Assembly: GCF_000764665.1 (NCBI RefSeq)
Contig: NZ_JRGM01000130.1
Span: 1-64,000, forward strand
DNA from: Aeromonas lacus
Lineage (GTDB): Bacteria; Pseudomonadota; Gammaproteobacteria; Enterobacterales; Aeromonadaceae
Reading direction: 5' to 3'
Length of the DNA: 64,000 bases
In this document: piece by piece, positions 1 to 64,000 of the stretch
How the letters are laid out: each line of letters begins with the position of its first letter
How positions within the stretch are numbered: the first letter of the stretch is position 1
Position numbers and translations under genes: made by a program
The notes under the pieces: model-generated
The model's input: only the letters and a program-made list of their open reading frames with translations
Databases searched by the model: none
Told to the model about the DNA's origin: nothing

Positions 1-12
1 TTTCCCGCTCCA
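1..12 (+). tRNA. 3' end of tRNA-Gly (partial, cut by window edge)
   Basis: The first 12 bases are the 3' acceptor strand and CCA end expected of a bacterial tRNA-Gly with a GCGGGAA acceptor stem. The rest of the gene lies before the window. The identification rests on the near-identical bases at 123-134, which close a longer tRNA-Gly-like stretch. The anticodon cannot be seen in this copy. Confidence 0.6.
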
Positions 13-65
13 ATCTCTCCTTGAAGTTCATCAATCCAATATCTCAGCACACTCATTACCACATC

Positions 66-134
<69 letters not shown>

Positions 135-496
135 ATCTCTCTTCGAAGTCCTCATAATCCCTTTGAATTGCCCATCACATCGCGCTGCGATGACTTGTCG
201 TATCCGGCGCTTGCCTGCTTTCTATCTTCCCTGCACATCTCAAGTCATAAGTCCAAGTGGCATCTCCCGCTAACAATCCATCCCGGAGATCGGGCACACC
301 CCTTTGCGGTTGGCTAACAGACTTGGCAGGGCCTGAATGACAGGCATTGGCTCGGCATAAGTTAAAACCGGGGCATTTAACCAAAATCCATAAATTTGAT
401 TTATAGCGGCTGGTTGCGGCCATAAACGGCCCGCAGGCGGGGTCGGCAAGCCCGGCAGGGGATCTGCCGATCGGGAAGGGTAAATCGCGGGCAAAA
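135..496. other. Intergenic stretch with no recognised gene
   Basis: About 360 bases separate the tRNA remnant from the cold-shock gene's terminator. Short open frames occur on both strands, but none has a ribosome-binding site or a recognisable protein. An AT-rich patch lies near 385-405 and a GC-rich patch near 428-475. I see no RNA gene or repeat that I can support. Confidence 0.5.
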
Positions 497-525
497 AAAT
501 AGGAGGGCCGATGGCACCTCCTACA
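497..525 (-). terminator. Rho-independent terminator of the cold-shock gene
   Basis: On the minus strand an AGGAGG/CCTCCT stem with a ten-base loop is followed by a run of seven T, about 20 bases past the stop codon of the cold-shock gene. Confidence 0.75.
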
Positions 526-542
526 TGTTCACTGGCGTGGCC

Positions 543-752
543 TTAGATAACGGTGACGTTCTCGGCCTGCGGGCCTTTCTTGCCCTGGGTCACAGTGAAC
601 TGGACTTTCTGACCTTCAGCCAGGGTTTTGAAACCTGCGCTCTGGATGGAGGAGAAGTGAACGAATACGTCCGGACCCTGGGATTGCTCGATGAAGCCAA
701 AACCCTTGGTTTCGTTGAACCATTTTACCTGGCCGGTGCGAATGTCAGACAT
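543..752 (-). CDS. Cold-shock protein, CspA family
   Basis: This encodes a 69-residue single OB-fold protein that binds single-stranded RNA and DNA; family members act as RNA chaperones. Both nucleic-acid-binding motifs are intact: KGFGFIEQ (RNP1) and VFVHFSSI (RNP2). I chose the ATG giving [12 protein letters not shown] because it matches the family length; an in-frame TTG two codons upstream is less likely. The gene stands alone, with its own terminator, and is preceded by a leader of about 130 bases, a hallmark of csp mRNAs. Which Csp paralogue it is (CspA-, CspC-, CspD- or CspE-like), and whether it is cold-induced, cannot be decided from sequence. Confidence 0.95.
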
Positions 753-890
753 GTGCAAAATCCTATCAATAACAAAATGAAACTAAGCCCTGTGGGGCTG
801 CATTTGCCTTGCAGCAGGGGTTGGCTCATGACTGACCACGTCTCTTTGTCCCAGTAGCACGCAGAACAATCCCTGTCTAAAGCACAATCG

Positions 891-918
891 ATTGTACGTT
901 AGCGCCGATCCTTGTCAA
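891..918 (-). promoter_or_regulatory. Sigma-70 promoter of the cold-shock gene
   Basis: On the minus strand a perfect TTGACA (-35, 918-913) and TACAAT (-10, 896-891) are 16 bases apart. Transcription would start near 884, giving a 5' untranslated leader of about 130 bases, typical of cold-shock genes. Confidence 0.8.
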
Positions 919-991
919 TTTGACCCCTGTCGTTTTTTGAACAAGCTAAAAATATTGTGAAGTCAGTAGCTTATTTGAAGAAATTTGACCG

Positions 992-1024
992 AAAAAAACG
1001 GGAGGCCGCAGCCTCCCGTTTTGT
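992..1024. terminator. Terminator of the OapA-like gene
   Basis: A CGGGAGGC/GCCTCCCG stem has T-rich tails on both sides. On the minus strand it follows the OapA-like stop codon directly and ends in seven T. Confidence 0.85.
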
Positions 1025-1025
1025 T

Positions 1026-1694
1026 TTACTCCTTGAGGACGAACCCTTCGCCCTGCCGGTCATAGCGATAGATGGCCTGACCGTAGGAGCGGATTTCAAC
1101 CCGCTGAATGCGGCGGCTGTCATCCACCAGAATGAAGACAGAGCGGCCCGATTGCAGGCGGGTCAGCGGCCGATCCGGCCCCTCGATGGCGATCAGGCGA
1201 CTGAGCTCGGCCCCCGGCAGCTCGAACTTGCGGAAGATGGAGAAGAGGGTCTCGCCAGCCTGCACATCGTGTTGCAGCCAGGTGCCATTGACCTTCTCTT
1301 CGACCGGTTTGGCGGCGGCAGGCGCACTGCCCGCGGTGCCATTGCCAACGGTCAGGGCCTGTGCCGGTACCGCCAGCGGCACTTCCAGCGAGCCGGACGG
1401 AGGCGCTTTGGGCACACTCGGGGCGGGCTCCCAGGCCAGCACCAGCAGCCAGAGCGGGATCAGGATCAGCAGACCTATGGTGTTCTTGCGTGGCAGCGGG
1501 CTGCTCAGCTTGAATTTGCCGGTGCTGGCACTCTGGCTGCGCGGGGCGGGCTGCTGCTCTTTTTTGCCAAATCGTTGGCGCAAGGACTCTGTTGCTGCAT
1601 TGATACGATGGAGCAGGGATACTTGTGATTCGTCTTTGCGACGCTGCTGGGCTCGTCTGTTATGGCCACGTGGGCGACGGTCCGGGGTGGGCAC
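1026..1694 (-). CDS. OapA/YtfB-like envelope protein with LysM-like domain
   Basis: This is a 222-residue bitopic inner-membrane protein. A basic, Arg- and Gln-rich cytoplasmic segment covers residues 1-70. One hydrophobic helix sits near 72-90 (TIGLLILIPLWLLVLAW). A Pro/Ala-rich linker follows, then a C-terminal LysM-like OapA domain containing VQAGETLFSIFRKFELP. Relatives are Haemophilus OapA (opacity-associated protein) and E. coli YtfB, a glycan-binding protein linked to cell division. The start is a GTG preceded by GAGAGG at 8 bases; an ATG five bases upstream is out of frame. It is the first gene of its own transcription unit. I infer peptidoglycan binding from the LysM fold; the exact role is unknown. 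Confidence 0.8.
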   Translation of the reverse strand: MPTPDRRPRGHNRRAQQRRKDESQVSLLHRINAATESLRQRFGKKEQQPAPRSQSASTGKFKLSSPLPRKNTIGLLILIPLWLLVLAWEPAPSVPKAPPSGSLEVPLAVPAQALTVGNGTAGSAPAAAKPVEEKVNGTWLQHDVQAGETLFSIFRKFELPGAELSRLIAIEGPDRPLTRLQSGRSVFILVDDSRRIQRVEIRSYGQAIYRYDRQGEGFVLKE

Positions 1695-1754
1695 GGCATT
1701 TACCTCTCACTGCATTGCCTGCCATCAGGCAAATTTCGCCGCCTATGGTAAACG

Positions 1755-1780
1755 GACTCGCCCCCGAGGGGGAGAGTCCT
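1755..1780. other. Strong GC-rich hairpin downstream of the chemoreceptor
   Basis: The arms GGACTC and GAGTCC enclose an inner CCCC/GGGG stem, between the chemoreceptor stop codon and the start of the OapA-like gene. There is no T-run on either side, so it is a doubtful terminator; it may stabilise the mRNA 3' end. Confidence 0.4.
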
Positions 1781-1794
1781 GAGGCGGAAAATTA

Positions 1795-3897
1795 TCAGCT
1801 GAGACGAAATTGTCCCAATAATTGCTGCAATTTGTCGGCTGCCTGGCGCAGTGCTTGGCTGGCTTTGGCCGTTTCGGTCGCATCCTGAGCGATGTCGTTG
1901 GCCAGTGCGTTGGTTTTTGACAGGTTGCCGGAGACCGTCTCGGAGACCGAGCTCTGCTCTTCGGCGGCGGAGGCGATCTGGTAGGTCATGTCGTTGATGG
2001 TGGAGATGGCCTTGTAGATGCTGCCAAGCGCCTCCTCCGCCAGATCCGCTTCGCCCACCGCCTGATGGGTCAGCTGCTGGCTCTGGTTGATGGCGTTGAC
2101 TGCGTTGGTCGAGCTGTGGCGGATCTTCTCGATCAACTCCTGGGTGTTTTGTACTGCCTGCTGGGTGTTGCCCGCCAGTTTGCGCACCTCGTCGGCGACC
2201 ACCGCGAAACCGCGTCCCTGCTCGCCGGCCCGTGCTGCCTCGATGGCGGCGTTGAGTGCCAGCAGATTGGTCTGATCGGCAATGCCCTGAATGACGGTGA
2301 GGATGCTGGTGATCTGCTCGCTGTCGTGGGCCAGCCCTTCGACCACTTCGGCCCCTTTACCGGCTTCTGCCGCGACCTTGTGCATCGACTGGATCACCTG
2401 TTGGAAGCGCTCCTTGCCCTGATCGGCGGCGCTTTGCGCCTGTTTGGCCGAGTCTGCGGTGTTGTTGGCGTGGGTGGCGACCTCCTGACTGACGTAGGAC
2501 ATCTCCTGCACCGCGGTCAGCATCTGCTCCATCTCCGCCTGATGATGCTGCAGGTTGGTGTCGGTCTGGCCGGCGATGCGGTCGGTATCGCCGGCATGGC
2601 GGTTCACTTCGCTGGCTGTTTTCAGTACATCCCCGAGCAGCCCCTGCAGTTTGTCGATAAAGCGGTTGATCCCCTTGGCCAGATCCCCCAGCTCGTCCAC
2701 CGAGCGGGTGTTGAGGCGCTTGGTGAGATCCCCCTCGCCATCGGCAATGTCATCCACCAGACTCACCATCTGGCGGATGGGGCCTGTGATGCTGCGGGCG
2801 ATCATCAGCATGGTGACCAGCGCCAGCACCAGCACGATAAAGGCGCCCACCAGCTGCTGGGTCACGGCGGTGCGGTTCATCTCGCCCAGCTGGTTCTCCA
2901 GCTGATCGGCTCCCGCCAGCACCACCTGATAAGGCAGGGTGACGATGATGGCCCAGTTGCGGCTCATGCCCGGCACCATGATGGGCACCGAGATGCGAAA
3001 CGAGTTGTTCAGCTCCTGACGCTGCAGTTCCGGCTTCAGATACTGCTGCCACTGGCTGCCCAGCACCTTCTCGGCACTGCTGCCAAGCAGGCTGGCATCG
3101 CCGCTGGTACCGGTGATGACGCCGGCGGCGCTGACGATCAGGGTTTCCCCCTTGCCGTCATAGATGTTGCTGTTGAGGGACTGGGCCTGACGGCTGATGG
3201 AGTCCACCGCCAGATCGAGCGCGGCGATCCCCCTGAACTGGCCATCCACCATGATGGGGGTGGTGATGGTGCTCACCAGTACCTGCTGGCCGTTGATATC
3301 CACCTTGAAGGGATCGATGAGGCAGGAGCGCCCCTCCCGCTTCGGGCAGGCGTAGTAGTCGTTGGCCGGGTTGCCGAAGCTGTCGGTCTCGCTCTTCTCG
3401 ATGGAGAGCAGCAGGTCGGTACCGACCTTGTCCTTGTCGCGATAGAAGTAGGGTACAAAGCGCCCCTTGCTGTCGCTACCGAGGGCGGTCTGGCCGGCAA
3501 AGCTGGCATCCTGACTGTCGAAGCCGTTGGGCTCGAAACCGGCGAAGGCGCCGTAGAGCTGGGGCTCAAGGGCGAGCTGGGCCTTGAGCAGGTCGGTGGC
3601 CTGCTGACGATCGAGCGGCAGCTTGCCCTGCTGTTGCTGGGCGAAGACGCTGGCCATCTGCTGGGTGTAGGAGAGCCCTTTTTGCAACAGCTGGGTGATG
3701 GTGGCTGCTTCGGCGCGGGCGTTGGCGCTGACCTTCTGCCATGCCTCCTGCTGCAGGGCGGCGCGGCTGGAGCTGATGGTCAGCTTCTGGGTCTGTTGAC
3801 CGGAGTACTGATTGAGCAGGATCAGAATGACCAGGGCTGTCGTCATGGCGATCCCGGCCATGACCAGTATTCGGGTCTGGATTGAACGAAACTGCAT
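1795..3897 (-). CDS. Methyl-accepting chemotaxis protein with Cache sensor
   Basis: This encodes a 700-residue transmembrane chemoreceptor. An N-terminal membrane helix (about 10-28) leads to a large periplasmic double-Cache-type sensor (about 35-330). A second helix (about 345-370), a HAMP linker and the signalling coiled coil follow. The CheA/CheW-binding hairpin tip is recognisable from [20 protein letters not shown]. No C-terminal CheR/CheB-tethering pentapeptide is seen; the protein ends QFRLS. I chose the ATG at MQFRSIQTR because AAGGAAGAG precedes it; a longer in-frame extension has no support. The sensor holds the unusual short loop [11 protein letters not shown] with two cysteines. 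The ligand is unknown; Cache domains often bind amino acids or other small metabolites. Confidence 0.95.
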
Positions 3898-4111
3898 CGT
3901 CTCTTCCTTGTTCTTGTTGCGTAGGGCGTTGAGAGTTGTCTGGATATCGGCAGGAGGAGGCAGCTCTCCAGCGCTATGCATAGCAAATCGGAAATGGGGA
4001 TTCTGTTCTGCGATCCCCTTCAAAGATCAGGGGGGTAGGGGGGCGTTGCGCAAATTTAACCCGCTACTTTGCCCTTTGCGGCTTCATGGTTTTCCCATCC
4101 GTGATTGTCGG

Positions 4112-4120
4112 TGCTAAAAT
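4112..4120 (+). promoter_or_regulatory. Extended -10 promoter of gltX
   Basis: TGCTAAAAT provides an extended -10 element 52 bases before the gltX start codon. The -35 region (TTCCCA, 4092-4097) is weak, as is usual for extended -10 promoters. The predicted start of transcription is near 4127. Confidence 0.5.
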
Positions 4121-4172
4121 GCGACGGTTTTTTTAACGAATTGGCCCAAGGCCCTCTACACAAGGCTTAAAG

Positions 4173-5588
4173 ATGAAAGTCAAAACCCGTTTTGCTCCCA
4201 GCCCGACCGGCTTTTTGCATGTCGGCGGTGCCCGTACCGCACTCTATTCCTGGTTGTTTGCAAAGAACCAGGGCGGTGAGTTTGTGCTGCGTATCGAGGA
4301 TACCGATCTGGAACGTTCCACTCAGGAGGCCATCGACGCCATCATTGAGGGCATGGAATGGCTGGAGCTGAACTGGGATGAGGGCCCCTACTACCAGACC
4401 AAGCGCTTCGATCGCTACAACGCGCTGATCGACGAGATGCTGGCTGACGGCCGCGCCTACAAGTGCTACTGCTCCAAAGAGCGTCTGGAAGCGCTGCGTG
4501 AAGGCCAGATGGCCAACGGCGAGAAGCCCCGCTATGACGGCAAGTGCCGCGACCACGCCCACGATCACCCGGCCGATGCGCCGCACGTTATCCGTTTCCG
4601 CAACCCGACCGAAGGTTCCGTGGTGTTCGATGACCACGTTCGTGGCCGCATCGAGTTCGCCAACACCGAGCTGGACGATCTGATCATTCGCCGTACCGAC
4701 GGCGCGCCGACCTACAACTTCTGCGTAGTGGTCGATGACTGGGATATGGAGATCACCCACGTGGTGCGTGGCGAAGACCACATCAACAACACCCCGCGCC
4801 AGATCAACATCTACAAGGCGCTGAACGCGCCGGTGCCGGAGTTTGCCCACGTCTCCATGATCCTGGGTGACGACGGTGCCAAGCTCTCCAAGCGTCACGG
4901 TGCAGTTTCCGTGATGCAGTACCGCGACGACGGCTACCTGCCGGAAGCGCTGCTGAACTATCTGGTGCGTCTGGGCTGGTCCCACGGCGATCAGGAGATC
5001 TTCACCCTGGAAGAGATGATCAAGCTGTTCAGCCTGGATGCCATCTCCAAGTCTGCTTCTGCCTTCAACACCGACAAGCTGCTGTGGCTGAACAACCACT
5101 ACATGCGCAGCCTGGATCCGGCTTATGTGGCCAAGCATCTGGCATGGCACATGGAAAACCAGAAGATCGACACCAGCAATGGCCCGGCGCTGGCCGACGT
5201 GGTCACCCTGCTGGCCGAGCGCTGCAACACTCTGGTAGAGATGGCCGCCCAGAGCCGCTACCTGTTCGAAGAGTACGAAGCGATCGACGAAGCGGCTGCC
5301 AAGAAGCACCTGCGTGGCGTGGCTGCCGAGCCGCTGGCTCTGGCCAAGACCAAGCTGGCTGCACTGGATAGCTGGACCACCGAAGCACTGCACGAGCTGA
5401 TTGAAGCCACCGCTGCCGAGCTGGGTCAGGGCATGGGCAAGGTTGGTATGCCGCTGCGTGTGGCTGTCACCGGCCTGGGTCAGTCCCCCGGCATCGATGC
5501 CGTGATGGCGCTGGTCGGCAAAGAGCGGGTGCTTGCCCGTATCGACCGCGCGCTGGCGTATATCGAAGCACGCATGGCTGCTGAGTAA
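4173..5588 (+). CDS. gltX: Glutamyl-tRNA synthetase
   Basis: This cytoplasmic class I aminoacyl-tRNA synthetase charges tRNA-Glu, feeding protein and tetrapyrrole synthesis. Its 471 residues match the E. coli enzyme in length. The HIGH-type signature appears as [12 protein letters not shown] at the N-terminus and the KMSKS-type loop as KLSKRHG near residue 237. A Cys-rich zinc site like that of the E. coli enzyme is visible ([13 protein letters not shown]). The C-terminal anticodon-binding domain is complete, ending at [11 protein letters not shown] second, out-of-frame copy of its last 43 codons follows 14 bases after the stop codon and is listed separately. Confidence 0.98.
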
Positions 5589-5602
5589 GCCTGACGTTGC
5601 CG

Positions 5603-5732
5603 GTGGTCATCACCGCTCTGGGTAAATCCCCCCGGCATCGATGCCGTGATGGCGCTGGTCGGCAAAGAGCGGGTGCTTGCCCGTATCGACCGCGCGCTGG
5701 CGTATATCGAAGCGCGTATGGCTGCCGAGTAA
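5603..5732 (+). pseudogene. Duplicate of the gltX 3' end (130-bp fragment)
   Basis: Bases 5603-5732 repeat gltX 5460-5588, ending at the equivalent TAA. From 5635 on the copies differ at only a few positions (for example GAAGCACGC versus GAAGCGCGT). The first 25 bases are more diverged yet still codon-aligned: VVITALGKSP against [10 protein letters not shown]. The second copy has one extra C in its C-run (six against five), so it would be frameshifted. It has no start codon or ribosome-binding site. It is either a decayed tandem duplication, or the original gltX tail displaced when the current one arrived by recombination. Confidence 0.9.
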
Positions 5733-5790
5733 GTGCTGCCGATGTGGCAGGCGAGGGGATAACCCTGCTCTGCCACATGCTGAATAGCAA

Positions 5791-5821
5791 AAATCCGAAA
5801 CCAGTGGTTTCGGATTTTTTT
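5791..5821 (+). terminator. Terminator downstream of gltX
   Basis: A 12-bp stem AAATCCGAAACC/GGTTTCGGATTT with a three-base loop is followed by a T-run. It lies after the duplicated gltX tail, so it presumably served the original gene end. Confidence 0.9.
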
Positions 5822-5856
5822 ATGGCCAGCGCACAGGCTGATAGCAAATCGGGGAT

Positions 5857-5889
5857 AAAAAAATGCCAGTCAGCTGACTGGCATTTTTG
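5857..5889. terminator. Terminator of the purine permease
   Basis: The perfect palindrome ATGCCAGTCAG/CTGACTGGCAT has six T on its minus-strand 3' side and five T on the plus side. It lies about 20 bases past the permease stop codon and would work in both directions. Confidence 0.85.
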
Positions 5890-5905
5890 TTGGCGAAAGC
5901 CTGAC

Positions 5906-7249
5906 TCAGTGACCGTCGACCCAGAAGAACTTGAGGACGAACAGCAAGGCTACCACCAGCACGCAGGGGTTGATCTCGCGCCAGCGACCGGTGCCCGCCT
6001 TCATCACGCAGTAGGAGATAAAGCCCACTGCGATCCCCTCGGTGATGGAGAAGCTGAACGGCATCATCACCGCCGTCATAAAGGCCGGAACCGCTTCGGT
6101 CAGATCTTCCCACTTCACCCGGGTCAGCTCGGAGCACATCAGCACACCCACATAGATGAGAGCGCCAGCGGCGGCATAGGCCGGCACCATGGCGGCGACC
6201 GGAGAGAAGAAGATCGCCAGCAGGAACAGGATGCCGACCACGATGGCGGTCAGACCGGTACGGCCGCCAACGGCAACGCCGGAGCTGCTCTCGATAAAGG
6301 CGGTGACCGAGGAGGTGCCCATGAAAGCGCCGCCGACCGAGCTCACGCTATCCACCAGCAGTGCCTGCTTCATGCGCGGGAAGTGACCCTTGTCATCGGC
6401 CAGCTTGGCGCGGTTGGTGACGCCGATCAGGGTGCCGGAGGAGTCGAACAGGTTGACCAGCATAAAGGAGAAGATGATCCCGGCGAGGCTGATGTCGAGC
6501 GAGCCCATCAAATCCAGCTGGCCGAATACCGGCTCGATGCTGGGGGGCATGGAGACGAAACCCTTGAAGGTCACATCGCCAAACAGCCAGCCCAGCGCCG
6601 TAGTGACCACGATGGCGATCAGCACGGCGGAGTGGACGCCGCGGGCGGAGAAGATGCAGATCAGGAAGAAGCCGAGCAGACCCAGCAGGCAGGGCAGGGA
6701 GGTGAGGTTGCCCACGGTCACCATAGTCGCGGGACTGGCCACGACGATCCCGGCGTTGTGCAGGCCGAGCAGGGCGATCAGCAGGCCGATACCGGCGGTG
6801 ATGCCAACCCGCAGGGTGAGCGGGATGTTGCCGATCAGCCAGTAGCGCACCCGCAGCAGGGTGAGGATCAACAGACCCATGGCGCCCCAGAAGATGGTGC
6901 CCATGCCCACTTGCCAGGAGTAGCCCATGCCTGCGACCACCACGAAGGCGAAGAAGGCGTTGAGGCCCATGGCGGGGGCCAGCGCGATGGGCAGGTTGGC
7001 CAACAGGCCCATCAGGATGCTGCCGATACCAGCGATGAGGCAGGTGGTGACAAAGACTGCCTGGGTGTCCATGCCTGCCGCAGAGAGGATCTGCGGGTTG
7101 ACGAAGACGATATAGACCATGGTCAGGAAGGTAGTGATGCCGGCGATCAATTCGGTGCGGGCGTTGGTGCCATGGCCCTTCAGGGCAAACAGACGCTCAA
7201 GCAATCCTTGCCCGGCAGCCTGTGTGGGGGCCTGTTGTGGTTGATTCAT
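5906..7249 (-). CDS. NCS2-family purine permease
   Basis: This encodes a 447-residue inner-membrane proton symporter of the AzgA-like branch of NCS2, whose characterised members import adenine, guanine or hypoxanthine. About 12-14 hydrophobic segments are visible. Family-typical stretches include AGITTFLTMVYIVFVNPQIL near the N-terminus, ALAPAMGLNAFFAF, and NLFDSSGTLIGVTNRAKL. The start is the ATG of MNQPQQAP; an in-frame TTG four codons upstream is less likely. A PurR-like operator about 190 bp upstream supports a purine substrate. Adenine cannot be separated from guanine/hypoxanthine by eye. Confidence 0.92.
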   Translation of the reverse strand: MNQPQQAPTQAAGQGLLERLFALKGHGTNARTELIAGITTFLTMVYIVFVNPQILSAAGMDTQAVFVTTCLIAGIGSILMGLLANLPIALAPAMGLNAFFAFVVVAGMGYSWQVGMGTIFWGAMGLLILTLLRVRYWLIGNIPLTLRVGITAGIGLLIALLGLHNAGIVVASPATMVTVGNLTSLPCLLGLLGFFLICIFSARGVHSAVLIAIVVTTALGWLFGDVTFKGFVSMPPSIEPVFGQLDLMGSLDISLAGIIFSFMLVNLFDSSGTLIGVTNRAKLADDKGHFPRMKQALLVDSVSSVGGAFMGTSSVTAFIESSSGVAVGGRTGLTAIVVGILFLLAIFFSPVAAMVPAYAAAGALIYVGVLMCSELTRVKWEDLTEAVPAFMTAVMMPFSFSITEGIAVGFISYCVMKAGTGRWREINPCVLVVALLFVLKFFWVDGH

Positions 7250-7441
7250 GTTGGATTCCAATAGGTGACGTGAAATAAGCAGCAGGCGAGCGGGCTCCCA
7301 TCCATGCGGGAGTGATGGCCCTGTTTCTGATTGAGAATTAACCAGACTCGTCCTGATACCGTGACAGCGCGCACATTTTTACACAGGCGGCGCCGTTTAC
7401 AAACCCCGGATCTGCGAAGCGGATCAATGAATGGAGCAAAA

Positions 7442-7457
7442 GATCAAACGTTTGCTT
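7442..7457. promoter_or_regulatory. PurR-like operator
   Basis: The core CAAACGTTTGC matches the PurR box consensus (ACGCAAACGTTTNCNT) at 11 of the 14 specified positions. It lies upstream of the purine permease on the minus strand, before the terminator of the next gene, so the permease is the natural target. Repression with hypoxanthine/guanine as corepressor would be expected from the E. coli system. Confidence 0.65.
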
Positions 7458-7467
7458 TTTCGCCAAC

Positions 7468-7496
7468 AAAAAAGGTTCTCGTCGGAGAACCTTTTT
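7468..7496. terminator. Terminator of the 105-residue unknown gene
   Basis: A ten-base stem AAAGGTTCTC/GAGAACCTTT with loop GTCG has A/T tails on both sides. It follows the minus-strand gene ending at 7516 and separates it from the purine permease promoter. Confidence 0.85.
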
Positions 7497-7515
7497 GGCG
7501 CAGAGAGGACAGAGA

Positions 7516-7833
7516 TCAGAGAGTTTTGAAGTAGCGCTCCACCAGCTGGGCCAGCACCGAATCGAGCTGATCCTGCACTTCCCCCAGCTCGCGGCCGAAG
7601 CGGCGCAGAAAGAGGCTGGCCTGCTCCTCGCTCAGTTTGAGATCGTTGAGAAAGAACTCCTGCTCCGGCAGCTTCTTGTCGTAACGGGGGATCAGCACCC
7701 AGCTCACCAGCTCCGGCTCGACCGCTTCGAAGATCTTGGCGGCGGCAACGCAGAAGGTTTCGATGTGTTCCTTGCCATCCGGCCCGAGACAGCCAGGTTC
7801 AACCCGGATCTGGATGGTCAGTTTTTTGGTCAT
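7516..7833 (-). CDS. Conserved-looking protein of unknown function, 105 residues
   Basis: The start is MTKKLTIQIRVEPGCLGPDG, with GGAT about 11 bases upstream; a 15-codon upstream extension is unlikely. The protein is acidic and probably cytoplasmic, with no signal peptide or membrane segment. It holds two cysteines (EPGCLGPDG and ETFCVAAAK) and a leucine-rich helical C-terminus ending LAQLVERYFKTL. I do not recognise the family. It lies downstream of ettA on the same strand, separated by a terminator hairpin, and has its own strong terminator. Codon use resembles its neighbours. Confidence 0.75.
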   Translation of the reverse strand: MTKKLTIQIRVEPGCLGPDGKEHIETFCVAAAKIFEAVEPELVSWVLIPRYDKKLPEQEFFLNDLKLSEEQASLFLRRFGRELGEVQDQLDSVLAQLVERYFKTL

Positions 7834-7885
7834 TTCAGTACATCCATGCAATGTTATCCGTCTTGGATTGTAAGCCAAAAGGCAA

Positions 7886-7911
7886 CAGAAAGGGGAGCCG
7901 GAGCTCCCCTT
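7886..7911 (-). terminator. Terminator of ettA
   Basis: An AGGGGAGC/GCTCCCCT stem with a four-base loop is followed on the minus strand by TTCTGTT. It lies between ettA and the small gene downstream. Confidence 0.7.
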
Positions 7912-7959
7912 GTGACGCTGGTCGCAGCTGCGATGGTACGGCTTGTGCCGACCGACCGC

Positions 7960-9627
7960 TTACTTGGCGATGCGCTTGTACTTGGCGCGGTGCGGCTGGA
8001 TGGCCTCGGCGCCGTAGGTCTTCTTCTTCCACTCTTCGTATTCGGTAAAGTTACCTTCGAAGAACTCGATCTTGCCCTCATCCTGATAGTCCAGGATGTG
8101 AGTGGCAATACGGTCGAGGAACCAGCGGTCGTGGGAGATGACCATGGCACAACCCGGGAACTCCAGCAGGGCGTTCTCGAGGGCGCGCAGGGTTTCGATA
8201 TCCAGATCGTTGGTCGGTTCATCCAGCAGCAGCACGTTGCCGCCGGTCTGCAGCAGCTTGGCCAGGTGCAGACGGCCACGCTCACCACCGGACAGCTCGC
8301 CAACCCGCTTCTGCTGGTCGGAACCCTTGAAGTTGAAGCGGCCGATATAGGCGCGGCTCGGGAACTCGTAGTTGCCGATGCGCAGGATATCCTGACCGTC
8401 AGCGACCTCTTCGAATACCGTCTTCTTGTCATCCATGCTGTCGCGGAACTGATCGACAGAGGCGAGCACCACGGTTTCACCCAGGGTGATGGCGCCGGAG
8501 TCCGGCTGCTCCTGACCCGACATCATGCGGAACAGGGTCGACTTACCGGCACCGTTCGGACCGATGATGCCGACGATGGCCCCCTTCGGAATGGCAAACG
8601 ACAGATCGTCGATCAGTACCCGATCACCATAGGATTTGCGCAGGTTGGCCACTTCCACCACCTTGTCGCCGAGGCGCGGTCCGGGCGGAATGAACAGCTC
8701 GTTGGTCTCGTTGCGCTTCTGGTAGTCGTTGGTGTTGAGCTCTTCGAAGCGAGCCATACGGGCCTTGGACTTGGCCTGACGGCCTTTCGGGTTTTGACGA
8801 ACCCACTCCAGCTCTTTCTCGATGGACTTGCGACGGGCCGCTTCGGAACTTGCTTCCTGTGCCAGACGGGCGTCCTTCTGCTCCAGCCAGGAGGAGTAGT
8901 TGCCTTCCCACGGGATACCTTCGCCGCGGTCCAGCTCCAGGATCCAGCCAGCCACGTTGTCGAGGAAGTAACGGTCGTGGGTGATGGCCACTACAGTGCC
9001 TTCGTAGTCGTGCAGGAAGCGCTCCAGCCAGGCCACGGATTCCGCATCCAGGTGGTTGGTCGGTTCGTCCAGCAGCAGCATGTCCGGCTTTTCCAGCAGC
9101 AGACGGCACAGCGCCACACGGCGACGCTCACCACCGGAGAGGTGCTTGATCTTGGCATCCCAGGCTGGCAGGCGCAGGGCATCGGCCGCGCGCTCCAGCT
9201 GGTTCTCCATGTTGTGGCCACCCTGGGCCTGGATGATGGCTTCCAGCTCGCCCTGTTCGCGGGCCAGCTTGTCAAAGTCGGCATCCGGATCGGCGTAGGC
9301 GGCATAGACCTCGTCGAGACGGGCCATGGCGCGTTTCACGTCGCCAACGGCCTCTTCGACCGCTTCGCGCACGGTCTGCTCCGGATCCAGCTTCGGCTCC
9401 TGGGGCAGGTAGCCGATCTTGATGCCGGGCTGCGGACGGGCTTCCCCTTCGATCTCGGTATCGATACCCGCCATGATGCGCAGCAGGGTGGATTTACCGG
9501 CGCCGTTGAGACCCAGTACGCCGATCTTGGCGCCCGGGAAGAAGCTCAAGGAGATGTTCTTGAGGATATGACGCTTGGGCGGCACGACCTTGCCGACCCT
9601 GTTCATGGTGTAAATAAATTGAGCCAT
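7960..9627 (-). CDS. ettA: Energy-dependent translational throttle protein EttA (ABC-F)
   Basis: This soluble tandem-ATPase protein binds the ribosomal E site and gates entry into elongation according to ATP/ADP ratio; it is not a transporter. Its 555 residues match E. coli EttA in length. It has two nucleotide-binding domains with Walker A GLNGAGKST and GPNGAGKST, signatures LSGGERRR and LSGGERGR, and Walker B LLLDEPTNHLD and LLLDEPTNDLD. The interdomain linker (ARLAQEASSEAARRKS..) and the inserted arm of ABC-F proteins are present. No membrane segments occur. It is a single-gene unit or is weakly cotranscribed with the downstream unknown gene. Confidence 0.96.
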   Translation of the reverse strand: MAQFIYTMNRVGKVVPPKRHILKNISLSFFPGAKIGVLGLNGAGKSTLLRIMAGIDTEIEGEARPQPGIKIGYLPQEPKLDPEQTVREAVEEAVGDVKRAMARLDEVYAAYADPDADFDKLAREQGELEAIIQAQGGHNMENQLERAADALRLPAWDAKIKHLSGGERRRVALCRLLLEKPDMLLLDEPTNHLDAESVAWLERFLHDYEGTVVAITHDRYFLDNVAGWILELDRGEGIPWEGNYSSWLEQKDARLAQEASSEAARRKSIEKELEWVRQNPKGRQAKSKARMARFEELNTNDYQKRNETNELFIPPGPRLGDKVVEVANLRKSYGDRVLIDDLSFAIPKGAIVGIIGPNGAGKSTLFRMMSGQEQPDSGAITLGETVVLASVDQFRDSMDDKKTVFEEVADGQDILRIGNYEFPSRAYIGRFNFKGSDQQKRVGELSGGERGRLHLAKLLQTGGNVLLLDEPTNDLDIETLRALENALLEFPGCAMVISHDRWFLDRIATHILDYQDEGKIEFFEGNFTEYEEWKKKTYGAEAIQPHRAKYKRIAK

Positions 9628-9870
9628 TGGCTAATTCTCTTCCTTTTCAGCAGGTTAATGTCTTGGCACTAACAGACTGATGTCGTGGTGGGGCCAGGTC
9701 GACACGCCGTCAACCGGGTTCCAAAAAACCCGTCGATTGTAAACCAACGGACGAGGGGGGGCAAAGGCGGCACCCGGCTATGTCCCCCCTTTGCCGCTGC
9801 GGTCACGTCTTGCTGCATCAGCCGTGCAATTTGGGCATGATGTGGGCTGCCGTTTTGTCCCGGAGCCGTC

Positions 9871-10446
9871 ATGAACCCATCTCCTCAAGCCCCCCTGCTT
9901 GCCACCTTTCTGTGTGCAATGGGATTGGACGCCGCGCTGAGCGAAGCCCTCTGCCAGCGCTTGCCACGGCAGACGCTGCGCGCCGGACAGGCGCTGTTGG
10001 CGCAAGGGGCCGAACAGGAGGCTGCCTTCTATATCGAAGCGGGCATCGCCCGTGCCTGCCATTACACCCGGGACGGGCAGGAGCGCTGCAAGGAGTTTTA
10101 CTTCGAAGGGGAGCTCTGTCTGCTCTATGACAGCTGGCTCACCGGGTCGCTCGCCCGCTACCAGCTGGAAGCGCTGACGGAGCTGCAGGTGGTGCGGGTG
10201 CCAATCGCCCTGCTGGATGAGCCCGTCTGGCAGCCGGTTAGCATGGCCCTGCTGCGCCAGCAGCTCGGTTACAAGGAGCGCAAGGAGGCGTTTTTGCTGC
10301 TCCACTCCCCCGAAGAGCGTTATCGGGAGCTCTGCCACACCTTCCCCTACTGGCCTGCGCGGCTCACTCAGGTGCAGCTCGCTAACTACATCGGCATCAG
10401 CCCGGTCACCCTGTCACGGATCCGCCGCCGCATTAACACGGGTTAA
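9871..10446 (+). CDS. Crp/Fnr-family transcriptional regulator
   Basis: This 191-residue protein has an N-terminal cyclic-nucleotide-binding-like beta-barrel (about 20-115). A C-terminal helix-turn-helix (about 150-188) ends in TQVQLANYIGISPVTLSRIRRRI, which matches the Crp recognition-helix region. There is no Cys cluster of the FNR type and I see no intact cAMP-binding PRRFDEL-like motif, so the effector is probably not cAMP. The start has GGAG about 7 bases upstream. The neighbour downstream on the same strand, a YgjV-like membrane protein, may be cotranscribed, as the gap is about 58 bases without a terminator. The regulon is unknown. Confidence 0.88.
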   Translation: MNPSPQAPLLATFLCAMGLDAALSEALCQRLPRQTLRAGQALLAQGAEQEAAFYIEAGIARACHYTRDGQERCKEFYFEGELCLLYDSWLTGSLARYQLEALTELQVVRVPIALLDEPVWQPVSMALLRQQLGYKERKEAFLLLHSPEERYRELCHTFPYWPARLTQVQLANYIGISPVTLSRIRRRINTG

Positions 10447-10504
10447 TGCCCGCTCTCCGGCCATCCCCTCATGCTGCGCCATCCAAATGACGGACGAGGT
10501 GTGG

Positions 10505-11014
10505 ATGATGTCGCTGTTTCTGTGGTCGCAACTGGTGGTGAGCCTGGCCTTGTTGCTCGATCTGTTGTCGTTTCAGTTGCGGGATCGCCGCAGGATCCTG
10601 GCCTGTCTGGCCCTCTCCTGCGCGCTCAATGCCGGTCACTTTGCCCTGCTCGGGCAGTGGTCGGCCGCCAGCCTGTTGCTGCTGGCCAGCGTGCGCTTTC
10701 TGGTGAGCATCTGGCTGGTTCGCCGCATCTTGATGTGGTTTTTCATGGGGTTGGCCTGTGCGGCTGCGCTGGCGACCTATCAGGGCCTGCTCTCATTGGT
10801 CGGACTGCTGGCCAGCCTGCTGCAAACCCGGGCTGCGTTTTGCCCGGATGATCGCCAACTGCGGCGCTGGATGCTGCTCGGTACCCTCTGCTGGCTGGTC
10901 AACAACCTGCTGGTGGCCTCACCGGTCGCCGCGCTGATGGAGGGGCTGTTTCTGGTCAGCAATCTGGTGGGGTACTACCGCTACTATGGGCGTAGTGCAT
11001 GTCCGGGGAGTTGA
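10505..11014 (+). CDS. YgjV-family inner-membrane protein
   Basis: This encodes 169 residues with about six hydrophobic segments and the family-typical stretch ALSCALNAGHFALLGQWSAASLLLLASVRF. The YgjV family has no established function. I chose the ATG giving MMSLFLWSQ because GAGG lies 5 bases before it; an ATG six codons upstream and the directly following ATG are alternatives. The C-terminus ends VGYYRYYGRSACPGS. It may form a two-gene unit with the Crp-like regulator upstream. Confidence 0.8.
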   Translation: MMSLFLWSQLVVSLALLLDLLSFQLRDRRRILACLALSCALNAGHFALLGQWSAASLLLLASVRFLVSIWLVRRILMWFFMGLACAAALATYQGLLSLVGLLASLLQTRAAFCPDDRQLRRWMLLGTLCWLVNNLLVASPVAALMEGLFLVSNLVGYYRYYGRSACPGS

Positions 11015-11061
11015 TATCGACTGCGGAAGAGAGCGTGGGGCAAGTCCCGTCTGATAGAGAT

Positions 11062-11092
11062 TACAAAGAAAAGAAGCCGCCACAGTGGCGGC
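11062..11092 (-). terminator. Terminator of the exported nucleosidase gene
   Basis: On the minus strand a GCCGCCA/TGGCGGC stem is followed by TTCTTTTCTTTG, about 13 bases after the stop codon. Confidence 0.7.
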
Positions 11093-11104
11093 CTCTCTGG
11101 CTCA

Positions 11105-11941
11105 TCAGGCTTTGTTGAAGCTGTTGATGAGTGCTTTTGCGTAATTGATGACGAACTGCTGGCAGTGGATGGCGGTCTGCGGATCGAACTCCTCGCCATG
11201 CAGATCGGTATTGGAGAGCACCCGGATCCCGACAAAGGGCACCTTGTAGGCCTCGGCTACCAGCGCTGCGGAGGAGGTCTCCATCTCTTCTGCTGCCGTG
11301 TTGTAGGTCTGATGCAGCCAGTTGATGCGGGCCACCTGCCGGTTCCACTCATCGGCTGTGCCTATGATGCCGGCAACCACACGGCCGTGGCGATAACGGT
11401 CGGCCATGCCAAGGGCGCGGCCAACCAGCTCGGGATCGCCGGCAAAGGAGGAGTGCTCTACCAGCTTGCCGTTGTCGCGCAGGCGCATGGTGACATCGAA
11501 GTTGTGCCATTTGCTCGGGTCGACGCCCTGCTCGGCCGACGTCAGATCACTGCGATAGGCCCCCATGTTGAAGCTTTTGGTGCCGATAACGATATCGCCC
11601 CGGTGCAGCGCCGGATCATGGCCGCCTGACGTGCCCTGATTGATGACGAGGCGCGGATGAAAGCGCTCCATGGCGAGAGTGGTGGCAGCAGCGGCATTGG
11701 CCAGTCCCACTTCGGTGCGAGAGACAACTACCGGATAACCCGAGATGGTGCCTTGCCAGTAGGTCCAGGAACCGACGGTCAGCTCCTGCTTGTCCTTGAG
11801 GGCGGCCACTAGCGTCTCGACTTCGACGTCCATCGCCCCCTGGATCAGGATGGGGGCTGGCGCCGGAGTGGCCGCCATGATGGAGGAGGAGAAGAGTGCA
11901 AACAGCGTGAGCAGGCGCGAGCAGCGTTTGATGAAATTCAT
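11105..11941 (-). CDS. Exported purine-nucleoside nucleosidase/phosphorylase-like protein
   Basis: This 278-residue member of the PNP/UDP-phosphorylase superfamily resembles 5'-methylthioadenosine/S-adenosylhomocysteine nucleosidases but carries a clear Sec signal peptide (residues 1-23, cleavage after IMAA). Family landmarks are [11 protein letters not shown] near the catalytic Glu, [21 protein letters not shown], and [14 protein letters not shown]. At the position where E. coli MTA/SAH nucleosidase has the purine-contacting Asp (SDVAD), this protein reads SNTDL, with Asn in its place. That change suggests altered base preference, perhaps for 6-oxopurines. The periplasmic location suggests salvage of external nucleosides. 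It is a single-gene unit with its own terminator. Confidence 0.85.
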
Positions 11942-12049
11942 GGGATACCTGTTGGTCTGGCGAGAAAGCGCCGGATCCTACAGAAAGGAAAACGATTGCG
12001 CAAATGGCAATACGTTTTTTGTCAATAGCGTGCCGCTGGTCGAACAGGT

Positions 12050-12901
12050 TCAGGGCTGCTTGTGGCCAGCGAAGTAGAGTACCCGTTTGACATATTCCCG
12101 GGTCTCGTCATAGGGCGGTATACCGCCATAGCGCTCTACCGCCTTCTCACCTGCGTTGTAGGCTGCCGAGATCAGGACCCAGTCGCCATCGAAACGGCGA
12201 TCCAGCCACTTGAGATAACTGACACCACCCTTGATGTTCTGTGCCGGATCAAAGGGTTGAGTGACACCAAAGCGTTGCTGGGTTTCGGGGATCAGCTGCA
12301 TCACCCCCTGCGCATTCTTGGCGGAGACGGCGCGGCTTTCGAGGTTGGATTCGGCAATGGCAATGGCCAGTACCAGCCGCACATCGACCTGATGGCGCTT
12401 GGCGGCGTGGCGCAGCATGGTGGCCAGCTTCTGTTTGCCCGGTGACTGGCGTGCCAGATAGGCCTCGACATTGAACGGTGTGCTGGGCAGGGCAAAATAA
12501 CTCCCTTGTCCGCCACGCATGCCGACACCGCACTGATCGCCCATGGGGGCATTGCCGATCCGCGGATTGTAGTAGCGGCTGGCTTGCTGGTTGCCAAGGC
12601 GCATTGCCATGGCGAGATAGCTGTTGGCCATTTTTGCGCTGCGCACCGAGGCGGGGCCGGTGGCGAGCAGACGCCCGATCCGGAAGTAACCTTCGGGATT
12701 ACCGGTGCTGGCGGCTACGCAGTAGAGGGCAATCGCCTTTTGCAGATTGCCGCTGTGCTGGGCTGCCTGCCCCTGTCTCAGCGCCGTCATTGCCCTGGGG
12801 GCTTGTCTGAAATCCCTGCCCTGTGCCGTCTGCGGGATGCCCGCCAGTAGCGACGACAAAAAAAGCAGCAAAAACAGTCCGTTTTCGCTGATCTTCCCCA
12901 T
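12050..12901 (-). CDS. Lytic transglycosylase with SLT domain
   Basis: This encodes a 283-residue exported murein hydrolase that cleaves the MurNAc-GlcNAc bond with formation of 1,6-anhydroMurNAc. It has a signal peptide (residues 1-28), Sel1/TPR-like helical repeats (about 40-110), and a C-terminal SLT goose-type lysozyme domain (about 170-275). The catalytic Glu is in AIAESNLESRAVS, followed by the family motifs GVMQLIPETQQRFGV and SAAYNAGEKAVERYGGIPPY. No lipobox cysteine is present, so it is probably soluble in the periplasm. It stands alone, and no convincing terminator was seen. Confidence 0.92.
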   Translation of the reverse strand: MGKISENGLFLLLFLSSLLAGIPQTAQGRDFRQAPRAMTALRQGQAAQHSGNLQKAIALYCVAASTGNPEGYFRIGRLLATGPASVRSAKMANSYLAMAMRLGNQQASRYYNPRIGNAPMGDQCGVGMRGGQGSYFALPSTPFNVEAYLARQSPGKQKLATMLRHAAKRHQVDVRLVLAIAIAESNLESRAVSAKNAQGVMQLIPETQQRFGVTQPFDPAQNIKGGVSYLKWLDRRFDGDWVLISAAYNAGEKAVERYGGIPPYDETREYVKRVLYFAGHKQP

Positions 12902-13056
12902 CGTTTATCTCCTGCTTGAGTAGAGAAGATATAGAGGAACATGGCTGCCATTGCCATGAAGGCAGTGGATCCTGTTGTTATAGCGGGGGGATTTCAGAGA
13001 GCAAAATGGTATGGAACTAACGGCATTGCGAGAGTTTCATACCATTTTTCATCGGG

Positions 13057-13245
13057 TTAGAAGTCGTGGTGATACTCATGCTCATCCAGGTCGGCGGGAG
13101 GAAGCGCGCGATAGAAGCTGCCAATTTCGCTGACAACCCAGAGCGAAAGCAGGATCAACATGCTGATAAGGGGAAGCAGGGTGTGGTTTTGGGTCAGGGC
13201 ATAGGCCGCGATGGCGGCGCCAATCAGGAGAAGGGTTCGGATCAT
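13057..13245 (-). CDS. Small membrane protein of unknown function
   Basis: This encodes 62 residues with two hydrophobic segments (IRTLLLIGAAIAAYALTQ and LLPLISMLILLSLWVVSEI) and an acidic His-rich tail ending DEHEYHHDF. The start has a strong AAGGAG seven bases upstream, which decides it over in-frame starts further up. I do not recognise the family. The neighbour upstream on the same strand is a DUF2076 protein about 200 bases away. The His/Asp/Glu tail could bind metal, but that is inference only. Confidence 0.75.
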   Translation of the reverse strand: MIRTLLLIGAAIAAYALTQNHTLLPLISMLILLSLWVVSEIGSFYRALPPADLDEHEYHHDF

Positions 13246-13449
13246 GAGGTGGCTCCTTGTCGTCATGGGGGTGTTGCGTGGCCACGGACAGAGCGCCTGG
13301 GGTCGGGAGTGTCTCCCGGGTGGCACGAAGCGAAGTGATTATATCGCGTCATGTTGCTGCCGGTCCGTGGTGTCATCACACTTTCCATAGTCATGGGTTT
13401 CGTATCGAGTAGGGCCCCGCCACATGCGGGGCCTGTGGTTGTGTAACGG

Positions 13450-14055
13450 TTAGAAGAAACCGCCGTTGTTATCGTCACTGTCGGTCCAGCCGCCACTCTG
13501 GCTATCGTCGTCGAGAAAACTGCTGCCAACATCGGGAGGTGAATCCCAGCCGTCCCAGCGTACAGGTTCCGCATCGACCGGATTGGCGATGGGCGCTGGC
13601 TCTATGATGTCGATGATCTCCTCGGGACGGTTGCTGTGAAACAGTCCGCCGATCATGTCGGCCAGCATGACACCGCCGGCAACCCCGGCTGCGGTTTGCA
13701 GGGCGCCACCGAGAAAGGAGCTGGTGCGGGAAGCGGGTTGGACAGGCGCTGTTGCCGGTGGCGGCGTGAAGCGCGGGGGCGGAGTGCTCTCGCCACCGAA
13801 CAGGCCGGAGAGAAAACTGCCACCGCTCGAACTGCTTTGGCTTGCCTCCAGCTCCTTGACTCGCTCGTTGAGGCGGGTAAGGGCAGCCTGCTGGATCAGC
13901 AGCGCCTGGGTCATGTAGTAGGGGGCATCGGGCTGCTCTGCCAGATGCTGGCGGATCAGCTGATCCGCTTGTTGGTCTCGCTTGCTATCCCTGGCTTGCG
14001 CTTGCTTGAGGCGGTCGAACAGTCCATCGATCAGACCCTGTTCCTGTTGTTGCAT
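13450..14055 (-). CDS. DUF2076 family protein
   Basis: This 201-residue protein matches the DUF2076 layout. An N-terminal helical part (residues 1-70, MQQQEQGLIDGLFDRLKQAQ) leads to a low-complexity Ser/Gly/Pro linker, a Gly/Ala-rich hydrophobic segment (SFLGGALQTAAGVAGGVMLADMIGGLF, about 115-140) and an acidic disordered tail ending DNNGGFF. The function of the family is not established. The hydrophobic stretch suggests association with a membrane. It seems to be a single-gene unit. A GC-rich inverted repeat without a T-run lies at about 13412-13433, downstream. Confidence 0.8.
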   Translation of the reverse strand: MQQQEQGLIDGLFDRLKQAQARDSKRDQQADQLIRQHLAEQPDAPYYMTQALLIQQAALTRLNERVKELEASQSSSSGGSFLSGLFGGESTPPPRFTPPPATAPVQPASRTSSFLGGALQTAAGVAGGVMLADMIGGLFHSNRPEEIIDIIEPAPIANPVDAEPVRWDGWDSPPDVGSSFLDDDSQSGGWTDSDDNNGGFF

Positions 14056-14167
14056 CTCAAATCCTCGCTATGGTGCGCAGACAGTGCGTTCAGCCATCCT
14101 AAAACGCGTGGCAAGCCAGTGGTACCGGATTAACTCATCGGCGACCAAGGGGCGCTGTTCGGCAATT

Positions 14168-15181
14168 TCACGCACCGGGCTGGTAGTAGTCGAGATACCA
14201 GCGCACGAACGCGGCGACCCCCTCCTTGATGGAAGTGGCGGGGCGCAGGCCGGTGAGGGTATGGAGGGGCTCGCTGTCGGCCCAGGTGGCATGCATGTCG
14301 CCCGCCTGCATCGGCAGCATCCGCTTGATGGCGGGTTTACCGAGGGCCTCTTCCAGCGCCTCGATAAAGTCGAGCAGCCGCACCGGCTGACCATGACCGA
14401 TGTTGAGGATGCGGTAGGGCGCGGCGCTCTCGGCCGGGCTCTGCTCGCTGGCGTGCCAATCGGGATTGGGGCGGGGCGGCTGATCGGCGACGGCGAGGAT
14501 CCCCTCGACGATGTCGTCGATAAAGGTGAAGTCGCGGCTGAGATCTCCGTGGTTATACACATCGATAGGCTCGCCCGCGAGGATGGCGCGGGTGAACTTG
14601 ATGATGGCCATGTCGGGCCGACCCCAGGGGCCGTATACGGTAAAGAAGCGCAGCCCTGTGGTGGGCAGGCCATAGAGCGCGGAGTAGGCGTGAGCCATCA
14701 GCTCGCCGCTCTTCTTGGTGGCGGCGTAGAGGGAGACCGGGTGATCCACCGGCTGCTCGGTGGTGAAGGGCATCTGGTCGGTCAGACCATAGACTGAGCT
14801 GGAGGAGGCGTAGAGCAGATGCTGGATGCCGTGCTGGCGGCACCCCTCCAGCACCGTCAGCATGCCGGTGAGGTTGCTGTCGGCGTAGGCAAACGGGTTT
14901 TCCAGCGAGTAGCGCACTCCCGCCTGAGCGCCCAGATGGATCACCCGCTCGAAACCATGACGGGCAAACAGGGCTGCCATCGCCTCGCGATCCGCCAGAT
15001 CAACACGCTCGAAGTGAAAATGGGGGAAGCCAGCCAACTGTGCCAGCCGCGCCTCTTTCAGACTCACCTCGTAGTAGTCGTTGAGGTTGTCGATGCCCAC
15101 CACCCGGTGACCTGCCGCGCAGAGCCGGCTGGCCACGTGAAAACCGATAAAACCGGCGGCCCCGGTCACCAGCCAGTTCAT
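14168..15181 (-). CDS. UDP-glucuronate 4-epimerase-like enzyme
   Basis: This 337-residue extended short-chain dehydrogenase interconverts UDP-glucuronate and UDP-galacturonate in its best-matching family. It has the NAD-binding GAAGFIGFHVASRL at the N-terminus, the catalytic Ser region LLYASSSSVYG and YAATKKSGE (Tyr and Lys of the YxxxK motif), and VYGPWGRPDMA. The start codon overlaps the stop codon of ugd (ATGA), so the two are translationally coupled and the substrate comes straight from the preceding enzyme. The product feeds polysaccharide or lipopolysaccharide assembly. No glycosyltransferases lie nearby. Confidence 0.93.
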   Translation of the reverse strand: MNWLVTGAAGFIGFHVASRLCAAGHRVVGIDNLNDYYEVSLKEARLAQLAGFPHFHFERVDLADREAMAALFARHGFERVIHLGAQAGVRYSLENPFAYADSNLTGMLTVLEGCRQHGIQHLLYASSSSVYGLTDQMPFTTEQPVDHPVSLYAATKKSGELMAHAYSALYGLPTTGLRFFTVYGPWGRPDMAIIKFTRAILAGEPIDVYNHGDLSRDFTFIDDIVEGILAVADQPPRPNPDWHASEQSPAESAAPYRILNIGHGQPVRLLDFIEALEEALGKPAIKRMLPMQAGDMHATWADSEPLHTLTGLRPATSIKEGVAAFVRWYLDYYQPGA

Positions 15182-16527
15182 GGTTGCACCTGCGCCAGAG
15201 GGAGGTGGGGCCGCCCGATGGCGTAGTAGCAAAAGCCCTGCTGGTGCAGGCGAACCGGATCGTAGAGGTTGCGCCCGTCGATGATGACGGGGTTGGCGAG
15301 CAGACTCTTCATCCGGGCAAAGTCGGGGACGCGGAAGGATTGCCACTCGGTACAGATGAGCAGGGCATCGGCACCCTCCAGCGCCTCTTCCTGTGTGGCG
15401 CAGAGCCGCAGGTCGGGCCGCTCGCCGTAAAGTTCACGGGCGCGGGCCATCGCCTTGGGATCAAACGCCTGCACCCTGCCACCAGCGGCCCAGATGGCGG
15501 CCAGCAGCGGGCGGCTCGGCGCTTCGCGCATGTCGTCGGTGCCGGGTTTGAACGCCAGCCCCCACAGGGCAAACGTGCGGCCGCGCAGATCCGGGCCGAA
15601 GTGACTCAGCAGCCGCTCGGCCATCTGCTGCTGCTGGCGCAGGTTGACCTGCTCGACCGCGGCGAGCAGCGGGGTGTCGCAGTCGACGCGGCGGGCGGTG
15701 TGCAGCAGGGACTGGATATCCTTGGGGAAGCAGGAGCCACCATAGCCGCAGCCCGGGTAGAGGAAGTGGTAACCGATGCGGGGATCGGCCCCCATCCCTT
15801 GACGCACTGCCTCGATATCGGCCCCCAGCTCTTCGGCGAGCGCCGCCATCTCGTTCATAAAGGAGATGCGGGTGGCCAACATGGCGTTGGCGGCGTACTT
15901 GGTGAGCTCTGCACTGCGCAGATCCATCACCACGATCCGGTCGTGGTTGCGGTTGAAGGGGGCGTAGAGGGCGCGCAACTGCTCCAGCGCCGCCTCGCTG
16001 TCGCAGCCGATGATGATGCGATCCGGCCGCATACAGTCACTGACTGCCGCTCCCTCCTTGAGAAATTCGGGGTTGGCCGCCACGTCGCACTCAAGAGCCA
16101 GTCCACGCTTGGTCAGCTGGATCTGAATGTGCTGCCGCACCTGCTGCGCCGTGCCGACCGGCACTGTGCTCTTGGTCACCACCAGCTTGGGGCGGCTCAT
16201 CAGCCGGCCTATGGTGTCGGCCACCGCCAGCACATGTTGCAGGTCGGCAGAGCCATCCTCATCTGCGGGTGTGCCTACTGCGATGAGCAGCAGGTCGGCG
16301 TGCTCGACTCCGACGGCGGGGTCGGCAGAGAAGTGCAGACGACCGCTGGCCAGATGGCTCTCGACCAGCGGGGCCAGCCCCGGTTCGTAGAAGGGGATCC
16401 GGCCCTGCCGAAGCGCGGCGATCCGCCCCTCATCCACATCGATGCAGCAGATCTGATGGCCCACCTCGGCCAGAACGGCGGCCTGAACCAGCCCGACATA
16501 GCCTGTGCCAAAAATGGTGACCTTCAT
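15178..16527 (-). CDS. ugd: UDP-glucose 6-dehydrogenase
   Basis: This 449-residue NAD-dependent enzyme oxidises UDP-glucose twice to UDP-glucuronate. The N-terminal Rossmann motif is IFGTGYVGLVQAAVLAEVG. The catalytic cysteine sits in YGGSCFPKDIQSLL. The C-terminal UDP-binding domain includes LWGLAFKPGTDDMREAPS. It forms a two-gene unit with the overlapping UDP-glucuronate 4-epimerase, making UDP-glucuronate and UDP-galacturonate for surface polysaccharides. The unit is separate from any visible capsule or O-antigen cluster. Confidence 0.97.
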   Translation of the reverse strand: MKVTIFGTGYVGLVQAAVLAEVGHQICCIDVDEGRIAALRQGRIPFYEPGLAPLVESHLASGRLHFSADPAVGVEHADLLLIAVGTPADEDGSADLQHVLAVADTIGRLMSRPKLVVTKSTVPVGTAQQVRQHIQIQLTKRGLALECDVAANPEFLKEGAAVSDCMRPDRIIIGCDSEAALEQLRALYAPFNRNHDRIVVMDLRSAELTKYAANAMLATRISFMNEMAALAEELGADIEAVRQGMGADPRIGYHFLYPGCGYGGSCFPKDIQSLLHTARRVDCDTPLLAAVEQVNLRQQQQMAERLLSHFGPDLRGRTFALWGLAFKPGTDDMREAPSRPLLAAIWAAGGRVQAFDPKAMARARELYGERPDLRLCATQEEALEGADALLICTEWQSFRVPDFARMKSLLANPVIIDGRNLYDPVRLHQQGFCYYAIGRPHLPLAQVQP

Positions 16528-16768
16528 GGAAAACGCCTCTTGCTACGGATGGGATGCGGGGTATCAGAGGGCGGCATGCTGCATCTTGGTGCAGCGAGTG
16601 TCAATGCCGGATGACAGGCACCAGAATGGGGCGTGCAGCCCCCTTGTTGTGATCATTTTCACAAAAAATAGACTGGGCCTCATAACGAAGCCCTGCCGAC
16701 AGGGCTCGCAGCCTGCCGAATAGGGCAGGCGACAGACACTCTCTCTTTACTTCGCTTGGATACAGGTT
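16528..16768. other. Divergent intergenic region between ugd and YitT gene
   Basis: About 240 bases hold the promoters of two divergent units. Two GC-rich inverted repeats lie near 16690-16705 (GCCCTGCC..) and 16712-16729 (CCTGCC/GGGCAGG), in the leader of the YitT-family gene. They have no T-run. I recognise no regulator site. Confidence 0.4.
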
Positions 16769-17380
16769 ATGGACAACACCTCGACTCGTACTGCGCATCC
16801 CGTCTATGAGGATGTGCTGGCCCTGCTGACCGCGGCAGGCTTTGTTTCACTCGGCATCTTCCTGTTTCATCAGGTGGGCCTGCTCACTGGTGGCACCGCC
16901 GGGCTGGCGCTGCTGTTGCAACAGGTGACGGGCATCAGCTTTGGCCTGCTCTTCTTCGGCATCAATCTGCCCTTCTACGCGCTCGCCTGGCTCAGAATTG
17001 GGCCACGCTTTACCCTCAATACCTTCGTCTCGGTGGCGGCGGTCTCCTACATGACCGATCACCTCAACGGTGTGCTGCAGATCGGCAATATTGAGCCCCT
17101 CTATGCGGCGCTGATCGGCGGCACCCTGATCGGCATGGGGTTGCTTATCATGTTTCGCCACAAGTCGAGTCTGGGGGGCTTCAACATTCTGGCGCTCTTT
17201 ATTCAGGATCGCTTTGGCATCCGGGCGGGTAAGCTGCAGATGGGGCTCGATTGCGCCATTGTTGTCGCCTCGTTTTTCGTGGTTCAGCCCTGGGTTCTGG
17301 CCCTCTCCATCGTGGCGGCGGTTATCTGTAATCTGGTGTTGACACTCAACCACAAGCCGGGGCGCTACCAGATCGCCTGA
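16769..17380 (+). CDS. YitT-family membrane protein
   Basis: This 203-residue integral membrane protein of the YitT family (DUF161) has five or six hydrophobic helices and the Gly-rich stretch QVGLLTGGTAGLALLLQQVTG near residue 35 and a second, SSLGGFNILALFIQDRFGI, near 132. The two similar halves suggest an internal repeat, as known for the family. Members lack the C-terminal DUF2179 domain here. Function is unknown; transport is a reasonable inference. It converges with the solute-binding protein gene 14 bases downstream. Confidence 0.88.
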   Translation: MDNTSTRTAHPVYEDVLALLTAAGFVSLGIFLFHQVGLLTGGTAGLALLLQQVTGISFGLLFFGINLPFYALAWLRIGPRFTLNTFVSVAAVSYMTDHLNGVLQIGNIEPLYAALIGGTLIGMGLLIMFRHKSSLGGFNILALFIQDRFGIRAGKLQMGLDCAIVVASFFVVQPWVLALSIVAAVICNLVLTLNHKPGRYQIA

Positions 17381-17394
17381 TCGAGGCTCGCCCG

Positions 17395-18186
17395 TCAGGG
17401 ATAGAGAGTCTGCCGCGCACCACTTGTCAGCGGTGCCGGCAGCTGCCAGCGTGCCCTGATTTGCTCGAATTTCCCCTTCCGCTCCAGCTTGTCCAGAATC
17501 TGGTCAAAGGCGGCCAGCTGCGCCTCGTTCATCCTCGTTTTGTTGAAGCCCACCTGATAGTTGGCCTGATGGGTTATCTGCAGGGGTCGGATATCCTGAT
17601 GGCTGCCGCTCGCCAGGTGGTAACGGGCCACATCCACATTGGAGAAATAGAGCTGGTAGCGGCTGCTTCGTGTCAGCTTTTGCAGGCTGCGGATCGAGTC
17701 CGTGGTATTGAGCCGGATATGGAGTGGCACATTTCCCTGCTGCTGCAAGCGGCGATCCAGCTCCTCCAGTAGATACTGGCTGAACGAGTTGCGGGTGACC
17801 CCGACGATGGCGCCGGAGAGCGCCTCGCGGGTCAGTGCCGGTTCAGGGGATTCGGAGTGGACGAAAAATCCCCAGCTGGCGGCGCCGAGGGGGTGGGAAA
17901 AACGCAGGCTTTGCTCCCGTTTCGGACTTCGGGCGAGCGGAAACATGCCGTCCAGCTCGCCCACCTCCAATAGCTTTCGTGCCCTGAGGTTGGGGAGCTG
18001 GGTGATGGTGCAGCCGTCAGGCCACTCATGACAGACGGCATCGACCATCTCCACATAGGCACCGACCAGATGCTTGCTCTGGTCTGTGAAGCTGTAGGGG
18101 GGAAACTCCTGTACCGCCAGCTGGAGCGGTCTGGCATGGGGGGCGAGGCTGACAAGTAGAGCGAGAAGAGCGAACGGGTGGCGCAT
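17395..18186 (-). CDS. Periplasmic solute-binding protein, family 3 type
   Basis: This 263-residue exported protein resembles the amino-acid-type (SBP_bac_3) extracellular solute-binding fold. A signal peptide (about 1-20) precedes LQLAVQEFPPYSFTDQSK, typical of the fold's first strand. A second landmark is LPNLRARKLLEVGELDGMFPLARSPKREQ. No ABC permease or ATPase of the amino-acid class is adjacent. The downstream end of the peptide importer lies upstream, but that transporter class uses family-5 binding proteins. Stand-alone proteins of this kind are common in Aeromonas, Vibrio and Shewanella and their ligands are mostly unknown. Confidence 0.82.
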   Translation of the reverse strand: MRHPFALLALLVSLAPHARPLQLAVQEFPPYSFTDQSKHLVGAYVEMVDAVCHEWPDGCTITQLPNLRARKLLEVGELDGMFPLARSPKREQSLRFSHPLGAASWGFFVHSESPEPALTREALSGAIVGVTRNSFSQYLLEELDRRLQQQGNVPLHIRLNTTDSIRSLQKLTRSSRYQLYFSNVDVARYHLASGSHQDIRPLQITHQANYQVGFNKTRMNEAQLAAFDQILDKLERKGKFEQIRARWQLPAPLTSGARQTLYP

Positions 18187-18229
18187 CGTGGAGCCCCGGG
18201 TTGCTGTGACTTGCCTTGAGTATGACGGG

Positions 18230-18260
18230 GATCCCGGCGCCGTGTGGCGGGGCCGGGATC
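18230..18260. other. GC-rich hairpin after the peptide-importer operon
   Basis: GATCCCGGC and GCCGGGATC form a nine-base stem with a 13-base loop, just past the stop codon of the last importer gene. There is no T-run on the minus strand, so termination is uncertain. Confidence 0.4.
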
Positions 18261-18271
18261 TCGCCGGCCTG

Positions 18272-19258
18272 TCAGCCTTGTTCCGGTTCGGGTGTCGCCA
18301 GAGGCAGATGGCACGCCACCAGATGACTGCTCTCATCCTTCCCTTCGAGGGTTGGCGCCACGTTTTTGCAGTGCTCCGTAGCATGGGGGCAGCGCGGATG
18401 GAAATGGCAGCCGGCAGGAGGGGTGATGGGGGAGGGGACATCGCCGGTCAGCAGAATGCGCTGGCTGCGCCGGCGTGGATCTGGCACCGGAATGGCCGAG
18501 ATGAGTGCTTGGGTATAGGGGTGGCGCGGCGCCAGATAGAGCGATTGGGCATCCGCCAGTTCGACGATCCTTCCTAAATACATCACCGCAATGCGATCCG
18601 AGATATGTTTCACCACCGACAGGTCGTGGGCAATGAAGATGATGGCGAGCTGCATCTCCTGCTGCAGGGTGAGCAGCAGGTTGATGATTTGCGACTGCAC
18701 CGAGACATCGAGAGCCGAGACCGCCTCGTCACAGATCAGCAGCTTGGGGCGCAGTGCAATGGCGCGGGCGATACCGATGCGCTGGCGCTGGCCGCCGGAA
18801 AACTCGTGGGGATAGCGATCCCGCGCGCTGGTGGGCAGCCCCACCTTGGCCAGCAGCTCATCGACCCGGATGCGGCGCTCTTGCGCACTCCCCTTGCCGT
18901 GGATGATGAAGGGCTCCTCCAGAATTTGCCCCACAGTGTGGCGGCTGTTGAGGGATTCTGCGGGATCCTGAAACACCATCTGCATCTCCTGACGCAGGGA
19001 TCGCATCTCGCGAGGGCTGAGGCGGGTGATATCGCGCCCCTCGAAGGTGATGGTGCCGCCGTTCGGCTCGAACAGCTTGAGCAGGGTGCGCCCCAGCGTC
19101 GATTTGCCGCAGCCCGATTCGCCCACCAGCCCCAGCGTCTCTCCCTGCTTGAGGTCGAAGCTGATGTCATCCACCGCGTGCACCGTGTAGCCCCTGCGCA
19201 GCAGGCCGCCGAGGCGAAAGTGCTGGGTCAGCCCCCTTACCGATAACAGCGTGCTCAT
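18272..19258 (-). CDS. Peptide ABC transporter ATP-binding protein (OppF/DppF-like)
   Basis: This 328-residue cytoplasmic ATPase has Walker [10 protein letters not shown], signature FSGGQRQR and Walker B LLICDEAVSALD. The C-terminal oligopeptide-transporter extension contains CHFHPRCPHATEHC, a cysteine-rich motif; in related ATPases it forms an iron-sulfur or zinc site. Its start codon overlaps the stop codon of the preceding ATPase (ATGA). Together with that ATPase it replaces the single fused ATPase (YejF) of the E. coli Yej system. Walker B has Glu-Ala (DEAVSA) where DEPTSA is usual. Confidence 0.93.
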   Translation of the reverse strand: MSTLLSVRGLTQHFRLGGLLRRGYTVHAVDDISFDLKQGETLGLVGESGCGKSTLGRTLLKLFEPNGGTITFEGRDITRLSPREMRSLRQEMQMVFQDPAESLNSRHTVGQILEEPFIIHGKGSAQERRIRVDELLAKVGLPTSARDRYPHEFSGGQRQRIGIARAIALRPKLLICDEAVSALDVSVQSQIINLLLTLQQEMQLAIIFIAHDLSVVKHISDRIAVMYLGRIVELADAQSLYLAPRHPYTQALISAIPVPDPRRRSQRILLTGDVPSPITPPAGCHFHPRCPHATEHCKNVAPTLEGKDESSHLVACHLPLATPEPEQG

Positions 19259-20241
19259 GGGGTCAGCTCCTTCCAGTGGTGGCAGGCCACGCCGTGGTGC
19301 GGGGCCAGCTGTTCGACAGCCGGTACTTCGCGGCTGCAGCGGTCGCTGGCGTGGGGGCAGCGGTTGGCGAAGCGGCAGCCGGCCGGCATCTCGTGCAGGG
19401 CAGGCACCTGCCCCCTGATGGTGTTGAGCAGTTGCTTGGGCTGGCCATCAAGGCGCGGGATGGCCCCCAGCAGACCGTGGGTGTAGGGGTGGCGCGGGTT
19501 GGCAAAGAGGGTGTAAACATCGGCCTGCTCCACCGCCCGTCCGGCGTACATCACCACCACTTCGTCGCACAGCTCCGCCACCACGCCAAGGTCGTGGGTG
19601 ATAAAGAGGATGGCCATGCCGGTCTCGGCCTGCAGCCCCTTCATCAGGTCGAGGATCTGGGCCTGAATGGTCACATCCAGCGCCGTGGTCGGCTCGTCGC
19701 AGATGAGCAGATTGGGCTCGCAGGCGAGTGCCATGGCGATCATCACCCGCTGGCGCATGCCGCCGGAGAGGTTGTGGGGATAGACGGCAAAGCGCCGCTC
19801 CGGCTCCGGGATCCCCACCTTCTGCAACATGGCGATGGCGGCCGCCTTGCGCTCGGCCTTGCCGTAGTCGGGGCGGTGCAGGCGGTAGACCTCCATCAGC
19901 TGCTCGCCCACCGTCTGCACCGGGTTCAGCGCGGTCATCGGTTCCTGAAAGATCATCGAGATGCGGTTGCCGCGCACCCTGTGCATCTGCTCGGGAGGGA
20001 GGGCGAGCAGATCCTCCCCCTCAAAATCGATGGTGCCGGCCACCACCCGACCGTGGGGACGGGGCAGCAGCCCCATGATGGCGAGCGCGGTGACGCTCTT
20101 GCCGCAGCCCGATTCGCCGACCAGACCGAGCGTCTGTCCCGGAGCAACGCTGAAGCTGACGCCATCGAGCACCTTGAGCTCGTCCCCGTCGACGGTAAAG
20201 GTGACCTCGAGGTCGCGTACGGTGAGCATGGGGGAGGACAT
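19255..20241 (-). CDS. Peptide ABC transporter ATP-binding protein (OppD/DppD-like)
   Basis: This 328-residue ATPase has Walker [10 protein letters not shown], signature LSGGMRQR and Walker [13 protein letters not shown]. The C-terminal extension holds [14 protein letters not shown], the Cys motif of the Opp/Dpp class. It begins ten bases after the upstream permease gene and overlaps the next ATPase by four bases, so the four importer genes form one operon. The partner permeases are YejB- and YejE-like. Confidence 0.94.
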
Positions 20242-20251
20242 GGCGAAGCTC

Positions 20252-21289
20252 CTACTGATAACGGGTGAAGGGGCGCGGGTCGAATGCCTCGCGGATGGCC
20301 TCGCCGATGAAGGAGACCATGATCAGCACCAGACTCACCGCCGCCACCACCGAGCTGACGATCCAGATGGCGTCGAGGTTGTTGATCCCCTGCGAGAGCA
20401 GCTCCCCCCAGCTCGGGGTCGGCGGTGCAAGGCCAAAACCCAGATAGTCGAGGGCGGTCAGGGTGGAGATGTTGCCCACCACCGAGAAGGGGGCCAGGGT
20501 GACGATCATCATCAGGGTGTTGGGCAGAATGTGGTGGAAGATGATGCGTCCGGTGCTTGCCCCCTGCGCCCGCGCCGCCATCACATAGTCCCGCGCCCGC
20601 TCCTTGTAGGTGAGGGTGCGCATGTACCAGGTGATCCCCATCCAGCCGAACAGCACGTTGATGGCGACAAAGAGGCTGAAGTTGGGCTTGGTGAGCGACA
20701 CCAGGATCATGATGACGTAGAGAAACGGCACCTGTGACCAGATCTCGATAAAGCGCTGCAGAATGAGGTCGAAGCGGCCGCCGAGAAAGCCCATCAGGCA
20801 GCCGACGGTGACGCCGATGGCGTAGCTGGCCACCAGCGCGATAAAGGCGAAACCGATGGCGATGCGAAAGCCGTAGACCAGCCGTGCCAGCACGTCGCGC
20901 CCGCCGGTATCTGTGCCGAAGAAGTGGCGATCGGCGAGGCTGGGGGCATAAGGGGGGTAGGTGTCTTCCTTGAAATCCTGCTCGTAGGGGTTCCATGGCA
21001 CCGGCGGCAGCAGCACCCAATCCCCCTTCTGCTCATGGGCAAAGCGGCTCTTGAGCTGGCGGTAGTTGGTTTCGTAGTCGTAGTCGAAGCCGAAGTGACG
21101 ACCGGGGATCACCGCGCTGTAGGTGGGGAAGTAGAGGGTGCCCTGATAGCTCACCACCAGCGCCCGGCTGTTGACCAGGAGCTCCGCCAGCAGGGAGACC
21201 AGCACCAGCAGGGTAAACAGGATAAAGGAGTAGTAGCCGCGCTTGATCGACTTGAACCGCTTCAGTTTTTTCAGGGTGACCGGGTTCAT
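20252..21289 (-). CDS. Peptide ABC transporter permease, YejE-like
   Basis: This 345-residue inner-membrane permease has an N-terminal membrane helix, a large periplasmic loop (about 45-150, with FGFDYDYETNYRQLK and PPVPWNPYEQDFKEDTYPP) and five C-terminal helices with the EAA-type cytoplasmic loop ARAQGASTGRIIFHHILPN. The long loop with HFFGTDTGGRDVLARLVYG is typical of YejE, the microcin C/peptide permease. The start is two bases after the yejB-like stop codon. The reading frame stays open far upstream inside the preceding gene, but that part is a shadow. Confidence 0.93.
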   Translation of the reverse strand: MNPVTLKKLKRFKSIKRGYYSFILFTLLVLVSLLAELLVNSRALVVSYQGTLYFPTYSAVIPGRHFGFDYDYETNYRQLKSRFAHEQKGDWVLLPPVPWNPYEQDFKEDTYPPYAPSLADRHFFGTDTGGRDVLARLVYGFRIAIGFAFIALVASYAIGVTVGCLMGFLGGRFDLILQRFIEIWSQVPFLYVIMILVSLTKPNFSLFVAINVLFGWMGITWYMRTLTYKERARDYVMAARAQGASTGRIIFHHILPNTLMMIVTLAPFSVVGNISTLTALDYLGFGLAPPTPSWGELLSQGINNLDAIWIVSSVVAAVSLVLIMVSFIGEAIREAFDPRPFTRYQ

Positions 21290-21291
21290 GG

Positions 21292-22317
21292 CTACTCTCC
21301 AAACCGCACGCGGGGATCCACGATGGCAACACAGATGTCGGAGACGATATTGCCCACCAGCATCAGCATGGAGGTGATGGCGAGAATACCCATGACGGTG
21401 GGGTAGTCCCGCTCGACGATCGCCTCGTAACCGAGCAGGCCGATGCCGTCGATGTTGAAGATGGTCTCGATAAGGAAGGAGCCACCGAAGAAGACGGTGA
21501 GCACAGAGCCCAAATGGCTGGCGATGGGGATCAGGCTGTTGCGCATGGCGTGATCGGTGACGGCCCGGCGAAATGGCAGCCCCTTGGCTACCGCGGTACG
21601 CACGTAATCGGCCGACAGGTTCTCCATCAGGCTGTTCTTCATGGTCATGGTGAGGATGGCGAAATCGCCGATGGCGTAGGCGATAAGCGGCAGCAGGGCG
21701 TGGGCGAAGAGGGTACGGATCTGCTCCCAGCTGCTGGTCATCGAGTCGTACTCGTCCCCCGGGAAGCCCCCCATGGGCAGCCACTCCAGATGAAACGCAA
21801 AGACGGTGATGAGAAAGATCCCCACCACGTAGGCGGGCAGGGCATAGGCCATGTAGATAAGCATGGAGCTGAGGGAATCGAAGCGGCTGTTGTGCCTGAG
21901 CGCCTTGGCCACCCCGAGCGGGATGGAGACGGCGTAGCTCAGCACGAAAGTCGCCACGCCGAAGAAGGCGGTGACCGGCAGCCGCTCCTTGATGAGATCC
22001 CATACCGGTTCGTAGTAGCGGGTCGAATCGCCGAGATCGAGCACCGCCAGCTTCTGCAGCCACTCCCAGTAGGCGACCAGCATCGGCTTGTCGAGGCCGT
22101 AGAAGGCCTTGAGCTCCTCGATCTGCTCGTCGGAGAGGGCCTGTGCCCCCTTGCTGCCACCGGAGCGGCCCCCCTCATGTTGCGACACCTGTGCCTGCAT
22201 CAGCATCCGCTCCACCGGCCCGCCCGGTACGAAACGGGTGACGGTAAAGACCAGCAGGGTGATGCCAAGAAAGGTCGGAATGATGAGCAGCGTGCGGCGC
22301 AGCAGATACGACAACAT
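21292..22317 (-). CDS. Peptide ABC transporter permease, YejB-like
   Basis: This 341-residue permease is the first gene of the importer operon. It has an N-terminal helix (MLSYLLRRTLLIIPTFLGITLLVF), a periplasmic segment with an inserted Gly/Ser-rich stretch (EGGRSGGSKGAQ) as in YejB, then five helices. The coupling loop is RTAVAKGLPFRRAVTDHAMRN. Known YejABEF systems import peptides and peptide-nucleotide antibiotics such as microcin C. No family-5 binding protein (YejA) lies upstream or downstream here, so it must be supplied from elsewhere or be absent. Confidence 0.94.
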   Translation of the reverse strand: MLSYLLRRTLLIIPTFLGITLLVFTVTRFVPGGPVERMLMQAQVSQHEGGRSGGSKGAQALSDEQIEELKAFYGLDKPMLVAYWEWLQKLAVLDLGDSTRYYEPVWDLIKERLPVTAFFGVATFVLSYAVSIPLGVAKALRHNSRFDSLSSMLIYMAYALPAYVVGIFLITVFAFHLEWLPMGGFPGDEYDSMTSSWEQIRTLFAHALLPLIAYAIGDFAILTMTMKNSLMENLSADYVRTAVAKGLPFRRAVTDHAMRNSLIPIASHLGSVLTVFFGGSFLIETIFNIDGIGLLGYEAIVERDYPTVMGILAITSMLMLVGNIVSDICVAIVDPRVRFGE

Positions 22318-22446
22318 GGCGAAACCTCGTCCTTGGTGGTTGCTGGCGGCCCCTCATCTCCCTGATTGGCCGCAATGCTTCATTGGTAAACATAAACCCG
22401 AGCCAGATCAATCAAATAATCGCGCCGGGCGGTGCTATGGCTGCGC

Positions 22447-22476
22447 TTTGCACCATTTTGTCGGCCCCGGTGCAAA
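22447..22476. promoter_or_regulatory. Inverted repeat upstream of the peptide importer
   Basis: TTTGCACC and GGTGCAAA form a perfect eight-base dyad with a 14-base spacer, 130 bases before the YejB-like start codon on the minus strand. It looks like an operator or a leader hairpin. No regulator can be named. Confidence 0.4.
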
Positions 22477-22516
22477 TGAGATTGCATCTGCTAGTGAGAC
22501 AAACGTTTTGGTATCC

Positions 22517-22532
22517 GTTTCATGAGTGAAAC
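22517..22532. promoter_or_regulatory. Palindrome GTTTCA-N4-TGAAAC
   Basis: A perfect six-base dyad with a four-base centre (TGAG) lies about 200 bases upstream of the importer and 300 bases upstream of the L,D-transpeptidase gene. It resembles a TetR- or GntR-type operator. Assignment is open. Confidence 0.35.
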
Positions 22533-22834
22533 AATTGGCTTGTGCCTCCCCTGGTCACGGTGCGACCTGGCACTTTCTGCCTGCCCTCCCGATCCTGTTC
22601 ATCCGCCGTTTGGCTGCCTTGTGTCACAGTGGCTTTTGCCAGCTTGAGCGCGATTGCCGCACAAACGACGCTTTTTAACAACAAAAGCGGGACAACAAAG
22701 TTGAAATTTTGGCCGACTCGGGAAAGAATGCGCGCTCGGTTATTGGCGACGTGGTGCAGGTTTACCCGCCACCGGCAGACCGAGGATGAGACGGCCTCCG
22801 GCCCATTTGGTACAGGAAACCACACAGGAATTTT

Positions 22835-23755
22835 ATGAATCCCCTTCGCACTGCCGCTTCGGCGCTTTTTTGCACACTTGCCCTGGTCAGCCAGCAGGCC
22901 GCTGCCGTTGAATACACTCTGCCTGCGGCCAACAGCCGCCTGATCGGCGAGAACCAGGAATACGTGGTGCCCGCGGACAACCGTCCACTGGAGCAGATCG
23001 CCGCTGACTTCCAGCTGGGTCTCACCAACATCATGGAAGCCAACCCGGGCGTTGATCCCTATCTGCCGAAGGCGGGTAGCACCCTGATCATTCCCCATCA
23101 GCTGATCCTGCCCAACGCCCCCCGCGAAGGGATCGTCATCAACGTCGCCGAGATGCGCCTTTACTACTACCCGAAAGGCAAGAACGTGGTGGAAGTGCTG
23201 CCCATCGGCATCGGCCAGCTGGGGGTCAACACCCCGGAGAACTGGATCACCAAGGTAGAGCGCAAGCGTGCCAACCCGACCTGGACCCCGACCGAGAACA
23301 TCCGTCGCCGTTATGCCGCCCAAGGCGTTACCCTGCCTGCGGTATGGCCAGCTGGCCCGGATAACCCCATGGGTCTGCACGCTCTCTACATCGGCAACCT
23401 CTATGCCATCCACGGTACCAACGCCAGTTTCGGCATCGGTCTGCGGGTGAGCAGTGGCTGCGTCCGTCTGCGCGCCGACGACATCAAGTATCTGTTCGAC
23501 AACGTGCCGGTCGGTACCCGCGTCCAGTTCGTCAACCAGCCGGTCAAGACCTCGGTCGAGCCGGATGGCGGCCGCTACATGGAAGTGCACGAGCCGCTGT
23601 CGCGCAACGAGGAGGAGTTCAACTCCACCGCCTCCGTACCGCTCCCGATGACCCCGGCCATCACTCGCTTCATCGCCCACGCCGAGTCGGACTCCAACGT
23701 GGTCAAGCAGGTGCTGGAACAGCGGACCGGCATGCCGACCCGTCTCAATCCCTGA
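22835..23755 (+). CDS. L,D-transpeptidase (ErfK/YbiS/YcfS/YnhG family)
   Basis: This 306-residue periplasmic enzyme of the YkuD family attaches the outer-membrane lipoprotein to peptidoglycan or forms 3-3 cross-links. A signal peptide (1-24, cleavage after QQAAA) precedes a LysM-like murein-binding segment (about 40-90, [21 protein letters not shown]) and the YkuD catalytic domain (about 98-235). The motif [20 protein letters not shown] holds the catalytic His and Cys (near residue 209). The C-terminal 70-residue tail is rich in charged residues. It is a single-gene unit with a strong terminator. Confidence 0.95.
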
Positions 23756-23800
23756 TTGAACGCTCTGCCAGCGCAGAGGCACTGGCCAGGCAGGCAAAGA

Positions 23801-23829
23801 AAACGGCGACCAGATGGTCGCCGTTTTTT
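23801..23829. terminator. Bidirectional terminator between the L,D-transpeptidase gene and sppA
   Basis: An 11-base stem AAACGGCGACC/GGTCGCCGTTT with loop AGAT is followed by TTT runs on both strands. It serves the two convergent genes. Confidence 0.9.
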
Positions 23830-23849
23830 ATTGCTTCGTGTGCTGCATC

Positions 23850-25694
23850 TTATGGCACGCAGACCGGACAGAAGGCGTAGGTGCCTTGCGGATCGTTGAA
23901 GCGGGTGAGCGGGTCGAGGCTGCGGTTCACCTCGATCAGCGCCTTGCCAAATCCCGCCGGCAGCCAGCTCTGCAGCTGCGGCGCAAGCACCCGGGCACTG
24001 CTGTCAAACAGCTGGCGCAGGAACTTGTCCTTGGTGGACTCCTCCTGCTCGATGGGGGTGACCTGCCACTCCTTGAGGTTGGCCAGATCGGCGGCGGCCT
24101 TGATGGCGTCATTGAGGTTGCCGAACTCGTCAACCAGACCGAGCTCCTTGGCATCCTCGCCAGTCCAGACGCGACCTTCAGCCGCTTTCTCCGCCTCTTC
24201 CAGGCTTAGGCCACGGCCTTTGCTCACCAGACCGACGAAGCGCTGGTAGGTATCCTCGACGCTCAGCTGGATCGCCTGTCCGACATGTTCCGGCAGGGCG
24301 CGGGTCAGGCCGACGCCGACATAGTCGGTGGTGCCAACGCCGTCAGTGTGCACGCCGTACTGGGAGAGTGCCTTGTCGATGGTAGCGAACATGCCGAACA
24401 CCCCGATGGAGCCGGTGAGGGTGGTCGGGGAGGCGAAGATCTTGTCCGCATCGGCAGAGATCCAGTAGCCACCGGAGGCGGCGTAGCTGCCCATGGAGAC
24501 CACCACCGGCTTGCCAGCCTGTTTCAGGGCCAGCAGCTCGGCGCGGATCTGCTCGGCGGCGAAGGCGCTGCCGCCCGGGCTGTCGACCCGCAGGACCACG
24601 GCTTTCACCTTGTCATCGCGGCGAGCATCGGCCAGCAGGTCGGAGAGGGTATCGCCGCCGATGGTGCCGGCAGGCTGGACGCCATCCATGATGGCGCCGC
24701 TGGCGACCACCAGACCCACCTCATCCTTGCCGCTCTGGGGATACTGATCCGGGATGGCGGCCAGATACTCTTTCAGGCCAACCCCTTTCCAGCCGTGGTC
24801 GTCGCTCTCACCCACTTCCTTGATGACCGCCTGGGTCATCTCGTCGCGGGTTGCCAGCTGATCCACCAGCCCGTTGTCGAGGGCGTAGTTGGCGGCGTTG
24901 CCACCGGCCTTGCGCAGCAGCTCGAGGAAGCGATCCTTGCCCGGTGCCACCGCGTCCGGTTCGATTTCGCGCTGCTCGGCCACATCAGCTACATAGGATT
25001 GCCACAGCTGACCCAGCCAGCGCTGGTTCGCCTCTTTGCTCTCGGGGGACATCTCGTCGCGGGTATAGGGCTCGACGAAGGATTTGTAGGTGCCGACCTT
25101 GAACACGTGCGGGGTGATGTTGAGCTTCTCCAGCGCCGACTTGAAGTAGGTCTGGTAGACGCCGAGCCCCTCGATCACTACGGCGCCGCTCTGGTTGAGC
25201 AGCACATGATCGGCGTGGGCGGCCAGCAGGTATTGGCCCTGGGTGTAGAAGTCGGCCATGGCGATAACCGGTTTGCCGCTCTCCTTGAACTCGTCGATGG
25301 CGGCGGTCACCTCCTGCAGCTTGGAGAAGCTGGTGCCCTGCAGCCCTTGCGGCTTGATCACCAGCGCCTTGATGCGATCGTCATCCTTGGCGCTGCGAAT
25401 GGCCCACAGCAGGTCGGAGAGGAGGATCTCGCTCGGCTGCTCGTCGCTGTTGTCCATCTGGCGCAGCAGCTGCGAGGTGGGATCGGTCGTGCTGCGCTGT
25501 TCCACCAGCACGCCGTTGAGGTTGAGGGTCAGAGCGCCCTCGATGGGCGTCTCCGGTGCCTCTTTCTGACCAACGCTGTAGACGATCACCAGCACCAGTG
25601 CGAGAAACAGCAGATTGACCAGCATCAGCCGGGTGAAATTGAGCAGGCGCCACAGCGTGCGGAACAGCCAACCCAGACCTTTGAAGATAGACAT
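23850..25694 (-). CDS. sppA: Signal peptide peptidase SppA, 67-kDa type
   Basis: This 614-residue membrane-anchored serine protease degrades cleaved signal peptides. An N-terminal anchor (about 20-42) precedes two tandem S49 domains, as in E. coli SppA. The catalytic dyad is split: the Lys is in the N-terminal domain (KVGTYKSFVEPYTRDEMS, near 204) and the Ser in the C-terminal domain (VSMGSYAASGGYW, near 403). Both are present. The C-terminus carries an extra CPVC motif (YAFCPVCVP), not typical of E. coli SppA. It has its own promoter region and shares the terminator with the convergent gene. Confidence 0.96.
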   Translation of the reverse strand: MSIFKGLGWLFRTLWRLLNFTRLMLVNLLFLALVLVIVYSVGQKEAPETPIEGALTLNLNGVLVEQRSTTDPTSQLLRQMDNSDEQPSEILLSDLLWAIRSAKDDDRIKALVIKPQGLQGTSFSKLQEVTAAIDEFKESGKPVIAMADFYTQGQYLLAAHADHVLLNQSGAVVIEGLGVYQTYFKSALEKLNITPHVFKVGTYKSFVEPYTRDEMSPESKEANQRWLGQLWQSYVADVAEQREIEPDAVAPGKDRFLELLRKAGGNAANYALDNGLVDQLATRDEMTQAVIKEVGESDDHGWKGVGLKEYLAAIPDQYPQSGKDEVGLVVASGAIMDGVQPAGTIGGDTLSDLLADARRDDKVKAVVLRVDSPGGSAFAAEQIRAELLALKQAGKPVVVSMGSYAASGGYWISADADKIFASPTTLTGSIGVFGMFATIDKALSQYGVHTDGVGTTDYVGVGLTRALPEHVGQAIQLSVEDTYQRFVGLVSKGRGLSLEEAEKAAEGRVWTGEDAKELGLVDEFGNLNDAIKAAADLANLKEWQVTPIEQEESTKDKFLRQLFDSSARVLAPQLQSWLPAGFGKALIEVNRSLDPLTRFNDPQGTYAFCPVCVP

Positions 25695-25825
25695 AGTCGA
25701 GTTATCGCCCTGTTAATGGGTTAAAGAGGGCTCATTATTAACCAGTTGGCCCCCCAATTGCCATTTCCTGCAAAGAGTTACCGCTTAACTTCGTTCAGGG
25801 CACGGCTGTTCGCTGAAAAATCATC

Positions 25826-25839
25826 CAAACAATTGTTTG
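25826..25839. promoter_or_regulatory. Palindromic operator overlapping the fadH promoter
   Basis: CAAACAATTGTTTG is a perfect 14-base palindrome. It has the form CAAAC-N4-GTTTG, like binding sites of PsrA, a TetR-type fatty-acid-degradation regulator of several gammaproteobacteria. It overlaps the -35 hexamer of the promoter below. The match to PsrA is inference. Confidence 0.55.
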
Positions 25840-25865
25840 AAAAAGCATTTTCGATTCTTTACTCT
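25837..25865 (+). promoter_or_regulatory. Promoter of fadH
   Basis: TTGAAA (-35, 25837-25842) and TACTCT (-10, 25860-25865) are 17 bases apart. The start of transcription would be near 25872, about 32 bases before the fadH GTG start. Confidence 0.6.
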
Positions 25866-25867
25866 AG

Positions 25868-27931
<2,064 letters not shown>

Positions 27932-27957
27932 TCTATCCCTGCCATCATGAATGAGAT

Positions 27958-27984
27958 AAACCCCTGAGCCTCAGGGGTTTTCTT
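27958..27984 (+). terminator. Terminator of fadH
   Basis: An eight-base stem ACCCCTGA/TCAGGGGT with a three-base loop is followed by TTTTCTT, 29 bases after the stop codon. Confidence 0.85.
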
Positions 27985-28036
27985 CATTCGGCGCTGTGCT
28001 AAGGTAGCGCCATCATTGCCCAAGAAGGAATTGCCC

Positions 28037-28585
28037 ATGGATGCCCTCACCCTGCTGCTCAACCGCCACTCCTGTGGCCGTCTCGCCGATCCCGCTCCTG
28101 CCGGCGAGGTGCTCGACAATATTTTGAAGGCGGGGCTGCGCGCGCCGGATCACGGCACCCTGACTCCCTGGCAGTTCATTCTGTTTGAGGGGGAGGGCCG
28201 CGAGCGGCTGGGCAAGCTGTTGGCCGAGGCGGCCCGTGCCCGCGGTGAGGATGAAGAGAGCATCAAGAAGTGCAGCGAGGCGCCGCTGCGGGCACCGCTG
28301 GTCATCGCGGTGGCAACCCGTTATCAGGAGCACCCCAAGGTGCCGAAGCTGGAGCAGGAGCTCTCTGCCGGTTGCGCCGTGATGGCGATGCAGATGGCGG
28401 CGCAGGCGCAGGGTTTCAACGGCATCTGGCGCTCCGGCTGGTTTATCTTCGACGAGCAGATCAACAAGGGACTGGGGCTGGCGGCAGAAGATCAGCTGGT
28501 GGGTTTCCTCTACCTCGGCACCCCCATGCTGGAGGCGCGCAAGCTGCGTGAACTGCCTATCGAACAGTTTGTCCGCCACTTCTAG
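28037..28585 (+). CDS. ydjA: YdjA-type nitroreductase
   Basis: This 182-residue FMN-dependent oxidoreductase belongs to the minimal nitroreductase subfamily of E. coli YdjA. FMN-phosphate contacts are in [15 protein letters not shown] at the start and [20 protein letters not shown] follows. The other landmarks are [19 protein letters not shown] and [11 protein letters not shown] strong ribosome-binding site AAGAAGGA precedes the ATG. Physiological substrate is unknown. It has its own terminator. Confidence 0.93.
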
Positions 28586-28613
28586 GTTGCTCGGTAAATA
28601 GTCAAAAAGAGAA

Positions 28614-28640
28614 AGCCCCTCAGCGCAGGGGCTTTTTGTT
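28614..28640 (+). terminator. Terminator of ydjA
   Basis: An AGCCCCT/AGGGGCT stem with loop CAGCGC is followed by TTTTGTTT. Confidence 0.88.
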
Positions 28641-28789
28641 TAACCGTGAATAGTAACCAGAGTGGCGGGAGAAAATAAACGGCTCCAAGGGGGTCGGCAG
28701 GGCGTAGCAGGTAATTATTTAAATAGTGAGATACGCCTCTCAATCCTGGTGTATTTCGCTGTGTAAAACGTTTTCGTATCTATTAATAT

Positions 28790-28903
28790 CCCTCTTGCCA
28801 GTTTAGAAGGGCACTCCTTCTAATTTTTCTGCGATGAGAGTCGCAATTCCGTAGCACCTTTTTAAACAGCCCAACGTCTTCGTGACATTGGGCTTTATTT
28901 TTT
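28790..28903 (+). ncRNA. Candidate small RNA with two terminator-like hairpins
   Basis: After the ydjA terminator there is no plus-strand gene, yet two terminator-like structures follow. The first is TTAGAAGG/CCTTCTAA with a five-base loop and TTTTT (28803-28828). The second is AGCCCAA/TTGGGCT with a T-rich tail (28868-28903). A small GCGA/TCGC hairpin lies between them (28831-28844). An AT-rich -10-like TATTAAT lies at 28781, but no good -35 goes with it. The bounds of the RNA are a guess; the downstream gene is on the opposite strand. It matches no small RNA that I can recall. Confidence 0.35.
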
Positions 28904-28953
28904 ATGGGGTTATGCGTTCGCTGGCACGGGCTGCGCATGGTTGCAGTGATGTG

Positions 28954-29517
28954 TCAGCTGGCTCGTTCCACTCTCTTGGCTGGCAGTATTCTGGCTGGAT
29001 TGCCCGCCACTCTGGCACCTGCCGGCACATCTTTGGTGACCACGGCTCCGGCGCCGACAATCGCCTCCCGACCTATGGTGACGCCGGGCAGCAGGATGGC
29101 CCCACCACCGATCCAGACCCTCTCTTCTATGGTGATGGGCAGCGCCGTCTCGACCCCTTGCACCCGCTCATCGGCCTCCAGTGAGTGGGCTGCAGTATAG
29201 ATCTGCACGTTTGGCCCGATCATCACGTCGGCCCCGATACGGATGGGGGCGTTGTCCAGCAGGGTGGCACCCATGTTGATGTAGCTGTTTTTGCCAAGGT
29301 GGATGTGGCGGCCATAGGTGCAGTAGAGGGGTGGGCAGATAAAGGCTCCTTCTGCCAGCTCGCCGACCAGCTCCTCCAGCAGAGCCCGCTGTTCATCCTC
29401 TTCCTCTGCCCGATTGAAACTGCGGTAGCGTGCCGCCGCCTCGCGCCGTATCGCTATCAATTCCGGGTCGATGCAGTTGTAGGGCTGGCTGCTGATCATC
29501 TTCTGATATTCGTTCAT
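28954..29517 (-). CDS. Sugar O-acetyltransferase (maltose O-acetyltransferase family)
   Basis: This 187-residue left-handed beta-helix (hexapeptide-repeat) acetyl-CoA-dependent transferase resembles maltose and galactoside acetyltransferases. The N-terminal helical cap contains QPYNCIDPELIAIRREA. The hexapeptide repeats run from about 60 to 175. The catalytic His is expected in IYTAAHSLEADERVQGVE. The AAVVTKDVPAG-type end is present as GAGAVVTKDVPAGARVAGNPAR. Substrate cannot be stated. It is a single-gene unit. Confidence 0.9.
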   Translation of the reverse strand: MNEYQKMISSQPYNCIDPELIAIRREAAARYRSFNRAEEEDEQRALLEELVGELAEGAFICPPLYCTYGRHIHLGKNSYINMGATLLDNAPIRIGADVMIGPNVQIYTAAHSLEADERVQGVETALPITIEERVWIGGGAILLPGVTIGREAIVGAGAVVTKDVPAGARVAGNPARILPAKRVERAS

Positions 29518-29583
29518 GGCGGTTACTTTCCTTTATCTGCCGGAAGGTTGGATATTGGCGCCAATACGGCAGAAGTAACGTGA

Positions 29584-30561
29584 TCACCCGCCCGATACGG
29601 GCAGAACCAGATTGGCGGGTCTGCCTTCGGCAAAGGCCAGCACATTCTCGAAAGCCACGCGAAAGTAGAGTTCGTAGCTGTTTTGCTCGACATAGCCGAG
29701 ATGAGGCGTCGCCAGTACATTTGGCAGGCGCAGCAGGGGTTCGTTTTCCTGTGTGGCCGGTTCGGTGTCAAATACATCGAGTGCAGCCCGCTTCTCCGGA
29801 TGGCTACTGAGCTCGGCATAGAGCGCGCCCGGCTCGATAAGCTCGGCCCGGCTGGTATTGACCAGCAGAGAGTCTCCCTTCATGCGGGTAAGGTCTGCGC
29901 GGGTCACACAGCTGCGGGTTGCCTCGCTCAGGCGCAGATGCAGCGTGAGGATATCGGCCTCACTAAAGAACGCCTCCTTGCTGGAGGCGCTGACATAACC
30001 ATCCAGTTCGGCCTGCTTGCGCGACGTTTCACTGCCCCATATCAACACCGACATGCCAAATGCCTTGCCGTAACGGGCGAGCCGCTGGCCTATCTTGCCA
30101 TAGCCCCAAATACCCAACGTTAACCCTTGCAGGGTACGGCCCAAGCCGAGTGGGCCGGACTGTTGCCACTGGCCTTGGTTCAGAGTGTGACTGTAAGCGG
30201 GAACATGGCGCGAGGCCGCCATGATGAGCGCCCAGCAGAGCTCGGCCGGCGCTACCGGGCTGCCGATGCCTTCGGCAATCGCCACTCCATAGCGTTGGCA
30301 TAAAGCGGGATCGATATGCTGGCTGACTTTGCCGGTCTGGCTGATGAGTTTAAGGGAGGGGAGCAGCATCAACAGTTGTTCGTCGATGCGGGTGCGCTCG
30401 CGGATCAGCACCAGTACTTCCACATCTGCCAGCTTGGCGGCAAGTCGCGCCGGATCCGGTTCGCTCTGGTTGAGAATGATAACGTCATGAGCTGTCAGCA
30501 GCGCAAAGCAGGGGAGATGGCGCACCTGATCCTGATAGTCATCCAGAATAGCAATCCGCAT
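29584..30561 (-). CDS. D-isomer-specific 2-hydroxyacid dehydrogenase family protein
   Basis: This 325-residue NAD(P)-dependent oxidoreductase has the Rossmann motif LGIWGYGKIGQRLARYGKAFG. The catalytic triad positions are Arg in LVNTSRAELI, Glu in DVFDTEPATQE and His in ATPHLGYVEQ; all three are intact. The N-terminal substrate-binding part contains LISQTGKVSQHID. Family members include D-3-phosphoglycerate, D-lactate and hydroxypyruvate reductases. The substrate here is not evident. It is the sole gene of its unit. Confidence 0.9.
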   Translation of the reverse strand: MRIAILDDYQDQVRHLPCFALLTAHDVIILNQSEPDPARLAAKLADVEVLVLIRERTRIDEQLLMLLPSLKLISQTGKVSQHIDPALCQRYGVAIAEGIGSPVAPAELCWALIMAASRHVPAYSHTLNQGQWQQSGPLGLGRTLQGLTLGIWGYGKIGQRLARYGKAFGMSVLIWGSETSRKQAELDGYVSASSKEAFFSEADILTLHLRLSEATRSCVTRADLTRMKGDSLLVNTSRAELIEPGALYAELSSHPEKRAALDVFDTEPATQENEPLLRLPNVLATPHLGYVEQNSYELYFRVAFENVLAFAEGRPANLVLPVSGG

Positions 30562-30717
30562 AAGAAATCCCTCTCGATAGCGTTTAGTTGGGCATCTATC
30601 TTACCGGAAACAGTGTGAGTAGTGCCTTCGAATGGGGGCGTTTGAGAAGTGCCATATCGCCTTCAAGCCTCTTCGTATCAACAGTGAGCCTCAACGGGGG
30701 TGGGTTCGGCAGGCCAA

Positions 30718-30753
30718 AACAATCAGGGCCCCCATATGGGAGCCCTGATTGTT
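30718..30753 (-). terminator. Terminator of prmA
   Basis: A 12-base stem AACAATCAGGGC/GCCCTGATTGTT with an internal CCC/GGG extension gives TGTTTTGG on the minus strand, 15 bases after the prmA stop codon. Confidence 0.85.
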
Positions 30754-30767
30754 AAATCGGGTGCTGG

Positions 30768-31646
30768 TTAGGCGTGCTTTCGGCCGGAGAGGCGGCACCA
30801 CTCCTCCTTGACGGCGGTCGGGTCCATCTCGAACCACTGGCCGTAGATGGTTTCCAGCTCTGGCGCCTGGCTCTCCAGCACACCGGATAGGGCCATCAGG
30901 CTGCCCGCTTTGCCGTGGCCGGCGATAAGCGGTGCCAGTTCGCGCAGCGGGCCGGCGAGGATGTTGGCGACCACCACGTCCGCTTCGACGTCTTGCGGCT
31001 GGTCGGCCGGCAGATAGAGCTCAATCTGGTCGGCGACGCCGTTGCGCGCGGCGTTTTCGCGGCTGGCCTGAATCGCCTGCGGGTCGATGTCGATGCCGAT
31101 GACGCGGGCGGCACCCAGTTTCAGGGCGGCGATGCCGAGAATGCCGGAGCCGCAACCAAAGTCGACCACGGTTTTACCGGCCAGATCCAGCCCGTCCAGC
31201 CACTGCAGGCAGAGCGCAGTGGTGGGGTGGGTACCGGTACCGAAGGCCAGACCCGGATCCAGCATCACGTTGACCGCATCGGGGTTCGGTACATCGCGCC
31301 AGCTCGGGCAGATCCAGAGGCGCTCGCCAAACTGCATGGGGTGGAAGTGATCCATCCATTCGCGCACCCAGTCCTTGTCTTCCAGCTGCTCGACCTTGTA
31401 GCCGACGTTTTCGCCGAAGATCTGCTGGAAGAAGGCGATGGTGGGGGCCGGATCGGTTTCGGCATCGAACAGACCCATTACTTCGGTCTCGCCCCAGAGC
31501 GGGGTTTCACCGGGCATGGGTTCATAGACGGGCACATCCTTGGCATCCATAAAGGTCACCGCCTGGGCACCACGCCCCAGCAGCATGTTGCTCACCTTGT
31601 CTGCGGTCTTGGCAGTGGCGTTGATTCGAATTTGTATCCAGGGCAT
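30768..31646 (-). CDS. prmA: Ribosomal protein L11 methyltransferase
   Basis: This 292-residue SAM-dependent methyltransferase trimethylates amino groups of ribosomal protein L11. An N-terminal substrate-recognition domain (1-60) precedes a class I methyltransferase fold with the SAM motif [20 protein letters not shown], the acidic motif [10 protein letters not shown], and [10 protein letters not shown], equivalent to the NPPY-type loop. Length fits the family. In E. coli prmA follows panF directly; here 4 kb of other genes lies between them. The upstream plus-strand region holds two candidate small-RNA genes. Confidence 0.96.
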
Positions 31647-31753
31647 GGCGTCGACTCTTCATAAATGTGAAACCGCGCGATTCTATCATCATGGGCGTGT
31701 GCTGTCGTGGTTTGCCCGTACGGAGCGGGCGATGGTGGTGTCATGAGGAGGCT

Positions 31754-31782
31754 TTGTCGAATTGGCACGGTTTCTGTATTGC
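31754..31782 (+). promoter_or_regulatory. Candidate dual promoter of small RNA 1
   Basis: A sigma-54-like element TGGCAC (31763-31768) has GG and GT ten bases apart, so the -12 position is GT instead of GC. It is overlapped by a sigma-70-like pair, TTGTCG and TATTGC with 17 bases between. Both predict a start near 31788. Overlapping sigma-54 and sigma-70 promoters with one start site are known for the enterobacterial small RNA GlmY. Confidence 0.4.
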
Positions 31783-31787
31783 TCTGT

Positions 31788-31870
31788 AGCGGCGAAGATG
31801 ACCGGTTTTCGCCGAACGCTTTGCTCAAGTTCCGTCATTTTTCACTGCCACCGTCAGGTGGCATTTTTTT
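31788..31870 (+). ncRNA. Candidate small RNA 1
   Basis: About 83 bases run from a predicted promoter to a strong terminator, TGCCACC/GGTGGCA with loop GTCA and seven T (31846-31870). Near its 5' end a hairpin CGGCGAA/TTCGCCG is seen, followed by a loose segment and the terminator, a common small-RNA layout. No plus-strand protein gene precedes the terminator. Short open frames in the area lack ribosome-binding sites. Function unknown. Confidence 0.5.
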
Positions 31871-31908
31871 GGCTCAAAGATGGGAAGTTGCAGGGCAACC
31901 GGCACAGT

Positions 31909-31924
31909 TGGCACGCCAGCTGCA
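31909..31924 (+). promoter_or_regulatory. Sigma-54 promoter of small RNA 2
   Basis: TGGCACGCCAGCTGCA fits the sigma-54 consensus TGGCACG-N4-TTGCA, with GG and GC exactly ten bases apart. An inverted repeat GTTGC-AGG-GCAAC lies just upstream (31887-31899). The start would be near 31934. Confidence 0.65.
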
Positions 31925-31933
31925 AAAGCCTGA

Positions 31934-32016
31934 TGTCCTGCTGAAGGATATGTGTGTGATTGTTACCCCAATGTTCAGGTATTTAGGGCCATCCCGGCGG
32001 GATGGCCCTCTTTTAT
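31934..32016 (+). ncRNA. Candidate small RNA 2
   Basis: About 83 bases run from the sigma-54 element to a strong terminator, an 11-base perfect stem AGGGCCATCCC/GGGATGGCCCT with a three-base loop and TTTTAT tail (31985-32014). The 5' part holds a short TCCT/AGGA hairpin and an unpaired-looking middle. There is no plus-strand protein gene. It follows candidate small RNA 1 by about 60 bases and looks like its tandem companion in layout, although the two sequences are not obviously similar apart from the promoter. Confidence 0.5.
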
Positions 32017-32134
32017 GGGTTTTTTATGGTGGTTCTGCGTGGTGACTGTCTGGCTCTCTGGTTGTTGCGTCCCCTGTTGGGGCGTGGCACTGGTGAGTTC
32101 ACACCATGATGGTGCAGCAATTACCCACAAGGGA

Positions 32135-33151
32135 TTAGCGGGAGAAGCCGCTCATGTCGATCACCAGCTTGCCCACCATGCGGCCCGCCTCTACCTCGGC
32201 ATGGGCCTCTGCCAGTGAGGTCGGGGTCAAGGCCGGCAGGGTTTTGGTCAGAGTGCTCTTGAGTTCGCCCTGATCAACCAGAGTGGCAACCTGTGTCAGC
32301 AGCTTGTGCTGCTCGATCATGTCCGGGGTCTGGAACAGGGAGCGGGTAAACATGAACTCCTGGCTGAAGGTCACGCTCTTGCTCTTGAGCAGGGAGAGAT
32401 CCCAGGGCTCTTTGGACTCGGCGATGGTGCAGATATGGCCGAACGGGCGGATCAGCCCAGCCATGGTAGCCCAGTGCTCTGCGGTGGCATTGGTGCAGAA
32501 GATGGCATCGACTTGAGTAATGCCAAGGGCGGTCAACTCCTCCTGCAGCTTGTGATGGTTCACGACCTGATGGGCGCCCATCTCGAGGCACCACTCACGG
32601 GTTTCGGGGCGAGAAGCGGTAGCAATCACCTCCATGCCGGTGAGCTGGCGGGCGAGCTGGATGGCGATGGAGCCAACTCCGCCAGCTCCGCCGATGATCA
32701 GCAGTTTGCCACGGCTCTCGCGGGTGAGGCCAAAGCGGTCGAACAGGGTCTCCCAGGCGGTGATGGCGGTCAGCGGCAGGGCGGCTGCCTCCACGTCGCT
32801 CAGACTGATGGGGGCGATGGCGGCGATGCGCTCATCCACCAGTTGCAGGGCGCTGTTGCTGCCGGGGCGGCTGATGTCGCCGGCATACCAGACCCGGTCG
32901 CCCGCCTTGAACAGGGTGACTTCGCTGCCGGTGGCGATCACTTCACCGACCGCATCCCAACCCAGCACGCGCGGGCTACTTTCGACCTTGGCCTTGGGGG
33001 CGCGCACCTTGATGTCGACCGGATTGATGGAGGTGGCGTTGACCCGCACCAGCAGATCGCGCGGGCCCGGCGTGGGGTCGGGCAGCTCGGCGGCGATAAA
33101 GCAGTGGGGATGGTCGCTCGGCAGATAGTGAGTCAGGGCAATGGCTTTCAT
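32135..33151 (-). CDS. Zinc-type alcohol dehydrogenase-like protein (quinone-oxidoreductase superfamily)
   Basis: This 338-residue medium-chain reductase/dehydrogenase has the NADPH-binding motif LLIIGGAGGVGSIAIQLARQL and substrate-side landmarks NATSINPVDIKVRAP and VLGWDAVGEVIATGSEV. It lacks the structural-zinc cysteine cluster, which places it with the zinc-independent quinone reductase/YogA-like branch. The start is the ATG of MKAIALTHY; the 47-codon upstream extension is not credible. It is divergent from a LysR-type regulator, which likely controls it. The cellular substrate is unknown; aldehyde, enone or quinone detoxification is inference. Confidence 0.9.
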   Translation of the reverse strand: MKAIALTHYLPSDHPHCFIAAELPDPTPGPRDLLVRVNATSINPVDIKVRAPKAKVESSPRVLGWDAVGEVIATGSEVTLFKAGDRVWYAGDISRPGSNSALQLVDERIAAIAPISLSDVEAAALPLTAITAWETLFDRFGLTRESRGKLLIIGGAGGVGSIAIQLARQLTGMEVIATASRPETREWCLEMGAHQVVNHHKLQEELTALGITQVDAIFCTNATAEHWATMAGLIRPFGHICTIAESKEPWDLSLLKSKSVTFSQEFMFTRSLFQTPDMIEQHKLLTQVATLVDQGELKSTLTKTLPALTPTSLAEAHAEVEAGRMVGKLVIDMSGFSR

Positions 33152-33203
33152 GGTTATTCCTTTCAAATCGGTGTGTTCGGGATTGCCACTCACTCTAGTC
33201 TGG

Positions 33204-33220
33204 TTAATTATCCTGATTAA
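33204..33220. promoter_or_regulatory. LysR-type operator between lysR-like and oxidoreductase genes
   Basis: TTAAT-N7-ATTAA is an interrupted dyad containing a T-N11-A LysR box. It sits in the 100-base divergent promoter region. Confidence 0.5.
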
Positions 33221-33251
33221 GATGGGTAATTGGTAAAGACTGTTTGAATAT

Positions 33252-34124
33252 ATGAACAATGTCGATCTGGAGTTGATGGGACTGTTTGCCACCGTGGTGG
33301 AGCAGGGGAGCTTTACCCGGGCGGCCGAGCTGATGGGGATGCCGAAATCGTCGGTGAGCCAGAAGATCTCGCGGCTCGAAGCTCAGCTCGGCGTGCGGTT
33401 GCTGCAGCGCACCACCCGCAGGTTGAGCCTGACCCCGCAGGGGGAGGTCTATGTGGAGCATTGTCAGGGGCTGCTGACGCTGGCTCGCAGCGCCAATCTG
33501 GCGATGGCAAGGTTGCGCTCGGCCCCGGCAGGTCGGGTTCGGATCACCGCCCCCGAGGCGACCGGTACCCTGCTGCTTGGCAGGATCCTCGCCGAGTTTC
33601 GTGCGCTTTACCCCGAGGTGGTGCTGGAGCTGACCCTGAGTGATGAACAGCTCGATCTGGTGGGCGAGGGTTACGATCTGGCGCTGCGGGCAGCGCCGCT
33701 GAAAGATTCCAGCCTGATCTGCCGGCGTATCGGTCAGGTGCCGCGCCATCTGGTGGCGGCACCCGCTTATCTGGCGGCCCACGGCATGCCGCAGCAATTG
33801 AGCGATCTGGGCCGTTATGCCTGTCTAGTGCACTCGGCGCTGCCGCTCTGGCCGCTGCAGGAGGGAGGCTGGCGGCCGCAGGGTGCCTGCATCAGCAACA
33901 GCCTGCTGGCGCTGCGGGAGTTGGCGATCAACGAAGGGGGGATTGCCTTGCTGCCTCACCATGTCTGCGAGGGGGATCTGGCGAGTGGCCGATTGCAGAA
34001 GGTGCTGCCGGAGCTCGCCGTGCCGCCCAACCCCTTCTATCTCATCTATCCGAGCCGGGAGCATCTCGCTCCCGCCTTGCGAACCCTGATGGACTTTGTG
34101 GCCGAGCGGCTGCCGTTTGCCTGA
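33252..34124 (+). CDS. LysR-family transcriptional regulator
   Basis: This 290-residue regulator has an N-terminal winged helix-turn-helix (SFTRAAELMGMPKSSVSQKISRLEAQLGVRLLQRTTR, about 21-57) and a C-terminal type-2 periplasmic-binding-like effector domain (about 92-285). The best resemblance is to the subfamily that regulates divergently placed oxidoreductases. It faces the alcohol-dehydrogenase-like gene across 100 bases. Its stop codon lies four bases from the end of the convergent PTS gene. Confidence 0.93.
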   Translation: MNNVDLELMGLFATVVEQGSFTRAAELMGMPKSSVSQKISRLEAQLGVRLLQRTTRRLSLTPQGEVYVEHCQGLLTLARSANLAMARLRSAPAGRVRITAPEATGTLLLGRILAEFRALYPEVVLELTLSDEQLDLVGEGYDLALRAAPLKDSSLICRRIGQVPRHLVAAPAYLAAHGMPQQLSDLGRYACLVHSALPLWPLQEGGWRPQGACISNSLLALRELAINEGGIALLPHHVCEGDLASGRLQKVLPELAVPPNPFYLIYPSREHLAPALRTLMDFVAERLPFA

Positions 34125-34128
34125 GTTG

Positions 34129-35556
34129 TTACCAGCTGCTCTGGCTGGCCGACTCCTGATTGGGCTTGAGACCGAGCGGCACCGACTGGCGCTCTGCCAG
34201 CATGCGGATCTGCCCCTCGATAAGCCCTGCGCTGGGGCCCAGCACCAGTACCAGCTGGTGGTCGTTGAGCACGATCCAGGAGAGGCAGCCCAGCTCCAGC
34301 AGGCGGGATTGTTCGACCCGGCTGATGTCGCGCACTCGCAGGCTGAGACGGGTCAGGCAGACGCTCATCGCCTGCAGGTTGTCCATGCCGCCCAATACCT
34401 TGAGGTACTGGATGGCAAGCATCTGCGGGTCGGTGGGCACTACGCTCGCAAGGCGCGGGTGCTCCTTGGCGATGGGTTTGCTCGGCATACTGAGGGGCGC
34501 GCGCTCCAGCAGCTGATAAAAGAGCAGGGTGTAGGCGACGAAGAACAGGATACCGACCGGGATTATCCAGAAGCTGTGCTCCCCCGCCTGATAGCTCAAT
34601 ACCAGATCCAGCAGACCGGCGGAGAAGTAGCTGCCCACCTTGATGCCGAGCGCGCTGCAAACGGCGAGCGAGAGCCCCGTCATCAGGGCGTGGGCCAGAA
34701 ACAGCCAGGGGGCGGTGAAGGCGAACAGAAATTCGATGGGTTCGGTGATCCCCACCAGCGCCGAGGTGAGCGCCAGAGTGAGCAGCAAGCCCCCCTGCGG
34801 CAGCCGTTGCATCCGCTGGCGGTGCAGCCAGATGGCGAAGCAGGCGCCCGGCAGACCGAACATGATGATGGGGTAGAGGCCGGCCATATACCCCTCGTGC
34901 AGCGGCTGGGCAGCAGCCAGTGCCTGCAGGTTGCTCTCGCCAAGGCCCACCACGCTGCCAAGCACCTGATGCAGGCCGAGCGGAATGAGCAGGCGGTTGA
35001 GGGCGCCAAAACAGAAGGCGCCGAAGGGGGTGGTGAGCAGATCCGAGGTGAGCAGGGTCAAGCCGCGCTCCAGCGGTGGCCAGAGTAGCGAGAGGGGAAC
35101 CGCGAGCAGCAGGCAGACCAGTGCCGAAGCCAGCACGCTGGGAAACTCCCCTCTGGCCATCTGCAGCCAGCCGGGCAGCTTTTGCTGATGCACCCAGGGA
35201 TAGACAATCGCGGTGGTGAGCCCCGCCAGCAGACCGCAGATCATGTCGGCGTGCAGATTGGGGGCCAGCGTGTTGAATGCCGTGCTGAGCAGCAGAAAGT
35301 TGACCGCACCTGCCAGCGTTTGCCCGCCCAGCTCCTGCCGGCTCAGACCAAAGGCGATGGCCACTGCATAGATGAGCGGCATCTGGCTGAAGATCGCCTG
35401 CCCGGTGAGGGAGAGCACCGCCAGATCCAGTACATCCGGCTGCCCCAGCCGATAGATGAGGGCCGCCATCGGCAGGATGGAGACCGGCAGCAGCAAGGCA
35501 TAACCGAGCCGCTGCAGGGAGTGGGTAATCAGTTGTCGAGTGGCTTTAACGGGCAT
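34129..35556 (-). CDS. PTS sugar transporter EIIBC, glucose/N-acetylglucosamine class
   Basis: This 475-residue protein has an EIIC membrane domain (about 10-350, eight to ten helices; landmarks EGYMAGLYPIIMFGLPGACF and GITEPIEFLFAFTAPWLF) and a C-terminal EIIB domain (about 385-465). The phosphorylated Cys is in NLQAMSVCLTRLSLRV. An EIIA domain is not fused and none is adjacent, so the protein must draw phosphate from another EIIA such as Crr. The start of MPVKATRQ has no clear ribosome-binding site; a GTG ten codons upstream is an alternative. It is 95 bases downstream of panF on the same strand, with no terminator between. Confidence 0.9.
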   Translation of the reverse strand: MPVKATRQLITHSLQRLGYALLLPVSILPMAALIYRLGQPDVLDLAVLSLTGQAIFSQMPLIYAVAIAFGLSRQELGGQTLAGAVNFLLLSTAFNTLAPNLHADMICGLLAGLTTAIVYPWVHQQKLPGWLQMARGEFPSVLASALVCLLLAVPLSLLWPPLERGLTLLTSDLLTTPFGAFCFGALNRLLIPLGLHQVLGSVVGLGESNLQALAAAQPLHEGYMAGLYPIIMFGLPGACFAIWLHRQRMQRLPQGGLLLTLALTSALVGITEPIEFLFAFTAPWLFLAHALMTGLSLAVCSALGIKVGSYFSAGLLDLVLSYQAGEHSFWIIPVGILFFVAYTLLFYQLLERAPLSMPSKPIAKEHPRLASVVPTDPQMLAIQYLKVLGGMDNLQAMSVCLTRLSLRVRDISRVEQSRLLELGCLSWIVLNDHQLVLVLGPSAGLIEGQIRMLAERQSVPLGLKPNQESASQSSW

Positions 35557-35651
35557 ACTGCGGCAATCTTTTGTGACTTGGCGCACAGTTTAACCGGAAA
35601 CCACCCATTTGGGGATAGTTTTGGAACCCTTTATTTATCTTTTTGTTATTG

Positions 35652-37103
35652 CTACTCGAAAAGGGCCCGAACTTCCCGCGTGGGGGCGGCTGTGAACAGG
35701 CTGACCACCACGAAAATCACCAGTGCCAGCGCAAGGCTCGGCACGATGGCGTGCAGGCCGGCCAGCTTGATCTCCCACTGACTCAGAACCCCATAGCTGA
35801 CGATGCCGCTGACCATGCTGGCCAGTGCGCCGGGGCCGTTGGCCCGCGACCAGTAGAGGCCGAGCACCAGCGGCCAGAGGAACACCGCCTGCAAGCCACC
35901 GAAGGCGAGCAGGTTGAGCCAGATGATCATCTCGGGCGGTTGCAGCGCCGCGAGCAGCACCAGAGTGCCGAGGATCAGGGTACAGAGCAGGGAGAGACGC
36001 GGGATCCGTACCTCCAGCTTCTCTTGCTGCGGATTGAGATAGTTGAGGTAGAGATCCTTGACCAGAGTGGCGGAGGCCTGGATCAGCTGGGAGTCGATGG
36101 TGGACATGATGGCCGCCATCGGTGCCGCCAGAAAGACCCCGGCCAGCCAGGGGGGCAGCACTTCCATCATCAGGGAGGGCATGATCTTGTCCGGACTGTC
36201 CATACCGGGCAGGATGGCTCGCCCCAGAGCGCCGGCCAGATGCATGCCGAACATCAGCAGGGCGCTTACCACAGTGCCGATCAGGATGCCGCGATGGAGC
36301 GCCTTGCTGTCGCGATAGCCAAAGCAGCGCAGCGCCGAGTGGGGCAGTCCCACCACTCCGACACAGACCAGGATCCAGAAGCTCAGCATGAAGGGCTGGG
36401 TCAGCATGTCGCCGGCCCCCTGCGGGCTCACCAGCTTGGGATCGATCACCTTGAGCTGGTGGATAAGGTTTGGCAGGCCGTCACCGGCGACCAGAATCCC
36501 CGCCAGCAGGGCGCCGGTGCCGATCAGCATGATGATCCCCTGCAGGGCATCGGTCATCACCACGGCGCGAAAACCGCCGATGATGGTGTAGAGCAGTACG
36601 CAACTGGCAAACAGCATCAGCCCCTGCTGGTAGGAGAGGCCGGTGGCGGTCTCCAGCAGACGAGCGCCACCGATAAACTGCACCACCATGGTGGCGATAA
36701 AGGCGAGGATGATGGTGACCGAGCCCAGCACCACCACCGCCTTGCTCTGGTAGCGGGCCCACAGCATGTCGTTGATGGTCACCGCATTGACCCGGCGGGC
36801 GATGATGGCGAACTTCTTGCCAAGCACCCCCAGGGTGAGCCAGACAGTGGGCAGCTGGATCATCGCCAGCAACACCCAGCCAAGGCCGATTTTGTAAGCG
36901 GCACCCGGCCCACCGATGAAAGAGGAGGCCGAGGTGTAGGTCGCCACCAGGGTCATCGCCAGCACCAGCCCACCCATGCTGCGGTTGCCGATGAAGTACT
37001 CCTGCACGAAGTTGCCGCCGGCGCGGTGGCGGCTGGCCCAGAAACCGACCCCCAGCACCAGCACCAGATAGATGAAGAGCGGCAGCATCAACTCAAGATT
37101 CAC
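35652..37103 (-). CDS. panF: Sodium/pantothenate symporter
   Basis: This 483-residue solute:sodium symporter imports pantothenate, the precursor of CoA. It has 12-13 membrane helices and family motifs FIGNRSMGGLVLAMTLVATYTSASSF and GLPHSALRCFGYRDSKALHRG. The start overlaps the yhdT stop region by 11 bases, so the two are coupled as in E. coli. Proximity to accBC fits CoA-dependent fatty-acid synthesis. Substrate assignment relies on synteny and family resemblance. Confidence 0.93.
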   Translation of the reverse strand: MNLELMLPLFIYLVLVLGVGFWASRHRAGGNFVQEYFIGNRSMGGLVLAMTLVATYTSASSFIGGPGAAYKIGLGWVLLAMIQLPTVWLTLGVLGKKFAIIARRVNAVTINDMLWARYQSKAVVVLGSVTIILAFIATMVVQFIGGARLLETATGLSYQQGLMLFASCVLLYTIIGGFRAVVMTDALQGIIMLIGTGALLAGILVAGDGLPNLIHQLKVIDPKLVSPQGAGDMLTQPFMLSFWILVCVGVVGLPHSALRCFGYRDSKALHRGILIGTVVSALLMFGMHLAGALGRAILPGMDSPDKIMPSLMMEVLPPWLAGVFLAAPMAAIMSTIDSQLIQASATLVKDLYLNYLNPQQEKLEVRIPRLSLLCTLILGTLVLLAALQPPEMIIWLNLLAFGGLQAVFLWPLVLGLYWSRANGPGALASMVSGIVSYGVLSQWEIKLAGLHAIVPSLALALVIFVVVSLFTAAPTREVRALFE

Positions 37104-37356
37104 GGGGGGGCTCCTTTTGCGGGCTGGCGTGGGTATCGAGCGGGATATCCACGAAGAGGCGATTGACCATCAGGGCGCAGAGGATGATGAAGATGAGTGG
37201 CATCACCATGCAGCTGAGCAGGAACCAGAGCGGGATGTCCCACAGCTCCAGATGGACTGGGATGAAATAGGCGGTGCCATACCAGGCAAAGAAGTAGAGC
37301 AGGGTCAGCAGCAGACAAAAAGCGGCTTCCCGGCGGGCGAGAGCGAAACGGTTCAC
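37093..37356 (-). CDS. yhdT: YhdT-family small membrane protein
   Basis: This 87-residue protein has two hydrophobic helices (AAFCLLLTLLYFFAWYGTAYF and WFLLSCMVMPLIFIILCALMV), as in E. coli YhdT (80 residues). I chose the GTG start because GGAGG is five bases upstream and the length fits; an ATG 13 codons up is unlikely. It overlaps panF and presumably aids or accompanies it, but its role is unknown. Confidence 0.9.
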   Translation of the reverse strand: MNRFALARREAAFCLLLTLLYFFAWYGTAYFIPVHLELWDIPLWFLLSCMVMPLIFIILCALMVNRLFVDIPLDTHASPQKEPPRES

Positions 37357-37393
37357 CTTGGCCTCCGACAAATTTGAGGGGCGCAAGGATAAC

Positions 37394-37425
37394 AAAAAAG
37401 GGCCATGTCGCCATGGCCCTTTTTC
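37394..37425 (-). terminator. Terminator between accC and yhdT
   Basis: A ten-base stem AAGGGCCATG/CATGGCCCTT with TTTTTTG on the minus strand lies 95 bases past accC. It separates accBC from yhdT-panF, which would need its own promoter. Confidence 0.8.
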
Positions 37426-37519
37426 AGCAGAGGCTTCTTGCGAAGCCGCCTCCCGGCTGGATTGCGGATAAGCAGCGGGCTGCTATCCGGCCGGAAGTGA
37501 TTGTTCTGCCTGCGAGATC

Positions 37520-38860
37520 TTACAGACCCAGCTTCTTGTGCAGGTAGTGGATATTGGTACCACCGTGCTGGAAGTTTTCGTCTTTCATGATCTCTTTTTG
37601 CAGCGGCACGTTGGTCTTGATGCCCTCGACCACCAGTTCGTCCAGCGCATGGCGCATGCGGGCGATGGCGATGTCACGATTCTCGCCGTAGCAGATCAGC
37701 TTGCCGATCATCGAATCGTAGTGGGGCGGAACCTTGTAGCCGGCATAGATGTGGGAGTCCCAACGCACGCCCAGACCACCCGGGACGTGGAAACTCTTGA
37801 TCAGGCCCGGAGAGGGCATGAAGGTGGCCGGGTCTTCGGCGTTGATCCGGCACTCGATGGCGTGGCCATGGATGCGGATATCCTGCTGGGTGATCGACAG
37901 GGGCTGGCCAGCGGCGATGCGCAGCTGCTCCTTGATCAGATCGACGCCAGTGACCATCTCGGTAACCGGATGCTCTACCTGAATACGGGTGTTCATCTCG
38001 ATGAAGTAGAACTCGCCGTTTTCGTAGAGGAACTCGAAGGTGCCCGCACCGCGGTAACCGATCTCGATACAGGCGCGTACGCAGCGCTCGCCGATGAACT
38101 TGCGCATCTCGGCGGTGATGCCTGGAGCCGGAGCCTCTTCCACCACTTTCTGGTGACGTCGCTGCATGGAGCAGTCGCGCTCGCCCAGATAGATGGCATT
38201 GCCCTGACCGTCAGCCAGCACCTGGATCTCGATGTGGCGCGGATTCTCCAGGTACTTCTCCATGTAGACCATGTCGTTCTTGAAGAACTGGCCCGCTTCG
38301 GATTTGGTCAGCGCGATGGCGCCTGCCAGTTCCGCTTCGTTGCGCACTACGCGCATGCCGCGACCACCACCGCCACCGGCGGCCTTGATGATCACCGGAT
38401 AGCCGATGCGCTTGGCAATGGCTGCATTTCGTTTGGCGTCGTTGTCGACGGGGCCGTCAGAGCCCGGTACGCAAGGTACGCCAGCCTTCTTCATCGCCTC
38501 GATGGCGGAGACCTTGTCACCCATCAGGCGAATGGTCTCGGCACGCGGGCCGATGAAGACGAAACCGGACTTCTCGACCATGTCGGCGAAGTCGGCGTTC
38601 TCGGAGAGGAAGCCGTAACCCGGGTGGATGGCAACGGCACCGGTTACCTCGGCAGCGGCGATGATCGCCGGCACATTGAGGTAGGAGTCGGTACTGGCCG
38701 GCTTGCCGATACAGATGGATTCGTCGGCCAGCAGCACATGGATGAGCTCCCGGTCGGCGGTGGAGTGAACGGCCACTGTCTTGATCCCGAGCTCTTTACA
38801 GGCGCGCAGGATCCGCAGGGCAATTTCACCGCGGTTGGCGATGACTACTTTATCCAACAT
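37520..38860 (-). CDS. accC: Biotin carboxylase, acetyl-CoA carboxylase subunit
   Basis: This 446-residue ATP-grasp enzyme carboxylates biotin on AccB, the first half-reaction of acetyl-CoA carboxylase. Landmarks are [19 protein letters not shown] at the start, the glycine-rich ATP loop [13 protein letters not shown] near 165, the lid region [15 protein letters not shown], and the active-site [14 protein letters not shown]. Length and start match E. coli AccC. It follows accB by 15 bases in the same operon. Confidence 0.98.
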
Positions 38861-38875
38861 GGGTGGCGATATCCC

Positions 38876-39340
38876 TTATTCGATGATGAACAGCGGCTCG
38901 TCGAATTCGACGGCCTGACCATTTTCAACCAGGATCGCTTTGATCACACCGGCCTTGTCAGACTCGATTTGGTTCATCATTTTCATGGCTTCGACGATGC
39001 ACAGGGTGTCGCCGACATTGACTTGCTGACCCACTTCCGCGAACGGCTTGGCATCCGGGCTGGAGGAGCGGTAGAAGGAGCCGACCATCGGGGAGCGCAT
39101 CAGGTGACCGCTCGGGGTGGCATCTGCGGCCGGCGCAGCGGCTGCCGGAGCAGCAGCAACAGGGGCGGCAACCGGAGCAGCAGCCTGCGGCATAATCATC
39201 TGCGGTGCGGCAGTAACCTGACCTGCGAAGTTGCGGCTGATGCGAACGGACTCTTCACCTTCGGAGATCTCCAGTTCGGCGATGCCGGACTCTTCAACCA
39301 GTTCAATCAGCTTCTTGATTTTGCGGATATCCATTAGCAT
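38876..39340 (-). CDS. accB: Biotin carboxyl carrier protein
   Basis: This 154-residue protein carries the biotin shuttled between AccC and the carboxyltransferase. An N-terminal dimerisation part is joined by a Pro/Ala-rich linker ([19 protein letters not shown]) to a biotinyl domain with the target motif EAMKMMNQI (Lys near 120). The characteristic thumb loop is seen around [18 protein letters not shown]. It is cotranscribed with accC and lies 30 bases after aroQ. Confidence 0.98.
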
Positions 39341-39370
39341 TCTCTTTCTTCTTTATCTGATCAGTGATTA

Positions 39371-39820
39371 TCAAGCCGCGCGCAGATGGCGCACGGCCGC
39401 GGTTAAAGCGAATTGGTAGCCATCGGCCCCCAGACCACAAATGACCCCTTTGGCGACATCAGACAGATAGGAGTGATGACGGAACGGCTCCCTGGCATGG
39501 ACGTTTGACAGGTGAACTTCGATAAAGGGAATGGCGACACCCAGCAGTGCATCGCGGATGGCGACACTGGTGTGGGTGAAGGCGGCCGGATTGATGATGA
39601 TAAAATCCACCTGGCCCATGGCCTGATGGATGCGGCTGACCAACTCGTGTTCGGCGTTGGATTGCAGATGTTCCAGAGTAACACCGAGTTCGCAGGCGTT
39701 GTGCGTCAGATCGGCGACGATCTCATCAAGCGTCTTGCTGCCGTAGATACCCGGTTCCCGCTTGCCCAGCAGATTCAGATTCGGTCCGTTGAGCAGGAGA
39801 ATGCGGTGATTTTGCGACAT
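39371..39820 (-). CDS. aroQ: 3-dehydroquinate dehydratase, type II
   Basis: This 149-residue enzyme converts 3-dehydroquinate to 3-dehydroshikimate in the shikimate pathway. The active-site loop [19 protein letters not shown] holds the catalytic Arg and Tyr, and [19 protein letters not shown] holds the His. It lies directly before accB, as in many gammaproteobacteria (in E. coli the type I enzyme is AroD, elsewhere). Confidence 0.97.
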
Positions 39821-39894
39821 ATTGAGTACATCCTCGATGATAATGCTGCTATCTATCAGCTATCTTGTGGACTACCAGAAATCTAGCCATTTTC

Positions 39895-39930
39895 TGCGCA
39901 AATCGGTGTGCCCTGGCACACAGATTTCGC
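39895..39930. promoter_or_regulatory. Long palindrome upstream of aroQ-accBC
   Basis: The perfect core GTGTGCCCTGGCACAC (39906-39921) is flanked by ATC/GAT and further by GCAAATC/GATTTCGC, a dyad of about 36 bases. It lies 75-110 bases upstream of aroQ on the minus strand, in an AT-rich context. There is no T-run, so an operator or leader RNA hairpin is more likely than a terminator. I cannot name the regulator. Confidence 0.5.
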
Positions 39931-40052
39931 AATTATATTGATTTCGTGAAAATTAGCAGCATTTTACTGGTCTAATCTCTACATCTGCCTATTTATTGAG
40001 CTTTCCCGCCCCGGGAGCGAGGTTCCGGTAGTGCAGGCTGTTTGCACCGTCC

Positions 40053-40086
40053 CGAAAACAACAAAGCCGGCACAAGGCCGGCTTTG
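40053..40086 (-). terminator. Terminator of acs
   Basis: A ten-base stem CAAAGCCGGC/GCCGGCTTTG is followed on the minus strand by TTGTTTT, 20 bases after the acs stop codon. Confidence 0.8.
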
Positions 40087-40106
40087 AAAGTGAGTTGGCA
40101 GAGGGA

Positions 40107-42053
<1,947 letters not shown>

Positions 42054-42223
42054 CACTCACTCCTTTGAATACATTCTTTTAATGATTAAGTAACAACTTA
42101 TACCTTTGGCGGGTGGGGGCAATTAGACTTTTGGATAGACGGCAATATTTGGTTACAGGGTAGTCGATGACAATTAATCAATGAGTCGGTAAAAAGGGGC
42201 GTGTTGATTAATTGGAGGTCGTA

Positions 42224-42502
42224 ATGTTTTCCCTGTTGCTCTGTGCATCCCTCTGGCAGTTTGATGCGCCAATTCCTGCTGGCGAACCTCTGAAAGAGTT
42301 CGAGGTCACCCATCAGGAGGCTTCACCCGCGCTGCGGGATCGGGTTGCCGATCAGCTTGGTCATGCATGGCAGGCCAAAGATCCCGGCACCAGACTCACC
42401 TTCAGCGAGCCTGCCCCCCGTTATGCTGGCGAATCACCGCTGACTCGAATGCTTAATGACCGTGATGATGGTTGGGAGTCCCGCTTGCAGATTGAGTGGT
42501 AA
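42224..42502 (+). CDS. Unknown small protein, 92 residues
   Basis: The ATG has a good GGAGG five bases upstream. The N-terminus MFSLLLCASLWQFDAPIPA resembles a short signal peptide or membrane anchor. The rest is hydrophilic with a DRDDGWESRLQIEW end. I do not recognise the family. It is divergent from acs across 170 bases and convergent with the GGDEF-EAL gene. No cysteine besides Cys7, so a lipobox is unlikely. Confidence 0.65.
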   Translation: MFSLLLCASLWQFDAPIPAGEPLKEFEVTHQEASPALRDRVADQLGHAWQAKDPGTRLTFSEPAPRYAGESPLTRMLNDRDDGWESRLQIEW

Positions 42503-42559
42503 TCCGGTTGGTAGCCAGGAGGCGGATGCCTCCCGGTTGGTGATAATGACTGTCTGCCA

Positions 42560-45004
42560 CTATGAGTGCATGCGCTGATGCAGGTGATCGCCCATATGGT
42601 TGACGTGCAGCGGTTTGCTAAACAGATAGCCCTGTCCCTCGCCGCAGTTGAGTGATTGCAGGAAGGTATACTGGGCCCGCGTCTCGATCCCCTCGGCGGT
42701 GACCTCCATATCCAGACTGTCGGCCAGATTGATGATGGTGCGGCAGAGCTCCCGGCTATTCTTGTCCTCCGGCAAGGCCTGTACGAAAGCCCGATCGATC
42801 TTGATGCGATCGATGGGCAGGGTTTTCAGCAAACTCAGTGACGAGAAGCCGGTACCAAAGTCGTCGATGGCAATTTGCACGCCGAGGCTTTTCAGGCGGG
42901 TGAAGAGATCCAGACTCTGTTCGACCCGCTGGATAATGCTCTCCGTCACCTCGATCTCCAGCCGCTGTGGCGGAAATCCCGTTTCGCTCAGAATGGCAGC
43001 CACCCGCTCCACATAGCCGGGAGATCGCATCTCTCGCACTGACACGTTGACCGACATCCGGGGGACGGGCAGGCCGGCGGCCAGCCAAGCCTGGCCTTGC
43101 TTGCAGGCATGGCGCATCACCCACTCGCCAATTTTTTCGATGAGGCCGCACTCCTCGGCAACCGGAATAAAGCGGGCCGGGTTGATCATCCCTTCATTCG
43201 GGTGTTGCCAGCGTAGCAAGGCCTCCAGACCACTCAGGTGACCGTCGTTCAGATCGGTCATAGGTTGATAGAAGATACAGAGCTGTTCCAGCTCCATCGC
43301 CTTGAGCAGCCCCTGTTCAATCTGCATCCGTTCACGGGCGCGTGCCGCCATGCTCGGGGTGTAAAACTGATAACCGTTGCGTCCCTGGCTTTTGGCTTCA
43401 TACATGGCGCTGTCTGCCGCGCTGACCAGATTTTCCGGTGTTTCGGCATGATCCGGATACATGGCAATGCCGATACTGGCCGAAATGGCAACCAGCTCAT
43501 GGTCCAGCTCTACCGGTTCGCGCAGCGCGGCGAGCAGAGTATTGGCCAGAGCAGACAGCTCGTCGGGATGTTCCAGATAGGGAATGAGCACCAGAAATTC
43601 ATCACCTCCCAGCCGGGTGGCCAGATCGTTTTGCTGCAGGCAGCCGTTGATCCGTTCGGCCAGCCGCTTGAGCAGTTGATCGCCGACCCCATGGCCCAAG
43701 CTGTCGTTGATCAGCTTGAAGCCATCAAGATCGATGAAAAGCAGCCCGAGGCGAGTGTGATTGAGTTGCGCTGTTTTGAGTTCAAGGGCCAGCCGCTCTT
43801 GCAGCAGATGGCGGTTGCCAAGTTCGGTCAGCGTATCGTGATAGGCTAGGTGGTTCAGTTCGGCCTCTACCTTGCGGATAGCGCTGATGTCGGAGAGGGC
43901 AATCACATAATGCGTCGTGTTGTTGAAACTGTCGTAGACGGCGCTGATCTGCTGCCAGGAGGAGAAGTAGCTGCCATCCTTGCGCAGGCAGACCATCTCG
44001 CCATGCCAGGCGTGGTTGCCGGGACGCAGGTTATGCCAGGGATAGTCATGCTCCATGTAGCGCCTGGGGTGCATGATGATGTCCGGCGTCCGTCCCGTCA
44101 CTTCCTCGGCATCATATTGGGTCAGCATGGTAAAGGCCGGATTGACCGAGATGATACGCTGTTCGCTGTCGAGGATGATGATCCCCTCTGCCGTGGTATC
44201 GAACACCACGTTGGCCTGATGAAGCCTCTCCTCCTGGCGACGACGGGCAGTGGCATTGTGGATCACGCCCATTACTCGCAGACCGACTGACTCGGTAGCG
44301 GGCACATGGTCGGCATGAATATCGACCCAGTGACGCTCTTGCTGGGGGGTTAGATAACTCAGAGTGAGGTGAATGGGCTCCCGCCCCAGCAGGGCCGACT
44401 TGAGCTGGCGCGCAGATTCCGGTTCAAAGCAGTCGACAAATGTCTGCAAGCCTCCGCGAAAGCGGTTGGCCGGAATACCGAGCAGGGGCTCTATCTGGCC
44501 GTCGAACAGCATGCGATCTTCCTCTACATGCCACTCCCACACTCCTATCTGGGCTGCTCGCATCGCCAGTTGCAGCCGCTGCTCGGTTTCATACTGCTCG
44601 GTGATGTCACGCACAATGGCGAGAATGCCGCTCAGCTCTCCTTGCTCATCGCGCATCGGGCTGTAGGTGGCCTGCCAGCGACGATAGTTGCTGTCGTGGG
44701 CTGCAGTCTGGCCGGTGATGGCGATATCGACGTAGGGAATGCCGCTGCGCATGATCTGCTGAAACATGGGTTCCAGAGTCGGCGCCAGTTTCGGAACAAC
44801 CTCCCGCAGGTGTTTGCCCTGATGCTCCTCGATGGTTTTGCCATTGATGTCGGCCAGCACCTGATTGACCTTGCGATAGCGAAACTCCCGATCGAACACG
44901 CCGATGCCCAGCGGCGCAGTGCCCATGAGCTGCTCCAGCACCGAATGATCGGAGAGCTGTGTCATGAGAGCATCGGTATCGTTGCTGAGAGGTTTTCTGT
45001 CCAT
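42560..45004 (-). CDS. PAS-PAS-PAS-GGDEF-EAL cyclic-di-GMP protein
   Basis: This 814-residue cytoplasmic protein has three PAS sensor domains (about 20-135, 145-260 and 270-385), a diguanylate cyclase domain (about 390-550) with intact RLGGDEF, and a phosphodiesterase domain (about 565-805) with EALLRWQHP and IDDFGTGFSSLSLL. Both output domains keep signature residues, so it could make or degrade cyclic-di-GMP; which activity dominates cannot be said. No membrane segment or signal peptide is seen. The PAS domains might bind a heme, flavin or other ligand. It is a single-gene unit. Confidence 0.94.
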   Translation of the reverse strand: MDRKPLSNDTDALMTQLSDHSVLEQLMGTAPLGIGVFDREFRYRKVNQVLADINGKTIEEHQGKHLREVVPKLAPTLEPMFQQIMRSGIPYVDIAITGQTAAHDSNYRRWQATYSPMRDEQGELSGILAIVRDITEQYETEQRLQLAMRAAQIGVWEWHVEEDRMLFDGQIEPLLGIPANRFRGGLQTFVDCFEPESARQLKSALLGREPIHLTLSYLTPQQERHWVDIHADHVPATESVGLRVMGVIHNATARRRQEERLHQANVVFDTTAEGIIILDSEQRIISVNPAFTMLTQYDAEEVTGRTPDIIMHPRRYMEHDYPWHNLRPGNHAWHGEMVCLRKDGSYFSSWQQISAVYDSFNNTTHYVIALSDISAIRKVEAELNHLAYHDTLTELGNRHLLQERLALELKTAQLNHTRLGLLFIDLDGFKLINDSLGHGVGDQLLKRLAERINGCLQQNDLATRLGGDEFLVLIPYLEHPDELSALANTLLAALREPVELDHELVAISASIGIAMYPDHAETPENLVSAADSAMYEAKSQGRNGYQFYTPSMAARARERMQIEQGLLKAMELEQLCIFYQPMTDLNDGHLSGLEALLRWQHPNEGMINPARFIPVAEECGLIEKIGEWVMRHACKQGQAWLAAGLPVPRMSVNVSVREMRSPGYVERVAAILSETGFPPQRLEIEVTESIIQRVEQSLDLFTRLKSLGVQIAIDDFGTGFSSLSLLKTLPIDRIKIDRAFVQALPEDKNSRELCRTIINLADSLDMEVTAEGIETRAQYTFLQSLNCGEGQGYLFSKPLHVNHMGDHLHQRMHS

Positions 45005-45152
45005 GATGGCCCCGGCATTGACTTATCTGTCATTAACATCGTCTCTGAGTATGGCACGAACTCTCTGACGGGGAGCCAGGCGAGATAGTTACAGCCATAC
45101 AACGTGCAAGGGGATTGACAGAAATAGAGGCAGGTTATTGAAAGAAAAAGGT

Positions 45153-45521
45153 TTATCCCTTCTGGCGGCCAAAGGCCTGAACGCCGCGCACAAACACCAG
45201 CCAGCCGAGCAGGTGGAAAGGCAGGGCCAGCGCATAGAGTTGCAGCCAGTGGGCACTGCTGCCGCTGCTCTGGATGAAGTCAATCCAGGCTGCCAGCAGG
45301 GCCAGCATACCGGCTATCTGGAAGCGGCGGCGCAGCACCACCTCGACACCGAGGTTGGAAAGATAGAGGGTCAGCAGGATGCCGGCAAAGCCGGTGAGCT
45401 GGGCAGTACCGTAGAGGTCGCGATCCGGATTGAACAGCAGGGCCGCGAGAGGGGTAATGCCCTGATCCTGCGGGATCAGGGCCAACAGCCAGCATGCAAT
45501 AAGAAGCAGGGCTGTTTTCAT
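45153..45521 (-). CDS. Unknown membrane protein next to torD
   Basis: This 122-residue protein has about four hydrophobic segments (LLLIACWLLALI, LTGFAGILLTLYLSNL, FQIAGMLALLAAWIDFI, LYALALPFHLLGWLVFV). Four bases separate it from torD, so the two are cotranscribed. I do not recognise the family. It may be an accessory of a respiratory enzyme, judged only from context. Confidence 0.72.
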   Translation of the reverse strand: MKTALLLIACWLLALIPQDQGITPLAALLFNPDRDLYGTAQLTGFAGILLTLYLSNLGVEVVLRRRFQIAGMLALLAAWIDFIQSSGSSAHWLQLYALALPFHLLGWLVFVRGVQAFGRQKG

Positions 45522-45525
45522 CGGC

Positions 45526-46191
45526 TTAGCTGGCCTGGGCCGGCTTGACCAGAGTCAGGTAGTTGGCATCCATCTTGAGGAATACCCCCAGCAGACGGGC
45601 ACTGGCGCCGTAAAAGCCAAACTGGTCGGCGGCGCGGCAGGCAGTTTCGAACTTGTCGAACCAGCCTAGCAGGTGGCCGTGCAGCAGCGCTTCCTGTTCG
45701 TTGAGCCAGTTTTCCCGCTCGGCTGCGCTTTTTGCTTCCGCCGCGCGGATGATGAGATTGCCCATCAGATCCAGCTCGATGGCCAGATGGTCGGCAGGCT
45801 CTTTGTATTTGTCGCTGACATTGATGCCGAGGCGATCGAGGCGGGCCTGCATCTCGGCCATCGGGGCTTGCATCAGCAACTTGGCATCGCCACGGTAGAG
45901 GGACTCGTAGGGCAGGGCACCCTGCTTGGGATCCACCAGAAACAGGCCAGCGAAGTCGGCGGCGAGTTTCTGTTGGCGATCCTGACGCACCAGCAGGCGG
46001 GCGATGGCATCATTGAGTTCGGCCACGGCGTCGCGCATCGGATCCAGGGTCGAGAGGCTTTTCAGGAAGCTTCGCACATCATAGGTGTCATATTCGGCGA
46101 TCTGCTCATCACTGAGTTCAGCGGCGAACAGGGTGGAGAACCACCAGTAGAGTTCGGCCCGGCGTTCGCTGGTAGCCATAAAGTCCTGCAT
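45526..46191 (-). CDS. torD: TorD-family molybdoenzyme chaperone
   Basis: This 221-residue all-helical cytoplasmic chaperone of the TorD/DmsD family binds apo-molybdoenzymes such as TMAO reductase and helps cofactor insertion before Tat export. The family motif [18 protein letters not shown] is present near 130, along with LPYESLYRG. The ATG has GGAGG upstream; an in-frame ATG at residue 5 is a second option. No torA, torC or other molybdoenzyme gene is within reach, so its client is coded elsewhere. TorD is the best match, but another family member is possible. Confidence 0.88.
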
Positions 46192-46313
46192 TTTTCCTCC
46201 GTGGATGGCAATCGGGAGCCTTGATGGCCCCCGATTCTAACGACTTTAAAAATAAAGGAAACGTTGCGGGTCGCTTTGCGCCACCCCGGCGTACTTATGG
46301 CTGGTCGCCCGCG

Positions 46314-46712
46314 TCAGGGGCGGGTCTCGAACTGCGGACAATCATCGCCAATCTGATGCCAGGGCGCTTTGGATCCGACAAAAATGTGGAAGTTGGGGCT
46401 CTGGGTCGGCACATCGTCGAGGATCCCCAGCCGCAGGTTGATCTTGCCGCTGCTCTGCTTCTCGCTAAAAAGGCTGGATCCGCAATTGCGGCAGAAGGCG
46501 AGGGTGGTCTCGGCCGATTTGCGGTAGCGTGTCAGCGCCTCCTCGCCCTGTGTGACGGTGACCTTGCTGCCATCCAGTCCACCGACGGATGCATAGTCGG
46601 AGCCGGAAAACTTGCGGCACTCCGAGCAGTGGCAGTTGCCCATGTAGTCGAACTGGTCAGGCAGGGTGAGGTGGATGGCACCGCAGAGGCAGCTGGCGTG
46701 TAACTGTTTCAT
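46314..46712 (-). CDS. GFA-family zinc-binding protein
   Basis: This 132-residue protein belongs to the glutathione-dependent formaldehyde-activating (GFA) family with a Mss4-like fold. Zinc-binding cysteines are in ASCLCGAIHL, CHCSECRKFSG and CRNCGSSLF. Biological function is generally unproved. It lies 28 bases upstream of no coupled partner and is followed by the small zinc-ribbon gene on the same strand. Confidence 0.92.
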   Translation of the reverse strand: MKQLHASCLCGAIHLTLPDQFDYMGNCHCSECRKFSGSDYASVGGLDGSKVTVTQGEEALTRYRKSAETTLAFCRNCGSSLFSEKQSSGKINLRLGILDDVPTQSPNFHIFVGSKAPWHQIGDDCPQFETRP

Positions 46713-46739
46713 TATCTGTTCCTTGTGCCATTTGGCACA

Positions 46740-47036
46740 TCAGAGAGAGTGGGTATCGTCATCGCGAAAGAGCACCTGCTTGCACTTGGAACAGACCCAT
46801 TCGCGACGATAATCTGCCAGATGTACCAGCCCCACTTCCATCAATTCGTGATGGCCGCAGTGGGAACAGAAGATGATGTCGCCATCGACCGCCTCCGGGT
46901 GGATCGCCAGATACTCCATCTTTGTCGGGAGCTCCTCCCACGCGCTGGTGGGGATATGCTTGCGCTGGCTGGTGTAGTAGACCCAGTAAAACAGAAAAAA
47001 GATCGCCAGGATCAGAAAGGTGAGCAGATGATCCAT
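46740..47036 (-). CDS. Small membrane-anchored zinc-ribbon protein
   Basis: This 98-residue protein has an N-terminal membrane helix (LLTFLILAIFFLFYWVYY) and a C-terminal zinc ribbon with CSHCGHH and CSKC. I chose the ATG at MDHLL with GGAGG eight bases upstream, over a TTG two codons earlier. The zinc ribbon faces the cytoplasm if the helix is a signal anchor with a C-in orientation; the orientation is not certain. I do not recognise the family. It precedes the GFA gene by 27 bases, so the two may be cotranscribed. Confidence 0.78.
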   Translation of the reverse strand: MDHLLTFLILAIFFLFYWVYYTSQRKHIPTSAWEELPTKMEYLAIHPEAVDGDIIFCSHCGHHELMEVGLVHLADYRREWVCSKCKQVLFRDDDTHSL

Positions 47037-47360
47037 CTTCAATTCCTCCGGTTAGGTGCAGCCCCTCGGATGCATGGCTGCAATTAGCTCCATCATGATG
47101 AAATTTGTTTCGAATGAAGATGTTACCGGAAGGCTAACGGGATCGTTGTGATCCCCTTCTGGTTTTGCCCAGTTCAAAAGCAGGGTTGAATGAGACTTTT
47201 TGAGTCACGATTGCAGGCCGGGGCGGGCAGGCACTCCTGATTTTTACAACATAAATTCAACATTTTTTTAGGTGGTTGGACTGTCTCTTTGATCCAGCTC
47301 ACGTTACAATGCGCGGGCCCACTTCACCTATCGCGCAAACGATTTTCAGGAGAGAAACGG
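47037..47360 (+). promoter_or_regulatory. glyA promoter and leader region
   Basis: The 324-base region upstream of glyA holds a -10 hexamer TACAAT at 47305-47310 with a poor -35, giving a leader of about 44 bases. A weak MetR-like sequence TGAAATTTGTTTC lies near 47098-47110. The dense A/T stretch at about 47250-47272 could be an UP-like or regulator-binding area. No glycine riboswitch was recognised. Confidence 0.5.
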
Positions 47361-48614
47361 ATGTTGAAACGTGACATGACCATCGCCAATTATGATCCGC
47401 AATTGTGGCAGGCCATCACAGACGAAACCCGTCGTCAGGAAGAGCATATCGAGCTGATTGCGTCCGAGAACTACACCAGCCCCCGAGTCATGGAAGCCCA
47501 GGGCTCCCAGCTGACCAACAAGTACGCCGAAGGTTACCCCGCCAAGCGTTACTACGGTGGTTGCGAGTATGTGGATGTGGTTGAAACCCTGGCTATCGAG
47601 CGCGCCAAAGAGCTGTTCGGTGCCACCTACGCCAACGTGCAGCCGCACTCCGGCTCCCAGGCCAACAGCGCTGTTTACATGGCTCTGCTGCAGCCGGGCG
47701 ACACCGTGCTGGGCATGAACCTGGCCCACGGTGGTCACCTGACCCACGGCTCCCCGGTTAACTTCTCCGGCAAGCTCTACAACATCATCCCCTACGGTAT
47801 CGATGAGTCCGGCAAGATCGACTACGACGACATGGAGCGCCAGGCTGTCGAGCACAAGCCGAAGATGATGATCGGTGGCTTCTCCGCCTACTCCGGCATC
47901 GTTGACTGGGCCCGCATGCGTGAAATCGCCGACAAGGTCGGTGCCTACCTGTTCGTTGACATGGCCCACGTGGCAGGTCTGATCGCCGCTGGCGTCTATC
48001 CGAACCCGGTGCCCCACGCTCACGTGGTTACCTCCACCACTCACAAGACCCTGGCTGGTCCGCGCGGTGGTCTGATCCTCTCCGCCGCTGATGACGAGGA
48101 GCTCTACAAGAAGCTCAACTCCGCCGTCTTCCCGGGTGGTCAGGGTGGCCCGCTGATGCACGTCATCGCCGGTAAAGCCGTTGCCTTCAAAGAGGCGCTG
48201 GAGCCGGAGTTCAAGACCTATCAGGCTCAGGTCGTGAAAAACGCCAAGGCGATGGCTGCCACCTTCATCGAGCGCGGTTACAAGATCGTCTCCGGCGGTA
48301 CCGACAACCACCTGATGCTGGTTGATCTGATCGGCCGCGAGCTGACCGGTAAGGACGCTGACGCTGCGCTGGGCAAAGCCAACATCACCGTCAACAAGAA
48401 CTCCGTGCCCAACGACCCGCGCTCCCCGTTCGTCACCTCCGGTGTGCGGATCGGTACCCCGGCCATCACCCGCCGCGGTTTCAAGGAAGCCGAGTCCATC
48501 GAGCTGACCCACTGGATCTGCGACGTACTGGACAACCACGACAACGATGCCGTGCTGGCCACCGTACGCGAGAAGGTGCTGGATATCTGCCGCCGCTTCC
48601 CGGTTTATGGCTGA
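47361..48614 (+). CDS. glyA: Serine hydroxymethyltransferase
   Basis: This 417-residue PLP enzyme interconverts serine and glycine and makes 5,10-methylene-tetrahydrofolate. The PLP-binding Lys is in [15 protein letters not shown] (near 229). The N-terminus [18 protein letters not shown] and the motif [19 protein letters not shown] match E. coli GlyA closely. The start follows GGAGAGA about 8 bases upstream; 24 codons of in-frame upstream sequence are leader. It is a one-gene unit with a strong terminator. Confidence 0.98.
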
Positions 48615-48640
48615 TAAGTCAGACCATCCGGTTTGAGACC

Positions 48641-48669
48641 AATGCCACCTTCGGGTGGCATTGTTTTTT
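48641..48669 (+). terminator. Terminator of glyA
   Basis: AATGCCACC/GGTGGCATT with a TTCG tetraloop is followed by GTTTTTT. Confidence 0.9.
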
Positions 48670-48693
48670 ATGGCGTTGGGCAACAGGGGAGGG

Positions 48694-49176
48694 ATGAGAT
48701 TGAACCGCGAAGAGAAGATGCAGAGCGAAGAGGCACACTCCTGCGCAGAGCGGGACAAGGCGCTGGAGGCGGAGCTTCGGCTGGCAATCCGCGCCCAGTA
48801 TCACTTTCGTGCCAGCGAGCAGGGGCTGCTGGCGTGGGATGTACGGCGGCTGGTGCGACTGAGCCGTGATCTGCCGTTGCAGGCGGTGGCATTGAGCGGC
48901 ATTGCCGAGCTCGACCGCGATCACTGGTACGGTCATGGCAGCGCCACCCCCACCCCCACGGTGCGCAGCGTGGTCGAGCACTGCCAACTCATCATGGCGG
49001 CGGATCTCGCCTATCCGATCATTCTCGACAGCGCCGGTCGGGTGATGGATGGCATGCACAGGATCGGCAAGGCGCTGCTGCTGGGTCACAGCCATATCGA
49101 TGCGGTGCGGTTTATGGTCGATCCTGCCCCCGATTATCAGGATTGCGATCCCGATAGCCTGCCTTATGACGACTGA
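48694..49176 (+). CDS. ParB-like-motif protein of unknown function
   Basis: This 160-residue cytoplasmic protein has a C-terminal segment [32 protein letters not shown] that resembles the ParB/Srx nuclease-like fold motif (substrate-binding DGxHR). The N-terminal part is helical and acidic. I chose the ATG with GGGGAGGG just upstream; a GTG 13 codons earlier lies inside the glyA terminator. The gene sits between glyA and nrdR, a place where other gammaproteobacteria have no gene or a small unknown one. No function can be assigned. Confidence 0.75.
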
Positions 49177-49222
49177 GCAGCCCCTTGGCGATAACGGCTG
49201 GAAAAATCACGCTTTTGCGCTT

Positions 49223-49252
49223 TTTACCGCGGTTGGATGGCCGTGCTACACT
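49223..49252 (+). promoter_or_regulatory. Promoter of nrdR
   Basis: TGCTACACT forms an extended -10 (49244-49252) with TTTACC as a weak -35 18 bases upstream. The start would be near 49259. Confidence 0.5.
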
Positions 49253-49263
49253 GGCCGACCTAA

Positions 49264-49296
49264 CACCCGCACCTGTTGGCGGGTGCCCCGTTTTGT
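49264..49296 (+). other. Hairpin with T-rich tail in the nrdR leader
   Basis: A CACCCGC/GCGGGTG stem with an eight-base loop is followed by CCCCGTTTTGTT, 17 bases before the nrdR ATG. It could attenuate transcription of nrdR. The tail is interrupted, so termination would be partial. Confidence 0.45.
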
Positions 49297-49312
49297 TAAC
49301 GCCGGAGGTCAG

Positions 49313-49762
49313 ATGCATTGCCCTTTCTGTAGTGCCGTTGATACCAAGGTGATCGATTCCCGTCTGGTGGCTGAAGGCCATCAGGTGCGCCGCCGTCGCG
49401 AATGTCTGCTCTGTCACGAGCGTTTTACCACCTTCGAGATGGCCGAGCTGGTGATGCCGCGGGTCATCAAGTCCAACGGTTCGCGCGAGCCGTTCAACGA
49501 GGACAAGCTGCGGGCCGGCATCCTGCGGGCGCTGGAGAAGCGTCCGGTGAGCATGGAGGCCATCGAAAAGGCGGTCAACCATATCAAGTCACGCCTGCGC
49601 GCCACCGGCGAGCGGGAAGTTGCCTCCCAGCTGGTGGGTAATCTGGTGATGGATGAGCTCAAGGGATTGGACAAGGTGGCCTATATCCGCTTTGCCTCCG
49701 TCTATCGCAGCTTTGAAGATATCCGCGAGTTTGGCGAAGAGATCGCCAAGCTGGAGAAGTAA
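49313..49762 (+). CDS. nrdR: Transcriptional repressor NrdR
   Basis: This 149-residue ATP/dATP-sensing repressor of ribonucleotide reductase genes has an N-terminal zinc ribbon ([23 protein letters not shown]) and an ATP-cone domain (about 49-139, [29 protein letters not shown]). The ATG has GGAGG upstream. It begins the nrdR-rib-nusB cluster, as in E. coli and Vibrio. Confidence 0.97.
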
Positions 49763-50079
49763 CGACTGCGAACCCCTCCCGGATCGGAGGGGGCATAATC
49801 GGCCGGGGCCGCCACGCTGGCTGCCGGCTGGCAAGTGGACTGTTGCGCCAGTGAAACATCCAGGCTGAGTATTGTTTCGCTGGTGAAAAAATTTGAGGGT
49901 GTGCGACCGCAACCTGCGAGTCGGCGCCTGCCGTCATGGCGGGAAATGCCATGGCCGATCTGCCCGATGTTGTTGGCGATAAGCTGGTGAGCTGCAAGAG
50001 ATAAGAGAACGCAACGCATCTTCTTGCCCCATCAGATTGCTGCACCACACGGGATACGTTGCTGGAAACAGGAGCCCGG
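49763..50079 (+). other. ribD leader with long hairpins
   Basis: The 317-base gap between nrdR and ribD holds a CCCCTCC/GGAGGGG hairpin (49777-49797) without a T-run, a 13-base-pair stem at 49846-49885 (described separately), and a GCCATGGC-type repeat near 49933-49955. None of the conserved FMN-riboswitch sequences is present. A long minus-strand reading frame in the area is a shadow. Confidence 0.5.
49846..49885. repeat. Imperfect 13-bp inverted repeat in ribD leader
   Basis: CGCCAGTGAAACA and TGTTTCGCTGGTG pair along all 13 positions, two of them G-U, around a 14-base loop. It precedes an A-run. It could be a structured leader RNA or a small palindromic repeat element. Confidence 0.55.
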
Positions 50080-51189
50080 ATGTTTAGTCAAGATGATTAC
50101 CAATGGATGAGTCGGGCCCTTGAGCTGGCCCGCCGCGGCCGTTACACCACGGCCCCCAACCCCTGCGTCGGTGCCGTGCTGGTCAAGGATGGCGTGGTGG
50201 TTGGCGAAGGGTGGCATCAGAAGGCGGGCGAGCCCCATGCCGAGGTCTACGCCCTGCGCGCCGCCGGTGACAACGCCCGTGGTGCCACCGCCTATGTGAC
50301 CCTCGAACCCTGCTCCCACCACGGTCGTACTCCCCCCTGCGCCGAAGCGCTGATCAACGCCGGCGTAGCCCGGGTGGTAGCGGCCATGGTTGACCCCAAT
50401 CCTCAGGTGGGCGGACGCGGTCTGCGGATGCTCTCCGAGGCGGGCATCAAGACCGATTTTGGCCTGCTGGCGAGCGAAGCGGAAGCGCTCAATCCGGGCT
50501 TTTTCAAGCGGATGCGTACCGCCTTCCCGCGAGTGACCGTCAAGCTGGGGGCCAGTCTCGATGGCCGCACCGCCATGGCGAGCGGCGAGAGCCAGTGGAT
50601 CACCTCCCCGGATGCGCGCCGTGACGTGCAGCGACTGCGTGCCCGCCACGATGCGGTGCTCTCCAGCGCCGAAACCGTGCTGGCCGATGGCGCTTCCCTG
50701 ACCGTGCGCTGGGACGAGCTGCCCCCCTCGGTCAAGGCGAGCTATCCCAAAGAGACCCTGCGCCAGCCGCTGCGGGTCATCGTCGATTCGCAAAACCGGC
50801 TCACCCCCGACCTGCCGCTGTTCCAGAGCGAGAGCCCGGTGCTGCTGGCCCGTCACAAGGCGTCCGGCGAGTGGCCCGCGTGGGTGCAGCAGCTGGAGCT
50901 GCCGCTGCTGGATGGCAAGCTGGATCTGGTCAGCCTCTTCATGCTGCTGGCCAAGCAGAACGTCAACTCGGTACTGGTCGAGGCGGGGCCGCGGCTGTGC
51001 GGCGCTCTGCTGGAAAAAGGGCTGGTGGATGAGCTGGTGCTCTATCAGGCGCCCAAACTGATGGGCGACGAGGGGCGTGGCCTGTTCCATCTGCCTGGCC
51101 TGACCCGGCTGTTCCAGGCGCCCAAGCTCGCCATCAAGGATGTGCGCATGGTGGGGCCGGATATTCGCATTACCGCCAAAATAGCCTGA
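50080..51189 (+). CDS. ribD: Bifunctional pyrimidine deaminase/reductase in riboflavin synthesis
   Basis: This 369-residue protein catalyses the second and third steps of riboflavin synthesis. The N-terminal deaminase has the zinc site HAEVYALR and PCSHHGRTPPC. The C-terminal reductase has KLGASLDGRTAMASGESQWITS. I chose the ATG at MFSQDDYQW with CAGGAG upstream; seven codons of in-frame upstream sequence are unlikely. It is the first of the ribD-ribE-ribBA-ribH-nusB run, with moderate gaps between genes. Confidence 0.97.
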   Translation: MFSQDDYQWMSRALELARRGRYTTAPNPCVGAVLVKDGVVVGEGWHQKAGEPHAEVYALRAAGDNARGATAYVTLEPCSHHGRTPPCAEALINAGVARVVAAMVDPNPQVGGRGLRMLSEAGIKTDFGLLASEAEALNPGFFKRMRTAFPRVTVKLGASLDGRTAMASGESQWITSPDARRDVQRLRARHDAVLSSAETVLADGASLTVRWDELPPSVKASYPKETLRQPLRVIVDSQNRLTPDLPLFQSESPVLLARHKASGEWPAWVQQLELPLLDGKLDLVSLFMLLAKQNVNSVLVEAGPRLCGALLEKGLVDELVLYQAPKLMGDEGRGLFHLPGLTRLFQAPKLAIKDVRMVGPDIRITAKIA

Positions 51190-51243
51190 TCTTTCAATGT
51201 TCAAGGGGGCATTCGTTGCCCCGTCATCAGCAAGGTGATCTGC

Positions 51244-51897
51244 ATGTTTACCGGAATTATCGAAGCGGTGGGGACTCTGGCCGAGCTGCGCCGTCAGGGG
51301 GAGGACATGGCCCTTACCGTCCACGCCCCGGGCCTGGATTTTAGCGACGTCAAGCTGGGCGACTCCATCGCTACCAACGGCGTCTGCCTCACCGTCGTGG
51401 CGCTTGGCGACAAGAGCTATACCGCCGATGTGTCGCTGGAAACCCTCTCCCGTACCGGCTTTGCCGCCGCCAGAGTGGGCGATCGGGTCAATCTCGAGAA
51501 GGCGCTGATGCCCACCTCCCGCCTCGGCGGCCATCTGGTCTCCGGCCATGTGGACGGGGTAGGGGAAGTGAAAAGCGTCTCCAGCAGCGGCCGCGCCATC
51601 GAGTACTGGATCAAGGCGCCGGGCGAGCTCTCCCGCTACATCGCCGAGAAAGGTTCCATTGCGGTGGATGGCATCAGCCTCACCGTCAACGCGGTGCAGG
51701 GCGACCTGTTCCGCCTGACAATCGTGCCCCACACCGCCCAAGAGACCACCATCGCCAGCTGGAAGCCGGGTCACAAGGTCAACCTTGAGGTGGATCAGAT
51801 CGCCCGTTATCTGGAGCGATTGATGATGGGCAAGAGTCAGGAGAGCAGCGCCTCTACCCTGACTCTGGACAAGCTGGCCAAGGCCGGTTTTCTCTGA
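51244..51897 (+). CDS. ribE: Riboflavin synthase, alpha subunit
   Basis: This 217-residue trimeric enzyme dismutates two molecules of 6,7-dimethyl-8-ribityllumazine to riboflavin. Two tandem lumazine-binding beta-barrels are seen: MFTGIIEAVGTLAEL near the start, and LGGHLVSGHVDGVGEVKS near 97 for the second. In E. coli the same protein is called RibC. AAGG lies about 9 bases before the ATG. Confidence 0.96.
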   Translation: MFTGIIEAVGTLAELRRQGEDMALTVHAPGLDFSDVKLGDSIATNGVCLTVVALGDKSYTADVSLETLSRTGFAAARVGDRVNLEKALMPTSRLGGHLVSGHVDGVGEVKSVSSSGRAIEYWIKAPGELSRYIAEKGSIAVDGISLTVNAVQGDLFRLTIVPHTAQETTIASWKPGHKVNLEVDQIARYLERLMMGKSQESSASTLTLDKLAKAGFL

Positions 51898-51898
51898 T

Positions 51899-51920
51899 GG
51901 TCGGGGTGTTGGCCCCGACC
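51899..51920 (+). other. Hairpin between ribE and ribBA
   Basis: GGTCGGGG/CCCCGACC forms an eight-base stem directly after the ribE stop codon. No T-run follows, so the structure may modulate processing or partial termination. A second small stem TTGAGCC/GGCTCAA (52000-52017) lies just before the ribBA ribosome-binding site. Confidence 0.45.
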
Positions 51921-52044
51921 AAAACGATTTTCTGTGATCCCGCTCCGATTGAAATGGGACCATGCGCCCCAATCTAGAGCAGCATATCTCGCATTCCCGT
52001 TGAGCCTGCGGGCTCAATCCCCAAATAGACAGATGGAGTAGCCC

Positions 52045-53154
52045 ATGGCGCTGAGCACAACCCAGGAAATCATTGCCGACATCAAGGCTGGCAAGATGGT
52101 GATCCTGATGGATGACGAAGACAGGGAGAACGAAGGGGACCTCATCATGGCCGCCTCCTGCGTCCGTCCGGAGGATATCAACTTCATGGCCCGCTACGGC
52201 CGTGGCCTCATCTGCCTGACCCTGACCCGGGATCGCTGCAAGCAATTGGCGCTGCCGCTGATGGTGGATCGCAACAATGCCCAGTTCTCCACCGCCTTTA
52301 CCGTCTCCATCGAGGCGGCAGAAGGGGTGACCACAGGAATCTCCGCCGCCGATCGCGCGGTGACCGTGCAGGCCGCTGTCGCGCCGAATGCCAAAGCAGC
52401 CGATCTGGTGCAGCCGGGCCACATCTTCCCGCTGATGGCGCAGGATGGCGGCGTGCTGACCCGTGCCGGTCACACCGAAGCGGGCTGCGATCTGGCTCGT
52501 CTGGCCGGTTTCGAGCCTGCCGCCGTCATCGTCGAGATCCTCAATGAAGATGGCACCATGGCGCGCCGCCCGGATCTGGAGCTGTTCGCCGAGGAGCACG
52601 GCATCAAGCTTGGCACCATTGCCGACCTTATCGAGTACCGCAACCAGCACGAGACCACGGTCGAGAAGGTGGCCGAGTGCAAGCTGCCCACCGAGTTTGG
52701 CGAGTTCGACCTCATCACCTTCCGCGACACCATCGACAATCAGGTGCACTTCGCCCTGAAAAAGGGTGAGGTGCAGGCCGACCAGCCGACTCTGGTTCGC
52801 GTCCATCTGCACGATGTGCTGAGCGATCTGCTGCTGACTGATCGCCACGCAGCCCGCAGCTGGCCGCTGCCCAAATCCATGGCCCGCATTGCAGACGAGG
52901 GCGGGGTGCTGGTGATCCTGGGGGCGGAAGCCCATGGCGCCGAGCTGCTGGCCCGGGTAAAGGGTTTTGAAGCTGCCGACAAGGGCTTGGCGCCGGAAGG
53001 AGCCAAGTGGCAGGGTACTTCGCGTCGGGTGGGCGTTGGCTCCCAGATCCTCAAGGCCCTTGGCGTGAGCAAGATGCGCCTGCTGAGCTCGCCGAAGAAG
53101 TACCATGCCCTCGGTGGTTTCGGTCTGGAAGTGGTTGAATACATAGGCGAATAA
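52045..53154 (+). CDS. ribBA: 3,4-dihydroxy-2-butanone-4-phosphate synthase with degenerate GTP cyclohydrolase II domain
   Basis: This 369-residue protein has an intact N-terminal DHBP synthase (RibB) domain with [16 protein letters not shown] and [15 protein letters not shown]. The C-terminal half (about 210-369) has the length and fold pattern of GTP cyclohydrolase II (RibA), but the zinc-binding cysteines (C-x10-C-x-C in the family) are missing; the domain has no cysteine at all. The catalytic-loop signature QEGRGIGL is also gone. Only the first activity is therefore credible. The same domain pattern is known for RibBA-like proteins of related gammaproteobacteria. A separate RibA must supply the cyclohydrolase. 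Confidence 0.95.
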
Positions 53155-53353
53155 CAGCCACAGCTGCGGCTTGCAGAGGGCGTTATCCGTCCTCGGCAAG
53201 TCGTGGAGTATGCCGGCGCATGACCACGCCGGCCCGTTGAATTGGCGATCATGGCCGCTCGTTGCGGCCATGGTTTTTGTCGTGGGTCTGTTGTGCTAGA
53301 ATGTGCGCACTTTTGACTCCGGCCCTTTTGCTTTCACAGATACAGGATTTCCA

Positions 53354-53824
53354 ATGAAGGTTATCGAAGGAAACATTGCCGCTCCCGAGGCGCGCGTTGC
53401 CATTGTCGTTGCCCGTTTCAACAGCTTCATCAACGACAGCCTGGTGAGTGGTGCAGTAGACGTACTGAAGCGTCAAGGTCAAGTGCAGGACAGCAATCTG
53501 ACTCTGGTGAAAGTACCGGGCGCAGTTGAAATGCCGCTGGTTATCAAGAAGCTGGCCAAGAGCGGCAAATATGACGCCATCGTGGCGGTCGGTACTGTCA
53601 TCCGTGGCGGCACCTACCACTTCGATCTGGTGGCAAACGAGAACAGCAAAGGCATGGCCCAGGTGATGATGGAGTATGAAATCCCCGTCGCCTTCGGCGT
53701 GCTGACTACCGAAAACATTGAACAAGCCATCGAGCGTGCAGGTACCAAGGCGGGTAACAAGGGTGCAGAGGCTGCACTGGCAGCGCTTGAAATGATCAAC
53801 GTCCTGAAAGAACTGGACGTGTAA
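53354..53824 (+). CDS. ribH: 6,7-dimethyl-8-ribityllumazine synthase
   Basis: This 156-residue enzyme builds lumazine from the DHBP and pyrimidine branches, and assembles into icosahedral capsids in many bacteria. Landmarks are [35 protein letters not shown] and [17 protein letters not shown]; the His in the last is catalytic. The ATG has CAGGA upstream. In E. coli it is named RibE. It precedes nusB by 14 bases. Confidence 0.97.
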
Positions 53825-53838
53825 CGAGGAGAAATGCA

Positions 53839-54252
53839 TTGAAACCGTCTGAGCGCCGTAAAGCCCGTCATTGCGCCACCCAGGCCATCTACCAGTGGCA
53901 GATGACCAAGGCCAACGTGGGTGACATCGAAGAGCAGTTCAAGATCGATCAGGACACCAAGGGTGTAGACCTGAACTACTTCCGCGATCTGCTGTTCGGG
54001 GTATCGCTCCACTGCAACGAGCTGGACAAGGTCTTCGCACCTTTCCTCTCCCGTCCGCTGGAAGAAGTGGACATGGTGGACAAGGCGATCCTGCGTCTGG
54101 CGACCTATGAGCTGACCCGTCGTGATGATGTGCCGCCGCGTGTGGTCATCAACGAAGCGATCGAGCTGGCCAAAGCTTTTGCTGCCGATGACAGCCACAA
54201 GTTTGTCAACGGTGTACTGGACAAGGTGATCAAGTCGCTGGACAAGCGCTGA
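53839..54252 (+). CDS. nusB: Transcription antitermination protein NusB
   Basis: This 137-residue RNA-binding protein joins NusE (S10) in the antitermination complex on rRNA operons. The N-terminal KPSERRKARHCATQAIYQWQM is the Arg-rich boxA-binding part. The start codon is TTG, with GAGGAG seven bases upstream. An ATG five bases before it is out of frame and gives only a two-codon peptide (ATG CAT TGA). It follows ribH closely. Confidence 0.96.
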   Translation: MKPSERRKARHCATQAIYQWQMTKANVGDIEEQFKIDQDTKGVDLNYFRDLLFGVSLHCNELDKVFAPFLSRPLEEVDMVDKAILRLATYELTRRDDVPPRVVINEAIELAKAFAADDSHKFVNGVLDKVIKSLDKR

Positions 54253-54281
54253 TACCTGCGTTCATCAGCATCTAATAGAGG

Positions 54282-54304
54282 AGCCAGCTTATCGCTGGCT
54301 TTTT
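54282..54304 (+). terminator. Terminator-like hairpin overlapping the thiL initiation region
   Basis: AGCCAGC/GCTGGCT with a five-base loop and TTTT forms a rho-independent-like structure 30 bases after nusB. It lies between the only good Shine-Dalgarno sequence, AGAGGAG (54277-54283), and the thiL ATG at 54310. If formed, it could stop transcription, or place the Shine-Dalgarno about nine bases from the ATG across the hairpin base. Confidence 0.6.
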
Positions 54305-54309
54305 ACTGT

Positions 54310-55269
54310 ATGGGTGAATTCGAGCTGATTGATAAGTACTTCAAGGTCCCCCACGCCCGCAAGGACGTGGTGATGGGCCCTGGAGACGATTGCGCCCTGC
54401 TGACCCTGCCCCCCGACACCCAGCTGGCGGTGAGCACGGATACCCTGGTCAGCGGCGTGCACTTCTTTCCCGACATGGATCCGGTCGATCTCGGTTACAA
54501 GGCGCTGGCGGTCAATCTCTCCGATCTTGCCGCCATGGGCGCAGAGCCGCGCTGGGTTTCGCTGGCGCTGACGTTGCCGGCCATCAACGAGAGCTGGGTC
54601 GCCGGCTTTGCCGAAGGATTCCTGGAGCTTGCCGAGTACTACAACGTGGCGCTGGTGGGCGGGGACATGACCCGCGGGCCGCTCTCCATCACGGTGTCGG
54701 TCAAGGGCTCGGTGCCTGCCGGTCGCGCCCTGATGCGCAGCGGCGCCAGGGCAGGTGACGGCATCTATGTCACCGGCACTCTGGGGGATGCTGCTCTGGC
54801 GCTCTCCCATCTGCTGGGCAAGCGCACCCTCAACGAGAACCAGCTGGCGGCCGTGCTGCCGCGCCTCGACCATCCCCATCCCCGCATTCTGGCCGGACAG
54901 GCGCTGCGCGGACTGGCGGGCAGTGCGCTGGATCTCTCCGACGGGCTGGCATCGGATCTCGGCCACATTCTCAAGGCGTCCGGTGTGCGGGCCCAGATCG
55001 ATCTCGATCTGCTGCCGCTCTCGCCGGTGCTGCAGGATGCGGTGAGCGAGCAGGAGGCGTGGCAGCTGGCGCTGGCCGGCGGCGATGACTACGAGCTCTG
55101 CTTCACCGTGCCGCAGGAGCATCACGGCGCGCTCGATACCGCGCTGGCCCACAGCGGGGTCAAGTTCACCCGTATCGGCCGTATCGTGGCGGGTGAACCG
55201 GGCATTGAGTACCTGCGTGGCGAGCAGCCGGTCGAGCTGCAACTGAAAGGGTGGGATCACTTCGCATGA
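54310..55269 (+). CDS. thiL: Thiamine-monophosphate kinase
   Basis: This 319-residue enzyme of the PurM/ThiL fold phosphorylates thiamine phosphate to thiamine pyrophosphate. Landmarks are GEFELIDKYF at the start, GPGDDCALLTLP, STDTLVSGVHFFPDMDP with metal-binding Asp residues, and DLSDGLASDLGHILKASGV. The N-terminus fits E. coli ThiL. The start codon has no Shine-Dalgarno directly upstream. Its stop codon overlaps the start of pgpA. Confidence 0.96.
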   Translation: MGEFELIDKYFKVPHARKDVVMGPGDDCALLTLPPDTQLAVSTDTLVSGVHFFPDMDPVDLGYKALAVNLSDLAAMGAEPRWVSLALTLPAINESWVAGFAEGFLELAEYYNVALVGGDMTRGPLSITVSVKGSVPAGRALMRSGARAGDGIYVTGTLGDAALALSHLLGKRTLNENQLAAVLPRLDHPHPRILAGQALRGLAGSALDLSDGLASDLGHILKASGVRAQIDLDLLPLSPVLQDAVSEQEAWQLALAGGDDYELCFTVPQEHHGALDTALAHSGVKFTRIGRIVAGEPGIEYLRGEQPVELQLKGWDHFA

Positions 55270-55760
55270 GTCTGTTCACGATAAAGCCCGAGCTGAAACG
55301 ACTGGATCTGAAGAATCCGCTCCACTTTCTGGCGGTGGGCTTTGGCTCCGGTCTCTCCCCCAAAGCGCCGGGCACCATGGGGACGATCGCCGCCATCCCG
55401 CTCTACCTGCTGGTGAGCGGTTTGCCGACCTCCTGGTTTATTGCCCTGCTGGTGGTGGGGTTTGTGGTGGGTATCCGCATCTGCCAGAGCGCCACCGATG
55501 CCATCGGCATGCCGGATCACGGCGCCATCGTCTGGGACGAGGTGATCGGGTTTGGTGTCACCATGATAGCGGCGCCGGCCGGTTGGGAGTGGGTACTAGC
55601 GGGCTTCCTGCTGTTTCGGCTGTTCGATGTGCTCAAACCCTGGCCCATCTCCTGGTTTGATCGCCGTATCCACGGCGGCCTTGGCATCATGCTGGACGAT
55701 CTGATTGCCGCTCTGTTCGCCCTCATTTGTATGCAATTACTGGCCGCCTGGCTCGGTTGA
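55266..55760 (+). CDS. pgpA: Phosphatidylglycerophosphatase A
   Basis: This 164-residue inner-membrane phosphatase removes the terminal phosphate of phosphatidylglycerophosphate. Landmarks are GFGSGLSPKAPGTMGT, a metal-binding DEVIGF and RIHGGLGIMLDDLIAAL. It has about four membrane segments. The ATG overlaps the thiL stop codon (ATGA), showing translational coupling as in E. coli. Confidence 0.96.
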   Translation: MSLFTIKPELKRLDLKNPLHFLAVGFGSGLSPKAPGTMGTIAAIPLYLLVSGLPTSWFIALLVVGFVVGIRICQSATDAIGMPDHGAIVWDEVIGFGVTMIAAPAGWEWVLAGFLLFRLFDVLKPWPISWFDRRIHGGLGIMLDDLIAALFALICMQLLAAWLG

Positions 55761-55771
55761 TTGCCCTCTCC

Positions 55772-55807
55772 CGGGGAGTGACTGTTACAGCACTCCCCGA
55801 TTTATAT
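55772..55807 (+). terminator. Probable terminator of thiL-pgpA
   Basis: A nine-base stem CGGGGAGTG/CACTCCCCG with a ten-base loop is followed by ATTTATAT, a weak U-tract. Confidence 0.6.
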
Positions 55808-56246
55808 CTGCTTAATTTTCATTCATCGGCATATGCTGCCGTATATCATCCATTTCACATAAATATTCACTACTCATTCGGGGCCTTATCGCGAATGGAG
55901 AATAGTGATAAATGCTGCTTGTTGCGTTCTTGTTGAAATTAAAGTAATGCTAGCGGTAGGTATATGGATATGCGGGCCATTTTTGTGACTATAGTCATCA
56001 TTTTTCGCTATGGAAATGGTGGTTATCTGCGCAAAACATTGCGGAATTGTATAACTCAATCATTTACACCCGTGGGCAAACCGTCTAATTTACTCGCGGG
56101 TTATTCCAAAAAAATGCAAAAAACCCGCCCGGATCGCTGGTTTAACTGCTACACGGATTGAGCATTAATTGCCCTGAGCAGCACCGGCATCTGCGGCCAA
56201 TTTATGGACGAATTATTTGGGACGGATGTCCCCCGCAGAGGTAAAC
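55808..56246. other. AT-rich intergenic region before the dipeptide importer
   Basis: About 440 bases are much richer in A and T than the flanking genes. The region contains the 12-base palindrome TGACTATAGTCA (55986-55997), and a GCGGGTT/AACCCGC inverted repeat near 56096-56133. A short frame inside (55964-56161) is not credible. Promoters of the importer are expected near the 3' side. Confidence 0.5.
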
Positions 56247-57971
56247 ATGTCCTTGCTCGAAGTAAAGAACTTGCGGATCGAGTATCCCTCCCGCTACGGG
56301 GTACTGGCCGCAGTGAAGGATCTCTCTTTCTCCATCGAAAAAGGGGAGATTGTCGGCGTCGTGGGTGAATCCGGTGCCGGCAAATCTACCATCGGCAACG
56401 CCGTCATCGATCTCCTGAGCCCGCCCGGTCGCATCGCCCGTGGCGACATCTACCTCAATGGCGAGCTTATCTCCGGCAAGAGCCAGAACGAGATGCGGGC
56501 CATCCGTGGTTCACGCATCGGTTTTATCTTTCAGGATCCCATGACCTCCCTCAACCCGCTGTTCACCGTTGAACACCAGCTGGTCGAGACCATCCTGGCC
56601 AATACCGATCTGTCACGCGAAGCGGCCTTTGCCAAGGCGCTTGATCTGATGAAGGCGGTCGGTATCCCGAGCCCGGAGCTGCGCATCAAGCAGTATCCGC
56701 ACCAGTTCTCCGGTGGCATGCGCCAGCGGGTGGTGATTGCCATCGCCCTTTCCGGCGACCCCGAACTCATCATTGCCGACGAGCCGACCACGGCGCTGGA
56801 CGTCTCCATCCAGGATCAGATCCTCCAGCTCATCCGCACCCTCTGCAAAGAGCGTCAGGTGGGCTGCATGCTGGTGACCCACGACATGGGGGTGGTTTCC
56901 AACGTCACCGACAAGGTGGCGGTGATGTATCGCGGCGATCTGGTGGAGTTTGGTCGTACCGAGCAGGTGCTGGGCAGCCCCAATCACCCCTATACCCGCA
57001 GCCTCATCTCGGCGGTGCCTCGCTCCGACGTGAAGCTGGTGCGCTTCCCGCTGGTCTCCTATATCGAGGATGCCAGCGCACCGGATACCAATATCGACCT
57101 CAAGACCCACTGGCTCGGTCAGAGTCAGGACGAGCGTGCCTATGAAGGGGCCCTGCTGCGGGTGGAGAACGTCGATCTGAAGTTTGTCACCAAGGACTCC
57201 ATCTTCCCGAGCCGCCGCCAATATGTGCGTGCCTGCAACAACATCAGCTTCGAGATCTTCGAGGGGGAGACTTTCGGTCTGGTGGGGGAGTCCGGCTCAG
57301 GTAAATCGACCATTGCCCGCGCCATCACCGGTCTCTATCCGCCTGATACCGGCAAAATCGTCTTTGAGGGGATCGATCTGACTGCCCTCAAGAGCGAGAG
57401 CGAGCGCCGCCCCCTGCGTCGCCAGATGCAGATGGTGTTCCAGAACCCCTATTCGTCGATGAACCCGCGGATGAAGGTACGGGACATCATCGCCGAGCCG
57501 ATCCGCTTTCACCAGCTGGCGAGCAGCGAGAGCCAGATCGAGGGGATTGTCGGGGATCTGCTGGATCACGTCGGCCTTGGCCGCGGAGCCGGGGTCAAGT
57601 ATCCCCATGAGTTCTCCGGTGGTCAGCGCCAGCGCATCTCCATTGCCCGCGCGCTGGCGACCCGCCCCCGTTTTCTCATCTGCGACGAGCCCACCTCGGC
57701 GCTGGATGTGTCGGTACAGGCGCAGATCCTCAACCTGCTCAAGGATCTGCAGCAGGAGCTCAAGCTCACCATGCTGTTCATCAGTCACGATCTGCCGGTG
57801 ATCCGCCAGATGTGCGATCGCATCGGGGTGATGCAGCACGGTCATCTGGTGGAAGTGGCCGAGACCGAGAAACTCTTTACCAATGCCGAGCATGAGTACA
57901 GCCGCAAGCTGATCTCCCTCATGCCGGAGTTCAAGGGAATGTCCCGCGAGGGGCTGGAAATCGCAAGCTAG
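56247..57971 (+). CDS. Peptide ABC transporter, fused double ATPase
   Basis: This 574-residue protein fuses two peptide-class ATPases. The first half has Walker A GESGAGKST, FSGGMRQR and [12 protein letters not shown]. The second has GESGSGKST, FSGGQRQR and LICDEPTSALD. The fused layout resembles YejF/GsiA/DppDF proteins. The ATG at MSLLEVKNL has AGAGG upstream; the ten codons before it are leader. It begins the four-gene operon ATPase, binding protein, permease, permease. Known relatives import dipeptides or oligopeptides. Confidence 0.95.
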   Translation: MSLLEVKNLRIEYPSRYGVLAAVKDLSFSIEKGEIVGVVGESGAGKSTIGNAVIDLLSPPGRIARGDIYLNGELISGKSQNEMRAIRGSRIGFIFQDPMTSLNPLFTVEHQLVETILANTDLSREAAFAKALDLMKAVGIPSPELRIKQYPHQFSGGMRQRVVIAIALSGDPELIIADEPTTALDVSIQDQILQLIRTLCKERQVGCMLVTHDMGVVSNVTDKVAVMYRGDLVEFGRTEQVLGSPNHPYTRSLISAVPRSDVKLVRFPLVSYIEDASAPDTNIDLKTHWLGQSQDERAYEGALLRVENVDLKFVTKDSIFPSRRQYVRACNNISFEIFEGETFGLVGESGSGKSTIARAITGLYPPDTGKIVFEGIDLTALKSESERRPLRRQMQMVFQNPYSSMNPRMKVRDIIAEPIRFHQLASSESQIEGIVGDLLDHVGLGRGAGVKYPHEFSGGQRQRISIARALATRPRFLICDEPTSALDVSVQAQILNLLKDLQQELKLTMLFISHDLPVIRQMCDRIGVMQHGHLVEVAETEKLFTNAEHEYSRKLISLMPEFKGMSREGLEIAS

Positions 57972-58041
57972 GAGAGCGCCGGTGCGCCGGTCTGCTTGTC
58001 AAAAAAAGTGTCATAAGAAAGCCAAAAGCATGGAGAACAAG

Positions 58042-59598
58042 ATGAAGAAAGGATTGTCCAAGATTGCCCTGGCGCTGTTTGCCGCCGGTTTCGCCTTCAG
58101 TGTCTCAGCCGCTGATATCAAGGTGGGTGTCGCCTCTGACGCCACTTCGCTGGATCCGCAGGAGCAGCTCTCCGGTCAGACTCTGGAGATGTCGCACCTG
58201 GTATTCGATCCCCTGATGCGTTACACCCAGGATCTGAAATTCGAGCCCCGCCTGGCCGAGAAGTTCGAGCGTGTCGATGACAAGACCGTCCGCTTCCACC
58301 TGCGCAAAGGGGTCAAGTTCCACTCTGGTAACGACTTCACCGCCGATGACGTGGTGTGGACCGTCAACCGTCTGAAATCCTCCGTCGACTTCAAGGCGAT
58401 CTTCGATCCTATCAGCGAAGTGAAGAAGGTCGATGACTACACCGTCGATCTGATCACCGCCAAGCCGTTCCCGCTGGTGCTGCAGACCGTCACCTATATC
58501 TTCCCGATGGACTCCAAGTTCTACACCGGCAAGACCGAAGCAGGTAAAGACAAGGCCGAGATCGTCAAAAACGGCGACTCCTATGCCTCTACCCACGTTT
58601 CCGGTACTGGCCCGTTTATCGTCAAGTTCCGCGAGCAGGGTGTGAAGCTGGACTATGCCCGCAACGCTAACTACTGGGACAAAGCCTCCAAGGGTAACGT
58701 CGAGAACCTGACCGTGGTGCCGATCAAGGAAGATGCGACCCGTGTTGCAGCCCTGTTGGGTGGCGACGTCGACATGATCTATCCGGTTGCGCCGAACGAT
58801 CTGGAGCGCGTCAAGAATGGCAAGGACTCCCAGCTGGTGACCCTGTCCGGTACCCGCGCCATCATCATCGAGCTGAACCAGAACACCAACCCGGCGCTGA
58901 AAGACAAGCGCGTGCGTCAGGCGATCAACTACGCCATCAACGAAGTAGGCATCGTCGAGAAGATCAACAAAGGCTTCGGTACTCCCGCAGGTCAGTTGAG
59001 CCCGAAAGGCTATGCCGGTCACAACGAGGCGCTGGTGCCCCAGTATGATCTGGCCAAGGCCAAGCAGCTGATGAAAGAGGCCGGTTACGAGAAAGGCTTC
59101 AAGATGACCTTCATCTCCCCAGCGGCCCGTTACGTCAACGACGTCAAGATTGCCCAAGCTGTCTCCGCCATGCTGGCCAAGATCAACATCAAGGTGGATC
59201 TGAAAACCATGCCGGTGGCCCAGTACTGGCCGGAGTTTGACAAGTGCGCCGCGGACATGCAGATGATCGGCTGGCACTCCGACACCGAAGATACCGCCAA
59301 CTTCTTCGAGTTCCTGACCTTCACCAAGGATGCCAAGACCGGTATGGGTCAGTACAACTGCGCCGGTTATGCCAACGCCGAAGCTGACAAGCTGGTGATG
59401 GATGCCAACGCCGAGACCGATCCGGCCAAGCGTGCCGAGATGCTGAAGAAGGTCGAAGCCATGCTGATCGAAGATGCTGCCTACGTGCCGTTGCACTGGG
59501 AAGATCTGGCCTATGGCGCCAAGAAGAACGTCGACATCAAGCCGGTGGTCAACGTGATGAACTTCCCTTACCTGGGTGACCTGGTGGTCAGCAAGTAA
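58042..59598 (+). CDS. Peptide/nickel-type ABC substrate-binding protein (family 5)
   Basis: This 518-residue periplasmic binding protein of the DppA/OppA class follows the ATPase by 70 bases. A signal peptide (1-23, KKGLSKIALALFAAGFAFSVSA) precedes ADIKVGVASDATSLDPQEQL. The SBP_bac_5 signature region is around EDATRVAALLGGDVDMIYPV and PKGYAGHNEALVP. I chose the ATG at MKKGL with GGAG upstream; an ATG four codons earlier is a rival. Unlike a lipoprotein it lacks a lipobox. Confidence 0.95.
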   Translation: MKKGLSKIALALFAAGFAFSVSAADIKVGVASDATSLDPQEQLSGQTLEMSHLVFDPLMRYTQDLKFEPRLAEKFERVDDKTVRFHLRKGVKFHSGNDFTADDVVWTVNRLKSSVDFKAIFDPISEVKKVDDYTVDLITAKPFPLVLQTVTYIFPMDSKFYTGKTEAGKDKAEIVKNGDSYASTHVSGTGPFIVKFREQGVKLDYARNANYWDKASKGNVENLTVVPIKEDATRVAALLGGDVDMIYPVAPNDLERVKNGKDSQLVTLSGTRAIIIELNQNTNPALKDKRVRQAINYAINEVGIVEKINKGFGTPAGQLSPKGYAGHNEALVPQYDLAKAKQLMKEAGYEKGFKMTFISPAARYVNDVKIAQAVSAMLAKINIKVDLKTMPVAQYWPEFDKCAADMQMIGWHSDTEDTANFFEFLTFTKDAKTGMGQYNCAGYANAEADKLVMDANAETDPAKRAEMLKKVEAMLIEDAAYVPLHWEDLAYGAKKNVDIKPVVNVMNFPYLGDLVVSK

Positions 59599-59696
59599 GC
59601 GAAGTACCAAGGAAGGACGGGGCGGGGTGGTCAGTTGGCCATTCCGCCCACTAACAGAAGCCTGTGCCACGACACAGGCCATGTAGAAGGACAAGC

Positions 59697-60671
59697 ATGT
59701 TTACATTCCTGCTGAAACGGTTCTATCAGGCCGTGATAGTGATGTTCGTCATCAGCCTGGTCGCCTTCTCCATCCAGGACAACCTGGGTGACCCGTTACG
59801 CGAGCTGGTGGGACAATCCGTCTCCGAAGCCCAACGTCACGAGTTGCGCGAGAAGATGGGCCTTAACGATCCCTTCCTCATCAAATACAGCCGCTTTTTG
59901 AAAAATGCGGTGCATGGGGATTTGGGCACCTCCTATTTCTTCAAGCGACCTGCTCTCGAGGTGATCCTCGACAAGCTGGTGGCTACCCTTGAGCTGGTGT
60001 TTGCCGCCGCGCTCATCATCGTAGTGGTCTCTATTCCACTCGGTGTCTATTCGGCGATCCGCCCGCGCAGCATTCCCACCAAGATCATCATGGCGGGGAG
60101 CAGTATCGGCATCTCGATCCCGGTATTTTTGACCGCCATCATGCTGATGTACCTCTTTTCCATCCAGCTGGGCTGGCTGCCGGCCTATGGTCGCGGCGAG
60201 ACCCGTAACCTGCTGGGCTGGGAGTCGGGCTTCTTCACCTGGGATGGTATCAAGCACCTGATCCTGCCTGCGGTGTCGCTCTCCTCCATCATGCTGCCGC
60301 TGTTTATCCGGCTGGTGCGCTCCGAGATGCTGGAGCAGCTCTCCTCCGAGTACGTCAAATTCGCCCGCGCCAAGGGGCTGGACAACAACAAGGTCTACTA
60401 TCAGCACGCCTTGAAGAACACCATGCTGCCGGTCATTACCGTCGGCGGGGTGCAGATCGGCACCATGGTGGCCTACACCATCCTGACCGAAAGCGTGTTC
60501 CAGTGGCCGGGGACCGGCTTCCTGTTCCTCGAGGCGATCCACCGGGTCGATACCCCGCTGATCACCGCCTATGTCATCTTCGTGGGACTGATCTTTGTGG
60601 TAACCAATACTCTGGTCGACCTGCTCTACGGGTTGATCAACCCGACCGTTAACCTGACTGCCAAGGGGTAA
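59697..60671 (+). CDS. Peptide ABC transporter permease (DppB-like)
   Basis: This 324-residue inner-membrane permease has six helices and the type-I N-terminal segment FTFLLKRFYQAVIVMFVISLVAF. The coupling loop is VKFARAKGLDNNKVYYQHALKN. It starts about 98 bases after the binding protein, near an AGGACAAGC ribosome-binding site. It is the partner of the permease directly downstream. Confidence 0.95.
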   Translation: MFTFLLKRFYQAVIVMFVISLVAFSIQDNLGDPLRELVGQSVSEAQRHELREKMGLNDPFLIKYSRFLKNAVHGDLGTSYFFKRPALEVILDKLVATLELVFAAALIIVVVSIPLGVYSAIRPRSIPTKIIMAGSSIGISIPVFLTAIMLMYLFSIQLGWLPAYGRGETRNLLGWESGFFTWDGIKHLILPAVSLSSIMLPLFIRLVRSEMLEQLSSEYVKFARAKGLDNNKVYYQHALKNTMLPVITVGGVQIGTMVAYTILTESVFQWPGTGFLFLEAIHRVDTPLITAYVIFVGLIFVVTNTLVDLLYGLINPTVNLTAKG

Positions 60672-60673
60672 GC

Positions 60674-61615
60674 ATGAGTAACGCTGTAACTGCAAGCCCA
60701 AGCCGTTGGGCACGTTTCAAGAACTCCGACATCGTCTACTACTTCCTGCGGGATAAGGTAGCCATGTTCAGCTTTGCGGTGTTCGTGGTGTTCGTGGTGG
60801 CCGCCTTGCTGGCCCCCTGGATAGCCCCGCACAACGTCTATGACCAGACCAGCTTCGACCTGATGGATGCCGAACTGCCTCCTTCATGGCTGGATGGCGG
60901 CGAGGAGCGATTCTGGCTCGGTACCGACAACCAGGGACGGGATATCTGGAGCACCATCCTCTATGGTGCCCGTATTTCGCTGACCATAGGTCTGTTCGCG
61001 GTGGGGCTGCAGCTGGTGCTGGGGATCGTCATCGGTCTGATCGCCGGCTACTTTGGCGGTCGCATCGACAACCTCTTGATGCGCTTTGCCGACGTGCAGC
61101 TGTCGTTCTCCACCATGATGGTGGCGATCATCATCTCCGCCATCTTTCAGGCGACCTTTGGCTCCGAGTTCTACTCGCGCTTTGCCATCGTGATGCTGGT
61201 GGTGATCATCGGGATCGCCGAGTGGCCGCAGTACGCCCGTACCGTGCGCGCCTCAGTGCTGGCCGAGAAGAAGAAGGAGTATGTGGAGGCAGCCAAAGTG
61301 ATGGGGTTCCGCGCCCCGCGCATCATGTTCCGTCACATTCTGCCCAACTGCCTCTCGCCCATTCTGGTTATCTCCACCGTGCAGGTGGCCAACGCCATCA
61401 TGAGCGAAGCGGCACTATCCTTCCTCGGTCTGGGGATGCCGGTAGACCAACCGTCACTGGGGTCGCTTATCAGCGTCGGCTTCAACTACATTTTCTCAGG
61501 GTCCTGGTGGATCACCGCCTTCCCAGGCATCTGTCTGGTGGTGCTGGTGCTGGTCATCAACCTGCTGGGTGACTGGTTGCGGGATGTGTTTAACCCCAAG
61601 ATCTACAAAGGGTAA
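60674..61615 (+). CDS. Peptide ABC transporter permease (DppC-like)
   Basis: This 313-residue permease has six helices, the periplasmic part with ERFWLGTDNQGRDIWSTILYGARISL, and the coupling loop EAAKVMGFRAPRIMFRHILPN. It starts two bases after the previous permease stop codon. It closes the importer operon and is followed by a strong terminator. Confidence 0.96.
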   Translation: MSNAVTASPSRWARFKNSDIVYYFLRDKVAMFSFAVFVVFVVAALLAPWIAPHNVYDQTSFDLMDAELPPSWLDGGEERFWLGTDNQGRDIWSTILYGARISLTIGLFAVGLQLVLGIVIGLIAGYFGGRIDNLLMRFADVQLSFSTMMVAIIISAIFQATFGSEFYSRFAIVMLVVIIGIAEWPQYARTVRASVLAEKKKEYVEAAKVMGFRAPRIMFRHILPNCLSPILVISTVQVANAIMSEAALSFLGLGMPVDQPSLGSLISVGFNYIFSGSWWITAFPGICLVVLVLVINLLGDWLRDVFNPKIYKG

Positions 61616-61637
61616 TCCGGGTTAGAAACGCCAAAAT

Positions 61638-61669
61638 AAAAAGGGCGCCAATGAGGCGCCCTTTTTTTG
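61638..61669. terminator. Bidirectional terminator between importer operon and dxs
   Basis: A nine-base stem AAGGGCGCC/GGCGCCCTT with loop AATGA is flanked by A- and T-runs on both sides. It serves the importer (plus) and dxs (minus). Confidence 0.92.
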
Positions 61670-61689
61670 TTTGATAACTTTAAGCGTTA

Positions 61690-63558
61690 TCAGGCTTGCA
61701 GCCAGCTTTCGATGCTGCGCTGGATACCTGCATCGTCCAGACCGAGCAGGGCATAGATCTCCTGCTGGGTACCCTGTTCCACGAAGCGATCCGGCAGGCC
61801 GAGGTTGAGCACCGGCTTGCACTGTTTATTGCGCATCAGCATCTCGTTCACTGCCGAACCGGCTCCACCCATGATGGCGTTGTCTTCGATGGTGACGAAG
61901 TGATCGTGGCTGGCCGCCAGCGACAGCACCAGCGCCTCATCCATCGGCTTGACGAAGCGCATGTCCACCAGAGTGGCATCAAGCGCTTCGGCCGCTGCTT
62001 TGGCGTGTTGCAGCAGGGTGCCAAACGCCAGAATGGCGGTGCCTTTGCCCTCTCGAATAATGCGTCCCTTGCCAAGCTCCAGTGCCTGCATCTCTGACGA
62101 GACGGGGGCATCGCTCAGGCTGCTGCCGCGCGGGTAACGCACAGCGGCAGGGCCCTGATGGAGATAGCCGGTATAGAGCATCTGGCGGCACTCGCTCTCG
62201 TCGGAGGGCGTCATCACCACTATATTGGGCACGGTGCGCAGGAAGCTGATGTCGAACGCCCCCTGATGGGTCGGACCATCGGCCCCTACCAGCCCTGCCC
62301 GGTCGATGGCGAACAGCACCGGCAGATCTTGCAGCGCCACGTCGTGGATCACCTGATCGTAGGCGCGCTGCAGGAAGCTCGAATAGATGGCGACCACCGG
62401 CTTCTTGTCGGCAATGGCGAGACCGGCGGCAAAGGTGACCGCATGTTGCTCGGCAATCGCCACATCGAAGTAGCGCTCCGGATACTGCTGGCTGAATTTC
62501 ACCAGCCCCGAGCCCTCGCGCATGGCTGGGGTGATACCGACCAGCTTCTCGTCTTTGGCCGCCATGTCGCACAGCCACTGGCCAAAGATGGCCGAGAAGG
62601 TGGGTTTGGCTCCGCTCGCCTTGGGCAGGGCGCACTCGTCCGGATTGAACTTGGGCACAGCGTGATAACCGATGGGGTCTTTTTCGGCGGGCTCGTAACC
62701 CTTGCCTTTCTTGGTCTTGACGTGCAGCAGCTGCGGGCCTTTGAGATTGCGCATGTTGCGCAGGGTCTCGACCAGCGCCTCGATATCGTGACCGTCGATG
62801 GGGCCGATGTAGTTGAAGCCGAACTCCTCGAACAGAGTACCGGGCACCACCATTCCCTTGAGGTGCTCTTCTGCCCGCTTGGCCAGCTCCTTGACCGGCG
62901 GTAGACCGGCCAGCACCTTCTTGCCGCCTTCGCGGATGGTGGTGTAGAGCTTGCCGGACATGACCCGGGCCAGATGGTTGTTGAGCGCGCCGACGTTCTC
63001 GGAGATGGACATCTCGTTGTCGTTGAGGATCACCAGCATGTCTTTATGGACGTCGCCAGCGTGGTTGAGCGCTTCAAACGCCATCCCCGCAGTAATGGCC
63101 CCATCACCGATCACCGCAACGACCTTGCGGCCCAGCCCTTCACTCTCGGCGGCAACCGCCATACCGAGTGCGGCACCGATGGAGGTGCTGGAGTGGCCGA
63201 CGGAGAGCACGTCGTACTCGCTCTCGCCACGCCAGGGGAAGGGGTGCAGACCATCCTTTTGACGGATGGTATGGATCTGGTCACGGCGTCCGGTCAGGAT
63301 CTTGTGGGGATAGGCCTGATGGCCCACATCCCAGATCAGCCGATCGAACGGGGTGTTGTAGACGTAGTGCAGGGCCACGGTCAGTTCGACCGTGCCGAGC
63401 CCGGAGGCAAAGTGTCCGCTGGAGCGGCTGACGGAGCGCAGCAGATATTCGCGCAGCTCGTTGCACAGCACCGGTAGCCGTTCTTTGGGCAGGGAACGCA
63501 GCTCTATCGGGGTGTCCGCGAGGGCCAGGTTGGGGAAATTGCTAATATCAACGCTCAT
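61690..63558 (-). CDS. dxs: 1-deoxy-D-xylulose-5-phosphate synthase
   Basis: This 622-residue thiamine-pyrophosphate enzyme condenses pyruvate and glyceraldehyde-3-phosphate, the first step of the MEP isoprenoid pathway. Landmarks are [20 protein letters not shown], the thiamine-binding [19 protein letters not shown], and [17 protein letters not shown] with the catalytic Glu. Length fits E. coli Dxs. It follows ispA by 21 bases on the same strand, as in many gammaproteobacteria. Confidence 0.98.
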
Positions 63559-63579
63559 TTTTTAACTGTTATCCAGCGT

Positions 63580-64000
63580 TTAGTGGGTTCGCTCGATGAT
63601 GTAATCGGCGAACGCTTCCAGAATGTCGGTATTGTAGGGCAAGGATTGCAGGGCTGTTAAGGCTTTACCGTGCAGTTCGCGAGCCAGCTCACGGGCGTTT
63701 TCGAGTCCAAGCAGGGCCGGATAGGTACTCTTCTCCAGCGCCAGATCGGAGCCTTGCGGTTTGCCCAGGGTGGCGGTGTCACCGGTGATGTCGAGAATGT
63801 CATCCTGCACCTGGAAGGCGAGGCCGATGGCGGAGGCATAGGTTTGCAGTGCCGTCAGGGTCGCTTCGTCCACATTCTCCTTGCACAGGGCGCCAAGAGT
63901 GACGGCACACTCGATGAGTGCCCCCGTCTTGTGGCGGTGTACCTGCTCCAGCTCGGCGAGCGTGATCCGGCGTCCTTCCGCTTGCAAGTCCAGCGCCTGA
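63580..64000 (-). CDS. ispA: Farnesyl diphosphate synthase, C-terminal part (cut by window edge)
   Basis: The visible 139 codons are the C-terminal half of an all-helical prenyl synthase. The second Asp-rich motif FQVQDDILDITGD is intact, preceded by VHRHKTGALIECAVTLGA and, further upstream, QALDLQAEGR. The frame stays open to the end of the window, so the start and first Asp-rich motif lie beyond it. The order ispA-dxs is as in E. coli. Confidence 0.95.
   Translation of the reverse strand, partial: QALDLQAEGRRITLAELEQVHRHKTGALIECAVTLGALCKENVDEATLTALQTYASAIGLAFQVQDDILDITGDTATLGKPQGSDLALEKSTYPALLGLENARELARELHGKALTALQSLPYNTDILEAFADYIIERTH

Follow-up and report, generated by a model that had tools for sequence, protein, structure and literature searches.

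In Aeromonas lacus, the DNA that separates prmA from a gene for a zinc-type oxidoreductase holds two plus-strand units in tandem, each made up of a promoter, a short RNA and a terminator, and both are almost certainly real small RNA genes. Our main reading, to which we give a probability of roughly 0.6 from sequence comparison, is that they are two unrelated Hfq-type small RNA genes that would be activated together by phosphorylated NtrC (NtrC-P) through a shared downstream enhancer in nitrogen shortage. The units lie near the middle of the window, that is, the whole stretch of 64,000 nucleotides that was analysed. The divergent neighbour on the minus strand is prmA (50S ribosomal protein L11 methyltransferase; 30768-31646; NCBIfam TIGR00406, 334 bits, cut-off 183), and the convergent neighbour, also on the minus strand, is the zinc-binding alcohol dehydrogenase-family oxidoreductase (32135-33292; NCBIfam TIGR02817, 403 bits, cut-off 284). 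The TIGR02817 match begins at residue 49 and the stop of the gene is at 32135, while its true start is probably near 33151. The first-pass annotation, made from the sequence alone, had described here two tandem small RNAs dependent on sigma-54, each about 83 nt long; its coordinates for both units proved correct when the stems, T-runs and sigma-54-like boxes were located again, and the comparative data argue for the pair as such.

RNA1 is a predicted transcript of about 82 nt (31789-31870, plus strand), and an alignment of 16 sequences together with the folds gave it a 5' hairpin, a single-stranded core, a U-rich stretch and a terminator. Its start at 31789 was set from the position of the promoter. 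The core, GCTTTGCTC..AAGTTCCGTCAT (31818-31838, plus strand), is formed by invariant columns of the 16-sequence alignment and is the presumed seed; the motif [T/C]TCCGTCAT within it was present in 35/35 loci. The rho-independent terminator occupies 31846-31870 on the plus strand, with the stem at 31846-31863 and a T-run to 31870. RNA1 folded better than its shuffles (z -3.25), and none of 200 shuffles equalled it. The 5' hairpin (31789-31813) was found in two unrelated sequence forms, which occur in different clades, and it was missing at three loci (L032, L033 and L035). This variation of the 5' end may represent module exchange in a small RNA. Given that the hairpin differs between clades and that three loci lack it, the working part of RNA1 is likely the core rather than the hairpin.

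RNA2 is predicted to be about 80 nt long (31935-32014, plus strand; start at 31935 likewise set from the promoter position), and two alignments with pair counts indicated a small 5' hairpin, a GU-rich core and a terminator. The conserved core ATATGTGTGTGATTGTTACCCCAATGTTCAGGTATTT (31948-31984, plus strand) consists of mostly invariant columns in a 17-sequence alignment. Its GU-rich part can be written as ATRTGTGTGTG..TTCAGGTAT, and the elements AGGA..TGTGTGT and TTCAGGT were kept even in the deepest species. The rho-independent terminator extends over 31985-32014 on the plus strand, with the stem at 31985-32009 and a tail to 32014. RNA2 also folded better than shuffles (z -2.92; 0/200 shuffles equal), and the pairing of its terminator survived base changes, with a covariation score of 0.145 versus 0.115 in shuffles and 0/500 shuffles as high. 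Terminator and hairpin pairs altered on both sides numbered 2, which 30/500 shuffles equalled, and the count of further pair types in RNA2 was equalled by 274/500. The hallmarks of an Hfq-type small RNA, a U-run terminator and an exposed conserved seed, were found in the two RNAs, the core being mostly unpaired in RNA1 by partition function and only partly unpaired in the prediction for RNA2. The two RNAs were also compared with each other. As sequence siblings they had to be rejected, with a local score of 14.0 against a shuffled mean of 14.1, and so had mutual pairing, since a fraction of 0.43 of the shuffles paired equally well.

The first-pass annotation had staked its reading in part on conservation of promoters and terminators in related strains, and this conservation, the decisive test of the pair, was clear: both units, with their -24 boxes and terminators, recurred in 35 of the 37 Aeromonas genomes (own genome included; terminators of the three deepest loci judged by eye). 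BLASTN of the region gave a match in 34 of these 37 genomes, one of which (G021) covers the prmA side alone, and a covariance model of RNA2 matched 35, adding G009 and G029 to the BLASTN set. Unit 1 precedes RNA2 in all 35 loci. The two genomes that lack RNA2 are G006, in which prmA is preceded by other genes, and G021, which has a deletion. The deletion in G021 (L079, C101) is about 2.2 kb long and runs from window-equivalent 31718 to ~33930; it takes out both RNA units along with some of the LysR gene and leaves a short oxidoreductase fragment. Mean pairwise identity was calculated from the 32 loci that share the A-B arrangement of half-sites past unit 2 (see below). It was 0.82 for RNA1 and 0.89 for RNA2, 0.83 for promoter 1 and 0.73 for promoter 2, 0.80 for the 52-bp block A-B, 0.73 for the 61 bases that precede unit 1, 0.56 for the sequence following unit 2 and 0.47 for the spacer between the units. 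Conservation thus ends at the promoters and terminators, and with the spacer at 0.47 this means that each unit is kept as a whole and the intervening DNA drifts. No relatives outside the genus were found in a family-wide search with the RNA2 model (35/75 genomes matched, all Aeromonas), and an order-wide search with a second model gave none either (21/394 genomes, all Aeromonas); for sets above 40 genomes the filters were stricter, so that weak matches are lost. Scanning named genomes by pattern returned 27 records, every one of them Aeromonas.

Sigma-54 requires an enhancer-binding protein, and the consensus used to scan for its promoters was YTGGCACGNNNNTTGCW. With up to 3 mismatches, this consensus matched 91 places in the window versus 71 expected from shuffles. 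The box of unit 2, TTGGCACGCCAGCTGCA (31908-31924, plus strand), was the sole 1-mismatch match in the window, and that of unit 1, TTGGCACGGTTTCTGTA (31762-31778, plus strand), was one among eight 2-mismatch matches. In each unit the -24 element was TGGCAC in 32 and TGGCAT in 3 of the 35 loci. At -12, unit 2 had GC in 35/35 loci, which gives the GG-N10-GC form throughout, while unit 1, with a GG-N10-GT box in the window, had GT in 33 loci, GA in 2 and GC in none, deepest species included. Unit 1 therefore fails the strict sigma-54 consensus, having no GC at -12, though its -24 box is kept in 35/35. This box had been called imperfect in the first-pass annotation, and it does deviate from the consensus, but the deviation is not decay, because a non-GC -12 is conserved genus-wide and is thus a stable property. 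The unit 1 promoter might still function as a sigma-54 promoter despite it; the non-GC -12 may reflect tuning of the promoter, and poor use of sigma-54 by unit 1 is the alternative. In our judgement, dependence of both units on sigma-54 is very probable. The conserved (G/A)TCCTG of RNA2 begins 12 nt past the unit 2 GC in 33 loci and 11 nt past it in 2, and the two promoters are 135 to 215 bp apart across loci.

By eye, no conserved enhancer was seen before the promoters apart from one block, which falls on the predicted promoter of the divergent prmA. Past unit 2, 32 of the 35 loci have a 52-bp block with two TGG(G/T)GC half-sites at a spacing of exactly 32 bp, the elements being ..TTGGGGC (or TTGGTGC, ATGGGGC) followed by CACCCCATGATGGTGC or its variants. 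In the window they form the two parts of the proposed downstream NtrC enhancer, both listed without strand: site A at 32068-32084, with the half-site TTGGGGC, and site B at 32100-32116, CACACCATGATGGTGCA, which has one mismatch to GCACCANNNTGGTGC. The two upstream NtrC sites of E. coli glnA (281 and 313) are also 32 bp apart, and the two NtrC-like sites of glnA in our own genome are 34 bp apart, not 32. A matrix of 17 positions was built from the E. coli and Aeromonas glnA/glnL sites. Site B scored 17.1 bits with it in the window, and 0/100 shuffles of the region were as high; in 27/35 loci the best downstream site was reached by at most 4/100 shuffles. Site A was weak by this matrix, with 1.0 bit in the window and negative scores in many loci, and in eight A. 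veronii-like loci site B had only 7.7-8.3 bits. A better-scoring NtrC match was located upstream of or inside the units in 5/35 loci, with one tie. Across our own genome the NtrC consensus with at most one mismatch was found in 66 places versus 4 for the backward pattern. The three deepest loci are without the 32-bp half-site arrangement. In A. simiae (G027), where the pair sits between gluQ and a PTS-type gene and tblastn over 10.5 kb detected neither the oxidoreductase nor LysR nor prmA, the stretch past unit 2 has three TGGTGC half-sites versus 0.2 expected from shuffles, and the best full NtrC site there is weak (5.8 bits; 12/100 shuffles as high). Past unit 2 of Aeromonas sp. RU39B (G029) there are sites of 16.5 and 13.9 bits, and past that of A. 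diversa (G009) a site of 11.3 bits. Since A. simiae keeps its half-sites without the oxidoreductase, and RU39B and A. diversa have sites at this place, the NtrC-like sites seem to be linked to the RNA pair rather than to the oxidoreductase.

NtrC is encoded in our own genome (NF008176, 828 bits, cut-off 620) beside glnA, which carries a sigma-54-like promoter together with its two NtrC-like sites. To the first-pass annotation we add a probable activator, NtrC, which would act from downstream; NtrC as the main activator of the pair is a likely choice in our estimate, and the downstream enhancer is somewhat likely to be the acting site. Enhancers downstream of a promoter are unusual. According to PMC9731577, NtrB of enterics phosphorylates NtrC when nitrogen is low, and the mapping of E. 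coli sigma-54 is treated in PMC4591121. In the proposed mechanism, NtrB of Aeromonas would likewise phosphorylate NtrC at low nitrogen, and NtrC-P would bind 32068-32116, which is 3' of unit 2. Measured from the predicted starts in the direction of transcription, this enhancer would lie about 135-180 bp past start 2 and 280-325 bp past start 1, from where NtrC-P would loop back and contact both RpoN-polymerase complexes. RNA1 and RNA2 would then accumulate together, each from its own sigma-54 promoter and probably with Hfq, and would pair with target mRNAs via their conserved cores. Here we infer transcription, starts, NtrC binding, Hfq use and targets from sequence. As a tentative and rather doubtful extension, a single downstream NtrC enhancer, two unrelated RNAs and differently tuned promoters might turn one nitrogen signal into two outputs with different thresholds, and we know of no described small-RNA pair with such an architecture of one enhancer and two thresholds.

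Other explanations of the locus were weighed against this reading. Terminator-like matches in 30500-33500 numbered 4 (both unit terminators and two overlapping them) versus 2.3 in shuffles, which is no clear excess and makes the terminators by themselves weak proof, and an open frame starts in the RNA2 of the window at an ATG preceded by AAGGA. Both observations would suit units that are not small RNA genes but chance terminators with promoter-like words, or remnants of a small coding gene. The conservation is genus-wide and confined to the units, and the peptide candidate in RNA2 was rejected because its frame is broken in relatives by changes in the C-run length and by TGA or GTG variants; in its main form this explanation is refuted, and we regard it as extremely improbable. 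The block A-B itself could be the 3' end of the oxidoreductase gene, with a role in processing or termination that has nothing to do with the RNAs, the activator sites lying elsewhere. It is indeed close to the oxidoreductase stop codon in the loci inspected, but the retention of TGGTGC repeats in A. simiae, with no oxidoreductase in 10.5 kb, and by eye the lack of the loop or T-run that a terminator needs in the A-B palindrome make this a decidedly unlikely explanation.

The remaining explanations concern the activator. Fifteen PF00158 matches were found in our own genome, the last two of them weak. Leaving out NtrC and LuxO, 11 strong and 2 weak ones remain, and the pair could be sigma-54-dependent under another activator or several, with A-B as the site of another regulator. 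The fairly conserved 61 bases before unit 1 and the poor fit of site A to the NtrC matrix are in line with this, but the conserved sequence ahead of unit 1 lies where the divergent prmA promoter is predicted, and the TGGTGC half-sites and 32-bp spacing point to NtrC rather than to other activators. The GlrR-like response regulator, a candidate of the GlmY type (L091, C42:149848-150294), has an AAA+ domain without the GAFTGA loop and probably cannot activate sigma-54. Overall we consider control by such other activators unlikely. The pair could also be a counterpart of Qrr, in which case LuxO-P would switch on both promoters when cell density is low, with the RNAs controlling a quorum-sensing regulator. 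A full-length LuxO-like activator with a GSFTGA loop is encoded (665 bits to NF041946; Vibrio cut-off 800), and it would have no known target, since the Qrr covariance model (RF00378) matched 0/37 genus genomes at E 0.001, but this was a search in which no positive control gave a match. Around the pair there was no perfect LuxO box, which we take to be TTGCANNNTGCAA, and with up to 2 mismatches it was found in 17/35 loci without a shared position, some of the matches falling within RNA1 or the promoter of unit 2. No luxU-like ORF directly after luxO was seen by eye in our own genome (L087, C41:45449-45946), and the conserved palindromes fit NtrC rather than LuxO. Control by LuxO thus appears very unlikely to us.

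In the window no Rfam family was found at gathering score. At E up to 10 there were 4 matches, of which isrD was the top one; it reached 20.8 bits with a cut-off of 37, lay mainly on the terminator, and was rejected. GlmY/GlmZ were absent from the Rfam matches in the window both at gathering score and at E up to 10, and 0/37 genus genomes reached the cut-off of RsmY (RF00195). With no Rfam match in the window and two dissimilar RNAs, the pair is not a sibling pair of the Qrr, GlmYZ or CrcYZ type, which bears out the earlier remark that neither RNA could be recognised as one of these. NrsZ of Pseudomonas aeruginosa is a free-standing small RNA under sigma-54 and NtrC control with nitrogen limitation as the signal. 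To judge by this description, the predicted Aeromonas system resembles NrsZ in being free-standing, in its sigma-54/NtrC control and in its nitrogen-limitation signal, but it has two unrelated RNAs of about 80 nt and an enhancer that is apparently downstream. Qrr RNAs of Vibrio are several sigma-54-dependent Hfq-type siblings with a 5' hairpin and a terminator; the Aeromonas RNAs share the sigma-54-type promoters, the 5' hairpin and the terminator, but are not siblings and have no Rfam match. GlmY and GlmZ of enterics are longer siblings at separate loci, with sigma-54 promoters under GlrR. The Aeromonas pair likewise consists of two small RNAs with sigma-54-type promoters, but the RNAs are shorter and not siblings, and the GlrR-like protein is, as said, without GAFTGA. 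GlnZ of the Enterobacteriaceae is, according to PMC9731577, an Hfq-dependent small RNA of the glnA 3'UTR that links carbon and nitrogen metabolism, is cut from the glnA mRNA and has the seed 5'-UUGCCGUGGAAA. Unlike GlnZ, the Aeromonas RNAs have their own predicted promoters, and the GlnZ seed was seen in neither RNA by eye; the pair would be an independent counterpart to GlnZ.

In our own genome, the complement of the RNA1 seed had 8 non-self places with 1 mismatch versus 15 for the backward control, none of which was a clear start-codon site except perhaps one at a CBS-domain gene (named by eye). For the RNA2 core complement, allowing up to 2 mismatches gave 5 non-self places, against 1 for the control. 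The best of the five was in the leader of a GntP-type permease (named by eye), with DNA matches in 22/37 genomes; this complement was kept in 5/16 aligned long sequences, one of the five with a change. These complement scans gave no conserved target for RNA1 or RNA2. The titles and abstract openings of the open-licence papers listed on the topic contain no description of the pair, which probably represents a so far undescribed, RNA-based arm of the response to nitrogen starvation. The genus Aeromonas comprises pathogens of fish and opportunistic pathogens of humans. If activation by NtrC from the downstream block is true, nitrogen control in the genus would have a genus-wide non-coding arm, NtrC would have a natural case of action downstream of its promoters, and the conserved non-GC -12 box of unit 1 would have a purpose that is directly testable.

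CrcZ and CrcY of Pseudomonas are sigma-54 small RNA siblings with CA-rich Hfq-sponge repeats. Unlike them, the Aeromonas RNAs are far shorter, and CA-rich Hfq-binding repeats were not found in the aligned sequences by eye. The likeness consists in the predicted sigma-54 control and, in three deep-branching Aeromonas species, in the neighbourhood. In these species (L075, L076 and L077) the pair adjoins gluQ-pcnB-folK-panB-panC and not prmA, which means that the locus was rearranged within the genus, and this group of genes is what we take to be the crcZ neighbourhood in Pseudomonas.
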